Shown here one piece after another: positions 1 through 64,000 of a DNA stretch of 64,000 bases (the stretch's first letter is position 1; each line of letters opens with the position of its first letter). The position numbers and the translations under genes were made by a program. The stretch spans positions 1,178,001 to 1,242,000 of the forward strand of contig NZ_JABMKV010000001.1 in NCBI RefSeq assembly GCF_013204825.1, read 5' to 3'. The notes under the pieces are model-generated. The model was not told the origin of the DNA and did not search any database. It was given only the letters and a program-made list of their open reading frames with translations. This DNA is from Pedobacter boryungensis. Lineage in GTDB: Bacteria; Bacteroidota; Bacteroidia; Sphingobacteriales; Sphingobacteriaceae.

Positions 1-1
1 C

Positions 2-115
2 GAAGGGGTAATCGGAAATCGTTTGCTCAATTTGCCAGATCTAGTCCACCCAAATGCTGCTGGTTACAAGATCATTGCCCAAAACGTTTGGCCATTACTG
101 AAATCGCAGCTCTAA
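2..115 (+). CDS. GDSL/SGNH esterase, C-terminal end (partial)
   Basis: An open frame enters from the left edge and stops at 113-115. The 37 visible residues contain DLVHPNAAGYKIIA, which is block V (DxxHPN) of SGNH/GDSL hydrolases and supplies the catalytic Asp and His. The spacing and the following NVWPLLK helix resemble TesA-type arylesterases/lysophospholipases. Ser, Gly and Asn blocks lie outside the window, so substrate and export signal cannot be judged. A 126-base gap separates it from the next gene. Confident in the family, not in the specific esterase. Confidence 0.72.
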   Translation, partial: EGVIGNRLLNLPDLVHPNAAGYKIIAQNVWPLLKSQL

Positions 116-241
116 ATTCCAGTCGTATCTCAAATTTAACAGTTTAAGGTAGATCAACATATCGCTTAAACAATTAAACCCAGCCATTGTTATTCATATG
201 CAATTGTATAACAAGCCGTCGCATTACAGATAAAGAAAATT

Positions 242-703
242 ATGATCAATAGTATTCCAGGTATCGAAAAGCTCAGCATGCTACTGAGCAGCACTGAAAT
301 CGAAAAACTTGTTAAAGCAGCAGGGCGTCATAGTGAAACTTCCAATATGAATTTTACCATCCTTTCGGTAAATGAAGAAGGGATCGAAATTGAGGTTACT
401 CAAGGAGAAACTAAGTCTGGCAGATATGCTAGCGAAACTACTTTATCTACCAGAACAAAAGACCTTTTCTCAAAATTGCTTCCAAAAACAAAGCTCCGCA
501 TTTATGCTCAGACCTTTGCCCCCTCTCCAGCTAGTACGGTAACCACCGCTTGGCTAGAAAGCAAAATGCAACAAAAGGGAGTACGGATTAAACAGATAGC
601 ATTTGATACTGGTCTGGATCGAGAAAGTATCTCGGACTGGGTGACAGGCAAACGATCGATGAGCCAAATCGTAAAAGCGATGTTTTACTTTTACCTGAAA
701 TAA
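242..703 (+). CDS. Hypothetical protein with C-terminal helix-turn-helix-like segment
   Basis: A 153-residue soluble protein, ATG start, no signal peptide or membrane segment. Residues about 1-95 are an alpha/beta region I do not recognise (Thr/Ser-rich around 55-75). Residues about 105-153 (KGVRIKQIAFDTGLDRESIS, then DWVTGKRSMS) have the pattern of an XRE/Cro-type HTH: helix, turn with Gly-Leu, recognition helix, and the W-G-K-R-x-M motif seen in lambda-repressor-like domains. It ends five bases before the DUF1810 gene, so the two are probably cotranscribed. A role as DNA-binding regulator is inferred from the tail only. Confidence 0.72.
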   Translation: MINSIPGIEKLSMLLSSTEIEKLVKAAGRHSETSNMNFTILSVNEEGIEIEVTQGETKSGRYASETTLSTRTKDLFSKLLPKTKLRIYAQTFAPSPASTVTTAWLESKMQQKGVRIKQIAFDTGLDRESISDWVTGKRSMSQIVKAMFYFYLK

Positions 704-708
704 TTAAA

Positions 709-1137
709 ATGACCCAGGAAGCCAATCTTGACCACTTCATTACTGCCCAAGCGCATACCTACACAACAGCGCTCCGAGAAATTAAAAATGGCAAAAAGAC
801 CAGTCATTGGATGTGGTTCGTCTTTCCTCAATTAGAAGGGCTGGGCCACAGTGAAATGGCCATTCGTTATGGCATCAAAAGCCTTAAACAGGCAGAAGCT
901 TATCTTTCACACCCAATACTTGGCCAAAGATTGATTGAAATTTCCACAGCTTTGCTCCAATCTAGTACTGATAATGCGACTGAACTGATGGGTAGCCCAG
1001 ACGACCTAAAGTTACGCTCAAGTATGACTCTGTTTAGCGTGATCTGCCCAAATTCTGTCTTCAACGATGTACTAGATCAATTTTTTAAAGGAGAAAAAGA
1101 TCCTAAAACGCTACGCTTACTAGGCAAATCAGTTTAA
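709..1137 (+). CDS. DUF1810 family protein
   Basis: The 142-residue protein matches the DUF1810 family over its full length: the N-terminal F-x-x-A-Q, the strongly conserved K-x-S-HWMWFVFPQLEGLG segment near residues 30-47, then S-x-x-A-x-x-YGI, YLxHPxLGxRL and a C-terminal half ending with a D-x-LK-L-R-S-S-M-T-LF motif. Its biochemical role is unknown. It starts six bases after the preceding HTH-like gene, consistent with one transcript. Its stop codon overlaps the stop codon of the convergent NUDIX gene by three bases (1135-1137 against 1134-1136), so neither gene has room for a separate terminator. Confidence 0.88.
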   Translation: MTQEANLDHFITAQAHTYTTALREIKNGKKTSHWMWFVFPQLEGLGHSEMAIRYGIKSLKQAEAYLSHPILGQRLIEISTALLQSSTDNATELMGSPDDLKLRSSMTLFSVICPNSVFNDVLDQFFKGEKDPKTLRLLGKSV

Positions 1138-1589
1138 AGTAATTGAAGTAACCTATCCAGTAGCTCTGCTTGCTGTGGATTGATTTTCTCTTTAGCGGTT
1201 TTCAGATCTAACCACTCACCCCGATCAATTTCAGGAAAAGATGATATTTTCCCTGAACCAGGTGGCCACTGCATCTCAAAGGTATTACTTTTTATCGCTG
1301 AGGAATCAAGATCGAATTCCACGCCAAAACAATATACCTTCTTGCCACCCTTTTGTACGATATGGCCTAAATCAATAAAATTTCCCTGAACCTCAAATCC
1401 TGTTTCCTCTAAAAACTCACGCTTGGCTGTGGCCAACAGCTCGTCCTCTCCCTCTACCAATCCTTTTGGCACAGTCCAAACCCCGAGCTCTTTTTTAGCA
1501 AAGAAAGGTCCTCCAGGATGCACTAGAAAAAATTCTACGATGCCCGAGTGCTTTCGATAAGCTAAAATGCCAGCGCTAAGTAACTTCAT
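1134..1589 (-). CDS. NUDIX hydrolase (COG4119-like NTP pyrophosphohydrolase)
   Basis: A 151-residue single-domain NUDIX protein. The N-terminus (SAGILAYRK, then FFLVHPGGPFFAKKELGVWTVPKG) is typical of the predicted NTP pyrophosphohydrolase group. The NUDIX box runs from Gly43 to about residue 66: G-x5-D-x7-REFLEETGF. The metal-ligand cluster REFLEE is intact; the first box Glu is replaced by Asp. It should hydrolyse a nucleoside diphosphate linked to another moiety, but the substrate cannot be told. The small disordered-protein gene just upstream on the same strand (gap 12 bases) may share its transcript. Confidence 0.88.
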   Translation of the reverse strand: MKLLSAGILAYRKHSGIVEFFLVHPGGPFFAKKELGVWTVPKGLVEGEDELLATAKREFLEETGFEVQGNFIDLGHIVQKGGKKVYCFGVEFDLDSSAIKSNTFEMQWPPGSGKISSFPEIDRGEWLDLKTAKEKINPQQAELLDRLLQLL

Positions 1590-1601
1590 ATTTAATAAGA
1601 A

Positions 1602-1832
1602 TTACTCTTTTCCTTGCGATTTTCCATCCGTATTTTCATCCAAAGTCGGTAATTGGTCTTCACGGGTTGAGGTATTTGGACCACCTTTAGAGCCATATTC
1701 AGGTCGTTGCTGTGCAGGATCACCTTCTTTAATAGCAGGATTTTTATCTTGTGGAGTAGCAATGGGAACAGTTGTACCTCCTTGATCGGTTTTTGAACTA
1801 TTCCCTCTTTTGGTTGTATCTTGATTTTCCAT
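1602..1832 (-). CDS. Small hydrophilic, probably disordered protein
   Basis: A 76-residue protein made almost only of polar and turn-forming residues (Gly, Asp, Thr, Gln, Lys, Pro), with no hydrophobic core, signal peptide or membrane segment. I do not recognise a family; short, charged, low-complexity proteins of this kind are common in Pedobacter-type genomes and are sometimes stress-linked. It lies 12 bases upstream of the NUDIX gene in the same direction. The clean ATG and the absence of another frame make it likely to be real, but translation is not proven from sequence. Confidence 0.55.
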   Translation of the reverse strand: MENQDTTKRGNSSKTDQGGTTVPIATPQDKNPAIKEGDPAQQRPEYGSKGGPNTSTREDQLPTLDENTDGKSQGKE

Positions 1833-1982
1833 TATTATAGGTATTTTAAACTATAACCTTTATCCTTCTTCGTTTGTTTGCAAAAACGAGCAGCAAAATT
1901 AAAAATTTACCGAAAAATAGTTTAATGGAAAAAAGAGTAATTTAATAGGGTTCTTTGAGCCTTTTTAAGCTGCTCATTATGC

Positions 1983-3179
1983 TTAAGAGTGAGTAGATGG
2001 CAGTGTAAAGAAAAAGGTCGATCCCTGACCAATCTCACTTTCCACCCAAATCTTACCACCATGATCTGTAATAATTTTCGACGTAATAAAAAGTCCCATT
2101 CCCAACCCTGCGTGTGTGGTTAGCACATCTTCTGCCCTAAAAAATTTATCAAATATAGATTTCAAGTTATTCTTAGAAATGCCCTTACCTTGGTCTTTAA
2201 TACTGATACAAATCATTCCATCTTCAGTAAGATTAGAACTCACAGTAATATGGGTTCCTTTGTCAGAATATTTTGCCGCATTCCCCAATAGATTAGAAAA
2301 TACTTGCTCCATTCTCAATTCATCAACATTCACTTCTGCATCACTGCCTAATTCTGAGAAAAGCTCATAATCAGGTAAAATTTGTTGCATTACCGCAAGC
2401 TGTGCCACTAGAAACTTATTCAGCTGTACTTTTTTTAGATTGTATTGGAGATTGCCATTCTCAATTTTAGAGATATCCATTAGCTGTTGCACAAGTTGCA
2501 TTAGCTTAGTTGATTGAAGATCTATCTTTTCTAGCACTAATCTTAATCTTTCCGAAATGGGCTCCTTTGTTGCTTTGGCCATTTGGGTATAAGCCTTGAG
2601 TACCGTCATTGGTGTTTTGATTTCATGACTGGCTACCGATATAAATTCCGTTTTCTTTTCATCAATCAATTTTGACTGACGAAGTTCTTCTTCTTTTTCA
2701 CCGGCAAGTTTATTTAAAGATATATTACGTTGCTTAATCTCCTCATAAGCATTTAATGGTTGTTCATTTAAAAAATAAACCTTTAATGCAGCAATCCTCG
2801 TAGGATCAAGCTTAAGTGATCGCGGCAATCCAATCTTCATCTGTATCAGATTGTGTTCACCAACCAATGCCATGTTAAACTCTGGTACAAGTTTTTGTGC
2901 ATAGTAAAATCCAGAGTCATCATTGGTAAAATGAATCTCCTTATCGAATGCTACATGAGCAAATAAGCTGTAACGAGCTTTCTGTTGCTCGAGTCCAATT
3001 TCGAGTATTCCCTGATCCGTATGTTCAATAATCGTCCGAGCGATTTCTGATACTGCTGTAGCGAAGGTAGTTTGGGTAGAAAGTGTAAGGCCAAGTTTTT
3101 CAGCTACGATCATAGAGCGCTTGTGCGCAAGCACAAGATCCATTTCATTCTCTAATGTGATTGAGACTAGTTTGATCAT
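1983..3179 (-). CDS. Stressosome-linked sensor histidine kinase with degenerate RsbT-like N-terminus
   Basis: A 398-residue soluble histidine kinase, last gene of the stressosome operon; its start overlaps the phosphatase stop by four bases. Residues 1-135 have no PAS or membrane segment but align by eye with the RsbT ATPase two genes upstream: SEIARTIIEHTDQGILEIGL here against SELVRNMMRYANGGVCMIEV there. The Mg-binding Asn is replaced by Thr49 and the DxGxG box is absent, so this module probably does not bind ATP. A coiled coil (about 140-175) leads to a HisKA domain with phospho-accepting His185 in SHEIKTP, then HATPase_c with N box (NLLGNAAKYS), DQGKGIS and GLGMGLFIT. No response regulator is adjacent, so the output is unknown. 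Inference: RsbT or the stressosome signals to it through the N-terminal module. Confidence 0.92.
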   Translation of the reverse strand: MIKLVSITLENEMDLVLAHKRSMIVAEKLGLTLSTQTTFATAVSEIARTIIEHTDQGILEIGLEQQKARYSLFAHVAFDKEIHFTNDDSGFYYAQKLVPEFNMALVGEHNLIQMKIGLPRSLKLDPTRIAALKVYFLNEQPLNAYEEIKQRNISLNKLAGEKEEELRQSKLIDEKKTEFISVASHEIKTPMTVLKAYTQMAKATKEPISERLRLVLEKIDLQSTKLMQLVQQLMDISKIENGNLQYNLKKVQLNKFLVAQLAVMQQILPDYELFSELGSDAEVNVDELRMEQVFSNLLGNAAKYSDKGTHITVSSNLTEDGMICISIKDQGKGISKNNLKSIFDKFFRAEDVLTTHAGLGMGLFITSKIITDHGGKIWVESEIGQGSTFFFTLPSTHS

Positions 3180-4186
3180 TTTATCTTTGCCATTACTACC
3201 GACATATCGTCGTTCCTGCGGGCATGGTCCTTGTAGATGGCTGCTGCAAGAATTGTCAAATCATATTTATACATCATTGGATATTTAGAGAGTTCAATCC
3301 TTGTTTTGATTCCATCAGAACAGAGCATCACCTGATTAAATTCATCTGCTAAATAACTTTGCTCATTGAGCGTATTTGGAATGTTATGGCCCACAATACC
3401 ATTATACGACATATGGTTCTTAAATTGAACTGGCCCGTACAAACGTGCAGCAATGTTGCCAACTCCTACCGATGTCCACAAACGCCTTTGGTAATCATAT
3501 CCTACTATATTGATTACTGCACCTCTAGTTTTTTTGATGGCAGTATGGATAAAGCGAATGGTTTCTGCTGGACTATAATCAGGAAACACTTTAAAAGCGG
3601 TGGCAGCTTCATTGACGGCGAAATTTGCTTCAGGACCATGACCAAGCCCATCGGCTAGCATCATTTTGAGATATTTATCCGTCTTCTTGAAAACAAAACC
3701 ATCACCACTTACTTTTTCTCCCGGTTTATGAACTACAATAGGATGAATCTGTACGGAGTTTTTTGGACTAGGCTTTTCCGATTGACTATAGATTCTTGAA
3801 AGTACGATAGTTCCCCAGCCTACTTGTGAGTAAAGTTCGAAGGTGTCGGAAAGTCGTTTCATACTTCCTAGTCCATGACCTAGCGTATTACTAGTTGATA
3901 CACCATCTTGTACCATACGCGTTGGATTAGACATTCCAGGACCATTATCAATACTAATCAGTTCTATATATGGAGCCCCTCCATTAGAAAATACACCTAG
4001 AAGTAGCTCACCATCATCACTAAATTTGAAAAGATTAGAAGTCATTTCTGCTACAATCAAATCAAGTTTATGGATTCGTTCTGCATCCATCCCCACTTCA
4101 ACCGCTTTGCGGTGAATCTCTTTTTTGATTAACGAGAAGTAACTTCTGTCATCGGCGGTAAAGCTGATATGTGTTGCATCAACCAT
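3176..4186 (-). CDS. RsbT-like ATPase fused to RsbX/SpoIIE-type PP2C phosphatase
   Basis: A 336-residue two-domain protein. Residues 1-135 are a GHKL ATPase of the RsbT/RsbW type with the catalytic features intact: E47 and N51 in AEMTSNLFKF, D80 in DNGPGM, and GHGLGSMKRL near 103-112. Residues about 145-336 are a PP2C/SpoIIE phosphatase with metal-binding Asp in GDGF (161-164), DGLGHG (179-184) and the C-terminal NDDMSVV. In Bacillus RsbX is the phosphatase alone and resets RsbR/RsbS; here kinase-like and phosphatase modules are fused. Starts inside the end of rsbT (8-base overlap) and overlaps the kinase gene by 4. Expected to dephosphorylate RsbS and RsbR and so switch the complex off. Confidence 0.9.
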   Translation of the reverse strand: MVDATHISFTADDRSYFSLIKKEIHRKAVEVGMDAERIHKLDLIVAEMTSNLFKFSDDGELLLGVFSNGGAPYIELISIDNGPGMSNPTRMVQDGVSTSNTLGHGLGSMKRLSDTFELYSQVGWGTIVLSRIYSQSEKPSPKNSVQIHPIVVHKPGEKVSGDGFVFKKTDKYLKMMLADGLGHGPEANFAVNEAATAFKVFPDYSPAETIRFIHTAIKKTRGAVINIVGYDYQRRLWTSVGVGNIAARLYGPVQFKNHMSYNGIVGHNIPNTLNEQSYLADEFNQVMLCSDGIKTRIELSKYPMMYKYDLTILAAAIYKDHARRNDDMSVVMAKIK

Positions 4187-4592
4187 TAGCCCACTTTAAA
4201 ATTGTAACCACTGTACCTTCTCCTACTTTACTTTTGATATCAAATTCATTTACCAATCTTTTGGTTCCTGGAAGACCAAGTCCAAGGCTCCTTCCTGTAG
4301 AAAAGCCATCTCGCATAGCGGCTGCTATATCTGGAATACCTGGGCCACTATCCGAAAAAGTAAGTCTAACCCCATTCATTCGTCCACTGGAAACTACTTC
4401 GATCATACATACTCCGCCATTGGCATAACGCATCATGTTACGCACAAGTTCACTTGCAGCTGTAAGTAAACGGGTCTGGTTCACCAATCCCATTTTAATC
4501 TTTACAGCAACTTCCTTTACGCGATTCCTCAAAAAAACTACGTCGGTTTCCTTAAGTACCTGAACGGTATCTTTACTCAGTGATAAAATCAT
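4179..4592 (-). CDS. rsbT: RsbT-type serine/threonine switch kinase
   Basis: At 137 residues it is the length of Bacillus RsbT. GHKL-fold features: E48 and N52 in SELVRNMMRYANGG, D81 in DSGPGIPD, and the G2 lid GRSLGLGLPGTKRL. RsbT is held by the stressosome, phosphorylates RsbS and RsbR on stress, and is then released to act on a downstream partner. ATG start at 4590-4592 lies within the rsbS reading frame, 20 bases before its stop, implying translational coupling. Family assignment is firm; the released target here is inferred to be the downstream phosphatase fusion or histidine kinase because no RsbU or sigma factor is present. Confidence 0.92.
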   Translation of the reverse strand: MILSLSKDTVQVLKETDVVFLRNRVKEVAVKIKMGLVNQTRLLTAASELVRNMMRYANGGVCMIEVVSSGRMNGVRLTFSDSGPGIPDIAAAMRDGFSTGRSLGLGLPGTKRLVNEFDIKSKVGEGTVVTILKWANG

Positions 4593-4983
4593 TTTCTTCT
4601 GATTCTAAATCTTCGTTTTCATCGTCAACGTCGATCATAGATCTCAGTAGGTTCATACCTTTTTCCATATCAAGAGCAGTGTGTACACCCTTAAGTGGAA
4701 GTCCCAATTCAATTAATGTAATCGCTACTGCAGGTTGCATACCCACAACTACAGTTTCTGCATCCAAAATTTTAGACATGCTTGCAATGTTTCCAATAAT
4801 TCGCCCCATGAAGGAATCAACAATTGAAACAGCAGAAATATCTATCAAAACACCCTTGGCATTTGTCTTATTAACCATTTGTACTAGATCAGCTTCCAGA
4901 TTTAGCGCCAAACGGTCATACAAATCAACCTGTATGGTCACCAAGAGGAAAGCCCCCATCCTTAGAATAGGAATTTTATCCAT
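4573..4983 (-). CDS. rsbS: RsbS, STAS-domain stressosome scaffold
   Basis: A 136-residue single STAS domain. The phosphorylation loop reads DISAVSIVDSFMGRII with Ser57 at the position of Ser59 of Bacillus RsbS, and GMQPAVAITLIELGL follows where expected. The last 20 residues form an acidic tail (DVDDENEDLESEEND), longer than in Bacillus RsbS. RsbS forms the stressosome core with RsbR and sequesters RsbT until Ser57 is phosphorylated. It starts 10 bases after the rsbR stop. The acidic tail may affect partner binding, but this is speculation. Confidence 0.92.
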   Translation of the reverse strand: MDKIPILRMGAFLLVTIQVDLYDRLALNLEADLVQMVNKTNAKGVLIDISAVSIVDSFMGRIIGNIASMSKILDAETVVVGMQPAVAITLIELGLPLKGVHTALDMEKGMNLLRSMIDVDDENEDLESEENDFITE

Positions 4984-4992
4984 TTTATTATA

Positions 4993-5853
4993 TTAGAGTT
5001 TTGTTACTGTCACTTTTTTCACTTCAAGTCGCATTACCTTAAACGAATAAGCAAGCGCACTCGCTAATGTTGCTTTAGTAATGATGTTGGAAAGATCAAT
5101 TCCTAAATGTACTACCGTTTGTGCAATCTCCGGACGGATACCACTAATGATACATTCTGCACCCATTAATCTGGTAGCACTAACTGTTTTAATCAGGTGT
5201 TGTGCAACCAAAGAATCAACTGCAGGTACCCCAGAAATATCCAATATGGCAATGCTCGATCCTGTTTCCACAATTTCTTGTAATAAATTTTCCATCACAA
5301 TCTGTGTACGGGCACTGTCAAGTGTACCTATAATAGGCAATGCAAGTATCCCTTCCCACACACGGATGACTGGGGTAGAAATTTCAGTAATTTCATCAGT
5401 TTGGCGTAAGATTACTTCTTCCCGACCTTTAATAAAAGTTTCGAAAGTAACTACACTTAAACTATCCATCAGTTTATTTACCTTTTGACTCTCCACAAAT
5501 AAGGTGGCAGGGTCATTGGTAATCTCCTGTTGAAGCACGTCAAGAATTGCATCCTTAAGCGAAAACACAAAATTTCCAGTTTCACGAGGACTAAAGCCTT
5601 GACGAGCTCGAGTAATAGCAATTCCACCTAGGATTTCAATTACCGGACTCCATTCATCAGACTCAAGGTTTGAAAAGTTATCACCTGAAAGATTCCCAAC
5701 CAATGCGGTGATCAATTCTTCAGATTGGCTTCTGAGTTCTTCGTTACTGATTAAATCTTCACGAAGTCCTTCATCAGCGAGCTGGTTTTTCATCCAAAGC
5801 TCAAGGATGGTTTTTTTCTTTTTTTGTAGCAATGTATGCGTATTTAGTGTCAT
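4993..5853 (-). CDS. rsbR: RsbR, stressosome sensor/scaffold protein
   Basis: A 286-residue protein, first gene of the operon, ATG at 5851-5853. Residues about 5-150 are an all-helical N-terminal sensory domain (LQKKKKTILELWMKNQLAD is the usual opening of RsbRD-type helical bundles), without heme or flavin motifs that I can identify. Residues about 160-280 are a STAS domain with both RsbR phosphosites: LDISGVPAVDS gives Ser214 (Thr171 in Bacillus) and GIRPEIAQTVVHLGI gives Thr246 (Thr205). It is expected to build the stressosome with RsbS and to perceive the stress. The operon has only one RsbR, so the complex probably has a single sensory input unless paralogues lie elsewhere. Confidence 0.92.
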   Translation of the reverse strand: MTLNTHTLLQKKKKTILELWMKNQLADEGLREDLISNEELRSQSEELITALVGNLSGDNFSNLESDEWSPVIEILGGIAITRARQGFSPRETGNFVFSLKDAILDVLQQEITNDPATLFVESQKVNKLMDSLSVVTFETFIKGREEVILRQTDEITEISTPVIRVWEGILALPIIGTLDSARTQIVMENLLQEIVETGSSIAILDISGVPAVDSLVAQHLIKTVSATRLMGAECIISGIRPEIAQTVVHLGIDLSNIITKATLASALAYSFKVMRLEVKKVTVTKL

Positions 5854-6059
5854 GGTTGAAGGATACAGAGTAAGTGTTAAACTATAAAATCCAAAATGGC
5901 AAGTTATATTAATTGGAAGAAAGGTAAAAAATAACTTTTGAATTTTGAAATATTTATGAAGTTAGTGCCTACTCCTTTTGTGTTTAAAGCGAAAAGCGCT
6001 ATTTTGCACTGCCTTGACATCTCATTTACACATAGACCAAATACTTGTACCAAAAGTAG

Positions 6060-6671
6060 TTAGTTCTTTTTGTTCATCTGTTTGTGAAGATCAGTCATAA
6101 AAGAAAGATATTCTTTTAATGTTGTCAATCCTGCAAGTTTTCTTTTTTCATCTACGTTTGCTGGATCTTGAAGGTCTCTAGCAAATGCATTCCCATCCTT
6201 ATCATATCCACACTGAGTTCCGTAAATCTGTTTTCTCCCCGAGGAAATGAGCATCTTATCAGTCAATAATGCAATCTGTTGTCCAGAAATATTCCTTTTT
6301 TTCATTTCCTTTTGAGCTAAACTGATTACCCTTTCTTGGAATTTAGTGTCAGTAACGCTGTGGTTTACCATAACTATGAAGTTATCTGAACTTTTTACCC
6401 CCACCAAACTATATGTGGGCAATCCATACTTGGCAATGATTTGCTTTAAGATAGGTATATGCCTATTAAAGGTTTCCATTTTGACATGCTCCAAACTGTC
6501 CATTTGCACTGTTGAAGCGCCATTCTTATTGCTTTTGATCATTTCTTGCTGAACAAGCTGATCTATGGTCAACAAGCTATCAATCTTTTTTTGTAAGGCT
6601 TTAACCTTATCTTGAGCAAGGGCGGTTACTCCCTGTAACACTATAAAACCTAGGATAATGATTTTTTTCAT
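6060..6671 (-). CDS. Exported DUF6624-like protein
   Basis: Start taken at the ATG at 6669-6671, giving 203 residues that begin with a clear signal peptide (MKKIIILGFIVLQGVTALAQ); an in-frame ATG 24 bases upstream would place eight extra polar residues before it. The mature protein contains the pattern of DUF6624: HIPILKQIIAKYGLPT, a central VMVNHSVTDTKFQ, LLTDKMLISSGRKQIYGTQ and the closing RRKLAGL-type motif with LKEYL. It is probably periplasmic; no catalytic function is known. It lies downstream of and in the same direction as the AraC regulator gene, with a gap of about 57 bases. Confidence 0.8.
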   Translation of the reverse strand: MKKIIILGFIVLQGVTALAQDKVKALQKKIDSLLTIDQLVQQEMIKSNKNGASTVQMDSLEHVKMETFNRHIPILKQIIAKYGLPTYSLVGVKSSDNFIVMVNHSVTDTKFQERVISLAQKEMKKRNISGQQIALLTDKMLISSGRKQIYGTQCGYDKDGNAFARDLQDPANVDEKRKLAGLTTLKEYLSFMTDLHKQMNKKN

Positions 6672-6728
6672 GATTTTTCTTTCAAAACTAAACATGTTTC
6701 CAATCGGTAAATTGGAAAAATCGGACAG

Positions 6729-7550
6729 CTATTCAAGTTTCCAAACTATCCTTCTGTTCTCATCCGTCCACACACCTAGCTTAAAACTTCTTGGAGTAAG
6801 CTTTGTCATCTTTTTAAACTCATTGATATAATGGGCTTGGTCGAAATAGCCGCTTTCAAGTGCAATGCTCGACATCCTGCTTTCATATGCAGGATTAACT
6901 CCTTTTTTGATGGCCATACTAAACCTTCTAATTTTTTTAAACTGTATGGGACTAATGCCCAAATGCCTAATAAAAGATCTGTAGATTGCCTTATATGGAA
7001 TTCTTAAACGGTCAGAAATTTCTTGAAATGAAATGACTTCACTCATGCACAACAATTTAATGATTTGTTCGAGTTTCTCTAGTTCTATTGTGCACTCAAA
7101 GTGTTCAAGTATCAATTCCTCCAACTCTTCAAAGGCAAATTCACCTGATAAGATTTTGGCGACAGTTCCTTTTAGAAAGTCAAAATTATTCACTTCCATT
7201 AGGCCATTGCCAAGCAGCTTGCCAATATTTTCACTGTACAAACAATTGATGCCAATTGGTTTAAATACAATGGAAAACTCTGTAATACCGCTACCAATAG
7301 AGATATGCACTGGTTTTATAAAATTACCAGCCAATACCGATGTTATTCCCATTCCAGGTTCTTTTTCCACAATCGTAAGTTCTTTGCCAATTTCAACTTT
7401 ACATTGATTAAAAAACGCCAAAGGAGTATTAATAGATGGATAAGCGATGTATTTTGCTCCGGCATCCATATTATTGGTAGTTAATATATAGTAATAATCA
7501 ATATACTTATGCAAGAGCGGGTTTCGGACTGGGAATTGCTTAATTTGCAT
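6729..7550 (-). CDS. AraC family transcriptional regulator
   Basis: A 273-residue regulator. The N-terminal about 150 residues resemble the DUF6597 sensor module found in AraC-type regulators of this phylum (NPLLHKYIDYYYIL, then a beta-rich segment with AYPSINTPLAFF and SIVFKPIG). The C-terminal about 100 residues are the double-HTH AraC domain: SFQEISDRLRIPYKAIYRSF for the first HTH, RRFSMAIKKG, then SSIALESGYFDQAHYINEFK and the family signature TKLTPRSFK. Ligand unknown. Possible targets are the downstream DUF6624 gene or the divergent FISUMP gene, whose 207-base shared upstream region could hold its sites. Confidence 0.92.
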   Translation of the reverse strand: MQIKQFPVRNPLLHKYIDYYYILTTNNMDAGAKYIAYPSINTPLAFFNQCKVEIGKELTIVEKEPGMGITSVLAGNFIKPVHISIGSGITEFSIVFKPIGINCLYSENIGKLLGNGLMEVNNFDFLKGTVAKILSGEFAFEELEELILEHFECTIELEKLEQIIKLLCMSEVISFQEISDRLRIPYKAIYRSFIRHLGISPIQFKKIRRFSMAIKKGVNPAYESRMSSIALESGYFDQAHYINEFKKMTKLTPRSFKLGVWTDENRRIVWKLE

Positions 7551-7705
7551 GGCCGTTTGGAAGTAGTTTACAAATATATACTATTTGAAATTCCATTTAC
7601 TCAAATCTTTATCGATTTGATCATCTTATTATGCTACAACATCAGGAAATGTCACCATTCATATCTCTCTTCTATTATCCGATAAAATATACCTAATAAT
7701 TGGTA

Positions 7706-7736
7706 TTGATGGCTATTAGGCCGACTAGTAAATTTG
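7706..7736 (+). promoter_or_regulatory. Bacteroidota promoter of the DUF4189-FISUMP gene
   Basis: TTG at 7706-7708 and TAAATTTG at 7729-7736, separated by 20 bases, fit the Bacteroidota -33/-7 consensus (TTG, 17-23 bases, TAnnTTTG). The start codon follows 21 bases downstream, giving a very short leader. Confidence 0.6.
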
Positions 7737-7757
7737 TGAGTAACAAATCGTCAGGAC

Positions 7758-8834
7758 ATGAAAATAAGTAAACTACTCTTAATGGCACTCCTTGTGCAAT
7801 CGATCCATTTTACCACATTATTTGCCCAGGTTAAAAAGCCAGCAACTAAACCAGCTGCTCAAGTTAGCACCAAATATGGAGCTTTAGCCGTAGACCGCTC
7901 AAATGGTTTTTACTATGGTTTTTCATTCGATCAGCCTAACTTGGCAGAGGCAGAAAAAAGAGCTGTTGCCGAATGCAATAAACGCGGTGGTTCTTGTAGC
8001 ATTGTACTCACTTATTCGGGTACAGGTTGTGCCTCGTACCGCACCATAAATGGTAATGTAGGTACTGCATTTGGCTGGGGCATTGGAAAAACAAAAGAAG
8101 AAGCAGATGCAATTGCGACCAGAGAATGTTTAAAAAGAAGTGGTGGTGTACAACCCACTAATTTTGTGTGGAGTTGCAATTCAGCACAAACTGCTCCGTT
8201 AAAAGAAATATATAATGCATCTCCGGAAATCACTGGTCCAGTAAAAATTGGCAATCAAGTGTGGACAAGCACCAATCTAAACGTAAGCACTTATAGAAAT
8301 GGTGAGCAAATATATTATGCAGCTAACCAAAAAGAATGGGAAAAGGTAAGCAGAGAAAAAATTCCAGCTTATTGTTACCTAAATTTCGATAGCAGCAATG
8401 AAAAGAAATATGGAAAGTTGTACAACTTCTATGCAGTAACCGACCGACGTGGACTAGCTCCTGCAGGTTGGCATATACCTAGTAGTAATGAATTTTTAAC
8501 ACTTATTAATACTTTAGGTGGCGAAAAAGTAGCCGGTAAGAAAATGCGTGGCACTAAAGGTTGGGACATAAAGGATTCGTATAATTTTGCCCATGGCAAT
8601 GGCGATAACTCATCTGGCCTTAACCTACTTACAAATGGTAGTGCATCAGGAGATGAGTATGGTGGCGGCCAATCATTTAAGTATGGAATATGGTTAAGCT
8701 ACTGGTGGTCGAGTACAACTAAGTCAAGCGGCGATAGCTTCGCTTACTACCTTGACTTTAACAAATACTCAGAACCTCGTGTAACCGACTATAGCAAGAC
8801 GACTGGTTGCGCAGTAAGACTCGTGAAAGACTAA
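7758..8834 (+). CDS. Exported DUF4189-FISUMP fusion protein
   Basis: A 358-residue exported protein with signal peptide (MKISKLLLMALLVQSIHFTTLFAQ). Residues about 38-140 are a DUF4189 domain: YGALAVDRSNG, SxxEAEKRAVAECNKRGGSC, two further Cys-containing segments and GWGIGKTKEEADAIATREC. Residues about 155-357 are a Fibrobacter succinogenes major paralogous (FISUMP) domain: VKIGNQVWTSTNLNVSTYRNG, YGKLYNFYAV, RGLAPAGWHIPS, GFxL-type GSASG, YWWSSTT and the closing GCAVRLVKD. It is probably secreted or surface-exposed; the domains are not known enzymes. A strong hairpin follows at 8877-8904. Confidence 0.88.
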   Translation: MKISKLLLMALLVQSIHFTTLFAQVKKPATKPAAQVSTKYGALAVDRSNGFYYGFSFDQPNLAEAEKRAVAECNKRGGSCSIVLTYSGTGCASYRTINGNVGTAFGWGIGKTKEEADAIATRECLKRSGGVQPTNFVWSCNSAQTAPLKEIYNASPEITGPVKIGNQVWTSTNLNVSTYRNGEQIYYAANQKEWEKVSREKIPAYCYLNFDSSNEKKYGKLYNFYAVTDRRGLAPAGWHIPSSNEFLTLINTLGGEKVAGKKMRGTKGWDIKDSYNFAHGNGDNSSGLNLLTNGSASGDEYGGGQSFKYGIWLSYWWSSTTKSSGDSFAYYLDFNKYSEPRVTDYSKTTGCAVRLVKD

Positions 8835-8876
8835 AATCTTTATTCAATCAATTTCTAATAAAGCGAGCAATTATAT

Positions 8877-8908
8877 AACTGGGAGTCATGAAGATTCCCA
8901 GTTTGTGT
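8877..8908 (+). terminator. Hairpin terminator after the FISUMP gene
   Basis: AACTGGGA and TCCCAGTT form a perfect 8-base stem with an 11-12 base loop, followed by a T-rich stretch (TGTGTTT), 40 bases after the stop codon. Confidence 0.6.
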
Positions 8909-8974
8909 TTCATAGCTTAAAATCAGTCTAGTGATGGCTCCTGCTTTAAATTCAAAAAACTACTTCTTAGCATA

Positions 8975-9247
8975 TTATCCGTAGATGCTCAGCAATATGA
9001 GCCAAGTACAAAACCCAACTGGAGCAAGAATTCCTCCACTGATAAGCAATGATTTAGCTAACTCCTTCTTGCCTATTATTAGAAAGATCAAGCCTATTAT
9101 AATATTTAAACCTACATGCAATGCCATGCAAACTCCAGCTCCAATTGCAATGTTAAAGCCTTTGTTCGCAGCTTCAGAACCAGTGGTGATTAAGGTACAA
9201 TAAATGCCGAGAACCACAAGGTTGATGATAATAGTTTTAACTAACAT
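8975..9247 (-). CDS. Small membrane protein, three transmembrane helices
   Basis: ATG at 9245-9247 gives 90 residues starting MLVKTIIINLVVLG; the frame is open three codons further to a TTG, but the ATG is preferred. Three hydrophobic stretches (about 5-22, 29-55, 63-88) indicate an inner-membrane protein with nearly no soluble domain. I recognise no family; similar three-helix hypothetical proteins are frequent in Sphingobacteriaceae. A 24-base palindrome lies 16 bases upstream of the start (9263-9286), suggesting specific regulation. Confidence 0.68.
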   Translation of the reverse strand: MLVKTIIINLVVLGIYCTLITTGSEAANKGFNIAIGAGVCMALHVGLNIIIGLIFLIIGKKELAKSLLISGGILAPVGFCTWLILLSIYG

Positions 9248-9262
9248 GATTGTCAAGGTTAT

Positions 9263-9286
9263 ATAATGTTATATTGATAACATTAT
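9263..9286. promoter_or_regulatory. Perfect 10+10 palindrome upstream of the small membrane protein gene
   Basis: ATAATGTTAT (9263-9272), spacer ATTG, ATAACATTAT (9277-9286). Perfect inverted repeat in the leader/promoter region of the minus-strand gene starting at 9247. It has the size and symmetry of a dimeric repressor operator; no regulator is identified. Confidence 0.5.
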
Positions 9287-9324
9287 CTTAGTCAGATCGG
9301 TTTTAGTTTTTTATTGAGTTTTTT

Positions 9325-9352
9325 GTCATTCTGAGCGAAGCGAAGAACTCTC
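9325..9352. repeat. REP-like unit, divergent copy
   Basis: GTCATTCTGAGCGAAGCGAAG core, a divergent copy of the unit at 9432, 9768 and 9878. The same family appears at 20250-20325, 21477-21606 and 57847. Confidence 0.6.
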
Positions 9353-9359
9353 GTTAAAC

Positions 9360-9390
9360 CGTCATGCTCAGCTTGACTGGGCATCGTAAT
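9360..9390. repeat. Short palindrome, ATGCCCAG/CTGGGCAT family
   Basis: First of three copies in this region: ATGCTCAG, CTTGA, CTGGGCAT followed by CGTAAT. One mismatch in the stem. Confidence 0.6.
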
Positions 9391-9431
9391 GCAGTAATCT
9401 TCAACCCAACACCTATCTTGCACCCCCATCT

Positions 9432-9459
9432 CGTCATCCTGAGCGCAGTCGAAGGATCT
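9432..9459. repeat. REP-like unit
   Basis: CGTCATCCTGAGCGCAGTCG followed by AAGGATCT. Self-complementary ends (TCCT/AGGA) around the unit; almost identical to the copies at 9768 and 9878. Confidence 0.75.
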
Positions 9460-9767
9460 TTGAACTTGGCAACCCTCCGCACCACCTTGCCTCGGCTCAT
9501 AGGCGCCGAAACCCCTATTTCTTTATCCTTGATGATAAAGAAACAAACAATCAAGGCTGCACTGGCTCGACTAAAAATCCAATCGTTCCGCTAAACAAAA
9601 AGAACTCGCTTCGCTCAAACAGCTTTTTGTTCTAACGCTACACTCCTTGATTTCATCTCATCCTATTTATTGTTTTTTAGCGGAGAGATGGAGCTTATTA
9701 TCAAAAAATATCTCTTTTGATAAACGGTTTCTTAACGTCTCTCCACTGAGGCCGTCCTTCCATGTAT

Positions 9768-9795
9768 CGTCATCCTGAGCGTAGCCGAAGGATCT
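9768..9795. repeat. REP-like unit
   Basis: CGTCATCCTGAGCGTAGCCG followed by AAGGATCT; identical to the copy at 9878-9905. Confidence 0.75.
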
Positions 9796-9804
9796 ATTGT
9801 CACA

Positions 9805-9834
9805 CGTCATGCCCAGCTTGACTGGGCATTATAA
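9805..9834. repeat. Short palindrome, ATGCCCAG/CTGGGCAT family
   Basis: Perfect 8-base arms ATGCCCAG and CTGGGCAT around CTTGA, followed by TATAAT. Confidence 0.65.
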
Positions 9835-9877
9835 TCCGATAGTATCCTACCTCGATCGTCATACTGAACCTCCATTT

Positions 9878-9905
9878 CGTCATCCTGAGCGTAGCCGAAG
9901 GATCT
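9878..9905. repeat. REP-like unit
   Basis: CGTCATCCTGAGCGTAGCCG followed by AAGGATCT; identical to the copy at 9768-9795. Confidence 0.75.
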
Positions 9906-9917
9906 ATCTCAGTACAC

Positions 9918-9951
9918 CGTCATATACTCAGCATGACTGAGTATCATAATG
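9918..9951. repeat. Short palindrome, third copy
   Basis: ATACTCAG, CATGA, CTGAGTAT followed by CATAAT. Compensatory base changes compared with the other two copies keep the stem perfect, which argues that the folded form is what is maintained. Confidence 0.6.
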
Positions 9952-10005
9952 CGCTTAGCCCCAATTACCACTAAAAAAAAGATGATCAATCACCCTAACT
10001 CACAT

Positions 10006-11292
10006 TTATTTTCTTTTTGCCTTCACTGCAACTTGATCGATTGCTTGTCCTTTTCGATCGAAGAGCGTAAGGCTTAACTGCTTTTTATCAGCTTTCATGA
10101 GTATGGCTCCAACCGTTTTGCTCCCTTCAGTCCAACGAAATTTAATGAGATCGTTGTTGTAGCGCTGTTCGCCAGATGACACCCCTCTTTCGTTATCTGA
10201 TGAAGGCGTTTGAATGTACACCGTTCCTTTGGTGCCATCCGTTTCTTTTTCGGCGTACACGGCATTGGTACGTACATAAATGTGGTTGTTGCCGCTAATG
10301 GCAAGATCAACCCCATATTCGTCGAACAGCTCCTTCCATCTATTGTATTGCGCACTCTTACCATCTTCTCCATTAAACCATTGGTAATGCTCCATAACGA
10401 TGATGTATGTTGCTGGATTGTTTTTAATCACTTCCTTTGTCCAATTCTGCGCCTTTGTCAGGCCTTCTTCGCTTCTCATAGCTTCATTGTTAAGCATAAT
10501 GAACAATGCACCTCCGTAGGTAAAATGATAGGATACACCTATTTCTCCAGCATATCCGTTAAGCGGATAGCTGTTCACGTTGCGGAAAAATTGGTTGCTT
10601 TGCGCATTTTGTCGGGTCATGTTATCGTGATTGCCGTTTACCCCCGCCCATACGTATTTACGGAAAGTAGAATCAGCATATAAGGCTGGCCAAAACGAAT
10701 AACTTCCGCCCCATGCAGCGATGTCTCCCACGTGGAGCATCATATTGAGAGGCTTTTTATTTTGTGTTTCCAACTGCTGGATCATTTTCATGGCCGCTTT
10801 TTGCCTGTCGGGCAGTGGAGCGTATACATGCATATCGGAAATGACACCCATTTGCCATTTTCCAGATTTTGGAGCAGTGTTGAACTCGTGAATTTCGTCG
10901 GTTTCCTTAGCTGGTGATGTTGCTGAAGAAAGCTTGTATTGATATATAGTGTTTGGTGTTAGTCCCTGCAGGGCGATGGTATTGCGCAAAAACCTGGCAT
11001 CTTCATAAAAACTATCTCCATTTGCCTTTTTAGAATAAATGCTATCGAACACGGTACATAGGGCCTGATCAGCTTTAAGGATGGTCGCTTTTTTCCAATT
11101 TTTATCTGATTTCTTGGTAAAGGTAATATACGAATCTCCGCTACCGAGACTAGTGTGCCAATTGAGCCTGATTTCGCTCGACGCATTTGCTCCTGGATTG
11201 GCAATGACCGTAAATGCAGTAGTTTGGGCCAGCACCGGATTTAAACCTAGCGAAGCGATGAGCCCCACGAATAGCAAAGTCAGTTTTTTCAT
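10006..11292 (-). CDS. Exported purple-acid-phosphatase-like metallophosphoesterase
   Basis: A 428-residue exported protein with signal peptide (MKKLTLLFVGLIASLGLNPVLAQ). Residues about 25-135 form a fibronectin-III-like purple acid phosphatase N-terminal domain (EIRLNWHTSLGSGDSYI; LTPNTIYQYKLSS). Residues about 145-380 are a calcineurin-like phosphoesterase: ISDMHVY (D and H), HVGDIAAWGG, NGNHDN, VMEHYQW and SGNNHIYVR. This gives the full set of dimetal ligands in the PAP order. It should hydrolyse phosphoesters in the periplasm or outside the cell. Coding sequence looks richer in G and C than the neighbours. It is isolated, with the REP cluster downstream. Confidence 0.9.
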   Translation of the reverse strand: MKKLTLLFVGLIASLGLNPVLAQTTAFTVIANPGANASSEIRLNWHTSLGSGDSYITFTKKSDKNWKKATILKADQALCTVFDSIYSKKANGDSFYEDARFLRNTIALQGLTPNTIYQYKLSSATSPAKETDEIHEFNTAPKSGKWQMGVISDMHVYAPLPDRQKAAMKMIQQLETQNKKPLNMMLHVGDIAAWGGSYSFWPALYADSTFRKYVWAGVNGNHDNMTRQNAQSNQFFRNVNSYPLNGYAGEIGVSYHFTYGGALFIMLNNEAMRSEEGLTKAQNWTKEVIKNNPATYIIVMEHYQWFNGEDGKSAQYNRWKELFDEYGVDLAISGNNHIYVRTNAVYAEKETDGTKGTVYIQTPSSDNERGVSSGEQRYNNDLIKFRWTEGSKTVGAILMKADKKQLSLTLFDRKGQAIDQVAVKAKRK

Positions 11293-11448
11293 TTTTTTTA
11301 AGGATGATTCGGATGTGTATGGTCTGCTTTAAAGATATACACAATTTTTAGATTCTAAAATTGGCAACCTGTGGACGTTAAAGTCGGATAGGGTTAGAAT
11401 TCGAGATCAATAAGTGAAATGCGTTAAATCTTCAAAGAATAACAAACC

Positions 11449-12807
11449 TTACTTTCCAATACAAAACTTACTAAAGATATTTTCTAGCAGGTCATCAGTA
11501 GTAACTGTACCCGTAATTTCCCCTAAATAATGTAAGGCCTGTTTAATATCCATAGCTAGAAAATCGGAAGTGATGGGGTTATCGATATTGTTGAGCACAT
11601 TTTCTAAGGCTTTTTCGGTAAGCTTTAAAGCCTCTACATGTCGGATGTTGCTCACTAGTGTTTCACTGGTATTGATGTGGTGAAGGTTCACTTTTGCTAA
11701 AAGGGCAGTTTTCAGTTCTTCTACCCCTATTCCTTCCTTGGCAGATAAAAACAAAACTTCCTGTTGAGCAAAGGCTGCTTTTTGTTCTTTGGTAAATAAA
11801 TCAGCTTTGTTTACAATAGCAAGATATGGGATGTCAATCTTCTTCAAATCATTCAATTGCTCTTCCAGCTCAGCAGGAGTTTGCAGAGCATCCACCATGT
11901 ACATGATCAGCTTCGCTTGTTTCATTCGCTCTAAGGTCCGCTCTACCCCTTTTGCTTCAATAATATCTGCGGTATCGCGAATACCCGCTGTATCTATAAA
12001 TCTGAAAATGATACCATTAATATTGAGTTCATCTTCAATGGTATCACGTGTAGTACCTGCAATATCTGATACGATAGCTCTTTCTTCATTTAACAAGGCA
12101 TTTAACAAGGTTGATTTACCTACATTAGGTTTACCAGCAATCACAATTGGAACACCGTTCTTCAGTACATTACCCATCTCAAAAGAAGAGATTAGGCGAT
12201 ATAGCACCGTGTTAATTTTTAAAATTAAGGCTCTTAATTGTTCACGATTGGCGAATTCTACATCCTCTTCTGCAAAGTCGAGCTCTAGCTCAATCATGGA
12301 TGCGAAATGAATTAATTGCTCACGTAAATCTTTCAGTTCATTAGAAAAACCACCTCTCATCTGTTGCAAAGCCACATCGTGAGAGGCTTTACTATCTGAT
12401 GCAATTAAATCTGCCACGGCTTCTGCCTGACTTAAATCGAATGCACCATTTAAAAAAGCTCTTAGAGTAAATTCTCCTGGCTTTGCTGCTCTAGCTCCTT
12501 TTTTTAGAAACAGGTTTAAAATTTGCTGAATGATGTAATTAGATCCGTGACAAGAAATTTCAACCACATTTTCTTTCGTATACGATTTAGGCGCAATATA
12601 CAACCCTGCAACCACCTCGTCTACAATCACTTCTTCATCTTTAATTAAACCAAAATGCAAGGTATGAGATGCTTGTTTAGTTAAATCTTTGCCTGCAAAA
12701 ACCTGATTGGTTAGTGTAATGGCCTCTGGTCCAGATAAACGAATAACGCCAATAGCGCCGCTCCCTGGAGGTGTAGATAAAGCAATAATCGTATCTGTTG
12801 TATACAT
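11449..12807 (-). CDS. mnmE: tRNA uridine-5-carboxymethylaminomethyl(34) synthesis GTPase MnmE
   Basis: A 452-residue, full-length MnmE. N-terminal folate-binding domain 1-118 (DTIIALSTPPGSGAIGVIRL and the CHGS, KPGEFTLRAFLNG motifs), helical domain, and inserted G domain: P loop GKPNVGKST (225-233), switch GTTRDT (251-256), DTAGIRDT (272-279) and NKAD. It ends in FCIGK with the essential C-terminal Cys. With MnmG it installs the cmnm5 modification at the wobble U34 of certain tRNAs. Stands alone here. The gene is followed on its 3' side by 150 bases without obvious signals. Confidence 0.97.
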   Translation of the reverse strand: MYTTDTIIALSTPPGSGAIGVIRLSGPEAITLTNQVFAGKDLTKQASHTLHFGLIKDEEVIVDEVVAGLYIAPKSYTKENVVEISCHGSNYIIQQILNLFLKKGARAAKPGEFTLRAFLNGAFDLSQAEAVADLIASDSKASHDVALQQMRGGFSNELKDLREQLIHFASMIELELDFAEEDVEFANREQLRALILKINTVLYRLISSFEMGNVLKNGVPIVIAGKPNVGKSTLLNALLNEERAIVSDIAGTTRDTIEDELNINGIIFRFIDTAGIRDTADIIEAKGVERTLERMKQAKLIMYMVDALQTPAELEEQLNDLKKIDIPYLAIVNKADLFTKEQKAAFAQQEVLFLSAKEGIGVEELKTALLAKVNLHHINTSETLVSNIRHVEALKLTEKALENVLNNIDNPITSDFLAMDIKQALHYLGEITGTVTTDDLLENIFSKFCIGK

Positions 12808-13242
12808 TTCTTTTTCTTTAACAATCGGATTCTGTTGTTTTGGCGTTAAAAATCACTTTTTCTATTTCCGCCCTAAACTTAATCGAAGCACAAAAATAAG
12901 GATATTTTTATTAGCGCTCGGTTAAATTGCTACTGTTTCAGATAAAGCAGCTTAAATGTCCGAAAATGTCTGAGTATGTCCGAAAATGTCAGTAAAAAAG
13001 TAGTTTTGTTCTAGTGTTGTTCGAGTTTTACCCTAGGTTTCTTCTTCTCAAACGCCGTTTTCCAGAACAAGACTAGGAGCAGTGTGGGAGGAAACTAGGA
13101 GAAATCGCGGAGATTTAGTACATGAAGATCTGAATTTTCAATGGGTAAATCACTTGAAAACATGAAATCGTAATTTCTTTCTTTCTCATCAGCCAAACAA
13201 ATTCCTTATCTTAGTGTTTAACACCAGAAAACTACCAAACAA
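12808..13242. other. Divergent intergenic region between mnmE and the permease gene
   Basis: 435 bases, no credible gene. A minus-strand -7 box (TATTTTTG, read from 12898 to 12891) could serve mnmE. A phased array of ATGTC pentamers lies at 12956-12990. Close to the plus-strand permease, TATCTTAG near 13207-13214 is a possible weak -7 box. The segment 13010-13200 shows nothing I can name. Confidence 0.5.
12956..12990 (+). repeat. Four ATGTC pentamers at exact 10-base spacing
   Basis: ATGTC starts at 12956, 12966, 12976 and 12986. The first pair and the second pair are both ATGTC-CGAAA-ATGTC, with TGAGT between the pairs. Exact helical-turn phasing in a divergent promoter region suggests side-by-side protein binding on one DNA face. 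Confidence 0.6.
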
Positions 13243-14370
13243 ATGACGAATCAATTTCCCCTTACTGTAAAACGGTCTATAGAGTTATTAGGCATTTCAC
13301 TTATTGTTGTCATTTTAGTAGTGGGTAAAGACATTTTTATGCCTGTACTGATGGCATTTTTTGTCAGCATTATGCTATTGCCCATTTATCGCTTTTTAAG
13401 GAAACGTAAGGTACCTGAATCGCTTGCTATTATTTTGCCCATTTTATTAGTACTTCTTTTTGTTGCCGGAATTATGTGGTTTTTATCTGCACAGGTGGGT
13501 ATTTTGGTAGATGATTTCCCTCAAATTAAACAAAATGTAGCTAAGCATTTACAGAGTTTGCAGCAATGGATTAGTGGTTTTACCAAAATGAGCATCTCTA
13601 AGCAAGAACAGTTCATCAAGACAAAAAGTGATGATATGCTAGGCATGGCTGGAACTGCTGCTAGCGGGGCTTTTGTAACCTTAAGTGGTATATTCATTTT
13701 TGTGGGTTTATTGCCGATTTATATTTATTTGATTTTGTTTTACAAAGACATTCTGATGCGTTTCGTGTTTTTGTGGTTTAAAACAGATGATCATGCAAAA
13801 GTGAAAGATGCAGTATACGAAACCGAATCGATCATTAAAAGTTACCTTGTTGGTTTGTTGATTCAGATTTCTTACATGACCGTCCTTTTAGGTGGCATTT
13901 TACTATTGGTTGGTATTAAACATGCGCTTTTAATTGGGGTTATTTTTGCCATTTTAAATCTGATACCTTATATCGGTGCGTTAATCGGAAATTTAATAGG
14001 TGTGCTGTTAACCTTAACTTCTTCTACAGAATTATGGCCAGTGGTAACGGTTTTAGGGGTAATTGCCGTGGTTCAGTTTTTGGATAACAATATTTTAATG
14101 CCTCGTATTGTAGGTTCTAAGATTAAAATCAATGCACTTGTTTCTATTCTAGGTGTATTTATTGGTGGAAGTATAGCAGGAATTTCTGGTATGTTTCTTT
14201 CCATGCCCATTATCGCCGTACTAAAAATCATTTTTGACCGCAGTGAATCGTTTAAACAATGGGGCGTTTTATTGGGTGATGAAAGGCCAACTAAAAGTCC
14301 ATTAACTTTTCCAAAGTTTAGAAAATTGGCTCCTGTTACCACGAAGTCAGGAACGATTGATAAGAAGTAA
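13243..14370 (+). CDS. AI-2E family (PerM/YdiK-type) transporter
   Basis: A 375-residue integral membrane protein of the AI-2E/PerM family. About seven to eight hydrophobic helices: two near the N-terminus (18-70), one around 65-85, a soluble amphipathic segment 85-125 (SAQVGILVDDFPQIKQN), and a C-terminal cluster including GLLIQISYMTVLLGGILLLVGI, NLIPYIGALIGNLIG and the conserved VQFLDNNILMPRIVGSKIKINALVSI (split here by eye) that marks the family. Members are proposed exporters or sodium/proton antiporters; the AI-2 role is doubtful for most. Monocistronic, with repeat elements following it. Confidence 0.9.
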   Translation: MTNQFPLTVKRSIELLGISLIVVILVVGKDIFMPVLMAFFVSIMLLPIYRFLRKRKVPESLAIILPILLVLLFVAGIMWFLSAQVGILVDDFPQIKQNVAKHLQSLQQWISGFTKMSISKQEQFIKTKSDDMLGMAGTAASGAFVTLSGIFIFVGLLPIYIYLILFYKDILMRFVFLWFKTDDHAKVKDAVYETESIIKSYLVGLLIQISYMTVLLGGILLLVGIKHALLIGVIFAILNLIPYIGALIGNLIGVLLTLTSSTELWPVVTVLGVIAVVQFLDNNILMPRIVGSKIKINALVSILGVFIGGSIAGISGMFLSMPIIAVLKIIFDRSESFKQWGVLLGDERPTKSPLTFPKFRKLAPVTTKSGTIDKK

Positions 14371-14398
14371 GGTTTTTGATCGATTCTTATTAGTTTCT

Positions 14399-14450
14399 AC
14401 GGACGGTGAATTTTCCCTGTAGCTGAAAAATTATTAAAGGCTGTGATGAT
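14399..14450 (+). repeat. Internally deleted copy of the ~160-bp dispersed repeat
   Basis: Starts with ACGGTGAATTTTCCCTGTAG, then CTGAAAAA, joining directly to TTATTAAAGGCTGTGAT. The segment between (AGTCACC to GATGC) that is present in the two long copies is missing. Confidence 0.55.
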
Positions 14451-14470
14451 AATCGGTTATTTTACCAATT

Positions 14471-14634
14471 ATTGTTTCCCTACGGGGTGTAACTTTTTTC
14501 CTGTAGCTGAAAAAAGTCACCAAAAAAAGCCACGCCTGCGCCTGATGCTATTAAAGGCTGTGAATATTCAGTTGTTACATTCCCGCATCAGCCAAGTGCG
14601 AATTTAGCAGCATTAATTTGGTGCTTTGGCTTGA
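14471..14634 (+). repeat. ~160-bp dispersed repeat, copy A
   Basis: Highly similar to 15516-15676 in the same orientation. Contains a hairpin around 14489-14520 (GTAACTTTTTT / AAAAAAGTCAC), the shared block GCCACGCCTGCGCCTGATGC, then ATTAAAGGCT and a second inverted pair AGCCAA/TTGGCT at the 3' end. No open frame or transposase; looks like a non-autonomous mobile or REP-type element. Confidence 0.75.
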
Positions 14635-14668
14635 CAAATTCATGAAGTACGAATATTGTTGGGCTATT

Positions 14669-15442
14669 TTATTTCAGCAACACATCCCAAGCAAATCTTA
14701 AGATTGTACCAAAAACTACAATTAAAAAGAAAATTCGGATAAATTTATTGCCTTTCAGCAATGCTAATTTAGCACCAAAAAATGAGCCCAAGATATTAAA
14801 TAGCGCCATTGGGATGGCATATTGATACAGCACATGCCCTGTTGAACTAAAATAAAGTAGGGCTGCCAAATTGGTGGCCATGTTTACGATTTTAGCATGT
14901 GCACTTGCACCTACAAAATCAAACCCTAAAACCGCGATAAATACTAGGATTAAAAAAGAACCAGTTCCAGGACCAATTAAACCATCATAAAAGCCAATAA
15001 TTAACCCGAAGAAGCCTGCCAACAAAATCTGCTTTTGTAGGGAATGCGCTTTATGTTGATGAATACCAAATTGCTTATTGAAATAGGTATACAGTGCAAC
15101 TGCGATCAATACCACTAAGATTACAGGTTTGATAACAGCATTGTTAATCATGCTGACCGAATAAGCACCGAGTAAAGACGTGCAAAACGCTGCAACTACA
15201 CAAGAAATTAAAACTTTATAATTGAATTTTACTTGCTTGGAATATTTATAGGCAGCCACAGTTGTGCCTGCTAAAGAAGGAATTTTAACTGTTCCAAAAA
15301 TGCTGGCTACTGGATAGTGTGGTAAAATGAGTAAGGTAGCTGGGGTTTGCAAGAGGCCCCCTCCTCCAACAATTGCATCAATAAAACCTGCTGCAAAGGC
15401 AGCTAGGCAAAGTAAAATGAGTTCTTGGATCATGTTTGCCAT
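14669..15442 (-). CDS. TSUP/TauE-SafE family sulfite or anion exporter
   Basis: A 257-residue membrane protein with about eight hydrophobic helices and the TauE/SafE hallmarks: N-terminal AAGFIDAIVGGGGLLQTPATLL, a central repeat with GFYDGLIGPGTGSFLIL, and ASAHAKIVNMATNLAALLYF. These inverted-topology glycine-rich repeats define the TSUP family, which moves sulfite, sulfoacetate or other organosulfur anions. Substrate cannot be told from sequence. The gene sits between two long copies of the same ~160-bp repeat, both on the plus strand. Confidence 0.9.
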   Translation of the reverse strand: MANMIQELILLCLAAFAAGFIDAIVGGGGLLQTPATLLILPHYPVASIFGTVKIPSLAGTTVAAYKYSKQVKFNYKVLISCVVAAFCTSLLGAYSVSMINNAVIKPVILVVLIAVALYTYFNKQFGIHQHKAHSLQKQILLAGFFGLIIGFYDGLIGPGTGSFLILVFIAVLGFDFVGASAHAKIVNMATNLAALLYFSSTGHVLYQYAIPMALFNILGSFFGAKLALLKGNKFIRIFFLIVVFGTILRFAWDVLLK

Positions 15443-15515
15443 TTCAGAGCGTAAATTTTAATTCAAATTGCAGCAATAATCTATTCAACTTTCGATTGGT
15501 GAGGAACCAAAACAA

Positions 15516-15676
15516 ATTGTTCCCTACGGGGTGTGACTTTTTCCTGTAGCTGAAAAAGTCACCAAAAAAGCCACGCCTGCGCCTGATGCTATTAAAGGCT
15601 CTGCTTATACTTAGTTGGTACATTCCGCATCAGCCAAGGGCGATTTTAGCAGCACTAAATTGCTACTTTGGCTTGA
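15516..15676 (+). repeat. ~160-bp dispersed repeat, copy B
   Basis: Same element as 14471-14634, including the perfect hairpin arms GTGACTTTTTC/GAAAAAGTCAC around 15533-15562, the GCCACGCCTGCGCCTGATGC block and the closing CTTTGGCTTGA. The two copies flank the TSUP gene as direct repeats. Confidence 0.75.
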
Positions 15677-15725
15677 GATGTAGCATATTGCTAAAATGAA
15701 CAAATGATACTAATGAACTACTAGT

Positions 15726-17501
15726 CTACATTCGCTCTGGCACGTTGATACCCAAAATCTTTGTACCACTTTTTAATACATCAGCTGTAAGCTTGCAAAT
15801 GTTTAATCGGTGTTGTTTTAAAGCCTCGTTTTCTTCTTTTACGATTGGTGGCACTTCGTGATAAAACTTGTTAAACAATTTGGCTACTTCGTATAAATAA
15901 TTAGCTAAAAACGCTGGACTGTATGCTTTGGCTGCATTTGAAATTTCTTCTGGATATTTAGCCAACAGCATAATCATATCCAGTTCTGTTGGAGCTAATG
16001 GAACATTTATTTGTTCCTCTCCTGCAACTAATTTATAATTTGCTTTACTTAATAGCGATTTAATTCTTGCGTGTGTGTATTGAATAAAGGGTCCGGTATG
16101 ACCTTGGAAATCTATCGATTCTGAAGGATCGAACAATAAGCGCTTTTTAGGTTCTACTTTAAGTAAAAAGTACTTTAAAGCACCTAATCCAATGTTGTAA
16201 TATAAGGCTTGTTTTTCCTTATCAGAGAAATCGTTTATTTTACCTAATGCTTCCGTTTTTTGTTTAGCCGTGTCAATCATTTCAGCTACCAAATCATCGG
16301 CATCAACTACAGTTCCTTCTCTACTTTTCATTTTCCCGCTAGGTAAATCTACCATGCCGTAAGATAAATGGTGTAAACCTTTAGCCCAGCTTTTGCCTAA
16401 TTTCTCCAAAATTAAAAACAACACTTTGAAATGGTAATCTTGCTCATTACCTACCACATAAATAGACTGATCCATGTGATAATCATCGTATTTCATTTGT
16501 GCAGTTCCCAAATCTTGGGTAATGTAAACTGAAGTTCCATCGGCACGTAATACGAGTTTCTGATCTAAGCCTTCAGCGGTTAAATCTATCCATACAGAAC
16601 CGTCTTCTTTTTTAAAGAAAACGCCTTTTTCTAAACCTTCATCAACTGTATCTTTTCCTAAAAGGTAGGTATTGCTCTCGTAATAGTATTTATCAAAATC
16701 GACACCTAAGTTTTTATAACTCACTTCAAAACCATCATACACCCAGCCATTCATCTTTTTCCACAAGGCAATCACGTGTTCGTCGCCAGCTTCCCAAGCC
16801 AATAGCATGTGCTGTGCTTGTTTAATTAAAGGAGCATTCTTTTTGGCTTCATCTTCAGTTTGTCCTTCAGCTATTAAAGCTTCAATTTCCTTTTTATATT
16901 CCTTATCGAAGATCACATAGTATTTCCCTACTAAATGATCGCCTTTTAGATTTGCGCTTTCTGGGGTTTCTCCGTTGCCCCACTTCTCCCACGCTAACAT
17001 GGATTTGCAGATGTGAATTCCTCTGTCATTTACCAAATTCACTTTAAAAACTTCGTAACCATCGGCTTTTAACAATTCGGCTACTGCATAACCTAATAAA
17101 TTATTACGCACATGCCCTAAATGCAAAGGCTTATTGGTATTTGGCGAAGAATATTCTACCATTACCTTTTGCCCGTTTGGTTTCACTTTAGCAAAATCAT
17201 CATTTAATAGCTCCGTATTAAATAAGTTTAGCCAATAACTATCAGCTATGCTTAGATTTAAAAATCCTTTAACAACGTTGAAAGCAGTAACTTCCTTTAC
17301 ATTTTGCACTAAATATTCGCCTATTGCGGTTGCCGTTTCTTCTGGAGATTTCTTTGAAAAACGTACAATCGGAAAAACTACTAGGGTAATTTGACCTTCG
17401 AATTCTTTACGGGTTTCTTGTATATTGATGACACTTTCAGCAATTTCTTCGTTATAAATTTGTTTGACTGCGTTAAGTGTTTCGGTAATGATAAAATTCA
17501 T
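15726..17501 (-). CDS. argS: Arginyl-tRNA synthetase
   Basis: A 591-residue class I synthetase of normal length. N-terminal additional domain (residues about 1-110), then VEYSSPNTNKPLHLGHVRNN with the HIGH-type motif HLGH, the Rossmann-fold core, the KMSK-equivalent SGKMKSREG followed by TVVDADDLV, and a DALR anticodon-binding domain ending in ILGINVPERM. It charges tRNA-Arg. Its divergent neighbour is an arginine deiminase gene, so arginine use and arginine breakdown share an intergenic region of 172 bases. Confidence 0.97.
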   Translation of the reverse strand: MNFIITETLNAVKQIYNEEIAESVINIQETRKEFEGQITLVVFPIVRFSKKSPEETATAIGEYLVQNVKEVTAFNVVKGFLNLSIADSYWLNLFNTELLNDDFAKVKPNGQKVMVEYSSPNTNKPLHLGHVRNNLLGYAVAELLKADGYEVFKVNLVNDRGIHICKSMLAWEKWGNGETPESANLKGDHLVGKYYVIFDKEYKKEIEALIAEGQTEDEAKKNAPLIKQAQHMLLAWEAGDEHVIALWKKMNGWVYDGFEVSYKNLGVDFDKYYYESNTYLLGKDTVDEGLEKGVFFKKEDGSVWIDLTAEGLDQKLVLRADGTSVYITQDLGTAQMKYDDYHMDQSIYVVGNEQDYHFKVLFLILEKLGKSWAKGLHHLSYGMVDLPSGKMKSREGTVVDADDLVAEMIDTAKQKTEALGKINDFSDKEKQALYYNIGLGALKYFLLKVEPKKRLLFDPSESIDFQGHTGPFIQYTHARIKSLLSKANYKLVAGEEQINVPLAPTELDMIMLLAKYPEEISNAAKAYSPAFLANYLYEVAKLFNKFYHEVPPIVKEENEALKQHRLNICKLTADVLKSGTKILGINVPERM

Positions 17502-17508
17502 AGGGCTA

Positions 17509-17640
17509 AAATAAGGAAAGAAGTCGGGAAGTCAAAAGAAGGAGCCCGAAAGTCAGAAAGTGTTAAGAACCTCAATAGCCCTAAGAAAACCATCAGTACT
17601 TTCCGAACTCCAAGCTTCAGGACTTTCGGACTCTCGAAAA
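17509..17640. repeat. Degenerate GACTTTC-type short repeats between argS and the deiminase gene
   Basis: Several variants of AAGTCGGGAAGTC, CCCGAAAGTCAGAAAGT, CTTTCCGAACTCC and GGACTTTCGGACTCTCG lie in both orientations, so the stretch can fold. A related cluster (GACTTCCTGACTTTCCGTC) sits at 58041-58085. Looks like a simple degenerate repeat typical of Pedobacter-like intergenic DNA; function unknown. Confidence 0.45.
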
Positions 17641-17646
17641 ATTAAA

Positions 17647-17654
17647 TAGATTTG
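17647..17654 (+). promoter_or_regulatory. Candidate -7 box for the arginine deiminase gene
   Basis: TAGATTTG matches TAnnTTTG and lies 19 bases before the ATG at 17674. The -33 region falls in the short-repeat stretch and has no clear TTG. Confidence 0.45.
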
Positions 17655-17673
17655 CATAACGACAACCAAATAT

Positions 17674-19125
17674 ATGAGTGGGCAGAACGAAAATTTTAAA
17701 GTGAATGTAACTTCGGAAATCGGCAGATTACGTAAATTGTTGATCCATAGTCCGGATAGTGGAATAGGTAAAGTAGTACCTTCTAAAGCACAAGATTGGC
17801 TTTTTGAAGATATTGTTCATTTAGATACCATTCGCAAAGATGAGTACGATTATTATCTCAAATTGTTGATGTATTTCTTAGATCCCGATAAGATTAAAGG
17901 AAAATTAGCGGCTATTGATAGCGAAGCTGCAAATAGAGGTTTTTACAAACCAAACCATCCTAATTTTCATAATTCAGCAAATGTAATTGAAGTACAAAAT
18001 TTGTTAGCTGATATTTTAAAGGATGAATATATCCGAAAAAAATTAACCGCTGCTGTATGTGCCATTGAAGGATGTACCTATAAGCTACAGTTAAAATTAT
18101 CATCTACCGAACCTAAAGAATTGGCTGAAATTTTTATTTCAGGAACAATGGCAGATGATACGATGATTTTTGCCCCTATCCCCAATTTAATTTTTACCAG
18201 AGATGTGGGTACAACCATCAACAACTTTGTTTTATTAAATAAACCAGCCAAAAAAGCTAGGGTTCGCGAAACGATGTTGATGCGCTATATCTTTTTTAAC
18301 CATTCGTTTTTTGAAGCATACAGAGGAAATGTGCTAGAAATTCCAGATCCTACCCAACATTTCTTGCGACCTGGTGATGAGCCGGAGTTTCGCACCACAT
18401 TAGAGGGTGGGGATGTGATGATGGTTGCACCAAATCATGTACTTATTGGGGTGAGTGAGCGTACATCTGAAGAAGGTGCAAACGAAGCGATTAAATTGCT
18501 TTTCGAAAATAATGTTGTAGAAAAAGTAACTGTGGTAAAAATTCCTGCTAAAAGGGATTACATGCACTTAGACACGGTTTTTACTCAAGTAAAACGAGAT
18601 ACTTGGGTAATTTTGCATAGCATTGCACATAGTCCGGTTTATGATGCAAATGAACCTATTCATTTCTTGAAAGAGCCAGAAAAATTAGAGACAACTACTG
18701 CATTGCAGTTTCATAAAAATAATCCAGGTCAGCCTAAAGTTTTTGAACATGTGGAAGCTTTGTTAGATGATATCAGTAGAAATGATTTAGGAAGTAAAAC
18801 TCCAACTCAAGTAATTTATAGCGGTGGAAATGTTTTTCCTTACGATAGTAGAGAGCAATGGACAGATTCATGCAATTTATTAGCCATAAAAGAAGGTATA
18901 GTTTTAGGTTATGATCGGAATGATAAAACCGTAGAGGCATTTAAAGCAAAAGGCTTCAATGTGGCAAAAGTTAAAGACTTTATTGCCGACTTAGAAAGTG
19001 GTAAAATCGATCCTGAAACGGTAACAGATACCTTAATTTTAATGCCTTCTGCTGAATTATCAAGAGCTCGTGGCGGTTTTCATTGTATGAGCTTACCTCT
19101 ATTGAGAGATGATTTAGTTTATTAG
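17674..19125 (+). CDS. Arginine deiminase
   Basis: A 483-residue guanidino-group hydrolase, longer than classical ADI (about 410). The catalytic set is visible: D177 in FTRD, E244 with GGD in LEGGDVMM, H298 and D300 in MHLDTVFTQ, and the nucleophile C471 in GGFHCMSLPL. Expected reaction: L-arginine + H2O to citrulline + NH3. A region of about 75 extra residues between 75 and 155 is not part of the minimal ADI fold. The next gene encodes a CtlX-type citrulline hydrolase, and an arginine decarboxylase gene follows 2.7 kb on. The classical ADI partners (carbamate kinase, antiporter) are absent from this window. Family sure; deiminase rather than other amidinohydrolase likely. Confidence 0.85.
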   Translation: MSGQNENFKVNVTSEIGRLRKLLIHSPDSGIGKVVPSKAQDWLFEDIVHLDTIRKDEYDYYLKLLMYFLDPDKIKGKLAAIDSEAANRGFYKPNHPNFHNSANVIEVQNLLADILKDEYIRKKLTAAVCAIEGCTYKLQLKLSSTEPKELAEIFISGTMADDTMIFAPIPNLIFTRDVGTTINNFVLLNKPAKKARVRETMLMRYIFFNHSFFEAYRGNVLEIPDPTQHFLRPGDEPEFRTTLEGGDVMMVAPNHVLIGVSERTSEEGANEAIKLLFENNVVEKVTVVKIPAKRDYMHLDTVFTQVKRDTWVILHSIAHSPVYDANEPIHFLKEPEKLETTTALQFHKNNPGQPKVFEHVEALLDDISRNDLGSKTPTQVIYSGGNVFPYDSREQWTDSCNLLAIKEGIVLGYDRNDKTVEAFKAKGFNVAKVKDFIADLESGKIDPETVTDTLILMPSAELSRARGGFHCMSLPLLRDDLVY

Positions 19126-19175
19126 TCATTAGTTCATTCGGTTGGGATTATTAATAAGAAATTATCCTAATAACA

Positions 19176-19264
19176 AATGAACAATTGAACTGAACCAATG
19201 AACTAATGAACAACTGAACTAATGAACAACTGAACCAATGAACTAATATACAATTGAACTAATG
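19176..19264 (+). repeat. Imperfect tandem repeat running into the ctlX start codon
   Basis: Units of about 16 bases built on GAACTAATGAACAACT, with variants GAACCAATGAACTAAT and ATACAATT. Four to five units. The final unit GAACTAATGAGCCA supplies the ATG of ctlX at 19262. Most units contain an ATGA, i.e. a start codon overlapping a stop. Confidence 0.65.
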
Positions 19265-20176
19265 AGCCAATCTACCAACCATATCTTAATGATCCGCCCT
19301 GTTGATTTTAAATTCAATGCGCAAACGGCGGTAAATAATAAATTTCAGCAAGCATCTGCACAAAGTGATGTTCAAAACGAAGCTTTAAAGGAGTTTGATG
19401 GTTTTGTAGAAATGTTAGTGGCAAATGGAGTAGATGTAACTGTAATTGATGATACCTTAACTCCTGAAACTCCCGATTCTATTTTCCCAAACAATTGGGT
19501 TTCTTTTCACGCAAATGGCGAGGTTATTTTATATCCTATGTTTTCAGAAAATCGTCGTGCTGAACGGAGAGAAGATATTATTACCAGCATTGGCCATCAA
19601 TTTAAGGTCGATAAAATAACAGACTTAAGCACTTACGAAACGCAAAACTTATTTTTGGAAGGTACAGGGAGTTTAGTTTTAGATCGTGATCATCAAATAG
19701 CCTATGCTTGCAGATCGGTAAGAATGGATGAAAAAGTATTGGCTGATTTTTGTCAAAAAACTGGTTATCATGCGGTTGTTTTTAACGCTGTGGATTCGGA
19801 GGGCTTCCCTATTTACCACACCAATGTGATGATGTGTGTTGGTGATACTTTTGCTGTAGTTTGTTTTGATTCTATTCCTGATCTGAAAGAAAAAGAGAAT
19901 GTTAAGCAAAGGCTTGTGAATTCGGGCAAAGAACTTGTAGCAATTAATTTTGATCAGATGAACCATTTTGCAGGCAACATGCTTCAGGTTAAAAACAAAA
20001 AGAATGAAAGCTTGCTCGTGATGTCGGAACAAGCTTATTTAGCTTTAAAAAAGGAGCAAATCGCCTCGCTAGAAAAACATTGTAAATTAATTTACGCCCC
20101 TTTATATACAATAGAAAAAAATGGTGGTGGAAGTGCAAGGTGCATGTTAGCGGAAATCCATTTACCAGTTAAGTAA
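19262..20176 (+). CDS. ctlX: Citrulline hydrolase CtlX (amidinotransferase superfamily)
   Basis: A 304-residue protein matching the CtlX family described in Francisella, where it converts citrulline to ornithine. Guanidino-hydrolase fold residues: NNWVSFH near residue 80, LEGTGSLVLDR near 127, H in YHTNVMMCVGD near 182, and the nucleophile C294 in GGGSARCMLAEIHLP. Together with the upstream arginine deiminase it would turn arginine into ornithine by two hydrolyses without making carbamoyl phosphate. The gap to the deiminase gene is 136 bases and is occupied by a tandem repeat, so cotranscription is plausible. Substrate assignment rests on family similarity. Confidence 0.85.
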   Translation: MSQSTNHILMIRPVDFKFNAQTAVNNKFQQASAQSDVQNEALKEFDGFVEMLVANGVDVTVIDDTLTPETPDSIFPNNWVSFHANGEVILYPMFSENRRAERREDIITSIGHQFKVDKITDLSTYETQNLFLEGTGSLVLDRDHQIAYACRSVRMDEKVLADFCQKTGYHAVVFNAVDSEGFPIYHTNVMMCVGDTFAVVCFDSIPDLKEKENVKQRLVNSGKELVAINFDQMNHFAGNMLQVKNKKNESLLVMSEQAYLALKKEQIASLEKHCKLIYAPLYTIEKNGGGSARCMLAEIHLPVK

Positions 20177-20249
20177 ACCACATAGAAACATAGAAGACAT
20201 AGTTTTTAAGCTATCATTATTTCGAACGACAACATAATCCTTATTTTAT

Positions 20250-20325
20250 TTGTCCTTCTGAGTACAGCGAAGAATCCCTGTTCAAATGTTGTATTAGAGA
20301 TTCCTCCAAAGTCGGAATGACAAAG
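20250..20325. repeat. REP-like inverted pair
   Basis: TGTCCTTCTGAGTACAGCG followed by AAGAATC on the left and AGATTCCTCCAAAGTCGGAA followed by TGACA on the right form a long imperfect hairpin. Same family as the 9.3-9.9 kb units. Confidence 0.6.
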
Positions 20326-20447
20326 CAACAAATATGTTTTTTTTAGCAGAGCTCTCTTTACCAATTAACTCTTTTATTATAAAATATAATTTGTGTAGCG
20401 TTTTTGAATAGGTAAACGTAAAGGCTAATAAACCTAAACTCATTAAG

Positions 20448-20798
20448 ATGAACCAGAAACTAACAGTCATTAGAACATTTATCGCTCTTTTTATTATTTC
20501 TATTTTCTTGTTAAGCAGTTGCAAGAAAGATCAGCTCATTGTAGATCAAGAAAAAGTATTTATACAGGTAGATCATGGAGATTCTGGTTTCCCTTACAAT
20601 TCTGGCTGGCAGCTTACTTTAAAACCAGATGGTATTGCTGATGTATTGCCTACTGGAGATATCGTTTGGCGAGGCACGTATAAAATTAGCGGCAGTTTAA
20701 TCACAGTCAAAGCTGATAATGTTACCTATAAGTTCGAAATTATATCTAAAACAGAAATTAAAGAAAAAACTTATGGTACGGTGCTAAAATTGCAGTAA
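20448..20798 (+). CDS. Small lipoprotein, lipocalin-like
   Basis: A 116-residue lipoprotein: hydrophobic signal (TFIALFIISIFLLSS) with lipobox LLSSC and the lipidated Cys followed by KKDQ. The mature part (about 85 residues) is beta-rich: WQLTLKPDGIADVLPTGDI, WRGTYKISGSLITVKADN and a C-terminal strand pair, reminiscent of small lipocalin-like domains of Bacteroidota. Function unknown. It lies between the REP element and the PhnA-like gene and is not obviously part of the arginine block. Confidence 0.8.
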   Translation: MNQKLTVIRTFIALFIISIFLLSSCKKDQLIVDQEKVFIQVDHGDSGFPYNSGWQLTLKPDGIADVLPTGDIVWRGTYKISGSLITVKADNVTYKFEIISKTEIKEKTYGTVLKLQ

Positions 20799-20809
20799 CA
20801 GCCCATACT

Positions 20810-20844
20810 TGATTAATACCCTTTAAATTAATTTAGTATTTTCG
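20810..20844 (+). promoter_or_regulatory. Candidate promoter of the PhnA-like gene
   Basis: TTG at 20810-20812 and TATTTTCG (TAnnTTTG with one change) at 20837-20844, spacing 24; ATG follows at 20862. Confidence 0.4.
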
Positions 20845-20861
20845 CAGAAAATCTAAATTCA

Positions 20862-21440
20862 ATGTCTTTACAACAACAATTGCTAACACGTGCTAATCAC
20901 CAGTGCGAATTATGTACTTCCCAATCTAATTTATCAGTTTACGAAGTTCCACCAATTAGTAATGCCAATGCAGACAACAGCATTATTACTTGTAAAACAT
21001 GTTTAGATCAGATAGAAAAAAATGAGCAAATTAGCGCTGACCATTGGAAAATACTAACAGAAACCATGTGGTCTGAATTTGCGCCTGTGCAGGTTGTGGC
21101 TTGGCGTATGTTAAGTCGGTTAAGAAATGAAGGTTGGGCTGCTGATAGTTTAGACATTTTATATCTTGATGAAGCAACTTTAGAATGGGCTAAAAAAACT
21201 GGAGATCATGAACAAGATGGTACGGTAGAATTTCATCAGGATAGCAATGGAGCTCGTTTATATGAAGGTGACACTGTTGTTTTAATTAAAACGCTAGATG
21301 TTAAAGGTTCCACTATAAGTGCCAAATTAGGTACGGTTGTTAAAAATATTCGTTTGGTGCATGATAATACTGAGCAAATAGAGGGCAAAGTAGAAGGACA
21401 AACGATTGTGATTTTAACAAAGTATTTAAGGAAAGGTTAA
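20862..21440 (+). CDS. PhnA (YjdM-like) zinc-ribbon protein
   Basis: A 192-residue protein with an N-terminal zinc-binding region (CELC near residue 15 and CKTC near residue 46, two CxxC knuckles) and a C-terminal PhnA domain: DGTVEFHQDSNGARLYEGDT, VVLIKTLDVKGS, and the SH3-like end GTVVKNIRLV...IEGKVEGQTIVILTKYLRK (shortened). Despite the old name alkylphosphonate uptake protein, the family's role is unclear. It is monocistronic with a long repeat-rich 3' region. Confidence 0.88.
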   Translation: MSLQQQLLTRANHQCELCTSQSNLSVYEVPPISNANADNSIITCKTCLDQIEKNEQISADHWKILTETMWSEFAPVQVVAWRMLSRLRNEGWAADSLDILYLDEATLEWAKKTGDHEQDGTVEFHQDSNGARLYEGDTVVLIKTLDVKGSTISAKLGTVVKNIRLVHDNTEQIEGKVEGQTIVILTKYLRKG

Positions 21441-21476
21441 TTTTCCAGTACATAGAACAATAGTTTATTAATTAGC

Positions 21477-21606
21477 TGTCAGTCTGAGCTTGTCGGAGAC
21501 CTAATAAAAATAAATTACGCTATCGGTTGGTGTCTCCACCGACCGAAGTTTTGTATAAATTGAAACATTAAAAAGTTAAGTCCTTCGACAGGCTCAGGAT
21601 GACAAT
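21477..21606. repeat. Composite inverted repeat (BIME-like)
   Basis: Outer arms GTCAGTCTGAGCTTGTCGGA (21478 on) and AGTCCTTCGACAGGCTCAGG followed by ATGAC (21578-21604) are REP-like units in opposite orientation. Between them is an inner hairpin CGGTTGGTG/CCACCGACCG near 21524-21545. Resembles bacterial interspersed mosaic elements. Confidence 0.65.
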
Positions 21607-21663
21607 ATTTCTTTATTACATCAAACTGAGCAAGCTTAAATAGTAACGCGAACTTAATAGTGC

Positions 21664-21720
21664 TAAACCTGATGGAAACGAACATGTAGCGAAGCGAAAT
21701 AAAGTGTACAGCAGGGCTTA
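21664..21720. repeat. Dispersed ~57-bp element, copy 1
   Basis: Starts AACCTGATGGAAACGAACAT, continues with the core AGCGAAGCGAAAT and ends ACAGCAGGGCTT. Its reverse complement matches 35021-35078 (CCTGC, ATTCCGCTACGCT, ATCAGGT in the same order and spacing). Confidence 0.6.
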
Positions 21721-21871
21721 AGTTTCCGATAAAAAACTGTTTTTGCTTTTCGACTGTTATTCATCAATTATATACTTTTCGTAAAAGTTTATGAACTGAG
21801 TGGATTAATTTTAAACTACTACATTAATTCTCGAATTAAAATTACATTTTTGCAAAAATTATTTGATATAA

Positions 21872-23266
21872 ATGCAGAGTTACTCCGAATTTCTTGATCT
21901 AAGTGTTGGCTTTCCACAAGAGGGTTACAGCGTTATAGACGATGAATTATATTTTCAGGATCTAAATTTAATGGAAATGATAGAAACCTATGGCACTCCA
22001 TTGCGTTTCACTTATTTACCCATGATTAGTAAGAAGATTCAACAGGCTAAGTTGTTGTTTCAGCAGGCTATTATTAAAAATAATTACCGTGGCGATTATA
22101 AATATTGCTACTGCACTAAAAGTTCTCACTTCCGTCACATTGTTGAGGAAGCGTTAAAAAATGGTATTCACTTAGAAACTTCTTCGGCATTTGATATGCC
22201 AATGATTGAGGCTTTGGAGAAAAAGGGTGCATTAACGAAAGACATTACTGTAATTTGTAATGGTTTTAAAACGTACCAATACAAACAATATATCATTGAT
22301 ATGTTGCACGATGGGTTTAAAAACATTATTCCAGTTTTAGATAATAAAGAAGAATTTAATCTTTATGATGATGAGGTGGAAATGGATACTCCGTGTAATT
22401 TAGGAATCCGTATTGCTGCAGAGGAACAACCAGATTCTCAATTCTATACTTCACGTTTAGGTGTACGTATGGAAGATGTTATCGATTTTTACAACAATAA
22501 AATTTCTGCAAATCCTAACTTTAGAGTTAAGTTATTACACTTTTTTATTAACTCTGGCATTACTGATTCTCCTTATTACTGGAACGAATTAGAAAAATAT
22601 GTAACCCTTTATTGTAAGTTCAAAAAAATTAATCCAGAACTAGATACCTTAGATATTGGTGGCGGTATGCCATTTAAAGATAGCTTGGTATTTGATTTCG
22701 ATTACGAATACATGGTAAATGAAATCGTTAAACGGATTAAAGAAATTTGTGCTGAGCATGATGTTGTTGAACCAGATATTATTACAGAATTTGGTAAATA
22801 TACAGTAGCAGAAGCATCAGGTATTTTATATAAAGTACTAGGTCGTAAGCAACAAAATGACCGTGAAAAATGGTTGATGTTAGATGGTTCTTTTATTACA
22901 AATTTGCCAGATGTTTGGGCATTGAACCAAAAATATATTCTATTGCCAATTAATAATTGGGATGCAGAATACGAACGCGTAAACTTGGGTGGTATTACTT
23001 GCGATGGTCAGGATTATTACAATCAAGAAGCGCACATGAATAGTGTATTTATGCCGAAAACGCGTAAAGTACAATACCTAGGCTTCTTTAACACTGGTGC
23101 TTATCAGGAAGTTTTGAGTGGTTATGGAGGTATTCATCACTGTTTATTACCAAGTCCAAAGCATGTAATTATTCGCAGAAATAGAGATGAGACTTTCAAT
23201 TTTGAAGTTTTTGGAGAAGAACAAAACAGTAAACAGGTTTTAAAAATTCTGGGTTATACTTCTTAA
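21872..23266 (+). CDS. speA: Arginine decarboxylase, PLP-dependent (fold type III)
   Basis: A 464-residue alanine-racemase-fold decarboxylase of the short Bacteroidota arginine-decarboxylase type. Visible features: YKYCYCTKSSHF with the PLP-binding Lys near residue 90, ETSSAFD, GIRIAAEE, the glycine loop TLDIGGGMPF near 265, and TEFGKYTV where E contacts the pyridinium. The second-subunit active-site residues lie near NLGGITCDGQDYYN, with the catalytic Cys. Expected reaction: arginine to agmatine + CO2, entry to polyamine synthesis. No agmatinase or agmatine deiminase gene adjoins it. Ornithine or lysine as substrate cannot be fully excluded. A terminator follows at 23286. Confidence 0.85.
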   Translation: MQSYSEFLDLSVGFPQEGYSVIDDELYFQDLNLMEMIETYGTPLRFTYLPMISKKIQQAKLLFQQAIIKNNYRGDYKYCYCTKSSHFRHIVEEALKNGIHLETSSAFDMPMIEALEKKGALTKDITVICNGFKTYQYKQYIIDMLHDGFKNIIPVLDNKEEFNLYDDEVEMDTPCNLGIRIAAEEQPDSQFYTSRLGVRMEDVIDFYNNKISANPNFRVKLLHFFINSGITDSPYYWNELEKYVTLYCKFKKINPELDTLDIGGGMPFKDSLVFDFDYEYMVNEIVKRIKEICAEHDVVEPDIITEFGKYTVAEASGILYKVLGRKQQNDREKWLMLDGSFITNLPDVWALNQKYILLPINNWDAEYERVNLGGITCDGQDYYNQEAHMNSVFMPKTRKVQYLGFFNTGAYQEVLSGYGGIHHCLLPSPKHVIIRRNRDETFNFEVFGEEQNSKQVLKILGYTS

Positions 23267-23285
23267 TTGAATTTCAATGTATATT

Positions 23286-23319
23286 AAAATCCTTCCTACA
23301 AAATGGGGAGGATTTTTTT
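23286..23319 (+). terminator. Rho-independent terminator of the arginine decarboxylase gene
   Basis: Stem AAAATCCTTCC / GGGGAGGATTTT (one mismatch) with a short A-rich loop, followed by a run of T, 20 bases after the stop codon. Confidence 0.75.
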
Positions 23320-23332
23320 ATGCGCCCAGCTA

Positions 23333-23410
23333 GTCATTCCCGTGAAACGGGAATCGTAAAGCACAATGATATAAATCGCATTACGATTCTCGATTAAATT
23401 TTGGAATGAC
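23333..23410. repeat. Nested inverted repeat
   Basis: Outer arms GTCATTCC (23333-23340) and GGAATGAC (23403-23410), inner CCCGT-GAA-ACGGG and AATCGTAA/TTACGATT. A second type of intergenic palindrome, distinct from the CCTGAGC family. Confidence 0.65.
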
Positions 23411-23490
23411 GAAAGAGAGTTTGAATAAACTCAACTATTTTCTATATCTTCAACTTCCCTATTTAAATTTACATCTAAACATTTACGCTT

Positions 23491-24213
23491 ATGCTTAAAG
23501 ACGTTAACTTAAATAAGGTTTTTGTAATTGACATCGAAACTATTCCATTGTATGAATATTTTGAGCAAATGCCCTTACAAATGCAATCTCTGTGGGATAG
23601 CAAAACTCAATTTCTTAGAAAAGACGATAAAACACCATCAGACTTTTATGAAAGAGCTGGCATTTGGGCCGAATTTGGCAAAATCATCTGTATTAGCGTA
23701 GGGCTATTTCATACACACAAAGGCAAACTGCACTTCAGAGTAAATTCTTATTTTGGCGATAATGAGGCTGAAGTTTTAAATCAGTTTAACACATTACTCT
23801 CCAAACAATCAAAAGATCTTGTTCTTTGCGCACATAACGGTAAAGAATTTGATTTTCCTTATATCTGTCGTAGAATGTTGGTGAACAGCATTCCTATTCC
23901 TCCGCAATTACAAATTGCTGGCAAAAAGCCCTGGGAAATTAATCACCTTGATACCATGGAATTATGGAAATTTGGAGACTATAAAAACTATACTTCTTTA
24001 AATTTATTGGCAGCTATTTTCAATATCCCTACACCAAAAGATGATATTGATGGAAGTATGGTTAAGGATGTATACTACCAACAAAATGATTTACAACGCA
24101 TTGTAACCTACTGCCAGAAAGATGTAATTACCACCGCACAAATTTTATTACGTTTTAAAGGAATGGAAGCAATTTTAGCAGAAAACATTACAATTGCCTC
24201 ATCAAAAAAATAA
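23491..24213 (+). CDS. Predicted 3'-5' exonuclease of the PolB exonuclease-like family
   Basis: A 240-residue DEDD-type exonuclease. Exo I: FVIDIETIPL with D and E near residues 14-16; Exo II: CAHNGKEFDFPYICRR with the Asp near 124; Exo III: YCQKDVITTAQI with the final Asp near 211 and Tyr of a DEDDy arrangement. This matches the stand-alone family related to the proofreading domain of DNA polymerase B. Likely acts on single-stranded DNA or RNA; cellular role not established. It begins after a palindromic repeat and ends with a hairpin, so it is a single-gene unit. Confidence 0.88.
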   Translation: MLKDVNLNKVFVIDIETIPLYEYFEQMPLQMQSLWDSKTQFLRKDDKTPSDFYERAGIWAEFGKIICISVGLFHTHKGKLHFRVNSYFGDNEAEVLNQFNTLLSKQSKDLVLCAHNGKEFDFPYICRRMLVNSIPIPPQLQIAGKKPWEINHLDTMELWKFGDYKNYTSLNLLAAIFNIPTPKDDIDGSMVKDVYYQQNDLQRIVTYCQKDVITTAQILLRFKGMEAILAENITIASSKK

Positions 24214-24225
24214 ATAAGTAAAAAT

Positions 24226-24275
24226 AGCTGCAGATTAATAAATCATTGTTTAATCTCTTAATCTGCGGCCAAAAA
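24226..24275 (+). terminator. Hairpin after the exonuclease gene
   Basis: GC-GCAGATTAA (24226 on) pairs with TTAATCTGCGGC (24258-24269); loop of about 19 bases; followed by AAAAAATTTT rather than a pure T run, so termination is only probable. Confidence 0.45.
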
Positions 24276-24337
24276 ATTTTGATGATATAAATAAAACTGA
24301 TTGGCAAAATCATCGATAAACGTTACCTTAGTGATTA

Positions 24338-26056
24338 ATGTTAGACGTAAAAGAACTCGCCATAGAATTTTATAACCGAGAAGAAAAAACTTGGACTGAA
24401 GCTGTACATAAAGTTAGTTTCAAACTCGAAAAAGGAAAAGTCTTAGGTATTGTTGGTGAATCAGGCTCTGGAAAATCTGTTACTTCTTTCTCTATCATGC
24501 GTTTGCATGATTCTAAAAACACTAATATTTCTGGTGAAATAGATTTTGACAACGTCAGTATATTGAATTTATCTGATCATGAAATCAGAAATTTCCGAGG
24601 GAATAAAATGGCCATGATTTTCCAAGAACCCATGACTTCTTTAAACCCCGTCTTTACCTGCGGTTATCAAGTTCAGGAAGCCATTATGCTGCATCAAAAG
24701 GTAGATAAGGAAACAGCGAAAACACAAACCATCGATCTTTTTAAGGAAGTACAACTCCCCCGCCCTGAAAATATTTTCGAAAGTTACCCACATCAATTGT
24801 CTGGCGGACAAAAGCAGCGTGTAATGATTGCAATGGCTTTAAGTTGTAATCCCGAGTTATTAATTGCAGATGAGCCAACTACTGCTTTAGATGTAACTGT
24901 TCAGAAAACTATTCTAGATTTATTGCTTAGACTAAAGAATGAGCGTAACATGGGTTTAATTTTCATTACACATGATTTAGCTGTAATCAGCGAAATAGCA
25001 GATGAACTTTTAGTCATGTATAAAGGAAATATTGTAGAACAAGGTCCTGCAAAAGAATTATTTACTAACCCACAACACCCTTATACAAAAGGCTTATTAG
25101 CTTGCAGACCAGCGCCACAACGACGTTTAAAAAAATTACCAATTGTTGCTGATTTCTTGAATGAAGATAAAGATGTTGCTGTAAGGCATTTGCTTGATAT
25201 TAATAGCTATACACAACAAGAAATTGAGCAACGAAGACACAATCTATATACACAAAAACCATTAGTACAATTGCAAAATTTATGTACTTGGTATCCAATA
25301 AAAAAGGGGTTGTTCGGCAAATCCACTTCTTACGTTAAAGCAGTTGATGATATTACTTTCGATGTTTTTCCTGGAGAAACTCTAGGTTTAGTTGGTGAAT
25401 CTGGCTGTGGCAAAACAACATTAGGCAGAAGCATATTACGTTTAGTAGAACCGACTTCTGGTAAAATTATTTTTAATGGAACAGATTTAATCAAATCTAG
25501 CAAAGCTGATTTAAGAAGATTGCGCAGAGATGTTCAAATCATTTTCCAAGATCCTTATTCTTCTCTTAATCCAAAAATTACTGTTGGTAATGCCATAATG
25601 GAGCCTTTACAGGTGCATCATGTGTTTAAAAATGATCAGGAACGCAAAGCACATGTTTTACATTTATTAGAAAAGGTAAATTTAAATCCAGAACATTTTG
25701 ATCGTTATCCACATGAGTTTTCTGGCGGGCAGCGTCAACGTATTGTAATTGCTAGAGCATTGGCCTTACAACCTAAATTTATCATATGTGATGAATCCGT
25801 TTCAGCATTGGACGTTTCGGTTCAGGCGCAGGTCTTAAACTTATTAAGAGAGTTACAACAAGAGTTTGGCCTAACCTACATTTTCATTTCTCATGATTTA
25901 GCTGTTGTAAAGCACATCTCAGATCGAATGATTGTGATGAATAAAGGAAAAGTGGAAGAGGAAGGATTTCCAGAAATAATTTATAATTCTCCAAAAGCCG
26001 AATACACTAAAAAATTAATCGCCGCTATCCCCGGCACTGGAAATATAGTAGCTTAA
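24338..26056 (+). CDS. Dual-ATPase peptide/nickel-type ABC transporter protein
   Basis: A 572-residue fusion of two ABC ATPases in the order of DppD and DppF (as in YejF or GsiA). First domain: Walker A GESGSGKS near 36-43, signature LSGGQKQR near 154, Walker [13 protein letters not shown]. The linker holds the oligopeptide-transporter C-terminal motif ([15 protein letters not shown]) that follows each domain. Second domain: Walker [10 protein letters not shown] near 352, FSGGQRQR near 462, [11 protein letters not shown]. It energises uptake of oligopeptides or related solutes at the inner membrane. Permease and binding-protein genes are not adjacent, so the partner set must be elsewhere. Confidence 0.93.
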
Positions 26057-26191
26057 TACTTTTTCTCTGCATATTACGCTATATACAAAACCAAACTATA
26101 ACCCAATTGTGTTATAGAAACGTTAATTCTTGCAAAAAATAACCTAACGTAAATTAACAATTACTATCTTCGATACTATACGCAAAACGCT

Positions 26192-28333
26192 ATGGCAAAA
26201 AACAAAAATTCTCAATTCAAACTCGTTTTAACACAAATGATTAGTGATATATTCGAGAAAAATAAAAATGTGGCACTTAACCACAAACAAGTTGCTGCCA
26301 AGCTAAATTTAAGCGATAAAGCTGCTGTTGATACTATTTTAGAAGTATTAATAGAGCAAACAGAAAATGGTTTGTTTATTCGCCCAGAACGTGGCAAATT
26401 TAAATTAAAAGATCAGAAAGTCTTCTTAACAGGAAAGGTAGACATGACTGCTGACGGTTCTGCTTTTATTGTGCCAGATGATGAATTTGAGAAAGATATT
26501 TTTGTTGCCCCACGTAAACTGCGCAATGCATTACATGGAGATATTGTTAAAGTTCATGTTTTTGGTAAAAAAACGAGTGGACGTAGAAATGAAGGTGAGA
26601 TTGTAGAAATCATAACTAGAGCAAAGACAGATTTTATTGGTGTTGCGAAAGTTTCAGAACGTTTTGCATTTATTATACCAGATGACCGTAAAATGTTGCA
26701 TGATATTTTTGTACCATTAAGCGATTTAAACGGAGCTAAAAATGGGCAAAAAGTACAAGTTAGCATTACTGATTGGCCAGAAGGAGCAAAAAATCCGATA
26801 GGAAAAATTATAAATGTTTTAGGTACGCAGGGCGAAAATGATACTGAGATGAATGCCATCTTGGCTCAATATGGTTTTCCTTTAAGTTTTCCTGGAGAGG
26901 TTGAAAAAGAAGCCAATGCCATTCCAGAAACAGTTAGTGAAGCTGAAATAAATGAAAAAGGAAGAAAAGACTTTAGAGATACCATTACTTTCACCATTGA
27001 TCCTGCAGATGCAAAAGATTTTGATGATGCCATTTCTTTTAAAAAATTACCTAACGGAAATTTTGAAATTGGTGTTCACATTGCAGATGTTTCTCATTAT
27101 GTAAAACCTAATAGCGCATTAGATAAAGAAGCTTATGAACGTGCTACATCTGTTTATTTAGTGGATAGAGTAATACCTATGTTGCCAGAAAGATTGAGCA
27201 ATGGTGTGTGTTCTTTACGACCAAATGAAGATAAATTATGTTTTGCCGCTGTTTTTGAATTAGATAGCGAAGCTAATATTAAAAGCGAATGGTTTGGCCG
27301 CACAACCATACATTCAAACCGTCGTTTTAGTTATGAAGAGGCTCAAGAAGTTATTGAAACTAAAGCCGGCGATTATGCTGAAGAGATTTTAAAGTTAAAC
27401 GAGCTTGCCTATATTTTACGTGATCGAAAATTTAAAAATGGTGCCATCAGCTTTGAAAGTACTGAAGTTAAATTTAAACTAGATGAACGCGGGAAACCAA
27501 TTGGCGTGTATGTCAAAGAGAGAAAAGATGCACACAAATTAATTGAAGATTTTATGTTGTTGGCTAATAAAAAAGTAGCAGAATTTGTTGCAAAAAAAGG
27601 CAATGGCAAGAATAAATACACTTTTGTTTATCGTTCACATGACTCACCTAACTTAGAAAATTTAAATAATTTTGCGGCTTTCGCTTCTCGTTTTGGGTAT
27701 AAAATCAATACCAAAACTGATAAAGACATTGCTAAATCGTTAAATTTTTTAATGGAAGATGTAGAAGGAAAAAAAGAACAGAATATGCTGACACAATTAG
27801 CAATTCGTTCAATGGCCAAAGCAATTTACACAACTAAAAAAACCAGTCATTATGGTTTAGCATTTGACCATTATACACACTTCACCTCTCCCATTCGTCG
27901 TTATCCCGACGTAATGGTACACCGTTTATTAGCTTTGTACATAGATGGAGGTCGCTCGGCAAATGCAGAAGAATATGAAGCAGCAAGTTCTCACTCATCT
28001 TCAATGGAAAAACGTGCTTCTGACGCAGAAAGAGCTTCTATAAAATATAAGCAAGCCGAATATTTAGAAGATAATATTGGAAGTATTTATACTGGAATAA
28101 TTTCTGGAGTAACCGAATGGGGAATGTATGTAGAAATATCAGAAAATAAATGTGAAGGAATGATTCGCTTAAGAGATATAACAGACGATTTTTATGTTTG
28201 GGATGAAAAAAACTATTGCATTGTCGGTCAACGTAAACATAAAAAATACCAATTAGGTGATGAAGTACAAGTAAAAGTTAAAAAAGTGGATCTATCTAAA
28301 CGTCAAATAGATTTTTCATTAGTACAAGATTAA
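26192..28333 (+). CDS. rnr: Ribonuclease R
   Basis: A 713-residue RNase II/R family exoribonuclease. Order: N-terminal winged helix (residues 5-65), cold-shock domains (about 65-215, ending at GKIINVLG), RNB catalytic domain (about 255-590) with DPADAKDFDDAIS carrying the metal-binding Asp residues, IADVSHYVKP, and SPIRRYPDVMVHR, then an S1 domain (about 635-712; GIISGVTEWGMYVEISEN). It degrades structured RNA 3' to 5' and serves in rRNA and mRNA quality control. TATCTTCG at 26165-26172 is a possible -7 box 20 bases upstream of the start. Confidence 0.95.
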   Translation: MAKNKNSQFKLVLTQMISDIFEKNKNVALNHKQVAAKLNLSDKAAVDTILEVLIEQTENGLFIRPERGKFKLKDQKVFLTGKVDMTADGSAFIVPDDEFEKDIFVAPRKLRNALHGDIVKVHVFGKKTSGRRNEGEIVEIITRAKTDFIGVAKVSERFAFIIPDDRKMLHDIFVPLSDLNGAKNGQKVQVSITDWPEGAKNPIGKIINVLGTQGENDTEMNAILAQYGFPLSFPGEVEKEANAIPETVSEAEINEKGRKDFRDTITFTIDPADAKDFDDAISFKKLPNGNFEIGVHIADVSHYVKPNSALDKEAYERATSVYLVDRVIPMLPERLSNGVCSLRPNEDKLCFAAVFELDSEANIKSEWFGRTTIHSNRRFSYEEAQEVIETKAGDYAEEILKLNELAYILRDRKFKNGAISFESTEVKFKLDERGKPIGVYVKERKDAHKLIEDFMLLANKKVAEFVAKKGNGKNKYTFVYRSHDSPNLENLNNFAAFASRFGYKINTKTDKDIAKSLNFLMEDVEGKKEQNMLTQLAIRSMAKAIYTTKKTSHYGLAFDHYTHFTSPIRRYPDVMVHRLLALYIDGGRSANAEEYEAASSHSSSMEKRASDAERASIKYKQAEYLEDNIGSIYTGIISGVTEWGMYVEISENKCEGMIRLRDITDDFYVWDEKNYCIVGQRKHKKYQLGDEVQVKVKKVDLSKRQIDFSLVQD

Positions 28334-28477
28334 TAAAGAAATTTTAATAAAGGTTGATATCTATAAAGTAACTATTAGAGTAAGAAACAATATATAAAAC
28401 CTATAGAATTGATTAGCAAAATTCTTCACTAAAGATAGAAGCAAATATACTTTTATCACAAGACTAACCCTTAAATA

Positions 28478-29440
28478 ATGCATAGTTCTACACAATTACA
28501 AGAAATAATAGAAAAAGCTATACCCCAAATAGAATATCCATCACATCCGGCAAATTTATACGAGCCAATTCGTTATATCATGAGTTTAGGTGGCAAACGG
28601 ATAAGACCAGTAATGGTCTTAATGGCCTCAGAATTATTTACTACTGAAGTTCACAAAGCAATTGATGTAGCTTTAGCTATAGAGACCTTTCATAATTTTA
28701 CTTTGGTTCATGACGACATTATGGACAATGCTCCTTTACGCCGCGGTAGACAGACTGTACATGAAAAATGGGGAAATAATAATGCTATTTTAAGTGGAGA
28801 TGTGATGATGGTTGAATCAAACAAGCATTTATCAAAAGTAGATATTACTGTGTTAAAAGCAGTTTTAGATACATTTAATGCTACCGCCCAAGGAGTTTGC
28901 GAAGGTCAACAATTAGATATGGAATTTGAACAGCGTAGCGATGTAAGCATAGATGAATATTTAGAAATGATACGCCTTAAAACAGCTGTTTTGCTAGGTG
29001 GAGCAATGAAATTAGGGGCAATTGTTGGTGGTGCAAATTCAGTTGATGCAGAACTACTATATAACTTTGGTGAAAATTTGGGCGTTGCTTTTCAATTACA
29101 AGATGACATTTTAGATGTATATGGCAATCCAGAAAAATTCGGAAAACAAGTTGGTGGAGATATTATTGCCAATAAAAAAACGTTTCTGCATTTAAAAACA
29201 TTGGCTTTAGCTAATGAAAATGAAAAAGAAAGTCTAGTAAGCATTTCTGACAATAAAATCGACAAAATAAATGCTGTGAAACAATTATACGATAAATATG
29301 AAATAAAGGAAAAAGCTGCCTTAGAAATGAATAAATTTCTAACAAAAGCTAATTTTGCATTAGATAGTTTAGCTGTAGCTGATGAAAAGAAAGCCAATTT
29401 TAGAGAATTAGTACAGCAAATTCTAGATAGAGAGAAGTAA
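28478..29440 (+). CDS. Polyprenyl diphosphate synthase (trans-isoprenyl)
   Basis: A 320-residue trans-prenyltransferase. First Asp-rich motif LVHDDIMDNAPLRRGRQTVH near residues 83-102 and second QLQDDILDVYG near 207-217; GGKRIRP near 39 binds IPP. The residues before the first motif (ETFHNFTL) are of the type found in medium/long-chain synthases, but chain length cannot be fixed. In Bacteroidota this enzyme usually makes a C20-C40 precursor for menaquinone or carotenoids. It follows rnr by 144 bases in the same direction; a shared transcript is possible. Confidence 0.9.
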   Translation: MHSSTQLQEIIEKAIPQIEYPSHPANLYEPIRYIMSLGGKRIRPVMVLMASELFTTEVHKAIDVALAIETFHNFTLVHDDIMDNAPLRRGRQTVHEKWGNNNAILSGDVMMVESNKHLSKVDITVLKAVLDTFNATAQGVCEGQQLDMEFEQRSDVSIDEYLEMIRLKTAVLLGGAMKLGAIVGGANSVDAELLYNFGENLGVAFQLQDDILDVYGNPEKFGKQVGGDIIANKKTFLHLKTLALANENEKESLVSISDNKIDKINAVKQLYDKYEIKEKAALEMNKFLTKANFALDSLAVADEKKANFRELVQQILDREK

Positions 29441-29801
29441 TTTTAATTATTTATTAAATCTCATATAGTTATTTTTAATAAAATTCTTTAAAAGAAAACC
29501 ATACTATAAAAAGCAATATTTTGCTTTTATTTCTAACTATTCAATTTTATATTTTAATGTTAGAAAACAGGGTCAGCTTTGATCTTGAAAATACGGCTAT
29601 TAAATTTTTATACCTCACTATAAAGATGATTTAGATCCATCGGTTTTTTTAACACATAGAGTTTAACACCACTTAAAGGTGAATTTAAATCAATCCCTAC
29701 ATAAACCTCACCCCTAAAAGACGATTTTATAGGGTTCATCAATCAGGTAGATTTGCGCAAACCAACAAAAAGCTTGTTGGTACACTTAAAACTACCAAAA
29801 A
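29441..29801. other. AT-rich leader region of the T9SS adhesin gene
   Basis: 361 bases with no gene. The left 200 bases are plain AT-rich sequence where I see nothing. The right end holds a -7 box at 29748 and a hairpin at 29762-29780 directly after it. Confidence 0.6.
29748..29755 (+). promoter_or_regulatory. -7 box of the T9SS adhesin gene
   Basis: TAGATTTG matches TAnnTTTG; the transcript would begin near 29761, immediately at the hairpin CCAACAA-AAAGC-TTGTTGG (29762-29780). ATG follows at 29802. No clear TTG at -33. Confidence 0.5.
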
Positions 29802-32800
29802 ATGAAAAAATTATGTAGATACTATTTGTTAGTGCTCTTTTTAGCATTATCAATATTTCAGGTAAAGGCCACCTCCGACAGCCTTTTAAAATCAAAGTAT
29901 GATTTAGCACTTGACTTGAATGGAAAAAAGTTAGTATTTGACTTGCAGATTAATGTTATTCAACCGACTTGTGCAGTTCCAACAGGGACCATAACTGTTG
30001 TACCAGATGCGTCTTCTACTGGATATACTTATTCCATTAATGGCACGAATTACTTTACAAGTGGAACCTTTACTAATTTAGCTACTGGGGATTATACTGT
30101 AACAGTAAAGAATGCATCAGGAGCTATCATTCAAACCACCTCAATTGCCATAGATGATCCAATCTCTCCTACTATTTCATTAACAAGTGTGGCAGGAACA
30201 GATTTTCAAAGTCCATGTGAAGATATTGCAATAGAAACCATTACTTATGCGATTAGTCAAGGCGCAAGTGCCACAGTAACCGGACTACCAAATGGAGTAA
30301 CTGCAAATTTTGCATCAGGTGTACTTACTATCAGTGGAATTCCAGCCGAGAATGGTGCTTTTCCTTACACAATAACTACAGTAAGCGGTTGTAAACCAGT
30401 AACTAGAACTGGCATACTAAGAGTACAACCAGCCACAAAAATAGCTTTAAGCAGTGCTATTGGTACTGATGCCCAAATAATTTGTATTGGCTCTCCAATT
30501 ACTGATATAACTTATCAGGTTACAAATGCCTCTAAGGTTCAATTTAATGGTTTACCAGCTGGTGTAGTCGGAAACTTTTTTAATAATGTAGTAACCCTTT
30601 ATGGGACACCAACCGAAGTTGGTATGTTTAATTATACAATTAGCACAACTGGTGAGTGCCAATCGCCAATAGCTACTGGTACAATCACAATTGGATTAGA
30701 CCCTACCATCACATTAACTAGTGGTCAAAGCACTATAACACAAGATGTTTGTGAGGAAAGCGCTATTTCTCCTGTTACCTATGCTGTAACTAATGCCACA
30801 GGTGTTACAGTAACCAACTTGCCATTGGGTGTAAACTATGTATTTAATTCAGGAGAACTCACAATTAGTGGTACTCCACATGAACATGGAACCTTTCAAT
30901 ATACTATCACAACAATTGGAAGTTGTAAAACGATAATAAAAAAAGGGTTACTACGAGTTGCCCAAGCTACTAAAATCATATTAACAAGTGGCATTGGAAC
31001 CGATGCACAAACGACCTGTATTAATGCACCAATTACTAATATCACCTATGATGTTACACATGATATTGGTAATGTACCTACTGTTCAAATTACTGGTTTA
31101 CCCGCTGGTGTAACTGGCAATTTCATTAATGATGTGGTAACCATCTCTGGTACACCTACTATTAGTGGAACATTTACTTATACCATAAGTGCGACAAGTC
31201 CTTGCCAATCTCCAGTAGTAACGGGTACGATCACAGTTCAACAAACGCCAACTATTACACTAAGTGTTGCTGGTAGCGATATTCAAGGCACTTGTGAAGA
31301 AATAGCTATTACGCCGATTACTTATACCGTTACCCAAGCTACAGATGTAACCGTAACAGGACTTCCTAATGGGGTAAGTGCTACATTTACTGGGGGTATA
31401 CTAACTATTAGTGGCATCCCTACCGAAAACGGTTTGTTTACCTACATTGTTACTACTGTGGGTGGGTGCATCCCAGTAACAACTTCTGGGCAATTAAGAA
31501 TTGTACCAGCTACCAAAATAACCTTAACTAGTGGAATTGGTACCGATGCTCAAACTACCTGCATTAATTCAACAATTAGTAATATCACTTATGATATTAC
31601 AAATGCAAATAATGTGCAAATTATTGGTCTGCCCGCAGGTATAACTGGCAATTTTGCTAACAATGTAGTAACCATTTCGGGTACATCAACCATTATAGGT
31701 AAGTTCACTTATACGATTAGTGCAACGGGTGATTGTCAATCTCCAATAGCTACTGGAACAATTACAATTAATCAAGTACCAACCATTACGTTAACAAGCG
31801 TTTTTGGTACTGATCAGCAAAGTGCTTGCGAAGGTGTAAAGATTACCGATATTTCATACAAAATTACAGATGCAACAGGGGCTGTTGTCACAGGCCTTCC
31901 AAACGGAGTGACTGGAAATTATGTTGCAGGAATTTTTACCATTACAGGAACACCAACTGCATATGGAATATTTCCATACACAGTGACAACTACTGGCGGT
32001 TGTAGTCCAGCAACTTCAAGCGGAGTTTTAAGTATAAAAATGGGTACTCAATTAATCCTAACTACTTTACCAAGTACTGCTGCACAAGTTATATGTATTG
32101 GAAAACCAATATCATCAATTATTTATTCTTCAATTAATGCTACGAATATTATAGTTACTGGATTACCAACTGGATTAACTTCAACTTATCTAAATGGAAC
32201 AATGGAGATTGAAGGAACTCCATCGGTTACAGGTTCATTTAATTATACAGTTACTGCTGTTGGTAACTGTGTTTCTCCGATTTTAACTGGAAAAATAACT
32301 ATTTCAGAACTTCCTACTGCCATTGTAAAAAGCGACTTGGGAAGCAATATCAACAAAGGTGATATTGCTACTTTAAGTGTTGCCGATGGGAGTAGTTTTA
32401 CATGGATGCCAACAACAGGTATTATTTCTGGTCAAGGCACATCTAGCATATTAGTTCGTCCAGATGAAACTACAACTTATACAGTTGAAGTAAGCAATGC
32501 AACAGGATGTAGTATAGTTGGAGAAATTACATTGGTTGTCAACCCAATAGTAAAAGTTATACCTGGAAATATAATCACGCCTAATGGTAATGGAGAGAAT
32601 GATTATTGGACCATAAAAAATATTGAATATTTCCCTAATAACAATGTTAAAATATACGATCGTGCCGGCCGACTAATATATAACAAGAAGGGATATAAAA
32701 ATGATTGGGATGCAACCTATAACGGCAAACCTTTAAATGAGGATGCATATCTGTATGTAATTGATCTTGGTATAGGACAAGGTTTAATAAGGGGTACTAT

Positions 32801-32825
32801 AACTATAATTAGAAGTCAAAAATAG
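29802..32825 (+). CDS. Large repetitive surface protein with T9SS type B C-terminal domain
   Basis: A 1007-residue exported protein. Signal peptide (MKKLCRYYLLVLFLALSIFQVKA); a SprB-type repeat around residues 50-120 (PTGTITV, YSINGTNYFTSGTF, TGDYTVTVKNASG); eight Ig-like repeats of 88-93 residues from about 125 to 836; a linker domain; and a CHU_C/gliding-motility-associated C-terminal domain from about 915 (NIITPNGNGENDYW, VKIYDRAGRLIYNKKGY, NEDAYLYVIDLG) that marks type B T9SS secretion. The repeats alternate between two forms, one ending in PATK and one ending in PT, each with one paired Cys near its start and one near its end. Probably an adhesin or motility-linked filament protein; the PorP/SprF gene follows 24 bases later. 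Confidence 0.92.
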   Translation: MKKLCRYYLLVLFLALSIFQVKATSDSLLKSKYDLALDLNGKKLVFDLQINVIQPTCAVPTGTITVVPDASSTGYTYSINGTNYFTSGTFTNLATGDYTVTVKNASGAIIQTTSIAIDDPISPTISLTSVAGTDFQSPCEDIAIETITYAISQGASATVTGLPNGVTANFASGVLTISGIPAENGAFPYTITTVSGCKPVTRTGILRVQPATKIALSSAIGTDAQIICIGSPITDITYQVTNASKVQFNGLPAGVVGNFFNNVVTLYGTPTEVGMFNYTISTTGECQSPIATGTITIGLDPTITLTSGQSTITQDVCEESAISPVTYAVTNATGVTVTNLPLGVNYVFNSGELTISGTPHEHGTFQYTITTIGSCKTIIKKGLLRVAQATKIILTSGIGTDAQTTCINAPITNITYDVTHDIGNVPTVQITGLPAGVTGNFINDVVTISGTPTISGTFTYTISATSPCQSPVVTGTITVQQTPTITLSVAGSDIQGTCEEIAITPITYTVTQATDVTVTGLPNGVSATFTGGILTISGIPTENGLFTYIVTTVGGCIPVTTSGQLRIVPATKITLTSGIGTDAQTTCINSTISNITYDITNANNVQIIGLPAGITGNFANNVVTISGTSTIIGKFTYTISATGDCQSPIATGTITINQVPTITLTSVFGTDQQSACEGVKITDISYKITDATGAVVTGLPNGVTGNYVAGIFTITGTPTAYGIFPYTVTTTGGCSPATSSGVLSIKMGTQLILTTLPSTAAQVICIGKPISSIIYSSINATNIIVTGLPTGLTSTYLNGTMEIEGTPSVTGSFNYTVTAVGNCVSPILTGKITISELPTAIVKSDLGSNINKGDIATLSVADGSSFTWMPTTGIISGQGTSSILVRPDETTTYTVEVSNATGCSIVGEITLVVNPIVKVIPGNIITPNGNGENDYWTIKNIEYFPNNNVKIYDRAGRLIYNKKGYKNDWDATYNGKPLNEDAYLYVIDLGIGQGLIRGTITIIRSQK
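30174..32315 (+). repeat. Eight in-frame ~267-bp repeats within the adhesin gene
   Basis: Repeat starts fall at the (I/L)TLTS motif. Odd and even units differ systematically, so the true duplication unit is a pair (~530 bp). Units 4 and 6 are nearly identical over GIGTDAQTTCIN, pointing to recent duplication or gene conversion. Confidence 0.85.
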
Positions 32826-32849
32826 TCAGGAATTTAATTTTAATAAGAA

Positions 32850-33743
32850 ATGAAAAATAAATATTTAAAAGCAGCATTACTAGGTTTTTTAGCCTTGCCT
32901 ATTAATAAAGTCAATGCACAATTAAATCCAATGGCTAGTAGCTATTATCAAAATCAATATCTTTCAAACCCCTCTTTGGCGGGGATAGCAGAAAAATTTG
33001 AGGTAAGTGCAGCTGTTAAAGCACAATGGACTTCTGTTGATGGTGCACCAATAATGCAGGCATTAACCGCTACATATGGCTCTCCAAGTAAAAAACTTGG
33101 TGTAGGTCTTTATTTATACAATGAAAGTGCCGGTTTGTTAAGAAGAACAAACATAAAGGCTACTTATGCTTATCATTTAAAATTAAATATGGAAGATCAA
33201 TTTATAGATTTCGGAGCTTCTATAGGGGGAGTAAATGAGTGGATTGATTTAAATAAAATACAAGGAGATGCTAGTGAACAAATTATACAAGATTTTAATG
33301 CTCGAAAAATGAAGTTTGAATCTGATTTTGGAATGGCCTTCCGTAGCAAATCTTTAACAGTTCAGATAGCTATTCCTAACTTAATTTCAGCGTTCGATAA
33401 GAGTGAGATAAAAGATGTTGTTGACCGTTCATTATACATGACAAGTATTGGATATAAGTTTTTTACTAAGCCAGGTACATTAACTAGTTTTGAACCCATG
33501 TTAACATATCGAGGAGTAGCTAATTACAAAGATTTATTTGATGTGGGTATGAATGTTCAAATGTTCGAAAATAAGCTACAGTTTAATTCAATTTATCATA
33601 ACACCAATAGTGTAACGGTTGGTATTGGAACAGTTTATAAAAAGCAACTTTCTGTTTTATGTCAATACACAACCAATACTAGTGATTTACAAACTTATAG
33701 TAATGGGGAATTTGAAATAGGATTAAAATATAATATTAAATAA
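32850..33743 (+). CDS. PorP/SprF family type IX secretion membrane protein
   Basis: A 297-residue outer-membrane protein with signal peptide (YLKAALLGFLALPINKVNAQ) and the PorP/SprF opening LNPMASSYYQNQYLSNPSLAGI, followed by a beta-barrel of alternating strands to the C-terminus (EFEIGLKYNIK). Proteins of this family are encoded right after large type B CTD proteins and are required to anchor or export them, as SprF is for SprB. Gap to the adhesin gene is 24 bases, so one operon; a strong terminator follows at 33761. Confidence 0.92.
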   Translation: MKNKYLKAALLGFLALPINKVNAQLNPMASSYYQNQYLSNPSLAGIAEKFEVSAAVKAQWTSVDGAPIMQALTATYGSPSKKLGVGLYLYNESAGLLRRTNIKATYAYHLKLNMEDQFIDFGASIGGVNEWIDLNKIQGDASEQIIQDFNARKMKFESDFGMAFRSKSLTVQIAIPNLISAFDKSEIKDVVDRSLYMTSIGYKFFTKPGTLTSFEPMLTYRGVANYKDLFDVGMNVQMFENKLQFNSIYHNTNSVTVGIGTVYKKQLSVLCQYTTNTSDLQTYSNGEFEIGLKYNIK

Positions 33744-33760
33744 AAAATCCTATCCTTCGT

Positions 33761-33800
33761 AAAGCCCCTTCAAATTTACAATTTGAAGGGGCTTTCTCAT
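33761..33800 (+). terminator. Terminator of the adhesin-PorP operon
   Basis: Perfect inverted repeat AAAGCCCCTTCAAAT / ATTTGAAGGGGCTTT (33761-33795) with a four-to-five base loop and a T-containing tail, 18 bases after the stop. Confidence 0.85.
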
Positions 33801-33928
33801 TTATATATAGTTTTGGAATGTCTATTACTATATCCAATTCTTACGAATATCTGAATAGAATCAATTGGATATTCCTTCTAATTTTTCTTCATACATCTAG
33901 AACACTGCAGTATTAAAATGCCATATAC

Positions 33929-33962
33929 AAAAAAGCCTCGATAATTTATCGAGGCTTTTATT
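33929..33962 (-). terminator. Terminator of rplU-rpmA (works in both directions)
   Basis: AAAAGCCTCGATAA / TTATCGAGGCTTTT, perfect stem with tiny loop, A run on the left and T on the right, so usable on either strand; it lies 21 bases after the rpmA stop. Confidence 0.85.
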
Positions 33963-33982
33963 ATAGTAATTAAATTACAATA

Positions 33983-34438
33983 TTATTCTGCTGTTTCAGC
34001 ATCATCAGCTTTAACTGCTTTCTTTGCAGGTGCTTTTTCAGCTTTTGGAGCTGCTGCTTTTTTTGCAGGTGCTTTTGGAGCTGCTGCTTTAACTGCTGCA
34101 GATTTTGCTTCAACTTCTTTTTTTGCAGGTGCTTTTTTAGCTACAACTTTTTTAACTGCTGTTTTCACAGGTGCATCTTCAGCAACTACAGGTAATACAG
34201 AAACATACGATTTGTTATCTTGTTTCTTTTTAAAAGTTACAATTCCAGGTACTAAAGCGAATAAAGTATGATCTTTACCAATACCTACTCCTTTATCTGG
34301 ATGATGTTTAGTACCACGTTGACGAACGATGATATTTCCAGCGATAGCTTCTTGACCACCAAAGATCTTGATACCTAAACGCTTGCTATGCGATTCACGT
34401 CCGTTTCTAGAACTACCGGCTCCTTTTTTATGTGCCAT
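33983..34438 (-). CDS. rpmA: 50S ribosomal protein L27 with long Lys/Ala/Pro-rich tail
   Basis: 151 residues. Residues 1-85 are a standard L27 ([24 protein letters not shown], written here in two parts: [13 protein letters not shown] and [11 protein letters not shown]; then [29 protein letters not shown]). Ordinary L27 ends there. The remaining about 66 residues are a low-complexity extension built from [13 protein letters not shown] and KKVVAKK units and an acidic end (DDAETAE), like histone H1-type or HU tails. L27 sits at the peptidyl-transferase centre through its N-terminus, so the tail would extend from the far side. Second gene after rplU, gap 57 bases. Confidence 0.95.
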
Positions 34439-34495
34439 TTGATTTTATATTTTTTAAACTGGGAAACCCAATTTGACAATTAAACAAAAAATTAA

Positions 34496-34807
34496 CTACA
34501 GAGTGATACTCTCAATCTGGATTTTGGTGAAATACTGGCGGTGACCATTTTTCTTTTTGTAACCTTTTCTACGTTTCTTTTTGAAAACGATTACTTTATC
34601 ACCTTTTAAATGAGACACGATTTTAGCTGTAACCGATGCACCTTTTACTGCAGGAACCCCTACTGTAATTTTACCACCATTATCAACCAACAATACATTG
34701 TCAAATTCAATACTAGCGCCTTCATCTCCTTGTAAACGGTGTACAAAAAGGTGCTGGTCTTTTGCAACTTTGAATTGCTGTCCTGCTATATTTACTATTG
34801 CGTACAT
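34496..34807 (-). CDS. rplU: 50S ribosomal protein L21
   Basis: 103 residues, full-length L21 with [18 protein letters not shown] at the start, the KVGxP-type [10 protein letters not shown] segment and the C-terminal [21 protein letters not shown] region (in two overlapping motifs: [17 protein letters not shown]) that contacts 23S rRNA. First gene of the rplU-rpmA operon, as in most bacteria. A clear Bacteroidota promoter precedes it. Confidence 0.97.
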
Positions 34808-34851
34808 TGTTAAATAATTATTTTTTAAATTGTATATTTTTTATCGAGGTG

Positions 34852-34882
34852 CAAATATAGAATAAATACTATTCAAACACAA
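34852..34882 (-). promoter_or_regulatory. Promoter of rplU-rpmA
   Basis: On the minus strand TTG (34882-34880), 20 bases, TATATTTG (34859-34852): a textbook Bacteroidota promoter. The leader to the ATG is about 40 bases. Confidence 0.7.
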
Positions 34883-35020
34883 ACAGATAGCGAAAATAAT
34901 TTACATTACATTTCTTAAGCGCAATAGATAATAGCTTGTAGTTATAGTTCGTAAACGAGTAATACTATAATCAATAAAAAAATACGTAGTAGAAGAGCCA
35001 GTTCGCCGTCATCGGTTACA

Positions 35021-35078
35021 CCTCTCCTGCTTTCCATTTTATTCCGCTACGCTCTATGCTCACTCCAATCAGGTCTAT
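35021..35078. repeat. Dispersed ~57-bp element, copy 2
   Basis: CCTCTCCTGCTTTCCATTTT, then ATTCCGCTACGCT and CCAATCAGGTCT. Matches the reverse complement of 21664-21720 in block order and spacing with about a dozen differences. Confidence 0.6.
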
Positions 35079-35164
35079 TTAACAAATTTTCTTGCTACTA
35101 GTAAACAATACCAAGCTTATAAAAGAAACAAGTATGATACAAATAATAAATAATGCTTCATTAT

Positions 35165-35187
35165 TACGAAATATTCGTAGATTTACG
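35165..35187 (+). promoter_or_regulatory. BlaI-type composite operator over the -7 box, GLPGLI gene 1
   Basis: TACG (35165-68), 7 bases, CGTA (35176-79), 4 bases, TACG (35184-87). The first two half-sites form the perfect arms TACGAA/TTCGTA. The -7 box TAGATTTA (35178-35185) lies inside the CGTA-N4-TACG part, so binding would block RNA polymerase. Same layout at 36107 and 41855. Confidence 0.75.
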
Positions 35188-35207
35188 TAAACTTAATATT
35201 AACCATT

Positions 35208-36059
35208 ATGAAAATTCTTTTAACAACTAGCTTTGCAATTTTAATTAGTGTTATTTCTTTTGCCCAAAAACCTGATAATGTGTTGGCCAGAATAAAATAT
35301 AGTTTTATTCACGTAAGAGACACCACGCAAAAGAATAATCCCTATACTGAAAACATGTTATTGGTAATTGGTAAAAATGCATCAATTTATACCAGTTTAG
35401 ATAAATTAGAAAGAGATTTAGAACTACCAAAAGCTAAACGAGCTCCAGGATCGCCCTTTAAGCCTGTAAACCAAGTTGATATTTATTTCTTTGCTAAGGA
35501 AAATAAATTAGTTAGCAGAGAACGATTTATGAATGCCTATTATTTAATTAATGAGCCTTCTCAGCGTATCAATTGGAAAATTACAAAGGATACCACAAGC
35601 TTTAATGGCGTTCAATGCAAAAAGGCAACTACCACTTTTAAAGGAAGAAATTGGATTGTATGGTATGCGCCAGAACTACCGTTTCAAAGTGGACCATGGA
35701 AATTAAATGGACTTCCAGGATTAATTATACAAGCTAGCGATAATAAAAATGAGGTTCAATTTTTATTTAATGGAATCGATAATTTAAAAAGAGAAAACCT
35801 AAGTGCTGAGGAGTTAGAATTAGCAAAAGCGTACGATAAAAGTATTTTCTTTAGTCATGAAATCGCATTGCAAAAAGATGCTAAAGAAACAACAAGAGTT
35901 GAATATGATAAAATTCAAGATCTATTTAAAAAGGACCCAAAAGGTTTTATAGCTGCTGCATCAGGCGTACCAAGAGATAAAGTATTTATTGGAGGTAGTA
36001 CAACAGGTGTTAGTCATAACACCATCAATAATCCAATTGAATTGCCAGAAAAGAAATAA
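35208..36059 (+). CDS. GLPGLI family protein 1
   Basis: A 283-residue exported protein: signal peptide (MKILLTTSFAILISVISFAQ), then the GLPGLI family core. The diagnostic stretch is WYAPELPFQSGPWKLNGLPG followed by LIIQASD near residues 150-175, with an upstream C-x-K-A motif (GVQCKKATTTFKGRNW). GLPGLI proteins are periplasmic or outer-membrane-associated and of unknown function; they commonly neighbour TonB-type barrels. It shares layout and C-terminal motif (NNPIELPEK) with the next gene, a tandem duplicate. The gene carries the composite operator in its promoter and is expected to be repressed by the BlaI-type protein at 41490. Confidence 0.9.
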   Translation: MKILLTTSFAILISVISFAQKPDNVLARIKYSFIHVRDTTQKNNPYTENMLLVIGKNASIYTSLDKLERDLELPKAKRAPGSPFKPVNQVDIYFFAKENKLVSRERFMNAYYLINEPSQRINWKITKDTTSFNGVQCKKATTTFKGRNWIVWYAPELPFQSGPWKLNGLPGLIIQASDNKNEVQFLFNGIDNLKRENLSAEELELAKAYDKSIFFSHEIALQKDAKETTRVEYDKIQDLFKKDPKGFIAAASGVPRDKVFIGGSTTGVSHNTINNPIELPEKK

Positions 36060-36106
36060 TTACTATTAAGATATATAGTTAAAATATGTTAAATCATTTT
36101 ATTTAT

Positions 36107-36129
36107 TACGAAATTATCGTAGAATTACG
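36107..36129 (+). promoter_or_regulatory. BlaI-type composite operator over the -7 box, GLPGLI gene 2
   Basis: TACG (36107-10), 7 bases, CGTA (36118-21), 4 bases, TACG (36126-29); identical spacing to the site at 35165. The presumed -7 element TAGAATTA (36120-36127) is covered. A separate site in front of the second gene shows it has its own regulated promoter. Confidence 0.75.
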
Positions 36130-36160
36130 AATAATTAATTGACATAAACCAAAGAACAAC

Positions 36161-37117
36161 ATGAAAACACTTTTCACTACACTTTTAGCTTTTACAATAA
36201 GTTCAATTGCATTAGCTCAAAATCCTGACAAAGCCCTAGCTAGGGTAAAATACACATTTAGTCATATTCAAGATACTACACAGCGAGATAAACCATTTAC
36301 CGAAAATATGTTGTTGGTAATTGGAAAAAATGCTTCTGTATTTACGAGTTATGATAAAATCAATCGTGAACTAGAAACGAAAAAGCAAATTCAAGAGCAA
36401 ATGAAAAACCAAGCAGGTAGTGGTACTTTTAGTATAAAAATTGATGGCGCACCACCAAAATCATCTAGTTTATTAGATTATTTCTTTTTTGCAAAGGAAA
36501 ACAAATTCATAACTAAAGAACGACTGTTCAACAATTACTTAATAGAAGAAGAAGCACCAAAAATAAATTGGAAACTTTCAAAAGATACCCTTAGTTTTTC
36601 AGGCGTAAAATGTCAAAAAGCTACTGCATATTTTAAAGGTAGAAATTGGATTGCTTGGTATGCTACCGATCTGCCATTTCAAAGTGGACCATGGAAATTA
36701 AATGGCTTACCTGGATTAATTATTGAAGCTTATGACGAGAAAAAAGAAGTTCAATTTCTATTTGCAGGAATGGATAATGTTATACCAGAAGAAGCAAAAG
36801 CAGTCGAAAAAGATGGACTACCTAAAATCATAGGCCCAAATGGCTCAAATAGTGTGGTAAATATTATGGGTATGGATGGTAATTCATATTTAGGTAGCGA
36901 AATTAAACTTCCAGCAGACGCAATTAAAACGACTAGAAAAGAAATTGACAAATTAAAAGAAGCAAGAGATAAGGATCCTCAAGGTTTTATGAATGCACAA
37001 ATGGCAGCGCAGGGTGTACAAATGGGCGTATCTCGCAGTTTCAAAGTTGCGTCTAATATTCCAATTACTAACAAAGTAGTGATCAACAACCCAATAGAGC
37101 TACCAGAAAATAAATAG
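36161..37117 (+). CDS. GLPGLI family protein 2
   Basis: A 318-residue paralogue of the preceding gene: signal peptide (MKTLFTTLLAFTISSIALAQ), opening NPDKALARVKYTFSHIQDTT, core WYATDLPFQSGPWKLNGLPG with LIIEAYD, and C-terminal NNPIELPENK. Compared with copy 1 it carries two insertions, a Gly/Ser/Lys segment near residues 70-95 and a Gly/Asn/Ser-rich segment near 225-250. Function unknown. Followed within 115 bases by the outer-membrane barrel gene, with a long hairpin between them. Confidence 0.9.
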   Translation: MKTLFTTLLAFTISSIALAQNPDKALARVKYTFSHIQDTTQRDKPFTENMLLVIGKNASVFTSYDKINRELETKKQIQEQMKNQAGSGTFSIKIDGAPPKSSSLLDYFFFAKENKFITKERLFNNYLIEEEAPKINWKLSKDTLSFSGVKCQKATAYFKGRNWIAWYATDLPFQSGPWKLNGLPGLIIEAYDEKKEVQFLFAGMDNVIPEEAKAVEKDGLPKIIGPNGSNSVVNIMGMDGNSYLGSEIKLPADAIKTTRKEIDKLKEARDKDPQGFMNAQMAAQGVQMGVSRSFKVASNIPITNKVVINNPIELPENK

Positions 37118-37149
37118 CTCCAGTAATTCCTAACCAAACAAACACACAA

Positions 37150-37211
37150 ATGAAACTATCATGATTTTCACAAGTCGTTAGGCTATGATATCAAAAACAT
37201 GATAGTTTCAT
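37150..37211 (+). promoter_or_regulatory. Perfect 14-base inverted repeat before the barrel gene
   Basis: ATGAAACTATCATG (37150-37163) and CATGATAGTTTCAT (37198-37211) with a 34-base loop. The right arm ends 20 bases before the start codon at 37232. It could act as attenuator, RNA-processing site or operator. No T run follows, so a simple terminator is unlikely. Confidence 0.6.
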
Positions 37212-37231
37212 CATCAAAAAATAATAAACAG

Positions 37232-39883
37232 ATGAAAAAGTATTATATAATTACTTTGCTCTTCTTTTTAGTGGGCATTGCATCCGCCTATGCGCAAAAA
37301 CAGCTAAAAGGAAAAGTGAAAGATGCTAAAGGTGCACCTATACTATCTGCAAGTATTAATTTAAAAGATGTAACAGGTAACATTTTAAGCTTTACGAGAA
37401 CCAATGATAAGGGCGAGTACACTTTATCTTTTTCTGAAGAAAACAAAGGTTTAACAGTTGAGGCGACAAGCATAGGTTATACAAGGAAAGCAATTGAAAT
37501 TACAGACCTCAACAAAAGTTACGATTTAATTTTACAGGAAAGCGAAACCACTCTTAAAACTGTGGAAGTTAAAAATAAGCCAACACTCACTTTAAATGGT
37601 GATACTTTAAACTATAAAACATCTGATTTTGCGGATAAACAAGACAGGAGTATTGGGGATGTATTGAGAAAAATGCCAGGTATTACTGTAGAAGAAAATG
37701 GAAAAGTGAGTTATAATGGAAAACCAATTTCGGCCTTGTATATTGATGGAGACAATGTTTTAGATGATAAATATTCTATTGGCACTAAAAGTATTCCGCA
37801 TGGAGCAGTTGATAAAGTACAGGTAATAGAAAAAGACCAACCAATTAAAATGTTGCGAAAAAACAACATGAGCGAGGATGTAGCCTTAAATTTAGTGATC
37901 AAAGAAGAAGCGAAAATTAAAGTAATGGGAGATATTAAAGCTGGGGCTGGAACTCCTAATAGGTTTGATGGAAATGCCAATGCGATGCTATTTAAGAAAA
38001 AAGCAAAGTTCATTAACAACATTAAAGGAAACAATATTGGTGTTGACCCAGGTATAGATTTAACTTCTTTTTTTGGTGGAAATAATGGCAATGACAAACC
38101 TAGTAGTTTTCTTTCTGCTGGTGCTGCTGGTGTACCTACCCTACCTCAAAAAAGAACACTTTTTAATAGCGCTGGCTTAGCAAATTTGAACAATCTTTAC
38201 AAATTTAGTGAGGATTTGCAGATAAGAGCGAACATCTCTTATTTATATGATCAGCGAGACCAGCAGTATAGTAAGTTTTCTGAAACTTATTTATCTGGAC
38301 AAACAATCACATATAATGAACTTCAAGAGAATGCGATTAACCCACAGAAATTACAGGCTAAATTCAACGTACTCGCAAATGCAGATAAGTATTATTTCAA
38401 TGATAATTTAACCGTTAATTACGGTACAACGAGAACAAATTCTGGAGTTGTAACTAACGGCATTGGTGCAAATCAATTCTTAAAACAAGAAAATTTCGAT
38501 ATTTCTAATGAATTGAATTACAGAAAAAAGCTTAAATCTGATAATACATTTAACTTTTATTCCTTCATCAGTAAATTAACGCAACCAGAAGTTTTAACGA
38601 TTAATCCTGGATTAAATGAAGCAATTTTAAATAATGGAAATCCGTATGCAGGATTAAACCAGTACGTTAAATTACCAACTTTATACACAAATAACTATAC
38701 CTCTTTTGCATTTGTAGGCAATAAATTTACTCAAACTTACAGGTTGGGATTTAATGTTCAGCAGCATGAATTAAATTCAGAATTATATCGTGTTCAAAAT
38801 AATCAGACTACAGAATTAGTTTCTTCGCAAATGACCAACAATTTAGATTGGCTTAAAACGAAACTATATACTGATGCAACTTATGAATATAACTTTGGGA
38901 AATTTAAAGCAAGTTTAGGATTACCAATTAGTTATAACCTAATTAATTATGAAGACAAAGCAAAAGATTTGGACAAAAGTTTAGATAAGTTTTTTGTAAA
39001 TCCATCTTTAAGTGTAAAATATCAAACAGGAATTGAGAATTATGTTACAGCCAATTATTCTTTTAATAATAATTTAGGTGGAATTGATGATATTTATCGT
39101 GGTACCATTTTAAAAAATTATCGTTCACTTTTTGCAAACGATGCACCAATCTCGGAAAGAAAATCACAAAATATTGGGGCAGCTTTTAGTTTTAGGAAAG
39201 CAATGCAGATGTTTTTCTTTAATTTAAATGCTAATTACTCAACATCAACGGTAAACACCATTTCTTCTTACACGATTAGCAATTCAATACAACAAAGAAT
39301 CGTTTTGCCTTATGTGAATGACATGAATAGTTTATCGTTTAGTGCTAATGCTAGTAAATATCTTTTTAATATTAGAAGTACAATAAATGCTGGCGTTGGT
39401 TTTAACCAAAGCACCTTTGAGCAATTACAAAACAATGAATTATTGCCATTTACATCTCAAAGCACTACTTACAATGTTGGTCTAGATTCTAAGATAAATA
39501 ACTTTATTAATTGGTCTTATAACGCAACTTATTCAATAAGCACGAATAAAACATCGAAAATAAATGCTATTAAAAACAATAATCAACAGTTAAGACAACA
39601 ATCTTCGATTACTGCAACAGCATTTAAAAGTGTGTTTATGACCTTATCTGCAGAACATATATTTACCCATCAATCTACCCAACCAGACTTAAAATATATT
39701 TTCGCTGATTTCAACATGAGATATAAATTCCAAAAACTAAAAACAGACTTAGAATTTGGAATAACCAATTTAGCGAATATTAAAAAGTTTGAAGCTAATT
39801 ATCTTTCTGCAAACTCTTTCTCATCAGGCACATATTATATTCCTGGTCGAGTTGCAATGATGAAAGCTACATTTAGTTTTTAG
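37232..39883 (+). CDS. Outer-membrane beta-barrel protein, TonB-receptor-like
   Basis: Start placed at the ATG at 37232, giving 883 residues beginning with the signal peptide (MKKYYIITLLFFLVGIASAYA); the open frame extends 33 bases upstream into the inverted repeat. A carboxypeptidase-regulatory-like domain (QLKGKVKDAKGAPILSASI) covers about 22-105, a plug-like domain about 115-230 (IGDVLRKMPGITVEENGKVS, YIDGDNVLDDKYSIG, VQVIEKDQPIKML), then a barrel ending in Phe (MKATFSF). It lacks a clear TonB box and belongs to the outer membrane beta-barrel family often next to GLPGLI genes. May receive or move the substrate handled by the GLPGLI proteins. A terminator follows. Confidence 0.9.
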   Translation: MKKYYIITLLFFLVGIASAYAQKQLKGKVKDAKGAPILSASINLKDVTGNILSFTRTNDKGEYTLSFSEENKGLTVEATSIGYTRKAIEITDLNKSYDLILQESETTLKTVEVKNKPTLTLNGDTLNYKTSDFADKQDRSIGDVLRKMPGITVEENGKVSYNGKPISALYIDGDNVLDDKYSIGTKSIPHGAVDKVQVIEKDQPIKMLRKNNMSEDVALNLVIKEEAKIKVMGDIKAGAGTPNRFDGNANAMLFKKKAKFINNIKGNNIGVDPGIDLTSFFGGNNGNDKPSSFLSAGAAGVPTLPQKRTLFNSAGLANLNNLYKFSEDLQIRANISYLYDQRDQQYSKFSETYLSGQTITYNELQENAINPQKLQAKFNVLANADKYYFNDNLTVNYGTTRTNSGVVTNGIGANQFLKQENFDISNELNYRKKLKSDNTFNFYSFISKLTQPEVLTINPGLNEAILNNGNPYAGLNQYVKLPTLYTNNYTSFAFVGNKFTQTYRLGFNVQQHELNSELYRVQNNQTTELVSSQMTNNLDWLKTKLYTDATYEYNFGKFKASLGLPISYNLINYEDKAKDLDKSLDKFFVNPSLSVKYQTGIENYVTANYSFNNNLGGIDDIYRGTILKNYRSLFANDAPISERKSQNIGAAFSFRKAMQMFFFNLNANYSTSTVNTISSYTISNSIQQRIVLPYVNDMNSLSFSANASKYLFNIRSTINAGVGFNQSTFEQLQNNELLPFTSQSTTYNVGLDSKINNFINWSYNATYSISTNKTSKINAIKNNNQQLRQQSSITATAFKSVFMTLSAEHIFTHQSTQPDLKYIFADFNMRYKFQKLKTDLEFGITNLANIKKFEANYLSANSFSSGTYYIPGRVAMMKATFSF

Positions 39884-39930
39884 ATCTAAGAGAAAATAAT
39901 AAAACCAAGTATATAGTTAGTAATTAGTTG

Positions 39931-39964
39931 AAGGCCCTGTAACTTTTAGTTAGGGGCTTTTTTA
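39931..39964 (+). terminator. Terminator of the GLPGLI-barrel unit
   Basis: AAGGCCCTGTAACT / AGTTAGGGGCTT with a short T loop, followed by TTTTTT; lies between the convergent barrel and M56 genes. Confidence 0.75.
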
Positions 39965-39988
39965 TGATAATTGAATCATGGATTAGTA

Positions 39989-41482
39989 TTACTTTATTCT
40001 ACTGCTTTTACCCACAACAGTAATCTCAGCCATCTTATCTTCCTGCTTCTTTACAGTTATATTTTTAATTTGATCTGGATTGATTTTATTGAATTCCTTT
40101 TCATCAACCTTTTTACCATCAAGCACATACAAAAATTTAATAGTCGATTTAACGGTATCTACTTTTTGACCATTCCTACTCCTAAAAAAAGTTTTTTGAG
40201 CCTCCGAAGTTTTAGGTATACTAAAACCCATAACTGTTACATTCGTAGCATTTATGGGAGTAATATTAACATCATTTACAGCTACGTTAGGTCCAATTGC
40301 TGTCCCTTTTAGTTTAATTTTAATATCTTCAATCGAACTAGGATTATCACTTTTTAAAGCAAATCCTTCCACAATTTTTTCATCACCCTGCTGTAACCCT
40401 AAGTTTGTAGAATCAGTGTTAATAGAGATCGTTTTTATAAAAATAAAATTCTGGAGCTTATGAGCTGTATCAATAGTAATACTTATCGGTTTTCTTTCAT
40501 TTATCTTCTTTTTGCTTACAACCTTTTGAGTAGTTAAAGTTAAATCTGGTGCTGATTTCTCCATTAGATTTGCGTTTATTAAAACCCTTTCAAGAGGCAT
40601 TAAATGTTGCTTAACTTCTTTTTTAGAAATAGTAAATGCTAACGATGTAATTAAGAGTGCAGGCAAAATTAATGCATATATCACTAATTTTTTAGGCGAT
40701 GAACGTTTTGCATTCATCATTTTAATTCTCTTTTTTAAATCGGATAAGTTAAAATTATTAACCAAAGCTACACTTGGTTGCAAACTACCAACTCCTAACA
40801 AACTATATTGATAAGATTTTTTATCGATTCCTTTTTTTACAATTCTAGCATCAGTAATAAATTCAATGTTCTCTTTAATTGCTTTTTTCATCAACCAAAC
40901 ACCAGGATTAAACCAATAAAAAACCACACTAATTTCAGCTAAAATGATATCAAGCGTATGCCATTCTTTCACATGGATTTGTTCATGAGCCAAAATAGTA
41001 TCCAATTCATCAGTCGAGTGTATTTCTGGATTTACATAAACCGTTTGCCAAAAGGAAAATGGACTTACTTGTTCATCTAAAATTCTAACTGAAAGATCTT
41101 TAACTGAACCAGGTTTTGATTTCTGGTGTACGCGGTAAAGTGAAATAAATTGAGCAATTAATCTTAATGCCATAAAAACGACGCCAACATAGAATAGAAT
41201 AAGTATAATTTTCCAATAATCTAGTATTACATTATTCTGAATCAATGCATTCATATCTACCTTTGGTACTAATGCAGCTACATTTGGATTAACTTGTTCT
41301 TGTCTGTGAAAAAAATCGGTAAGATTAATAAAAGGATAAATCGTAGAAAAAATTATTCCTAATACTAAAAAAATACGATTGATGGTATAAAAGGTGAGTC
41401 GACGTAAAACAAGATAATAAGCTGCAGCAAAAAGCAATAGCACCAAATTAATTTTCAATAAAATCAACAACAAAGCTGGCAT
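39989..41482 (-). CDS. M56 family (BlaR1-like) membrane metallopeptidase
   Basis: ATG at 41480-41482 gives 497 residues beginning MPALLLILLKINLVLLL as is usual for the family; the frame is open to a TTG 27 bases upstream that overlaps the repressor gene. Several transmembrane helices lie in residues 1-120; the zinc site HEQIH is near 166-170 with a downstream Glu in LAEISVVFYWFNP. A fourth helix (ALILPALLITSLAFTI) precedes a periplasmic tail of about 210 residues. The tail ends in a TonB-plug-like segment (YVLDGKKVDEKEFNKINPDQ, then IKNITVKK). By analogy with BlaR1, a periplasmic signal should trigger the protease to inactivate the BlaI-type repressor. The ligand is unknown. Confidence 0.9.
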   Translation of the reverse strand: MPALLLILLKINLVLLLFAAAYYLVLRRLTFYTINRIFLVLGIIFSTIYPFINLTDFFHRQEQVNPNVAALVPKVDMNALIQNNVILDYWKIILILFYVGVVFMALRLIAQFISLYRVHQKSKPGSVKDLSVRILDEQVSPFSFWQTVYVNPEIHSTDELDTILAHEQIHVKEWHTLDIILAEISVVFYWFNPGVWLMKKAIKENIEFITDARIVKKGIDKKSYQYSLLGVGSLQPSVALVNNFNLSDLKKRIKMMNAKRSSPKKLVIYALILPALLITSLAFTISKKEVKQHLMPLERVLINANLMEKSAPDLTLTTQKVVSKKKINERKPISITIDTAHKLQNFIFIKTISINTDSTNLGLQQGDEKIVEGFALKSDNPSSIEDIKIKLKGTAIGPNVAVNDVNITPINATNVTVMGFSIPKTSEAQKTFFRSRNGQKVDTVKSTIKFLYVLDGKKVDEKEFNKINPDQIKNITVKKQEDKMAEITVVGKSSRIK

Positions 41483-41489
41483 AGCTAAT

Positions 41490-41852
41490 CTATTTATCAG
41501 GGTTCTCAATCAAATTGATAATCTCTTTCAATTCTTCTGCACTTATCTTTTTATCCTTAGCAAAAAAAGCAACTAGTTCCTTATAAGAACTTTGAAAATA
41601 GTTATCTACAAACCCAGTCATAAAACGCTTTTTATAATCAGTTTCTTTCACTTTTGCACTATAACGATAGGCATTTGCAAATTTTTCGCTTTTTAAAAAT
41701 CCCTTACGTTCTAGATTTTTAATAGTTGATGCTAAAGTGGTATACGGAGGTTTTGGGTCTGACAAGGCATCCATAAAGTCTTTTATAAATCCTTTTCCAA
41801 CTTGCCAAACTGCAAGCATTGCTTCTTCCTCTTGTAATGTTAACTTTTCCAT
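41490..41852 (-). CDS. BlaI/MecI/CopY family transcriptional repressor
   Basis: A 120-residue winged-helix repressor: LTLQEEEAMLAVWQVGKGFI, PPYTTLASTIKNLERKGFLK (recognition helix and wing lead-in) and SAKVKETDYKKRFMTGFVDN with the dimerisation tail, all in family order. It forms the usual pair with the downstream M56 protease (8 bases apart if the protease starts at 41482). Its own start codon lies two bases from a copy of the composite operator, so autorepression is expected. The same operator precedes both GLPGLI genes, which are therefore its likely targets. Confidence 0.93.
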   Translation of the reverse strand: MEKLTLQEEEAMLAVWQVGKGFIKDFMDALSDPKPPYTTLASTIKNLERKGFLKSEKFANAYRYSAKVKETDYKKRFMTGFVDNYFQSSYKELVAFFAKDKKISAEELKEIINLIENPDK

Positions 41853-41854
41853 AT

Positions 41855-41877
41855 TACGATTGTATCGTAAACTTACG
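41855..41877 (-). promoter_or_regulatory. BlaI-type composite operator at the repressor gene's own promoter
   Basis: TACG (41855-58), 7 bases, CGTA (41866-69), 4 bases, TACG (41874-77) on the plus strand, the same layout as at 35165 and 36107. On the minus strand TAAGTTTA between the inner half-sites is the -7 box, so the transcript would have a leader of under 25 bases. Confidence 0.75.
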
Positions 41878-41918
41878 ACAATGGCGTTAAAAAAACAAAT
41901 TTTGTAATACTTAGAATA

Positions 41919-42419
41919 TTAGTTGTTATATCGGCTTTCTACCTCATCTATAGCTTGTTGAACTATATTTTTGATCTGCATAGCAGAATCTAGCAATTGA
42001 ATATTACCCTCAAAATCGCTGTAAATAAGTATTCTTTTAGATTTCTCTTTATAGTAAAATTGTAAATCGTAGACTGGCGATTTGGAGTTTGATACTTTTT
42101 TGCCAATAACTTCTGGCAAATTCCATAATCCTAATTCATTAATTTTATTGTGAATAAAGATCATATCATTAGCACGCAATTTAACATGAGTTTTAATTAC
42201 CGAATCTCTATTGTTTATATACTGATAGTTTCCATCTGTAGAAGAATAAGAATTTGACAAAGTATCTCCAACGCCCCATTTATAGGTAAATGATTCGAAA
42301 TCAGTCACAGGATAAGGTGCTTTTTTTAAACTCACTAAATAATAACCTACCATTGCTATAATTAAAATCACGGCAACAGTTGCTATCAGAGATAAGTTTT
42401 TTTTAATGTTAAAAGCCAT
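41919..42419 (-). CDS. Membrane-anchored hypothetical protein (paralogue 1)
   Basis: A 166-residue protein with one N-terminal transmembrane segment (LSLIATVAVILIIAMVGYYL) and a soluble domain likely outside the inner membrane. I recognise no family. It is a clear paralogue of the gene at 42473: shared motifs are YKWGVG, NSYSS, Y-x-Y-(I/L)N-(N/D)-(R/K)DS, LWNLP/FWNLP, SDFEGNI and a C-terminal IVQQAIDE-type helix. Probably the last gene of the symporter operon (gap 53 bases). Confidence 0.8.
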   Translation of the reverse strand: MAFNIKKNLSLIATVAVILIIAMVGYYLVSLKKAPYPVTDFESFTYKWGVGDTLSNSYSSTDGNYQYINNRDSVIKTHVKLRANDMIFIHNKINELGLWNLPEVIGKKVSNSKSPVYDLQFYYKEKSKRILIYSDFEGNIQLLDSAMQIKNIVQQAIDEVESRYNN

Positions 42420-42472
42420 ATTAGTAGAAGAATTAGAAAATGGGATAATTAGCTCAATTCTTATTAGAAAAA

Positions 42473-42979
42473 TTATTTTCTCTGTCTTTCTTCAGCATCT
42501 ATAATACTTTGCTCAATGATTTTCTGCATCTGTACAGCTGCATTTTTCATTCGTATATTACCTTCAAAATCCGATAAATAAGTAACTTCTTTTGATTTTT
42601 TTTGATAATTGAATTTCATGAAATAACGCGGTGCTTTAGAATTTTTTACATCATTTTCATTATTTGCAACAATATCTGGTAAATTCCAAAAACCCTGTTC
42701 ATCTGCGTTGCTATCTAAAAATTTCTTATCTCTAGCATTAAGTTCCACATGCTTAATAATTAACGAATCTTTATCATTTAAATATCTGTATTCGCCTGTT
42801 GCCGAATTATAAGAGTTTTCCAAATTGGTTCCAACTCCCCACTTATATTCTAACGAAACAAATTCCTTTGCTTTAAATGGCGCATTCCGAATAATCGGCG
42901 CATAATACACAATGCAATAAATTAAAAATGGAACTACAACTGATAAAAATAAAAATATTTTTTTCCCTCTACTCGTCAT
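42473..42979 (-). CDS. Membrane-anchored hypothetical protein (paralogue 2)
   Basis: 168 residues, N-terminal transmembrane segment (KKIFLFLSVVVPFLIYCIVY), then the same domain as the neighbouring paralogue (YKWGVGTNLENSYNSATGEY, YLNDKDSL, FWNLPDIV, SDFEGNI). Starts 19 bases after the symporter stop, so cotranscribed with it. Function unknown; the pair arose by tandem duplication. Confidence 0.8.
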   Translation of the reverse strand: MTSRGKKIFLFLSVVVPFLIYCIVYYAPIIRNAPFKAKEFVSLEYKWGVGTNLENSYNSATGEYRYLNDKDSLIIKHVELNARDKKFLDSNADEQGFWNLPDIVANNENDVKNSKAPRYFMKFNYQKKSKEVTYLSDFEGNIRMKNAAVQMQKIIEQSIIDAEERQRK

Positions 42980-42998
42980 GTCTATACTATATTTTGAA

Positions 42999-44384
42999 TT
43001 AATCTAATGGACCAGTCAATTCACCTTCCCATTTACTAACTACTGCTGTTGCAATGCTATTTCCAACAACGTTAGTTGCTGATCTGCCCATATCCAACAA
43101 TGGATCGATACCAATTAATAAGGCTAAGCCTGCTTCAGGAATATTAAATGTAGCAATTGTACCAGCAATTACAACCAATGAAGCACGTGGCACACCTGCA
43201 ATACCTTTACTTGTCAACATTAAAATCAGCAACATGGTTAACTGTTTGTCTAGCGGCAAATGTATGCCGTAACACTGCGCAATAAATATTGAAGCAAAGG
43301 TCATGTATAACATCGAACCATCAAGGTTGAATGAATATCCCAATGGTAAAACAAAGCTTACAATTTTGTCTTTACAACCAAAACGCTCCAGTTGCAACAT
43401 CGTTCTAGGATAAGCAGCCTCACTACTAGCTGTACTAAAAGCTAACATAATCGGTTCTTTCATCCTATTCATCAAGTTAAATATTCTTTTCTTCAAGATG
43501 AGATAGCCAATTAAAATTAGCAATATCCATAAAATGAGCATTCCAGAATAAAATTCGCCTATAAATAAAGCATAAGTTGACAACACACTAATTCCTTGTT
43601 TCGCAACAATTGCTGCCATTGCTCCAAATACCGCAAAAGGTGCAAAATTCATTACATAACCTGTAACTTTTAAAACTATGTGCGCTACTGAATCAAAAAA
43701 TTCAATTACTACTTTTCCTTTTTCACCAATTGCCGCAGTTGCGACACCAAAAAATAAAGAGAAAATTACAATCTGTAAAATCTCGTTAGTAGCCATTGAT
43801 TCGGCAAAACTTTTAGGTACGATATGCGAGATGAAATCTTTTACCGATAATGCGGTGGCCTTAATTCCAGTTTCAGTATGACTACTTGGTAATGGAAGAT
43901 TCATAGCTTCGCCTGGTTTCCAAATATTTACCAATAGCATTCCTAGTAGTAACGACATTAGCGATGCGCTGATAAACCATAACATTGTTTTTCCGCCGAT
44001 GCGGCCTACAGCTTTAATATCACCTACTTTAGCTACCCCTACAACCAAAGTTGTAAAAACTAAAGGCGCTACAATCATTTTTATTAAACGAAGAAAAATA
44101 TCGCTTAATAAGGTAAATGGCTCAAGTTTTTTTTCCCTAACGGTTTCATTCTCTTTGCGAATTTTAACTTGATCTGCTTTTTGAGCTTTCAGTACTGCAT
44201 ATTCACTTACCGTTGTATCGGTAAGATTGCCCATCTGAATTTCAATCTTTTTTACTTGTGCATCTGCGCCAACAATTGCATTATTATTTTTGCTGAAATT
44301 ATTTACATTTAAATAATAACCTACTACCACACCTAAAATAAGTGCGATGAAAATAAAGAGCGTAAGTTTGTTTTTATTAGACAT
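42999..44384 (-). CDS. Dicarboxylate/amino acid:cation symporter (DAACS/GltP-DctA type)
   Basis: A 461-residue transporter of the glutamate/dicarboxylate:sodium-or-proton family. The conserved C-terminal core is complete: AFSTASSEAAYPRTM with the serine-rich hairpin, GYSFNLDGSMLYM (NMDGT-like motif), LLILMLTSKGIAGVPRAS, and the last helix GIDPLLDMGRSATNVVGNSI. Between TM1 and TM2 lies an extended, charged segment of about 60 residues (ADAQVKKIEIQMGNLTDTTV and onward), longer than in DctA. Substrate is probably glutamate/aspartate or C4-dicarboxylates. It is first in an operon with the two paralogous membrane-anchored proteins. Confidence 0.92.
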   Translation of the reverse strand: MSNKNKLTLFIFIALILGVVVGYYLNVNNFSKNNNAIVGADAQVKKIEIQMGNLTDTTVSEYAVLKAQKADQVKIRKENETVREKKLEPFTLLSDIFLRLIKMIVAPLVFTTLVVGVAKVGDIKAVGRIGGKTMLWFISASLMSLLLGMLLVNIWKPGEAMNLPLPSSHTETGIKATALSVKDFISHIVPKSFAESMATNEILQIVIFSLFFGVATAAIGEKGKVVIEFFDSVAHIVLKVTGYVMNFAPFAVFGAMAAIVAKQGISVLSTYALFIGEFYSGMLILWILLILIGYLILKKRIFNLMNRMKEPIMLAFSTASSEAAYPRTMLQLERFGCKDKIVSFVLPLGYSFNLDGSMLYMTFASIFIAQCYGIHLPLDKQLTMLLILMLTSKGIAGVPRASLVVIAGTIATFNIPEAGLALLIGIDPLLDMGRSATNVVGNSIATAVVSKWEGELTGPLD

Positions 44385-44536
44385 TGGTTAGATTTAGCTA
44401 TTTTTCAAACCGTAAAACTACAATAATAAAATTATTCTCTAAACAATGTTGATAAAGCATTACTTATTTTACATATTTGAAACCGTAACAAAACTAAATT
44501 TCTAACATCTAACCATAGATTATCAACACCAAATAA

Positions 44537-45034
44537 GTGAGCCAAAAAGACGTATTATTTAAAGAAATTTTCGACAAAAACTCTAAGAAGATTTTTCACT
44601 TATGCTATGGTTACACAGGCGATAAAGATTCTGCGAACGACCTTTTACAAGAAACTTTTTTAAAGGTTTGGCAAAATCTCGATAAGTTTAGAAATAAATC
44701 GTTAATCTCTACTTGGATTTATCGTATTGCCGTAAACACTTGTTTAACTTATTTGAGATCGGAAAAAAGGCAAGCTAAAGATGAACTTACAGAAAACATT
44801 ATAGAGAACAGAGTTGAAGAGTTTTCTGAAAAGAATGAGCAAGTCGCTTTGCTTTATAAATCAATTTCAAAATTAGAAGAAAATGATCGTTTGATTATTA
44901 CTATGGTTTTGGATGAATTGCCATACAATGAAATTGCAGAAATATCAGGGATTAGCGAAGGGAATTTAAGAGTAAAAATTCATCGTATTAAACAAAAATT
45001 GACCGAATTATACAATCAGAATGCAAGAATTTGA
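44537..45034 (+). CDS. ECF-type RNA polymerase sigma factor
   Basis: A 165-residue sigma-70 family protein of ECF layout. Region 2 is near 10-75 (DSANDLLQETFLKVWQNLDK, STWIYRIAVNTCLTYLR) and region 4 near 105-155 (EENDRLIITMVLDELPYNEI, AEISGISEGNLRVKIHRIKQ). The start codon is GTG at 44537; no in-frame ATG gives a complete region 2. It is divergent from the symporter gene (152 bases) and overlaps the next gene by 14 bases, indicating translational coupling with a probable anti-sigma factor. Confidence 0.9.
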   Translation: MSQKDVLFKEIFDKNSKKIFHLCYGYTGDKDSANDLLQETFLKVWQNLDKFRNKSLISTWIYRIAVNTCLTYLRSEKRQAKDELTENIIENRVEEFSEKNEQVALLYKSISKLEENDRLIITMVLDELPYNEIAEISGISEGNLRVKIHRIKQKLTELYNQNARI

Positions 45035-45620
45035 TCATATAGAAGCGCTTTGGGCTACGCATAAGGTTGATGTAACAATATCTGCCGATGAAATGTTGAA
45101 GCAAGCTAAAAAAGAAGTAAGTAGTATGCGTACTAAATCGCTATTGAATATAGCGGGTATGGCATTTTCTTTTCTAGCAGTTGCTGCATTATGGTTATTT
45201 TTTGATTTTCAGTCTTGGACAACTCACGCTGGAATTAGCATTATTATTATCGCTGTTGCTGTGTATACAGTGATTTTATACAATAACTATCGCATCATTT
45301 CTAAAAGCGATTTCACTGTAAATCCTAATGAATTTATTGAAAAGCTTAAGCTCTATCAATTAAATCGCTTTAGTTTGTATAACCGTCTATATTGGTTTTA
45401 TGCAATTGCGCTTTCTTTAGGAATGACACTTTACTTCTTCGAAATTTTAGGCCACTTGGATTTATGGGTACAAATTTTATTTGTCGTTATAAGTTTTGGT
45501 TGGATGATTTTCTGTTCTACTTTGGTACGAAAAGCTGTAATTAAAAAGGATAAAGAAAGGATTGCCTTGTTAATTGAAAAATTTGAACGCATTAGCGGAC
45601 AGTTTCACGAACAAGAATAA
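45021..45620 (+). CDS. Four-helix membrane protein, probable anti-sigma partner
   Basis: A 199-residue protein with a cytoplasmic N-terminal segment of about 40 residues (FDHIEALWATHKVDVTISAD) and four hydrophobic helices (about 42-62, 68-88, 120-140, 145-165), then a charged C-terminal helix. There is no zinc motif (HxxxCxxC) of classical ZAS anti-sigmas. The 14-base overlap with the ECF sigma gene and the membrane layout suggest that it holds the sigma factor, but that is inference. Confidence 0.78.
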   Translation: MQEFDHIEALWATHKVDVTISADEMLKQAKKEVSSMRTKSLLNIAGMAFSFLAVAALWLFFDFQSWTTHAGISIIIIAVAVYTVILYNNYRIISKSDFTVNPNEFIEKLKLYQLNRFSLYNRLYWFYAIALSLGMTLYFFEILGHLDLWVQILFVVISFGWMIFCSTLVRKAVIKKDKERIALLIEKFERISGQFHEQE

Positions 45621-45650
45621 ATTGGCACGGCTTTCGTTCTATATTATCAA

Positions 45651-46208
45651 ATGAAGAACGGAACATCCATTTACGTTAAAATAATTATCATTTCGGCAGT
45701 GCTATTTTTTAGCAGTTTTAAAACGCAGCAGGAAGTGTATCCTGAACAAATCGATTGGGACACTCATTTTAAAGCACAACCTGATGAACATTCGGCATTC
45801 GCTGCAGAAACTGCTACGACTTGGCATTACAGTTATAACGCAACTGTAAGAGACAATCATCTCCATATCGATTTTAAGTTTTCTGCAGGCGTTGTTCCAG
45901 AAAAATCTTGGGTAAAACAAGAGCGAATCAGTAATAGAAAAGTGAGCAGGCAATTATTAAATCATGAACAAGGCCATGTTTACATTAACTTTTTATTATT
46001 AAAAGAAGGTGAAATTCAAATTCGAAATCAAAAATATACACCCAGTAACTATAAAAGATTAATTCAGGTTAATGCAAATAAGGTAAGCGCCTATTACAAC
46101 AATCTACAAAACCGTTATGATAATGAAACCAAACATGGCTCTGATTTAGAAGCTCAAAGTAGATGGGACGATTTTATTAGATCAGAAATGAATAAATACC
46201 AAAGATGA
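45651..46208 (+). CDS. DUF922 protein, putative zinc protease-like
   Basis: A 185-residue exported or anchored protein: N-terminal hydrophobic segment (IIIISAVLFFSSF), mature part with YPEQIDWDTHFKAQP, TATTWHYSYN, and the catalytic-looking LLNHEQGHVYINF (HExxH-type HEQGH) near residue 104 that marks DUF922. Later segments are helical and basic/acidic. The HExGH motif makes a metallopeptidase role possible; none is proven. Starts 30 bases after the anti-sigma-like gene, so third gene of the ECF operon. Confidence 0.82.
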   Translation: MKNGTSIYVKIIIISAVLFFSSFKTQQEVYPEQIDWDTHFKAQPDEHSAFAAETATTWHYSYNATVRDNHLHIDFKFSAGVVPEKSWVKQERISNRKVSRQLLNHEQGHVYINFLLLKEGEIQIRNQKYTPSNYKRLIQVNANKVSAYYNNLQNRYDNETKHGSDLEAQSRWDDFIRSEMNKYQR

Positions 46209-46259
46209 GTTCTAGGTTAAGTATAAATTCAGATAAGAAATAACGTTCAAAAACTAAAA

Positions 46260-46862
46260 TTATTCAGGTTTAACTTCACTTGTTGAAAAACTATTTCCTC
46301 TCAATTGGTATTGAATTGTCTTGATTACAGTAGATGTTTTACCGCTATCGGTAGTCACAACTGGCACAGAGCGAAATAAATCTCCATTTTTGATAAAGAA
46401 TTTGTCATTTCCTTGATAACCCTTTTTAAGGTCGCTATTTAACCCTGGAAAACTAATTTTATCGAAGCTATTACCAGCAAATTCGTAAACATTTAAATCA
46501 TTCACATTTTTCCTAGCCACATATTGAATGTAAAGTTCAGGGTTTCCATCATTATCTAAATCCATATTCCAAGCATCAGTAATAATTCCTTTACGCTCAA
46601 TTGAAATCGATTTATAATTATTTTTAATCGAGTCAGACATTAATAATAAATATCCACCTAATGTATCAACTCCCTTACCCCAACTCACCACTTCAAAGTG
46701 ATAACCAGGTTTAATTTCTATGCTTTTGTAAAATGGAAAAGGATTTACAGATTTTGGTGTAGCTGCTGTTTTCGCAACGATTGCTGGTTGATCATTATTA
46801 GTGCAAGCTGCAATGAATAAAATACTGGCTAAGGCAAAAAATCCTAATTTAATAGCTTTCAT
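46260..46862 (-). CDS. Lipoprotein with Ca-binding-like DxDNDGxxE loop
   Basis: A 200-residue lipoprotein: MKAIKLGFFALASILFIAAC gives a lipobox with Cys20 and a Thr/Asn spacer. The mature part is beta-rich and contains MDLDNDGNPELYIQYVAR near residue 103, the dockerin/FG-GAP type calcium loop. Family unknown. Convergent with the DUF922 gene (gap 51 bases); it lies 3' of the hexosaminidase gene in the same direction, gap 95 bases, so a shared transcript is possible. Confidence 0.8.
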   Translation of the reverse strand: MKAIKLGFFALASILFIAACTNNDQPAIVAKTAATPKSVNPFPFYKSIEIKPGYHFEVVSWGKGVDTLGGYLLLMSDSIKNNYKSISIERKGIITDAWNMDLDNDGNPELYIQYVARKNVNDLNVYEFAGNSFDKISFPGLNSDLKKGYQGNDKFFIKNGDLFRSVPVVTTDSGKTSTVIKTIQYQLRGNSFSTSEVKPE

Positions 46863-46957
46863 GATTCTTATATCATTCTTAAATGAGTAATTATTTTTAT
46901 ACTATCATTAAGAAGTTAGAACATCTTTATCCTAACTTCTTAATGTTTAAGTTATTC

Positions 46958-48862
46958 TTATTTGGTTTTCACGTCTGGAGCACCATTATTTAGTATTGTT
47001 TCAGTAACTACACTTCTTTTTCCACTTGGTGTAATTACAATGGTTTTAAGGGTTTTCTTTTGACCTTGAGGAACAATCACCTTAAAAGAGCTAGTATATT
47101 CTGTAGCCGTTTCTGATGGGCGATATCCATCTAAGGTGTAAAATATTTTAGATCCCGCCATTGGCGCTTTCAAGTCAATTGTTATGTTTTCACCATTCAA
47201 TACTTTTTCATTCTGACCTATTGGTGTAGGCACCCAGTAATTAGTTGATGTTTTGTCGATACGAGTTAAATGCAAAGGCACTCTCTCTTCGGTAAAATTC
47301 TTAACATCTTTTCTAGCCACTTGACTCCAAGCAATTTCTGATAAAGAGAAAATTCTAGGCAAAATCATGTATTCTACCTTAGCAGGAGTTTCCATGTATT
47401 CTGTCCAAATATTTGCCTGAACACCAATCACATGTTTTTGTTGATCAGCGCTTAATTCTTTTGGAACAGGATCGTACGCATAAGATTTTGTATATGGAGC
47501 TAAACCACCGATAGTCAATGGTTCGTCTGTAGATATAGATTGTTTATGATCGAAATATAAACCAGCAGAACCAGGTGTCATAATTACATCGTGATTTTGT
47601 TTTGCAGCTTCAATTCCACCTTGTTCCCCTCTCCACGACATTACAGTTGCATTTGGTGCCAAACCTCCTTCTAAAATTTCATCCCATCCAATAATAGAAC
47701 GGCCCTTTGAATTTAGATATTTTTCAATACGCTGGATAAAATAACTTTGCAAACCATGTTCATCCTTTAAGTTATTATCTTTTATAAATTGCTGGCAAAA
47801 GGCAGATTGTTTCCAATATTCTTTAGGCGATTCATCTCCCCCAATGTGAATATATTTTGATGGGAATAACACTAATACTTCATCCAATACATTTTCTAAA
47901 AATTTGAACGTGTTTTCAGTTGGCACATAAACATCATCAAAAACACCCCAAGTTTGCTGTACTTGTTTTCCTTTTCTATCGCCACTCCAAGGTGTTTTTT
48001 CACCGATAAATGTATCTTTATCTGGAAAAGCACTTAATTCTGGATAAGCTGCAATAGCTGCCGAACTGTGACCAGGCATTTCTATTTCTGGCACCACATT
48101 AATAAATTTGGATGCAGCGTATGCAACTACTTGCTTAACTTCTTCTTGTGTATAAAAACCTTTATAAACTTCGTTATCTGTTCCACCTGTACCTGGATAA
48201 TTTCCTATAATTGTACCATTTCTACTTGATCCAACAGAAGTTAGTTTAGGATATTTTTTAATTTCAATTCTCCAACCTTGATCTTCTGTTAAGTGCCAGT
48301 GAAAATTGTTCAATTTATATTGAGCCATTAAGTCGATATATTTTTTAACAAAAGAAACCGGAAAAAAATGGCGGCCTACATCTAAGTGCATTCCACGATA
48401 CTTAAAACGCGGATAATCGTTTATTTCTGCAGTTTGAATTGTTATTTTATCATTCTTTTTTTCAGGCATTAACTGCATTAACGATTGCGCTGCATAAAAT
48501 AAGCCTGCTCCAGTTCCAGTTACTTTAATTTGAGTAGGAGAAATATTTATGAGATATCCTTCTGCTGGTAATTTCTCAGCACCTGCAGATGTTAATATAA
48601 TGGATTTTTGTCCTACAGTTGCAGATTTTGCCTCTCTTAATGCAAAACCTCCTTTAGTCACAATAAAAGCATTCAGTAAATCTGCAGTTTTAGCATTCGC
48701 AATTTCGTTACTAATTAAGGTTACTGTTTTATCTAATTCAAAAGTTCCATTGTTTTTTTTAATGGAAACAGGTGCTGGAATAATACCCATGTTTGCATCG
48801 GTTTGTGCAAAACTGTGGACAGCAGTAAGTGTGGCTACAAAAAGTAAAAAAATTCGTTTCAT
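46958..48862 (-). CDS. Beta-N-acetylhexosaminidase, GH20
   Basis: A 634-residue exported enzyme with signal peptide (MKRIFLLFVATLTAVHSFAQ). The GH20b alpha/beta N-domain (about 25-155) precedes a TIM-barrel catalytic domain with RYRGMHLDVGRHFFPVSFVK (KxxxDxxRHF pattern), WHLTEDQGWRIEIKKYPKLT, PEIEMPGHS, and the catalytic Asp-Glu pair in HIGGDESPKEYW near residues 340-351. A C-terminal domain of about 110 residues (LNGENITIDLKAPMAGSKIF, DGYRPSETA) resembles the chitobiase-like C-terminal domain. It removes terminal GlcNAc/GalNAc from glycans, in the periplasm or outside. Confidence 0.95.
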   Translation of the reverse strand: MKRIFLLFVATLTAVHSFAQTDANMGIIPAPVSIKKNNGTFELDKTVTLISNEIANAKTADLLNAFIVTKGGFALREAKSATVGQKSIILTSAGAEKLPAEGYLINISPTQIKVTGTGAGLFYAAQSLMQLMPEKKNDKITIQTAEINDYPRFKYRGMHLDVGRHFFPVSFVKKYIDLMAQYKLNNFHWHLTEDQGWRIEIKKYPKLTSVGSSRNGTIIGNYPGTGGTDNEVYKGFYTQEEVKQVVAYAASKFINVVPEIEMPGHSSAAIAAYPELSAFPDKDTFIGEKTPWSGDRKGKQVQQTWGVFDDVYVPTENTFKFLENVLDEVLVLFPSKYIHIGGDESPKEYWKQSAFCQQFIKDNNLKDEHGLQSYFIQRIEKYLNSKGRSIIGWDEILEGGLAPNATVMSWRGEQGGIEAAKQNHDVIMTPGSAGLYFDHKQSISTDEPLTIGGLAPYTKSYAYDPVPKELSADQQKHVIGVQANIWTEYMETPAKVEYMILPRIFSLSEIAWSQVARKDVKNFTEERVPLHLTRIDKTSTNYWVPTPIGQNEKVLNGENITIDLKAPMAGSKIFYTLDGYRPSETATEYTSSFKVIVPQGQKKTLKTIVITPSGKRSVVTETILNNGAPDVKTK

Positions 48863-48935
48863 ACTAAATTCATGTGTTTGTCTGCCTAAGATATAAAATT
48901 TAGTAGTAAATTTTAGCTATAAACTTGAAGCGTCA

Positions 48936-48968
48936 TAAAAAAAGCTCCCCAATTATTGGGAAGCTTTA
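48936..48968 (-). terminator. Terminator of trxB
   Basis: On the minus strand AAAGCTTCCCAAT / ATTGGGGAGCTTT with one internal mismatch, then TTTT; 22 bases after the trxB stop. Confidence 0.75.
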
Positions 48969-48990
48969 CATTTATAAAATTAAAAAAACC

Positions 48991-49953
48991 TTAAGCTACT
49001 ACATGATGCTCTTTTGCAGCTAAATAGCGTTCTGCATCTAATGCAGCCATACAACCAGAACCCGCAGCTGTAACTGCTTGACGATAATAATGATCTTGTA
49101 CATCACCACAAGCAAAAACGCCTTCTATATTTGTTTTAGAAGTACCTGGAGTAGTTTTCAAATAACCAGTATCATCCATATCTAACCAACCTTTAAAAAT
49201 ATCAGTATTTGGCTTATGACCAATTGCCACAAAAAATCCTTCTACATCAATAATTTTAGATTCTTTTGTTTTGTGATTAAATACGCAAACACCTGTTACG
49301 TTTTTACCATTACCCATAATTTCGGTGGTTTCTGTATTGTAGATCACTTCAATATTTGGCGTATTTAGCACGCGATGAACCATTGCTTTTGAAGCACGAA
49401 ACTCATCTCTACGCACTAACATATATACTTTATTACACAATTTAGCTAAATAAGTAGCTTCTTCTGCAGCAGTATCTCCAGCGCCTACAATGGCTACGTC
49501 CTGACCTTTAAAAAAGAAGCCATCGCACACTGCACAAGCTGAAACACCAAAACCATTGTATTTTTGTTCGCTTGGTAAACCCAACCATTTTGCAGTTGCT
49601 CCTGTTGCTATAATTACAGTATCTGCAGTAATAGTTTTAATTTCATCAACTACTACTTTATGCGGCAATGCAGAAAAATCTACAGAACTTACATAACCGA
49701 ACCTAATTTGAGTTCCGAAACGTTCTGCCTGTTTTCTAAAGTCTTCCATCATTTCTGGACCCATAATCCCATCAGGATAACCCGGAAAATTATCTACATC
49801 TGTAGTTTGGGTTAACTGACCACCCATTTCCATTCCTGTATACATAACGGGTTTTAAATCTGCACGGGCTGCATAAATTGCGGCTGTATATCCTGCTGGA
49901 CCAGAGCCGATGATTAAACACTTTACATGTTCTATTTCTTGTTCTTGAGACAT
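48991..49953 (-). CDS. trxB: Thioredoxin-disulfide reductase
   Basis: A 320-residue FAD enzyme: N-terminal FAD Rossmann motif IGSGPAGYTAAIYAARA, NADPH motif GAGDTAAEEATYL, redox-active CAVC at SACAVCDGFFF near residue 142, and the C-terminal FAD-binding GVFACGDVQDHYYRQAVTA. It reduces thioredoxin with NADPH in the cytoplasm. Single gene with its own terminator. Confidence 0.96.
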   Translation of the reverse strand: MSQEQEIEHVKCLIIGSGPAGYTAAIYAARADLKPVMYTGMEMGGQLTQTTDVDNFPGYPDGIMGPEMMEDFRKQAERFGTQIRFGYVSSVDFSALPHKVVVDEIKTITADTVIIATGATAKWLGLPSEQKYNGFGVSACAVCDGFFFKGQDVAIVGAGDTAAEEATYLAKLCNKVYMLVRRDEFRASKAMVHRVLNTPNIEVIYNTETTEIMGNGKNVTGVCVFNHKTKESKIIDVEGFFVAIGHKPNTDIFKGWLDMDDTGYLKTTPGTSKTNIEGVFACGDVQDHYYRQAVTAAGSGCMAALDAERYLAAKEHHVVA

Positions 49954-50052
49954 TTTTTTATGTTAATAATGCAAATTTAAGCTTTAAATTGGAAAGGGCA
50001 AAGCCGAATAGCAAGCCGAAAGTAAAAAGAATAAACCTTCTACCAATTGTAA

Positions 50053-51216
50053 TTATTTGCCTTTATTGGCTTTAAGAATTCTTAAAAAATTACCGCCTAA
50101 AATTTTAGTAATTTCATTTGGCTTATACCCTCTTTTAAGCAAAGCTGAGGTTATTTTTGGATAATCTGCTACACCATCTATACCTAATGGAAATGATTCT
50201 GCGCCATCAAAATCTGCCCCTAATCCCACATGATCAATCCCAATCATTTTAACGATGTAATCGATGTGATCAATTAACAATTCGATAGATGGACGTGTCG
50301 CATCAGCATCTGTTTTATGCAAAGAAATTAAAGTATCAATTGCATTACTACGACCATATTTTGAGCTTAATGCTTTTAATTCGTTATCGTATTTGCTAAA
50401 GAATAATTTCTGTTTTGTATTAAAAGTCGAATCTAAAAATCCGCTATAGAAATTAAGGGAAATTACTCCTCCATTTTTGCCAACAGCTTTTATTTGTTCA
50501 TCATTTAAATTTCTCGCAACAGGATTCAAAGCATATACACAACTGTGTGATACCAATACAGGTTTTTTAGATTCTTTAATTGCATCAAAAAAAGTTTTAA
50601 CGCCAACATGAGAAAGATCTACAAGTACACCTAATTCGTTCATTTTACGTACTACTTGTTTTCCAAAATCATTTAAACCTGCATTTTCTGGCTTTACTTT
50701 TCCTGAAGTTTCTTCTGCCGCAGAACTTGCCCAAGGTGTGCTATTATTCCAGGTTAGTGTTAAATAAATCATCCCTCTTTGAGCTAATTTCTCTAAATTC
50801 TCCAAACTATTCTCAATCATATGACCGCCTTCTACTCCTATCATGGCTACCATTTTTTTTGCAGCGATAGCCTGCTCTAATTCGGAAGCATTTTTGGCTA
50901 AAGCGATCTTATTTGGGTACCTTTTTATTAAGCTGAATAAAGAATCTATTTCCTGATTTGCAACAGAATAACCACCATTTTCATCACACCAAATGGAAAA
51001 AACCTGAACATCAAGTCCACCTTGTTTAGCTCTCACTAAATCAAAATTTCCGGTTTTTTGCAATCTTCCAATATCAATTCCAGATTTTATTTGGTTAAAC
51101 AATATATCACCATGTGTATCAACCACAATTGCTTGCTGATGAATTGAAGCTGAATTTTGCGCAAAACTAAATGACACTATGAATGATAGGACTATACTGA
51201 GGGAATGTTTTTTCAT
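50053..51216 (-). CDS. Membrane dipeptidase, family M19
   Basis: A 387-residue exported protein with a signal peptide (MKKHSLSIVLSFIVSFSFAQ) and the M19 renal-dipeptidase fold: VDTHGDILF (HxD metal ligands), EGGHMIENSLENLEKL (bridging Glu), VDLSHVG, VLVSHSCVYALNPVARNLND and GLGADFDGA (catalytic-site Asp). Cleaves dipeptides in the periplasm, possibly in peptidoglycan or peptide nutrition. Precedes no other peptidase gene; the YwqK-like gene ends four bases upstream of its start, so they share a transcript. Confidence 0.93.
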   Translation of the reverse strand: MKKHSLSIVLSFIVSFSFAQNSASIHQQAIVVDTHGDILFNQIKSGIDIGRLQKTGNFDLVRAKQGGLDVQVFSIWCDENGGYSVANQEIDSLFSLIKRYPNKIALAKNASELEQAIAAKKMVAMIGVEGGHMIENSLENLEKLAQRGMIYLTLTWNNSTPWASSAAEETSGKVKPENAGLNDFGKQVVRKMNELGVLVDLSHVGVKTFFDAIKESKKPVLVSHSCVYALNPVARNLNDEQIKAVGKNGGVISLNFYSGFLDSTFNTKQKLFFSKYDNELKALSSKYGRSNAIDTLISLHKTDADATRPSIELLIDHIDYIVKMIGIDHVGLGADFDGAESFPLGIDGVADYPKITSALLKRGYKPNEITKILGGNFLRILKANKGK

Positions 51217-51219
51217 AAT

Positions 51220-51837
51220 TTATTGATTAGTAGTTCGCTTCTCTTTTCGGTTTTGTTTTATCAAAATGCTGGATTTTAACACTCCATTATCGTACAAATC
51301 TTTTCGTGTACCTTCCATAGAAATCCATTCTCCGTCTTTTTTTCCATTTATATAGTTTCCACCCTCCTCTACATTGCCAAATTTATCAAATGTTTTAGAT
51401 TCTCCACTTAACTCGCCATTCACATAATTTTGAGTACTTAAAACATTCCCATCCGGATAATAAACCATCCATTTTCCTTGTTCAACTCCATGTACAAAAT
51501 TTCCTTGCTGACTTAAAAATCTAGTTTTACCTTTTAGCTTAAACTTTGTGTTGTGAAAATCGTTAAACGTTTGAATATCCATATAGAAATTAAAATTCCC
51601 ATGAGGTGTACTCAAAGTTTCATCTTCATAAGAACCAGTTTGTATAAGATTATCATATAAATCATATCGTTTAAATGTCCATATATTTTCAGCACTTAAC
51701 TTTCCATAAATTGCATAAGAAGTAGCTTTATTTCTATCTGTAGTTACTTGATTACCATAAAAATAAACTGGTGCGACTTGAGCTTTTAAACTTAACACGG
51801 CAAAAAAAGAGAACAGAATTAATATATTTTTTTTCAT
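51220..51837 (-). CDS. Exported YwqK/MORN-repeat protein
   Basis: Start at the ATG 51835-51837 (MKKNILILFSFFAVLSLKAQ is the signal peptide), 205 residues; an ATG 39 bases upstream lies inside the carboxylase gene and is not preferred. The mature part has beta-hairpin repeats of the MORN/YwqK type, e.g. GKWMVYYPDGNVLSTQNYVN, GELSGESKTFDKFGNVEEGG, NYINGKKDGEW. Function unknown, probably periplasmic. Third gene of a likely operon carboxylase - YwqK - dipeptidase (gaps 17 and 3 bases). Confidence 0.85.
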   Translation of the reverse strand: MKKNILILFSFFAVLSLKAQVAPVYFYGNQVTTDRNKATSYAIYGKLSAENIWTFKRYDLYDNLIQTGSYEDETLSTPHGNFNFYMDIQTFNDFHNTKFKLKGKTRFLSQQGNFVHGVEQGKWMVYYPDGNVLSTQNYVNGELSGESKTFDKFGNVEEGGNYINGKKDGEWISMEGTRKDLYDNGVLKSSILIKQNRKEKRTTNQ

Positions 51838-51853
51838 TTGCGGTAAATTAAAT

Positions 51854-53482
51854 TTAAGTCTGTATAATACCGACATTAAATGCTTTTTTTATTGGCGACT
51901 GATTAGCGGCTTCAATACCCATTGAAATCACTTTTCTGGTTTCTATTGGATCAATTATGCCATCTACCCATAAGCGAGAAGCCGCATAGTATGGCGTAGT
52001 TTGACTATCGTACCTATCTGTAATTTCATTTAATAATTCAGCCTCTTTTTCTGGAGTAATAATTTCTCCTTTTGCTTTTAACGATGCCTCTTGAATTTGC
52101 AATAATACTTTTGCAGCTTGCGAACCGCCCATTACAGCTATTTTAGCACTTGGCCAAGCGTAAATTAAACGTGGATCATAAGCTTTTCCGCACATAGCAT
52201 AATTGCCAGCACCATAAGAATTCCCTATAACGATAGTAAATTTAGGTACTACAGAATTTGCAACTGCATTTACCATTTTTGCCCCATCTTTTATAATTCC
52301 GCCCTGCTCAGACCTACTTCCCACCATAAAACCAGTTACATCTTGTAAAAAAACCAAAGGAATTTTCTTTTGATTACAGTTCATTATAAATCGACTGGCT
52401 TTATCAGCGCTATCTGAATAAATGACCCCACCAAACTGCATTTCTCCTTTTTTAGATTTTACCACTTTCCGTTGATTAGCCACAATACCTACTGCCCAAC
52501 CATCAATTCGAGCTAAACCACAAATAATACTTTGTCCAAATAGCGCTTTGTACTCCTCAAATTCAGAATTATCTACCAAACGATAAATGATATCTCTCAT
52601 ATCATATGGTTTCTCTCTGTTTTCAGGTAAAATACCATATAATTCTTGCTCATCTAGTTTTGGCAAAGCCGATTTAATTCGATCAAAACCAGCATTTTCA
52701 GGCGCACCTAACATACTCATTAACGTACGAATGCTATCTAAACAAGCTTTATCATTAGGGTGTTTATAATCGGTAACACCAGATATTTCGCAATGCGTTG
52801 TTGCACCGCCTAAGGTTTCATTATCGATATCTTCGCCTATGGCCGATTTAACTAAATATGAGCCAGCTAAAAACACCGATCCAGTTCCCTCAACAATCAT
52901 CGCTTCATCGCTCATAATTGGCAAATATGCACCGCCTGCTACGCAAGAACCCATAATTGCAGAAATCTGAACAATTCCTTCGGCAGACATTAATGAATTA
53001 TTTCTAAACATTCTTCCAAAATGTTCTTTGTCTGGGAAAATTTCATCTTGCATAGGTAAATAAACACCTGCACTATCTACCAAATAAATTACTGGCAGTC
53101 TGTTTTCCATTGCAATTTCTTGCGCTCTCAGGTTTTTCTTCGCTGTCATGGGAAACCATGCCCCAGCTTTCACCGTAGCATCATTCGCAACAATCATGCA
53201 TTGTCTGCCAGATACATAACCAATTCCTGTTACAACTCCCGCACTCGGACAACCTCCTTCTGCAATGTACATTCCATCTGCAGCAAATGAACCAATTTCT
53301 AAAAATTCAGTATCCTTATCTCTTAAATAATCAATACGTTCTCTGGCTAAAAGTTTACCTTTTTCCTTTTGTTTTGTCGCATTCTTTTCTCCTCCACCTA
53401 CATATATTTTTTTAAGCCTGGTTTTAAGCTCATAAACCAATTGCTTGTTTACATCTTCATTTTTATTGAATTCTATGTTCAT
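51854..53482 (-). CDS. Acyl-CoA carboxylase beta subunit (methylcrotonyl-CoA carboxylase type)
   Basis: A 542-residue carboxyltransferase with two crotonase-fold halves. The length and N-terminus (EKGKLLARERIDYLRDKDTE, FLEIGSFAADGMY) match MCC beta rather than PCC beta. Key regions: GGGAYLP-type VAGGAYLPIMSDE, GTGSVFLAGSYLVKSAIGED, GGATTHCEISGVTDY, and FLQDVTGFMVGSRSEQGGII with NSYGAGNYAMCGKAY in the second half. It transfers CO2 from carboxybiotin to an acyl-CoA, most likely in leucine degradation. The biotin-carboxylase subunit is not adjacent. Confidence 0.9.
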   Translation of the reverse strand: MNIEFNKNEDVNKQLVYELKTRLKKIYVGGGEKNATKQKEKGKLLARERIDYLRDKDTEFLEIGSFAADGMYIAEGGCPSAGVVTGIGYVSGRQCMIVANDATVKAGAWFPMTAKKNLRAQEIAMENRLPVIYLVDSAGVYLPMQDEIFPDKEHFGRMFRNNSLMSAEGIVQISAIMGSCVAGGAYLPIMSDEAMIVEGTGSVFLAGSYLVKSAIGEDIDNETLGGATTHCEISGVTDYKHPNDKACLDSIRTLMSMLGAPENAGFDRIKSALPKLDEQELYGILPENREKPYDMRDIIYRLVDNSEFEEYKALFGQSIICGLARIDGWAVGIVANQRKVVKSKKGEMQFGGVIYSDSADKASRFIMNCNQKKIPLVFLQDVTGFMVGSRSEQGGIIKDGAKMVNAVANSVVPKFTIVIGNSYGAGNYAMCGKAYDPRLIYAWPSAKIAVMGGSQAAKVLLQIQEASLKAKGEIITPEKEAELLNEITDRYDSQTTPYYAASRLWVDGIIDPIETRKVISMGIEAANQSPIKKAFNVGIIQT

Positions 53483-53587
53483 GCTAGCAAGTTAAAGGAT
53501 ATATTTTTAAAACTAAAACCTGTAATGGTATTTAGTTTTCATGATGAGTTAATATGCTAAATTAAATTTTTAAACGTTTTTCATAAC

Positions 53588-54301
53588 ATGCGATATTTAA
53601 CTCTGATTTTATCTTTATTTTGCTGGCAATTTAGTTTTGCACAAACTTTTACTTATCCAAAACTTAATACACAAGGAACAGATATTAGAGCATTTACACC
53701 AGCAAACTGGAAAGTAATTGATACTGCATTTGGAGATTTAAATAATGATAAAGTAGAAGATTTAGTTTTTGTGCTTGAATTTAACAACCCAATTATTGAA
53801 AAAAGGGCTTATGGAGATGGAGAAACAGAGTTGATTAAAGAATTTCAAAAACCTAGAATTTTAGCTGTTTATTTTAAGAATGCACGTTCAAACAATTATA
53901 AATTTGCCATGCAAAATAATAATTTCATTCTTCGTTCGCAAGAAGGTGGTGAACTCGGTGAGCCATTTAAAAATCTAACTATTGAAAACAACAGTCTAAA
54001 TTTAGCTTTTGAAGGCGGCAGTAATTGGCGTTGGAAATTAAATTATCAGTTTAAATACCAAAATAAAGATTGGGTATTAACTCAGGCCAATAATATTTAT
54101 TACAATATCACATCTGGTGAGATGACAGATAAATTATATGATTTTGTGAATAAAAAAATGAAACTTACAAGTGGAAATATTTTTGCCCGAAATAATTTGA
54201 ATGATGTTAGTGAAGAAACACTTTACTATGCTCAATTACGAACCTTAAACAATTTTAAAAAACCCTGGACTTGGGAAATTACCAAAGATAATTTTCTATA
54301 A
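53588..54301 (+). CDS. Exported hypothetical protein with VCBS-like repeat motif
   Basis: A 237-residue protein with signal peptide (YLTLILSLFCWQFSFAQ). It opens with PANWKVIDTAFGDLNNDKVE, followed by DLVFVLE, the FGDLNxDxxxD pattern of VCBS/FG-GAP repeats, in one copy. The remainder is beta-rich with aromatic residues (NWRWKLNYQFKYQNKDWVLT). No enzyme signature. The lipoprotein at 46260 has a similar single DxDNDGxxE motif. Ends at the base before the stop codon of the convergent LOG gene. Confidence 0.8.
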   Translation: MRYLTLILSLFCWQFSFAQTFTYPKLNTQGTDIRAFTPANWKVIDTAFGDLNNDKVEDLVFVLEFNNPIIEKRAYGDGETELIKEFQKPRILAVYFKNARSNNYKFAMQNNNFILRSQEGGELGEPFKNLTIENNSLNLAFEGGSNWRWKLNYQFKYQNKDWVLTQANNIYYNITSGEMTDKLYDFVNKKMKLTSGNIFARNNLNDVSEETLYYAQLRTLNNFKKPWTWEITKDNFL

Positions 54302-54895
54302 CTAAACTAAATTTCTATCTCTAAACCAAACATCATCTGGTGCAGCTGTAAAATTCTGCATTTTATTTACTAAAACCTCTGCATTTGTTTCGTTAAAAAC
54401 AAGATCCCTATTGGTTTGCTTTAAAAAGCGATGCTCTACCATAACATCCATTTGTTTAAATAAAGGATCGTAAAATCCATTTATATTTAATACACCAATT
54501 GGTTTACCATGTAATCCTAATTGTAACCAAGTTAACACTTCAAATAGTTCTTCTAACGTACCAAAACCTCCAGGTAAAATAACAAAACCATCTGCAAGGT
54601 CTGCCATTTTTTGCTTCCGTTGATGCATATTTTCTGTGATCACCATTTCTGTTAAACCTTTATGACCTACTTCTTTATCCATTAAAAACTGAGGAATTAC
54701 GCCTGTAGCTTTACCATTACGTTTTAAGATTTCATCGGCAATTACTCCCATTACTCCTACACTACCACCTCCAAAAACTAAGGTGATGTTTTGCGAAACC
54801 ATTGTTTCGGCTAAATCTTCGATGGCTTTCCTTAAAACTGGGTCTCCGTTAAAATTAGAACCACAATACACACAAAGTGAATTTATTTTTTGCAT
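54302..54895 (-). CDS. LOG family protein (Rossman-fold nucleotide phosphoribohydrolase)
   Basis: A 197-residue lysine-decarboxylase-like (TIGR00730) protein: SLCVYCGSN, VFGGGSVGVMGVIADEIL, the signature LPGGFGTLEELFEVLTWLQL with PGGxGTxxE near residues 107-116, and GKPIGVLNINGFYDPLF. Proteins of this type cleave the N-glycosidic bond of cytokinin-like or AMP-type nucleotide monophosphates. Terminators for both convergent genes must overlap or be absent. Confidence 0.92.
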   Translation of the reverse strand: MQKINSLCVYCGSNFNGDPVLRKAIEDLAETMVSQNITLVFGGGSVGVMGVIADEILKRNGKATGVIPQFLMDKEVGHKGLTEMVITENMHQRKQKMADLADGFVILPGGFGTLEELFEVLTWLQLGLHGKPIGVLNINGFYDPLFKQMDVMVEHRFLKQTNRDLVFNETNAEVLVNKMQNFTAAPDDVWFRDRNLV

Positions 54896-54959
54896 GACAT
54901 TTATTTTGCCTTAAAACTACATAATAGATTGCTTTATTTTTGTTCTTCAGAAATTTTAC

Positions 54960-54988
54960 AAAAAGAAAGAGCGGTAAAAACCGCTCTA
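54960..54988 (-). terminator. Terminator of the TonB-dependent receptor gene
   Basis: AGAGCGGT-AAAA-ACCGCTCT perfect stem (54969-54988); on the minus strand it is followed by TTCTTTTT; 60 bases after the receptor stop. Confidence 0.8.
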
Positions 54989-55048
54989 ACTAACCAAATA
55001 TAATCCAACACAGAATTATTTTTTTAAAATCTTAATAAGTAGCCCAAC

Positions 55049-57640
55049 CTAAAATGTATAACGCAAAGTAGCACCATATGTTCTTGGATCTCCAAGTACT
55101 CCTGCATATAAACCAGAATTACCTGCCGCCGCTTGTACTTGTTCGTAGTAATTTTTGTTGGCAATATTTCTACTCCAAACAAAAGCAGAGAATTTCTCTG
55201 ATTTAAATCCTATTCTTGCATTTAACAGAGAATAACTATCTACATTTAATACTTTAGATGGAGTTGGATTTGAAGAATAATCCGAACGGTAACTTGCATC
55301 ACCGGCAATAAAATATCTGCCAACTTTTGTAGCCAAACTACCAGGAACACTAAATTCTGCACCTCCAGAAATATTCCATTTAGAGATACCCGGCAATCTA
55401 CCTCCAGAAGCATCTTTAAATGCAACTTGCGTAGCTGTTCCGCCAATAACCTCTGTATGTCCAGTTTCTTCTAAAGGCAAAGGAGCATTTGTAAATTTCA
55501 CATATTTACCATCAAGGTAAGCCACAGCAGCATTTAAGGTTAAAAATCGTTCTAATTGATAGCTTCCATCAACCTCTAATCCTTTAACGTTAACTTTTTC
55601 AGCATTCGCTAAATACCCCCTATTTACGCCCAATTGTGGAGATTGCACATTGGTTTGATAATCTTTAATATTCGTATTAAAAGTGGTAACATTTATCAAT
55701 AAATTCTTAATTAATTTCGTTTTAACACCTAGTTCATAATGTTCAACATATTCTGGTTTTACTACAGCCAATGACAAATCTGCTTGTCCAGCACTATTTG
55801 TTGGCAGCCCTCCTACATTAACGCCTACTGGTTTATAAGCTGTAGAAAAAGTTCCATACGCATTTAATCTATCGTTTGGTCGATATGATAAAGTAATGTT
55901 ACCAGATAAATTGTTGTTATCCGTGTTGATGCTAAATTGTTGATTACTATACACCGCTGCTTTAAGCGCAAGCAACGTAGGATCTGATGTTTGTAAACCG
56001 CCATACGTTACGCGATTATAATCAACATCTTTTTTATCATAAGTATATCGTAAACCCGGTAAAATATGTAAATGATTTAAAAATTCCCAGTCAACTTGTG
56101 CAAAAACAGCTGCACTTAATGATTTAATGGTCGAATTAGTTTTAATTCCAAATCCATCTAATAAACCTGGGGTTGAATACAATGCTTGTGTGCCTGTATT
56201 ATTTGTTTGTACAAATCTCCATTGATCTTTGCCTACTTCTTCTGTTTGATCTAAGCCTTGTAAATTTTGACTTAGGGCAAATACGCCAATTACACCACTT
56301 AATTTTTCGGTTATATTTCCAGAATATCTAAACTCTTGCGAATATTGGTCGTGGCGAGAGTTACCTTGAGATTTAGTTAATGCAGATAATTCGGAAAAAT
56401 CTCTGTCATTTGTTGGATCCCAATTCCAAAACCTCCAAGCGGTTGTAGAAGTTAAGGTTCCATTACCAATTTTATAATCAATGTTTGCAGAAATACCTCC
56501 AATTGATTGATTGTGTCTCCAAGGTGTATTTGTATTTATTTCTCTAGAAAATGGATTTATTTTAGGTTGTTGATAGCCTAAATCAGAAACTATTTTAGCA
56601 TACTGGCGATAAGCACTTCTTTCTGTGGTAGTAACACCAGCAATTACCAATGGATAACCAGCTGGATGTTGGATACTTACATCACCACTTAGTAAAATTT
56701 GTAGTTTATCTGATGGCGTAAAATATAACTGTCCTTTAAAACCTAGGTTATTTTGCCCACTGTATTTACGCTCTTCTTTAGTATTCCAAATTGTACCATC
56801 TCTTTCAGTTCCTGAAATGGAAAGTTTTGCTGCAAGATTTTTTGTTATTCCTCCAGAAATTGATGTTTTTGCTTGGATGAAATTATAGTTTCCAACGCTC
56901 AACTCTGCTTTTGCACTGGGTACTTGAGTGGGTTTAGTTGTAGTAATGTTAAATGCACCAGCAGTCGTATTTTTTCCAAATAAGGTTCCTTGAGGACCAC
57001 GGATAACTTCTATTTGTTCAATATCCAAAAAATCTGTAGAGGTAGCCGCAGGACGAGCATGGTAAACACCATCAACATAAAAGCCAACTCCAGGATCAAT
57101 ACCATCATTAGTTAAACCAAAAGTTGAGCCTAAGCCTCTGATGTTAAGCGTTGTATTTCGAGCATTTGAAGCATATAATTGCACAGAAGGCACTAGTTCC
57201 TTTAAACGATTAACATTAAAAGCGCCTGCATTTTCAGCTATCTGTCCACCGATAACAGTGATGGCAATTGGCACATCTTGTAAAACCTCAGAACGTCTTC
57301 TAGATGTTACTACAATTTGATCTAACAACGCGTCTTCCACAAGTGTTAATTCTAAGATTGTACTATCCACTTTTAAAATCTGAAAATCTTGAGGTTTATA
57401 ACCAACTGAACTTACTTGAAGAAAAAATGGAAGTTCTTGTTTTGAATTGATACTGAATGAACCGTTCTCATCTGCGCTAACAGCTATGTTTGTTCCCCTT
57501 ATCTTTACTGTTGCATGTGGTAAGGGATCTCCATTTGTACGTTTAACTACACCTTTAATTGGGTTTTGTGCGTAAATTGTGACTGGGATTGAAAATAAAA
57601 TAAAAATAAAAAATGATAGGTAATTGAGCTTCATCGTCAT
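55049..57640 (-). CDS. TonB-dependent receptor
   Basis: An 863-residue outer-membrane receptor with signal peptide (LNYLSFFIFILFSIPVTIYA), a CarboxypepD_reg-like domain (GVVKRTNGDPLPHATVKIRG) near 28-110, and a TonB box/plug region (DQIVVTSRRRSEVLQDVPIA, LNIRGLGSTFGLTND, VGFYVDGVYH, IEVIRGPQGTLFGKNTTAG). The 22-stranded barrel ends in YGATLRYTF. Without an adjacent SusD gene it resembles siderophore/vitamin-type receptors (Fec/Fhu-like, as in iron complexes) more than SusC glycan receptors. Two start ATGs lie three bases apart at 57634/57640. A 12-base palindrome lies 40 bases upstream. Confidence 0.92.
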   Translation of the reverse strand: MTMKLNYLSFFIFILFSIPVTIYAQNPIKGVVKRTNGDPLPHATVKIRGTNIAVSADENGSFSINSKQELPFFLQVSSVGYKPQDFQILKVDSTILELTLVEDALLDQIVVTSRRRSEVLQDVPIAITVIGGQIAENAGAFNVNRLKELVPSVQLYASNARNTTLNIRGLGSTFGLTNDGIDPGVGFYVDGVYHARPAATSTDFLDIEQIEVIRGPQGTLFGKNTTAGAFNITTTKPTQVPSAKAELSVGNYNFIQAKTSISGGITKNLAAKLSISGTERDGTIWNTKEERKYSGQNNLGFKGQLYFTPSDKLQILLSGDVSIQHPAGYPLVIAGVTTTERSAYRQYAKIVSDLGYQQPKINPFSREINTNTPWRHNQSIGGISANIDYKIGNGTLTSTTAWRFWNWDPTNDRDFSELSALTKSQGNSRHDQYSQEFRYSGNITEKLSGVIGVFALSQNLQGLDQTEEVGKDQWRFVQTNNTGTQALYSTPGLLDGFGIKTNSTIKSLSAAVFAQVDWEFLNHLHILPGLRYTYDKKDVDYNRVTYGGLQTSDPTLLALKAAVYSNQQFSINTDNNNLSGNITLSYRPNDRLNAYGTFSTAYKPVGVNVGGLPTNSAGQADLSLAVVKPEYVEHYELGVKTKLIKNLLINVTTFNTNIKDYQTNVQSPQLGVNRGYLANAEKVNVKGLEVDGSYQLERFLTLNAAVAYLDGKYVKFTNAPLPLEETGHTEVIGGTATQVAFKDASGGRLPGISKWNISGGAEFSVPGSLATKVGRYFIAGDASYRSDYSSNPTPSKVLNVDSYSLLNARIGFKSEKFSAFVWSRNIANKNYYEQVQAAAGNSGLYAGVLGDPRTYGATLRYTF

Positions 57641-58085
57641 TGTTTTAGCTAAAAATTAAGGTTAATTTATAATCTACTAAATCTATAGATTATATAGACA
57701 AATTTATTTGAATTATTCTATTAACCAAATTATATTTGGAATTAATTTTAATTATTTTTTTCAAGCGGAATAAAATATGGGGTTATGCAACTTAAATAAT
57801 TTTACCAAATGAGTTTTTAAACCCGATTGAAGTTAAAATACTTTTGTCATGCTGAGCTTGTCGAAGCACAAAAGATTGAAACGACAAGCGGGGCTATCGT
57901 AACCGATGCCCCGCTGCAATTGCTTTTCGAATGCTTAAATGCAAACGTTTTAAGATTATCACAATTAGTTATTATTTTAATTGTGTTCGTAAACCCTCTC
58001 TGTTCGGTTGTCTTCGTTCCTCGCAAGGACACTTTTAGCTTAGACTTCCTGACTTTCCGTCTTTCTAATTTTTCAGACTTCCAGT
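57641..58085. other. Intergenic region between the TonB receptor and guaB
   Basis: 445 bases, no gene I would call; the frames at 57827-58093 and 57847-58032 run through repeats. It contains a palindrome AATCTATAGATT (57680-57691) close to the receptor start, a REP-like unit (TCATGCTGAGCTTGTCGAAG, 57847-57866), a strong hairpin (57887-57915) and short GACTTCC/GACTTTCC repeats (58041-58085). Confidence 0.65.
57887..57915. repeat. Strong GC-rich hairpin
   Basis: AGCGGGGC-T-ATCG, loop TAAC, CGAT-GCCCCGCT. Twelve paired bases with one bulged T. Possible bidirectional terminator/REP relic; it lacks a T run on either side. Confidence 0.5.
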
Positions 58086-59555
58086 CTATCTAGTATAATT
58101 TGGTGCTTCTTTAGTAATGGTAATATCGTGAGGATGACTTTCTCTCATACCCGCAGCAGTAATTTGAACAAATTGTGCTTCTTGCAATTTTTCTATACTA
58201 CCTGCACCACAATAGCCCATACTAGCACGTAAACCACCAACATATTGATACATTACTTCTGCTAAAGTTCCTTTAAATGGTACACGACCAACAATTCCCT
58301 CTGGAACTAGTTTTTTAATATCATCTTCTACATCTTGGAAATAACGATCTTTTGAACCTTGTTCCATCGCTTCAATAGAGCCCATTCCGCGATAAGACTT
58401 AAATTTACGTCCCTCATAAATGATTGTTTCACCTGGACTTTCTTCTACACCTGCAAATAGCGAACCCGCCATTACTGTACTTGCACCAGCAGCAATTGCT
58501 TTAGAAATATCGCCTGTATGTTTAATTCCTCCATCTGCAATAACTGGAACTCCTGTACCCTTTAATGCTTTAGCGCACTCAAAAACAGCATATAACTGTG
58601 GAACTCCTACACCAGCAATAATTCTAGTGGTACAAATAGAGCCTGGACCAATACCAACTTTAACAGCATCTGCACCAGCTTCTGCCAAAAATCTAGCAGC
58701 ATCACCTGTTGCAATATTACCTACAATTACCTGCAAATCTGGGTATTTTGCTTTAACTTCTTTTAATTTATCAACCACTCCTTTTGAGTGACCATGTGCC
58801 GTATCAATAGTGATTACATCTACTCCTGCTTTTACCAATGCATCTACACGTTGCATGGTATCTGCTGTAACTCCAACCGCAGCACCAACACGTAAACGAC
58901 CTTTTTCATCTTTACAAGCAGCAGGATAATTTTTTACTTTTTGGATATCCTTGAAAGTGATTAATCCACACAAATACCCTTCTGCATTTACTACAGGTAA
59001 TTTTTCTATTTTATAATTTTGTAAAATTTCTTCTGCTTGAATTAGATTTGTTCCTTCTGGAGCAGTAATTAAGTTTTCTTTTGTCATTACCTCTACAATA
59101 GGCTTCGACATGTCTTTTTGAAAACGTAAATCGCGATTAGTGATAATGCCCACTAATTTATTATCAGTGCTTACCACAGGAATCCCCCCTATTTTATGCT
59201 CTTTCATAATTTTAAAAGCATCTGCAACTGTAGAGTTCTCTAATAAGGTAACAGGATCTTGAATCATACCACTTTCCGAACGCTTTACTTTACGAACTTC
59301 TTCAGCCTGTCTTTCAATCGTCATATTTTTATGCAGCATTCCCAAACCTCCATTTTGTGCTATGGCAATGGCTAATTCTGCTTCTGTAACAGTATCCATG
59401 GCTGCAGAAACCAATGGCACATTAAGTTTAATTTTCTTTGTCAAAAAAGTGCTTGTATTCACTTCACGAGGCAAAATTTCTGAATATGCAGGCACTAACA
59501 ATACGTCATCGTATGTTAAACCAGTAGCAATAAATTTTTGGGGATCGAGTTGCAT
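58086..59555 (-). CDS. guaB: IMP dehydrogenase
   Basis: A 489-residue full-length enzyme: N-terminal catalytic-barrel start ([16 protein letters not shown]), an inserted CBS pair (about 95-205), the catalytic-loop Cys in [37 protein letters not shown], and the flap region with [20 protein letters not shown]. It oxidises IMP to XMP, the committed step of guanine nucleotide synthesis. TATCTTTG on the minus strand (59595-59588) is a likely -7 box, 33-40 bases upstream of the start. Confidence 0.97.
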
Positions 59556-59587
59556 AGCAAATAAATTAGGATTTATTATTTGCCAGG

Positions 59588-59595
59588 CAAAGATA
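59588..59595 (-). promoter_or_regulatory. Candidate -7 box of guaB
   Basis: TATCTTTG on the minus strand fits TAnnTTTG; about 33 bases from the start codon. No TTG at the ideal -33 distance was found. Confidence 0.5.
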
Positions 59596-59679
59596 CAACA
59601 TAATCGTCAATATAAAAATATCATTACCTTTTGTTATACCTAAAAAGAATTGAGCATCTTTAAGCATTAATTAAATTTT

Positions 59680-61515
59680 ATGAAAAAAATAGTCCTATTT
59701 CTAGTCGTTTCACTTTTTAGTGTTGGTGTTCATGCCCAAAATTTTAAATATGCTTTTGTTAGTGATACTCATATCGGTAGCTCAAATGCAGATGAAGATT
59801 TAAGAAGAACTGTTGCAGATATTAATAACCAACCAGAGTTAGAGTTTACCATTATCACTGGAGACATTACCGAAATGGGTACTAATGAAGAATTGAGATT
59901 GGCTAAAGAAATCTTATCAGGATTAAAGAAACCCTATTATATTATGCCAGGCAATCACGATACAGGCTGGTCAGAATCTGGTGGAGTTACTTTTATTAAA
60001 GAATTTGGGTATGATAAATTCACTTTTGATTATAAAGGTTATCGTTTTATAGGATGTGCTTCAGGACCTTACGTACGCATGTCTGATGGGCACATTCCAA
60101 GAGATGCAACTGTTTGGTTGGATAACATTTTGAAGAAAACACCTAAAGATATGCCGATTATTTTCGCCAACCACTATCCTATTGATAACAGTTTAGATAA
60201 TTGGTATGAGGTTACTGATCGATTAAAAACTAAAAACATTCAGTATATAATTTGTGGTCATGGTCATAATAATCATCAATATAATTTTGAAGGGGTTTTT
60301 GGAACAATGGGCCGCTCAAATTTAAGGGCAAAAGATAGTATTGGTGGATACAATGTGGTAAATATGACAAAAGACACTGTTTATTTTTCGCTTAAAAAAC
60401 CAGCTCAAGAGCTATTGGCTCCTTGGAGGAAAATTCCTTTAAAAACTTTTGTTCATCAAACTTTAAAAGCATACGACAGGCCTAATTATGACATTAATAA
60501 AAAATATAGTGACGTTAAAGAGTTATGGACCTATCATTCAAACGCAAATGTGGTAAATACACCTGCTTATAGCAATAGTTTAGTTATTTTCGGAAACAGT
60601 GTTGGTTTAGTTGAAGCTTTGAATAAAACGACAGGAAAAAAAGTATGGACTTTTAATACGAAAGGCGCTATTTATTCATCGCCTGTAATTAAAAATCAAT
60701 TGGTTATTTTAGGGTCTGGAGATGGAAATATATATGCCTTAAATATTGCAAATGGCAAACAGGTGTGGAAAGTAGAAACTCCAAATTCTGTATTGGGATC
60801 TCCAGTAATTGATGGTGATGTAATTTTTATAGGAGGAAGTGATCATAGTTTTAGAGCTTTGGATATTAAGACTGGAAAAGTAATGTGGAAATTTGATGGT
60901 GTAGAAGGAGCAATTGTTGGAAAACCTTTAATTTATCAGGGCAAAGTTATTTTTGGCTCTTGGGGAAGGCATTTGTATGCACTTGATTTAAAAACTGGAA
61001 CATTAGCATGGAAATGGAATAATGGTAATGGAAATAGAATGTTTTCTCCGGCCATGGTTACGCCAGTGGCTACCAAAGGCGTAGTGTACATTGCTGCACC
61101 AGATCGTTTTTTAACTGCAATTAATGCAAAAACAGGCGAGACTTTATGGCGAACTAAAGAAGCAATGGTAAGAGAATCAATTGGTTTGTCGGCTGATAGT
61201 ACGACCATATATGGCAAAACTATGCAAGACGAAATTGTTGCCTATAAAACTAATACATCGGTTCCTGAATTAGCATGGAAATTAAATGCTGGGTTTGGCT
61301 ATGAGCATATTCCATCAGATTTAGTTGAAAAAGATGGAGTTGTTTTTTATGGAACAAAAAATGGTGTCGTTTATACTTTTGATGCAAAAACACATCAAAA
61401 TTTATGGCAACATAAAATTGATAACTCAATGATTAATACCGTAAATGTAATTGACGGAAAAAATGTTTTGGTGAGCACAATGGATGGAAAAGTAACAATT
61501 TTGCGGAGTAAATAA
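59680..61515 (+). CDS. Exported metallophosphoesterase fused to a PQQ-type beta-propeller
   Basis: A 611-residue protein with signal peptide (MKKIVLFLVVSLFSVGVHAQ). Residues about 22-245 are a calcineurin-like phosphoesterase with the full motif series: SDTHIG, GDITEMG, MPGNHDTGW, FANHYPID and CGHGHNNHQ. Residues about 270-611 are a PQQ/BamB-like propeller with repeated GKKVWTFNTKG, GKQVWKVETPN, GKVMWKFDGVEG and GETLWRTKEA blades. In most relatives the propeller is free-standing. The phosphoesterase acts on a phosphoester outside the cytoplasm; the propeller probably docks a partner or substrate. It shares the metallophosphatase fold, but not the N-domain, with the protein at 10006. Confidence 0.9.
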   Translation: MKKIVLFLVVSLFSVGVHAQNFKYAFVSDTHIGSSNADEDLRRTVADINNQPELEFTIITGDITEMGTNEELRLAKEILSGLKKPYYIMPGNHDTGWSESGGVTFIKEFGYDKFTFDYKGYRFIGCASGPYVRMSDGHIPRDATVWLDNILKKTPKDMPIIFANHYPIDNSLDNWYEVTDRLKTKNIQYIICGHGHNNHQYNFEGVFGTMGRSNLRAKDSIGGYNVVNMTKDTVYFSLKKPAQELLAPWRKIPLKTFVHQTLKAYDRPNYDINKKYSDVKELWTYHSNANVVNTPAYSNSLVIFGNSVGLVEALNKTTGKKVWTFNTKGAIYSSPVIKNQLVILGSGDGNIYALNIANGKQVWKVETPNSVLGSPVIDGDVIFIGGSDHSFRALDIKTGKVMWKFDGVEGAIVGKPLIYQGKVIFGSWGRHLYALDLKTGTLAWKWNNGNGNRMFSPAMVTPVATKGVVYIAAPDRFLTAINAKTGETLWRTKEAMVRESIGLSADSTTIYGKTMQDEIVAYKTNTSVPELAWKLNAGFGYEHIPSDLVEKDGVVFYGTKNGVVYTFDAKTHQNLWQHKIDNSMINTVNVIDGKNVLVSTMDGKVTILRSK

Positions 61516-61519
61516 TAAA

Positions 61520-61972
61520 TTAATCTTCCTCGCAATGTTGCCTTAACTGCTTTGGCCCTTGAGGCCAAATAAAAGCTGTGGTTTGTTTCTTCCAACCCAT
61601 ACTTTTATAAAAAGCGTCAGCACCAGGTGCAGCGCTTAGATTAACAAAGTGATAATCAACTAATTGGTTATTTAACGTAGTCACTAGATATTTTCCCAAC
61701 CCTTGGCCTTGAAAATCAGGATCAACTACAATATCGGCAAGCATGGCATAATATCTACCATCACCCACTACTCTACCAAAAGCTATGATTTGATCATCAT
61801 TAAAAATAAATAAAGTTGTTGTACTATTTTTAAATGCAGCTGCTATTTCTTCCGCTTTGCGATGTTTCCAGTTAATTTTATAAAATAAAGAAATTACATA
61901 ATCCCAATCTATTTCAGCTAAATCAGGATTAATTTTATAGGTAAATAGCGGATTTTCAACAGGGATATTCAT
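61520..61972 (-). CDS. GNAT family N-acetyltransferase
   Basis: ATG at 61970-61972 gives 150 residues; a TTG one codon upstream is less likely. GNAT core: IAFGRVVGDGRYYAMLADIV (motif D/A strand), VVDPDFQGQGLGKYLVTTLN with the acetyl-CoA loop Q-x-x-G-x-G near residues 93-99, and the C-terminal HFVNLSAAPGADAFYKSMGW. It acetylates an amine; the substrate is unknown. It converges on the phosphoesterase-propeller gene (four-base gap) and lies downstream of the M16 genes on the same strand. Confidence 0.9.
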   Translation of the reverse strand: MNIPVENPLFTYKINPDLAEIDWDYVISLFYKINWKHRKAEEIAAAFKNSTTTLFIFNDDQIIAFGRVVGDGRYYAMLADIVVDPDFQGQGLGKYLVTTLNNQLVDYHFVNLSAAPGADAFYKSMGWKKQTTAFIWPQGPKQLRQHCEED

Positions 61973-62033
61973 CAAATTTGCTTTATATTACTACAACCAG
62001 TAACCACTTAAAAGGTTTTGGCTAATTTTAGTG

Positions 62034-63308
62034 TTATTTTTTGCCAACAACTACTCTTGTCATTGCATCCCAGTCTAGATAAGAATTTGCTATACTTTTC
62101 AATTCTTCAGCGTTAATGGTTTTTACGGTATCAATGTATTTGCTATAATAATCGTAATCTAGACCAGAGAAGTAAATATTTTTAAATTTATCAGCATGTG
62201 AAAAAGCATTTTCTAAGCTTCCTAACATAGAGCCCAACATAAAATTGCGAACTAAATCTAATTCTTCCTCTCCAACTAATTCTGTTTTTAAAATGTTAAT
62301 TTCTTTCTCAATTTCTTGTAAAGCATTTACACAAACAGTTGTTCCAACTTCGGTTGCTATGAAAAAGTAGCCAGCATTTTTTAAAGAAGCTATACCAGAA
62401 CCAATGCCATAAGTGTAACCTTTATCTTCACGAATATTTGCCATCAGGCGAGATCCAAAATAACCGCCCAATAAGCAATTTACTATCTGCAAGGCAGGAA
62501 AATCTGGATGTTTGCGATTAATACTCAAATTACCCATTCGAATTGCCGATTGGACAGCATCTGCTTTTTCTATGTAAATTTCTCCACCAACAATTGGAGC
62601 ATACGTAGATTGATTAATTTTTGATGTATGGTTATTTTCCCATTCTTTACCAAAAAACTGATTTAGTAAGTCGAATTCTTTGGCTTCAAACTTACCAGCG
62701 GCAATAATTGTACAATTTGCAGGCTTATAAGCAGCTTTAAAGTAAGCCAAAAGATCCTCTCTTTTCAGTGCATCATAATCTGCTAAAGAAATATCAGAAC
62801 CGTAGGCAGTATCTCCAAAAATGGCATTGGCAAATGTTTTACGAGCAATAAAATCGTTCTTTTGCAAATTTACTTGCAACTTCTGCTTTTGGTTTTGGAT
62901 GAAAATATCCAACTCTTGTTGAGGAAAAACACTTTCATTTAAAATTGATTGAACAATTGGTAATACTGCTGGAAGATGTTTGTTTAAACTAAAAAGTGTT
63001 ATTGTTGTTTGGTCTGCACCGTATTCCGTTTGCAAAAAAGCACCATAATAATCTATTTTCTCTGCAATTTCCTTGGCAGATAACGTTTTGGTACCATTAT
63101 TAATTAAACTATTTACAGTTACTGCCTGTAATGGCTTATTTTGATCGTAGTTTACGTTTTCAAATATAAATTCGATACGAACTAACTCTTGCTGACCAAC
63201 ATTTACAGTAAAAACAGGAATGCCGTTATCTAGTTGCTGTTTTGTTGGGGCAATAAAATTAATATCATTAACCTGTTTTGAAGCAGGTGCTAGTGTACGA
63301 TTAAGCAT
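62034..63308 (-). CDS. M16 family protein, non-catalytic-type subunit
   Basis: A 424-residue M16 (insulinase/processing-protease) protein with two M16 half-domains, but no HxxEH zinc motif in its N-terminal half (the corresponding region reads NSLINNGTKTLSAKEIAEKI). The C-terminal half has typical features (RMGNLSINRKHPDFPALQIV, NCLLGGYFGSRLMANIREDK, GYTYGIGS). In paired M16 systems one subunit has the zinc site and the other, like this, binds substrate. Its start lies 8 bases inside the end of the upstream M16 gene, so the two are translationally coupled. Confidence 0.9.
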   Translation of the reverse strand: MLNRTLAPASKQVNDINFIAPTKQQLDNGIPVFTVNVGQQELVRIEFIFENVNYDQNKPLQAVTVNSLINNGTKTLSAKEIAEKIDYYGAFLQTEYGADQTTITLFSLNKHLPAVLPIVQSILNESVFPQQELDIFIQNQKQKLQVNLQKNDFIARKTFANAIFGDTAYGSDISLADYDALKREDLLAYFKAAYKPANCTIIAAGKFEAKEFDLLNQFFGKEWENNHTSKINQSTYAPIVGGEIYIEKADAVQSAIRMGNLSINRKHPDFPALQIVNCLLGGYFGSRLMANIREDKGYTYGIGSGIASLKNAGYFFIATEVGTTVCVNALQEIEKEINILKTELVGEEELDLVRNFMLGSMLGSLENAFSHADKFKNIYFSGLDYDYYSKYIDTVKTINAEELKSIANSYLDWDAMTRVVVGKK

Positions 63309-64000
63309 TGGCTAAATAATATAAAATAGATGATTTTTCTTTCACAAAAGTTGTGGTTGCAACTTCTTTAATTTGCGCTGCAGTTACGGCTAAATATTTG
63401 TCTATTTCTGTATTTAAAGCAGCTGCATCACCTAATAACTCATAATAGGCTAAATTCATTGCCTTATCTAACAAATTCATTTCAGCAAATACCATAATAG
63501 ATTCTGATTTATTTTTAACTTTCGTCAACTCATCATCACTCACTAAATCAGTTGTTAGCTTATATAATTCTTCCCAAATAGCTTTTTCTGCAACATCCAT
63601 ATCAACTCCGTTAATTAATTTACCTTCTACAACAAATAAACCTTCATCTAAACTGCTAGATAGATAAGCATTAATTTCACTAAATAATTGCTGCTCTTTT
63701 AGCAGGCTATTGTATAAGCGAGAAGATTGTCCTTGCGATAAAATATCAGACATTAAATCATAGGTTTGATACGTTGAATCTGTTCTAGTTGGCATTTTAA
63801 AGGCAATATAAATTGCATTTAAAGGAACGTTTGCATTTACGGTTAATGTTCTTGCTTCAGTTTGAGGCAATTCTTTAGGTAAGCTTCTACTATATTTTTC
63901 TCCAGCCGGGATAGGCTCAAACCATTTTTCAGCCAATTTTTTAACTTCTTCTGTTTTTACATTTCCACCAACTACTAAAATTGCGTTTTGAGGATTATAA
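63301..64000 (-). CDS. M16 family metallopeptidase (5' part beyond the window)
   Basis: The coding frame continues to the right edge without a start: residues NPQNAILVVGGNVKTEEVKK precede LAEKWFEPIPAG. The first ATG-like position inside the window (63936) is a TTG in mid-domain, so the gene is cut by the window. The visible 233 residues cover the end of the first half-domain and the second one (VNANVPLNAIYIAFKMPTRT, DILSQGQSSRLYNSLLKEQQ). As partner of the HxxEH-less protein, it is expected to carry the zinc site in its missing N-terminus. Confidence 0.88.
   Translation of the reverse strand, partial: YNPQNAILVVGGNVKTEEVKKLAEKWFEPIPAGEKYSRSLPKELPQTEARTLTVNANVPLNAIYIAFKMPTRTDSTYQTYDLMSDILSQGQSSRLYNSLLKEQQLFSEINAYLSSSLDEGLFVVEGKLINGVDMDVAEKAIWEELYKLTTDLVSDDELTKVKNKSESIMVFAEMNLLDKAMNLAYYELLGDAAALNTEIDKYLAVTAAQIKEVATTTFVKEKSSILYYLANA

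Follow-up and report, generated by a model that had tools for sequence, protein, structure and literature searches.

In the BlaI-BlaR1 and MecI-MecR1 systems of Staphylococcus aureus and Bacillus licheniformis, the gene for a winged-helix repressor (PF03965) adjoins the gene for an M56 metallopeptidase, and operators are located at blaI and at the target promoters. The BlaI/MecI operator word [A/G]NATTACA[A/T]NTGTA.. is given in a section of PMC5341023. For BlaI_0696 and BlaI_1845 of Clostridium thermocellum, DAP-seq identified four-protomer sites built of two inverted-repeat pairs with half-sites GTCTAT/GACTAT, together with autoregulation, a very small regulon, and a link to the β-lactam response; no GLPGLI or barrel target is named in that section of PMC8457756. 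The TACA/TGTA core is a property of the studied members and not of the whole PF03965 family, and C. thermocellum differs from it too. The operator of CopY/CopR, a related and copper-responsive repressor family, is the 16-bp even dyad RNYKACANNTGTMRNY (in the part of PMC7253601 that describes it).

The window analyzed here is a stretch of 64,000 nucleotides of the Pedobacter boryungensis genome. It contains a cluster in which a BlaI/MecI-type repressor gene likewise adjoins an M56 gene, with candidate operators at blaI and at two GLPGLI genes. The layout is familiar from the penicillin-resistance repressors, whereas the predicted operator differs in sequence and spacing and the putative target genes are of another kind. 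The operator assigned here is TACGA-N5-TCGTA, in which the TACA/TGTA core of the characterized Firmicute members is not found, and the three window operators lead to GLPGLI, GLPGLI, and BlaI-M56, with no β-lactamase or PBP. The likeness to C. thermocellum lies in the proposed four-protomer layout of two inverted-repeat pairs (complete in 17 of 80 blaI promoters, with the outer half-site imperfect or eroded in the window), in the predicted autoregulation, and in the very small putative regulon; the half-sites and their spacing are different, and the targets here would be GLPGLI and outer-membrane-type genes. As judged from sequence, the locus encodes a BlaI-type system that has a DNA word of its own; no penicillin-binding domain is detectable in its M56 partner, and its predicted targets are GLPGLI and outer-membrane genes.

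All three sites are very probably bound by a single local repressor, which would regulate the gene encoding it as well as two cell-envelope genes. To our knowledge, no function has been established for GLPGLI proteins, and a literature search returned no paper mentioning both "GLPGLI" and "BlaI". Part of the GLPGLI family thus gains a concrete candidate repressor, operator, and set of partner genes, all amenable to experiment in a soil bacterium. The locus also suggests that BlaI-M56 pairs need not be β-lactam systems.

Genes of the cluster

The two GLPGLI family proteins are encoded on the plus strand at 35208-36059 (283 aa) and 36161-37117 (318 aa), and both exceed the TIGR01200 cut-off of 50 bits, with scores of 154.3 and 157.8, respectively. 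The best structural match of the fold model of the second GLPGLI protein is the N-terminal domain of PNGase F-II (4r4z; Z of 14.4, 3.1 Å over 171 residues). The Z values against LolA, LolB, and RseB are 5.7-8.0, near the background stated by the tool. Downstream of the second GLPGLI gene, a CarboxypepD_reg outer-membrane-type protein (PF13620, over cut-off) is encoded at 37199-39883 on the plus strand; translation may actually begin at the ATG at 37232, and no barrel domain was matched in the protein.

The repressor of 120 aa is encoded at 41490-41852 on the minus strand and contains the recognition-helix region PPYTTLASTIKNLE. It scores 92.4 bits against PF03965 (Penicillinase_R; cut-off 22.6) and matches the solved BlaI/MecI structures 1sd4 (with 1xsd), 1sd6, and 1okr with E-values of 1.4e-7, 1.7e-7, and 2.9e-7, respectively. 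The stretch LVaFFAkdk aligns to LVLN-FAKNE of S. aureus, which contains the Asn101-Phe102 cleavage site; the Phe at the cleavage position is kept, as in the BlaI-BlaR1 and MecI-MecR1 systems.

The M56 membrane metallopeptidase (PF05569) lies at 39989-41509 on the minus strand. Its start is likely the ATG at 41482, overlapping the blaI stop, and an invariant Met is found at residue 10 among the homologues. The HExxH motif of the BlaR1 and MecR1 metallopeptidases is present as HEQIH and is found in all 80 of the M56 homologues. The structural model is of middling confidence (pLDDT 69.8, with the tail under 50 at residues 325-455) and includes a small terminal domain at 458-500. Five BlaR1 entries were returned by Foldseek with E-values of 6.1e-6 to 9.8e-4, the first being that of S. 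aureus BlaR1 (8exq), and a search of the PDB by sequence with a profile of the M56 proteins retrieved nothing at E ≤ 0.01. The model also aligns over 53 columns with the TonB receptor Cir, at an E-value of 1.5, from which no claim is made. Unlike BlaR1 and MecR1, the protein has no detectable penicillin-binding sensor: M56 is the sole Pfam match both for the window protein and for one homologue from Mucilaginibacter, and the NCBIfam model blaR1_generic gave 34.2 bits for the window protein, below its cut-off of 400. A permissive search for SxxK and K[TS]G at any position was positive in 20 of the 80 homologues, which says little.

Operator anatomy

The sequence-only reading had described a composite pattern, TACG-N7-CGTA-N4-TACG, at 35165-35187, 36107-36129, and 41855-41877. 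All three copies are exact, and the -7 boxes quoted for them were found by inspection of the sequence. The equal spacing and plus-strand orientation also hold at all three; with blaI on the minus strand, its site is inverted relative to the gene. These are the only exact copies of the pattern in the 3.5 Mb genome, all within the cluster and each before one of the three genes, against 0.23 occurrences predicted from the window base composition and none for the reversed control. The prospect that it would be frequent outside promoters was not borne out. Only the exact 23-base form is striking, since the five window matches obtained with up to two mismatches are equaled in 3 of 100 shuffles.

The functional element had been proposed to be the inner palindrome, CGTA-N4-TACG. 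This is the part common to the GLPGLI and blaI sites, and its three window copies compare with 0.19 expected and are reached by no shuffle. The palindrome is not special alone, however, because it occurs 15 times genome-wide (30 rows counting both strands) and is not enriched against the reversed control (57 per strand). Paralogous repressors of the L056 type keep both TACGA..TCGTA dyads at a changed inter-dyad distance (24-bp offset), relatives with AACTA or TACTA half-sites have dyads in the same orientation as TACGA..TCGTA, and three N5 dyads that do not contain CGTA-N4-TACG also sit before genes. The inner palindrome is therefore highly improbable as the functional dyad and is replaced as the predicted binding unit by the 15-bp dyad TACGA-N5-TCGTA. 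In this genome, the exact N5 dyads are intergenic in six of six cases, 2-95 bp before a gene start; with spacers of 5 and 6 bp excepted, all other dyads (spacers of 2, 3, 9, or 10 bp) fall inside ORFs (8/8).

The full operator deduced from the alignments is two such dyads placed 4 bp apart, giving 34 bp and four half-sites, and the former inner palindrome is the junction between the dyads, bearing the -7 box. The GLPGLI-side and blaI-side forms are read as truncations of this one symmetric operator, each Pedobacter promoter having apparently lost one outer half-site. Opposite outer half-sites are eroded in the GLPGLI and blaI sites. The half-site register of the window GLPGLI operators was taken from a 34-mer alignment of the blaI-orthologue promoters.

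For the first GLPGLI gene, the operator extends over 35165-35198 (plus strand), with the dyad at 35165-35179, the third half-site TACG at 35184-35187, and the fourth eroded; the -7 box TAGATTTA occupies the junction at 35178-35185. The operator of the second GLPGLI gene (36107-36140, plus strand) has its dyad at 36107-36121, its third half-site at 36126-36129, an eroded fourth half-site, and the -7 box TAGAATTA at 36120-36127. The blaI operator is located at 41855-41888 on the minus strand. Its proximal dyad is at 41855-41869 (TACGATACAATCGTA) and its distal dyad at 41874-41888, where the outer half-site AACG matches at three of four bases; the -7 box TAAGTTTA lies in the junction at 41868-41875. 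We take the junction motif to be a -7 box from general knowledge of Bacteroidota promoters. The 34-mer columns that match this box (14-21) vary mainly at its third and fourth positions across 80 blaI promoters. Only the Mucilaginibacter-type blaI promoters show a clear -33 TTTG of the classical kind (at one place in 11 of 17), and no fixed -33 box was found in the others.

Conservation and the proposed regulon

The comparison covered 80 loci that were gathered by similarity to the window BlaI and are mutually related, so the counts are not independent events. The three inner half-sites (2-4) are exact in 76 of the 80 blaI-orthologue promoters when anchored on the tblastn start, and all four are complete in 17. 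Scoring from ORF starts gave 60/80, because some of these starts are called too far upstream. Degenerate sites are found at L105, L112, L115, and L120. Wherever the GLPGLI promoter could be read, the operator is present, at 57 of 57 loci (52 from the ORF scan and five, L062, L065, L073, L075, and L086, in which the exact site is inside an over-extended ORF); 17 of 86 GLPGLI genes have no recognizable site. By comparison, the operator is found at 0 of 198 M56, barrel, H166, and H168 genes and at 16 of 1146 other ORFs.

Among 36 genomes of the same genus, sites are present in 17 of 17 with the blaI orthologue and in 2 of 19 without it (Fisher p of about 2e-8, relatedness ignored). In one of the two exceptions, G030, the site is a scar left by a lost cassette, still bordered by sequence from both the blaI and the GLPGLI sides. 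The site is retained at GLPGLI genes unlinked to blaI in L204 and L206, and full 34-bp sites precede an unlinked barrel gene of about 941 aa in three Mucilaginibacter genomes. In Hufsiella (L202), a sequence with all four half-sites is followed by no obvious gene.

The -7 box falls within the site, its junction bases would be conserved regardless of a repressor, and the two GLPGLI promoters belong to similar paralogues. The pattern could on that account be a promoter by-product, either a conserved -7 region whose flanks are symmetric by chance or promoter DNA duplicated among GLPGLI paralogues. This is hardly credible: the outer half-sites fall outside the -7 box, the blaI site has the opposite gene orientation to the GLPGLI sites, full sites occur at the unlinked barrel genes, and the pattern is absent from 17 of the 19 genomes of the genus that lack this BlaI.

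We infer with high confidence that the three sites are operators of the BlaI encoded at 41490-41852. A BlaI dimer would bind one 15-bp dyad, and two dimers would sit side by side on the 34-bp tandem operator, covering the junction with its -7 box and so shutting out RNA polymerase; at the Pedobacter promoters, the loss of one outer half-site would leave one full dyad and one half-site. BlaI would thereby repress the blaI-M56 operon in which it is encoded, together with the convergent GLPGLI/outer-membrane-type genes. If the analogy to S. aureus BlaR1 holds, the M56 metallopeptidase would cleave BlaI upon an envelope signal, and the three promoters would be released together.

The local regulon first suggested is strongly supported for blaI and two GLPGLI genes by conservation, co-occurrence with the repressor gene, the unlinked GLPGLI sites, and the differing paralogue operators; its anatomy was revised. 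A putative regulatory context is gained by these two GLPGLI genes and not by the family as a general rule, since three GLPGLI genes of this genome exceed the family cut-off and the site precedes only two of them, and since the Mucilaginibacter barrel gene carries one.

Paralogous repressors and further dyads

Different operators with a comparable tandem arrangement belong to the BlaI paralogues of the genus: AACTA-N6-TAGTT, TACTA-N6-TAGTA, and TACGA-N6-TCGTA. The first of these fits the outer bases of the CopY/CopR operator in our own alignment to the sequence given in part of PMC7253601; the core letters of the CopY/CopR operator differ from those of the 15-bp dyad here. The tables and tree combine 13 hand-picked loci of the 80, the window, and L201 with 58 paralogue rows (18 loci returned by searches and 40 picked from a match list). 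The BlaIs with TACGA-N5 operators form one clade with support of 100/99; the join of this clade to the L054 group unites long branches. The order AACTA to TACTA to TACGA is tentative. A one-residue rule, in which Thr for Asn in the recognition helix specifies TACG, is not strict: L237, L245, and L244 have the Thr and no TACGA dyad. No clear dyad of either type is found in L222, L224, L237, L242, L245, or L246, even though L242 shares a branch with the TACGA-N6 clade. Paralogous repressors of one genome offer a base-pair-level case of divergence in half-site and spacing with the tandem layout retained.

The distant paralogue L056, encoded on contig C2 of the same genome, has the same TACGA half-sites before its own gene, and cross-talk with the window operators is therefore possible. 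That the window sites are bound mainly by L056, the local BlaI having another operator, is very unlikely. The dyads of L056 contain a 6-bp spacer and are offset by 24 bp, whereas the spacer is 5 bp at every window site. Six genomes without the orthologue (G007, G008, G010, G017, G029, and G032) contain a low-identity BlaI of the L056 kind (22-27%) and no site; G006 and the scar-bearing G030, with a similar BlaI (22-27%), have one site each. The N6 operator was checked in one of these eight genomes, G008 (L240).

An extended scenario on the side of the local BlaI is doubtful as a whole. Two or more BlaI proteins in one cell might read TACGA, kept apart by the spacer (5 or 6 bp) alone, the operator having evolved through AACTA-N6, TACTA-N6, and TACGA-N5 by steps visible in the sister clade; an M56 protein with a small terminal domain in place of a penicillin sensor might free a LolA-like GLPGLI protein and an outer-membrane barrel in an envelope-sensing circuit.

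The three exact N5 dyads that have no third half-site are located at C2:461902, C1:1370063, and C4:77317, which are 95, 66, and 38 bp before genes for a 925-aa barrel protein, a 197-aa protein, and a 209-aa protein, respectively. These genes are possible single-dyad targets. Their conservation is weak: for the C2 dyad, nine of ten dyad bases are present in 1 of 16 other near-full-length barrel orthologues (at least 50% identity) and eight in a split copy of the barrel gene in G030. Of 59 genomes, only 2 others have a match to the 209-aa gene, and one near relative (L303) has an exact copy of the C1 dyad.

Operator sites of the GLPGLI-blaI cluster and their conservation

The pattern TACG-N7-CGTA-N4-TACG, reported from the sequence-only reading at 35165-35187, 36107-36129 and 41855-41877, is exact at all three positions. 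A genome-wide scan for this 23-base pattern gave three exact matches in 3.5 Mb, every one in this cluster, against 0.23 expected from the base composition of the window. Allowing one mismatch added three further rows, one of which is the blaI site read in reverse. The cluster encodes two GLPGLI proteins (TIGR01200), an outer-membrane-type protein with CarboxypepD_reg as its sole Pfam match, an M56 peptidase and a BlaI-type repressor. The GLPGLI genes are faced by blaI and the M56 gene, which are transcribed towards the GLPGLI side. The nearest hit among the species-genome loci is Pedobacter planticolens, with a BlaI 98% identical. By eye, an odd stretch at 34960-35090, between the ribosomal L21 gene and GLPGLI 1, resembles a dispersed repeat.

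From a scan of species genomes, 80 of 182 loci were retained as orthologues (BlaI identity 70-98%). Half-sites 2, 3 and 4 of the operator are exact in 76 of the 80 blaI promoters, and all four half-sites, TACG-N7-CGTA-N4-TACG-N7-CGTA, are present in 17, the Mucilaginibacter-type loci L121-L137. The end of the last half-site lies 2-8 bases before the ATG. Upstream DNA could be read for 86 GLPGLI genes: half-sites 1-3 are exact before 57, a nearly complete four-half-site operator precedes five (loci L098, L099, L100, L103 and L107) and a partial one precedes seven; 17 have no operator upstream, all at loci having several GLPGLI genes. Counted per locus, at least one operator-bearing GLPGLI promoter was found in 57/57 (52 from the promoter count and five with the site inside an over-extended ORF). 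As controls, the operator was found before none of 198 M56, barrel, H166 and H168 genes at these loci and before 16 of 1146 other ORFs; these 16 include ORFs that sit opposite blaI across a common intergenic region.

Within the genus, an orthologue (BlaI identity of at least 82%) was called in 17 of 36 genomes, and exact sites were detected in all 17 (34 sites; two matches for the reversed control pattern in the same genomes). One site each was found in 2 of the 19 genomes lacking the orthologue, G006 and G030 (Fisher's test, p ~2e-8, kinship ignored). Beyond the genus, a single site of unlike sequence was found in each of 2 of 23 genomes. In a set of 24 genomes an exact site appears in 23, a few of these sites resembling chance, and the remaining genome, G073, has a one-mismatch site. 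The G006 site precedes an unrelated gene and has an imperfect dyad (GCGTA); on the latter ground it was put down to chance.

The G030 site (L207:4242-4264, G030:C22) is flanked by a DctA-type transporter gene and an H168 gene on one side and the ribosomal L21/L27 genes on the other; this locus lacks blaI as well as M56, barrel and GLPGLI genes. The left flank of the site aligns with blaI-side sequence of relatives (versus L064, local score 57 over 60 bases) and the right flank with GLPGLI-side sequence (versus L072, local score 51 over 70 bases). The blaI-side and GLPGLI-side operators are direct repeats along the chromosome, so deletion between them would account for a hybrid operator. The G030 site thus appears to be the scar of a blaI-M56-barrel-GLPGLI cassette lost between operators of the same orientation.

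The operator set is genuine and conserved. The proposed local regulon of blaI and the GLPGLI genes is well supported by operator conservation and co-occurrence with blaI, with binding and regulation as predictions.

The binding unit

The inner palindrome CGTA-N4-TACG of the sequence-only reading was reassigned by comparison with BlaI paralogues, which were grouped by helix sequence. In their own promoters, the PAYNTVSTVIRVLE and PAYNTVSTIIRILE clades carry AACTA-N6-TAGTT at 10/10 bases in 16/16 and 18/19 cases; the upstream DNA of the exception, L227, is truncated. The same dyad is found at 9/10 bases in 5/6 promoters of the PPYNTISS clade. The PHYNSVAT clade carries TACTA-N6-TAGTA (two exact, L213 at 9/10), and the distant YTTTLK/YTSTLK rows carry TACGA-N6-TCGTA in 5/5, a dyad that L242 of the same branch lacks. 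The present clade (PPYTTLAST, one PPYSTLAST) has TACGA-N5-TCGTA, exact in 13/15 and at 9/10 bases in two. Two dyads per promoter are common, offset by 20 bp in 16/16 PAYNTVSTV and 5/5 PPYNTISSIV promoters, by 24 bp in 4/4 YTTTLK promoters and by 19 bp in present-clade promoters with two dyads (11/14); the offset is mixed (20-29 bp and one of 61) in PAYNTVSTII promoters with two dyads (12/19). Since the dyad is constant and the junction varies, the unit is taken to be the dyad, with CGTA-N4-TACG as the place where two dyads meet.

In the genome of the window, exact N5 dyads are intergenic in 6/6 cases, 2-95 bp before a gene. Of four exact N6 dyads, two lie in the promoter of the distant paralogue L056 and two inside ORFs, as do all eight dyads with spacers of 2, 3, 9 or 10. 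In the tree, the TACGA-N5 BlaIs form a single clade (support 100/99); its sister is the L054 group, whose operators are of the TACTA type, a placement that carries a long-branch warning.

Predicted mechanism and relation to known systems

BlaI dimers would occupy both dyads and cover the -7 box, blocking initiation. This box occupies positions 14-21 of the 34-mer and varies across loci mainly at its third and fourth positions; in the window GLPGLI 2 site, TAGAATTA, it differs at the fifth position too. The Bacteroidota -7 consensus is TAnnTTTG.

HExxH is kept in 80/80 homologues of the M56 partner. Its predicted model (pLDDT 69.8) resembles S. aureus BlaR1, and a sequence-profile search against solved structures found no relative. 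According to PMC9834060, BlaR1 cleaves BlaI between Asn101 and Phe102; the aligned residues are Phe-Phe in the window BlaI. No sensor domain is recognised in the M56 tail, which is modelled as a low-confidence stretch followed by a small domain at 458-500; a classically bound beta-lactam is therefore unlikely as the signal. In the M56 protein of the L056-type paralogue (L261:2435-4438, G000:C2) the tail is made up of repeats like KKFNSPEWKDKMAKIE and is quite unlike that of the window protein.

The GLPGLI 2 model (pLDDT 81.1) suggests a half-barrel nearest to the PNGase F-II N-terminal domain (Z 14.4, 3.1 A, 171 residues), with LolA/LolB/RseB types ranking far lower. The gene set may form an envelope-response module.

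C. thermocellum BlaI operators for four protomers are described as two inverted-repeat pairs (PMC8457756), and the CopY and mec/bla operators as having TACA cores (PMC7253601, PMC5341023). The layout of the window operators resembles that of the known BlaI type, whereas half-site, spacing, target genes and an M56 partner without a recognised sensor differ, and these four features together set the system apart as a variant. In the literature searched, mostly without subscription papers, no joint mention of GLPGLI and BlaI was found, and no operator of this kind was apparent for BlaI in Bacteroidota or Pedobacter or with M56.

Unlinked and candidate further targets

Some sites lie on a different contig from blaI or distant from it: P. 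metabolipauper has one upstream of a GLPGLI gene (L206) and P. cryotolerans one upstream of a GLPGLI-barrel pair (L204). Three Mucilaginibacter genomes have the full four-half-site operator ahead of a 941-942-aa barrel gene (L196-L198), and a Chitinophagaceae genome likewise has it ahead of a barrel gene (L203). Hufsiella has the site at a second blaI-M56 pair (L201), as well as a full site (L202) that no obvious gene follows. Two similar-looking small secreted-type genes of Hufsiella ginkgonis (L199:4014-4793 and L200:3153-3998), with no Pfam match, also carry the operator and may be extra targets of the same repressor.

Three further exact N5 dyads in the genome of the window mark possible single-dyad targets: a 197-aa gene (G000:C1:1370063, L260), a 925-aa barrel gene (G000:C2:461902, L258) and a 209-aa gene (G000:C4:77317, L259). 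These dyads lie 38-95 bp before the gene, with conservation weak or not demonstrated. Among the barrel proteins scanned, those of L196, L203 and L258 match OMP_b-brl_3 and CarboxypepD_reg in Pfam.

In Mucilaginibacter flavidus, a 291-aa gene with no Pfam match (L205:3468-4343) is flanked by two complete operators directly upstream of blaI. Its product contains YVLNGKK, resembling YVLDGKK in the window M56 tail.
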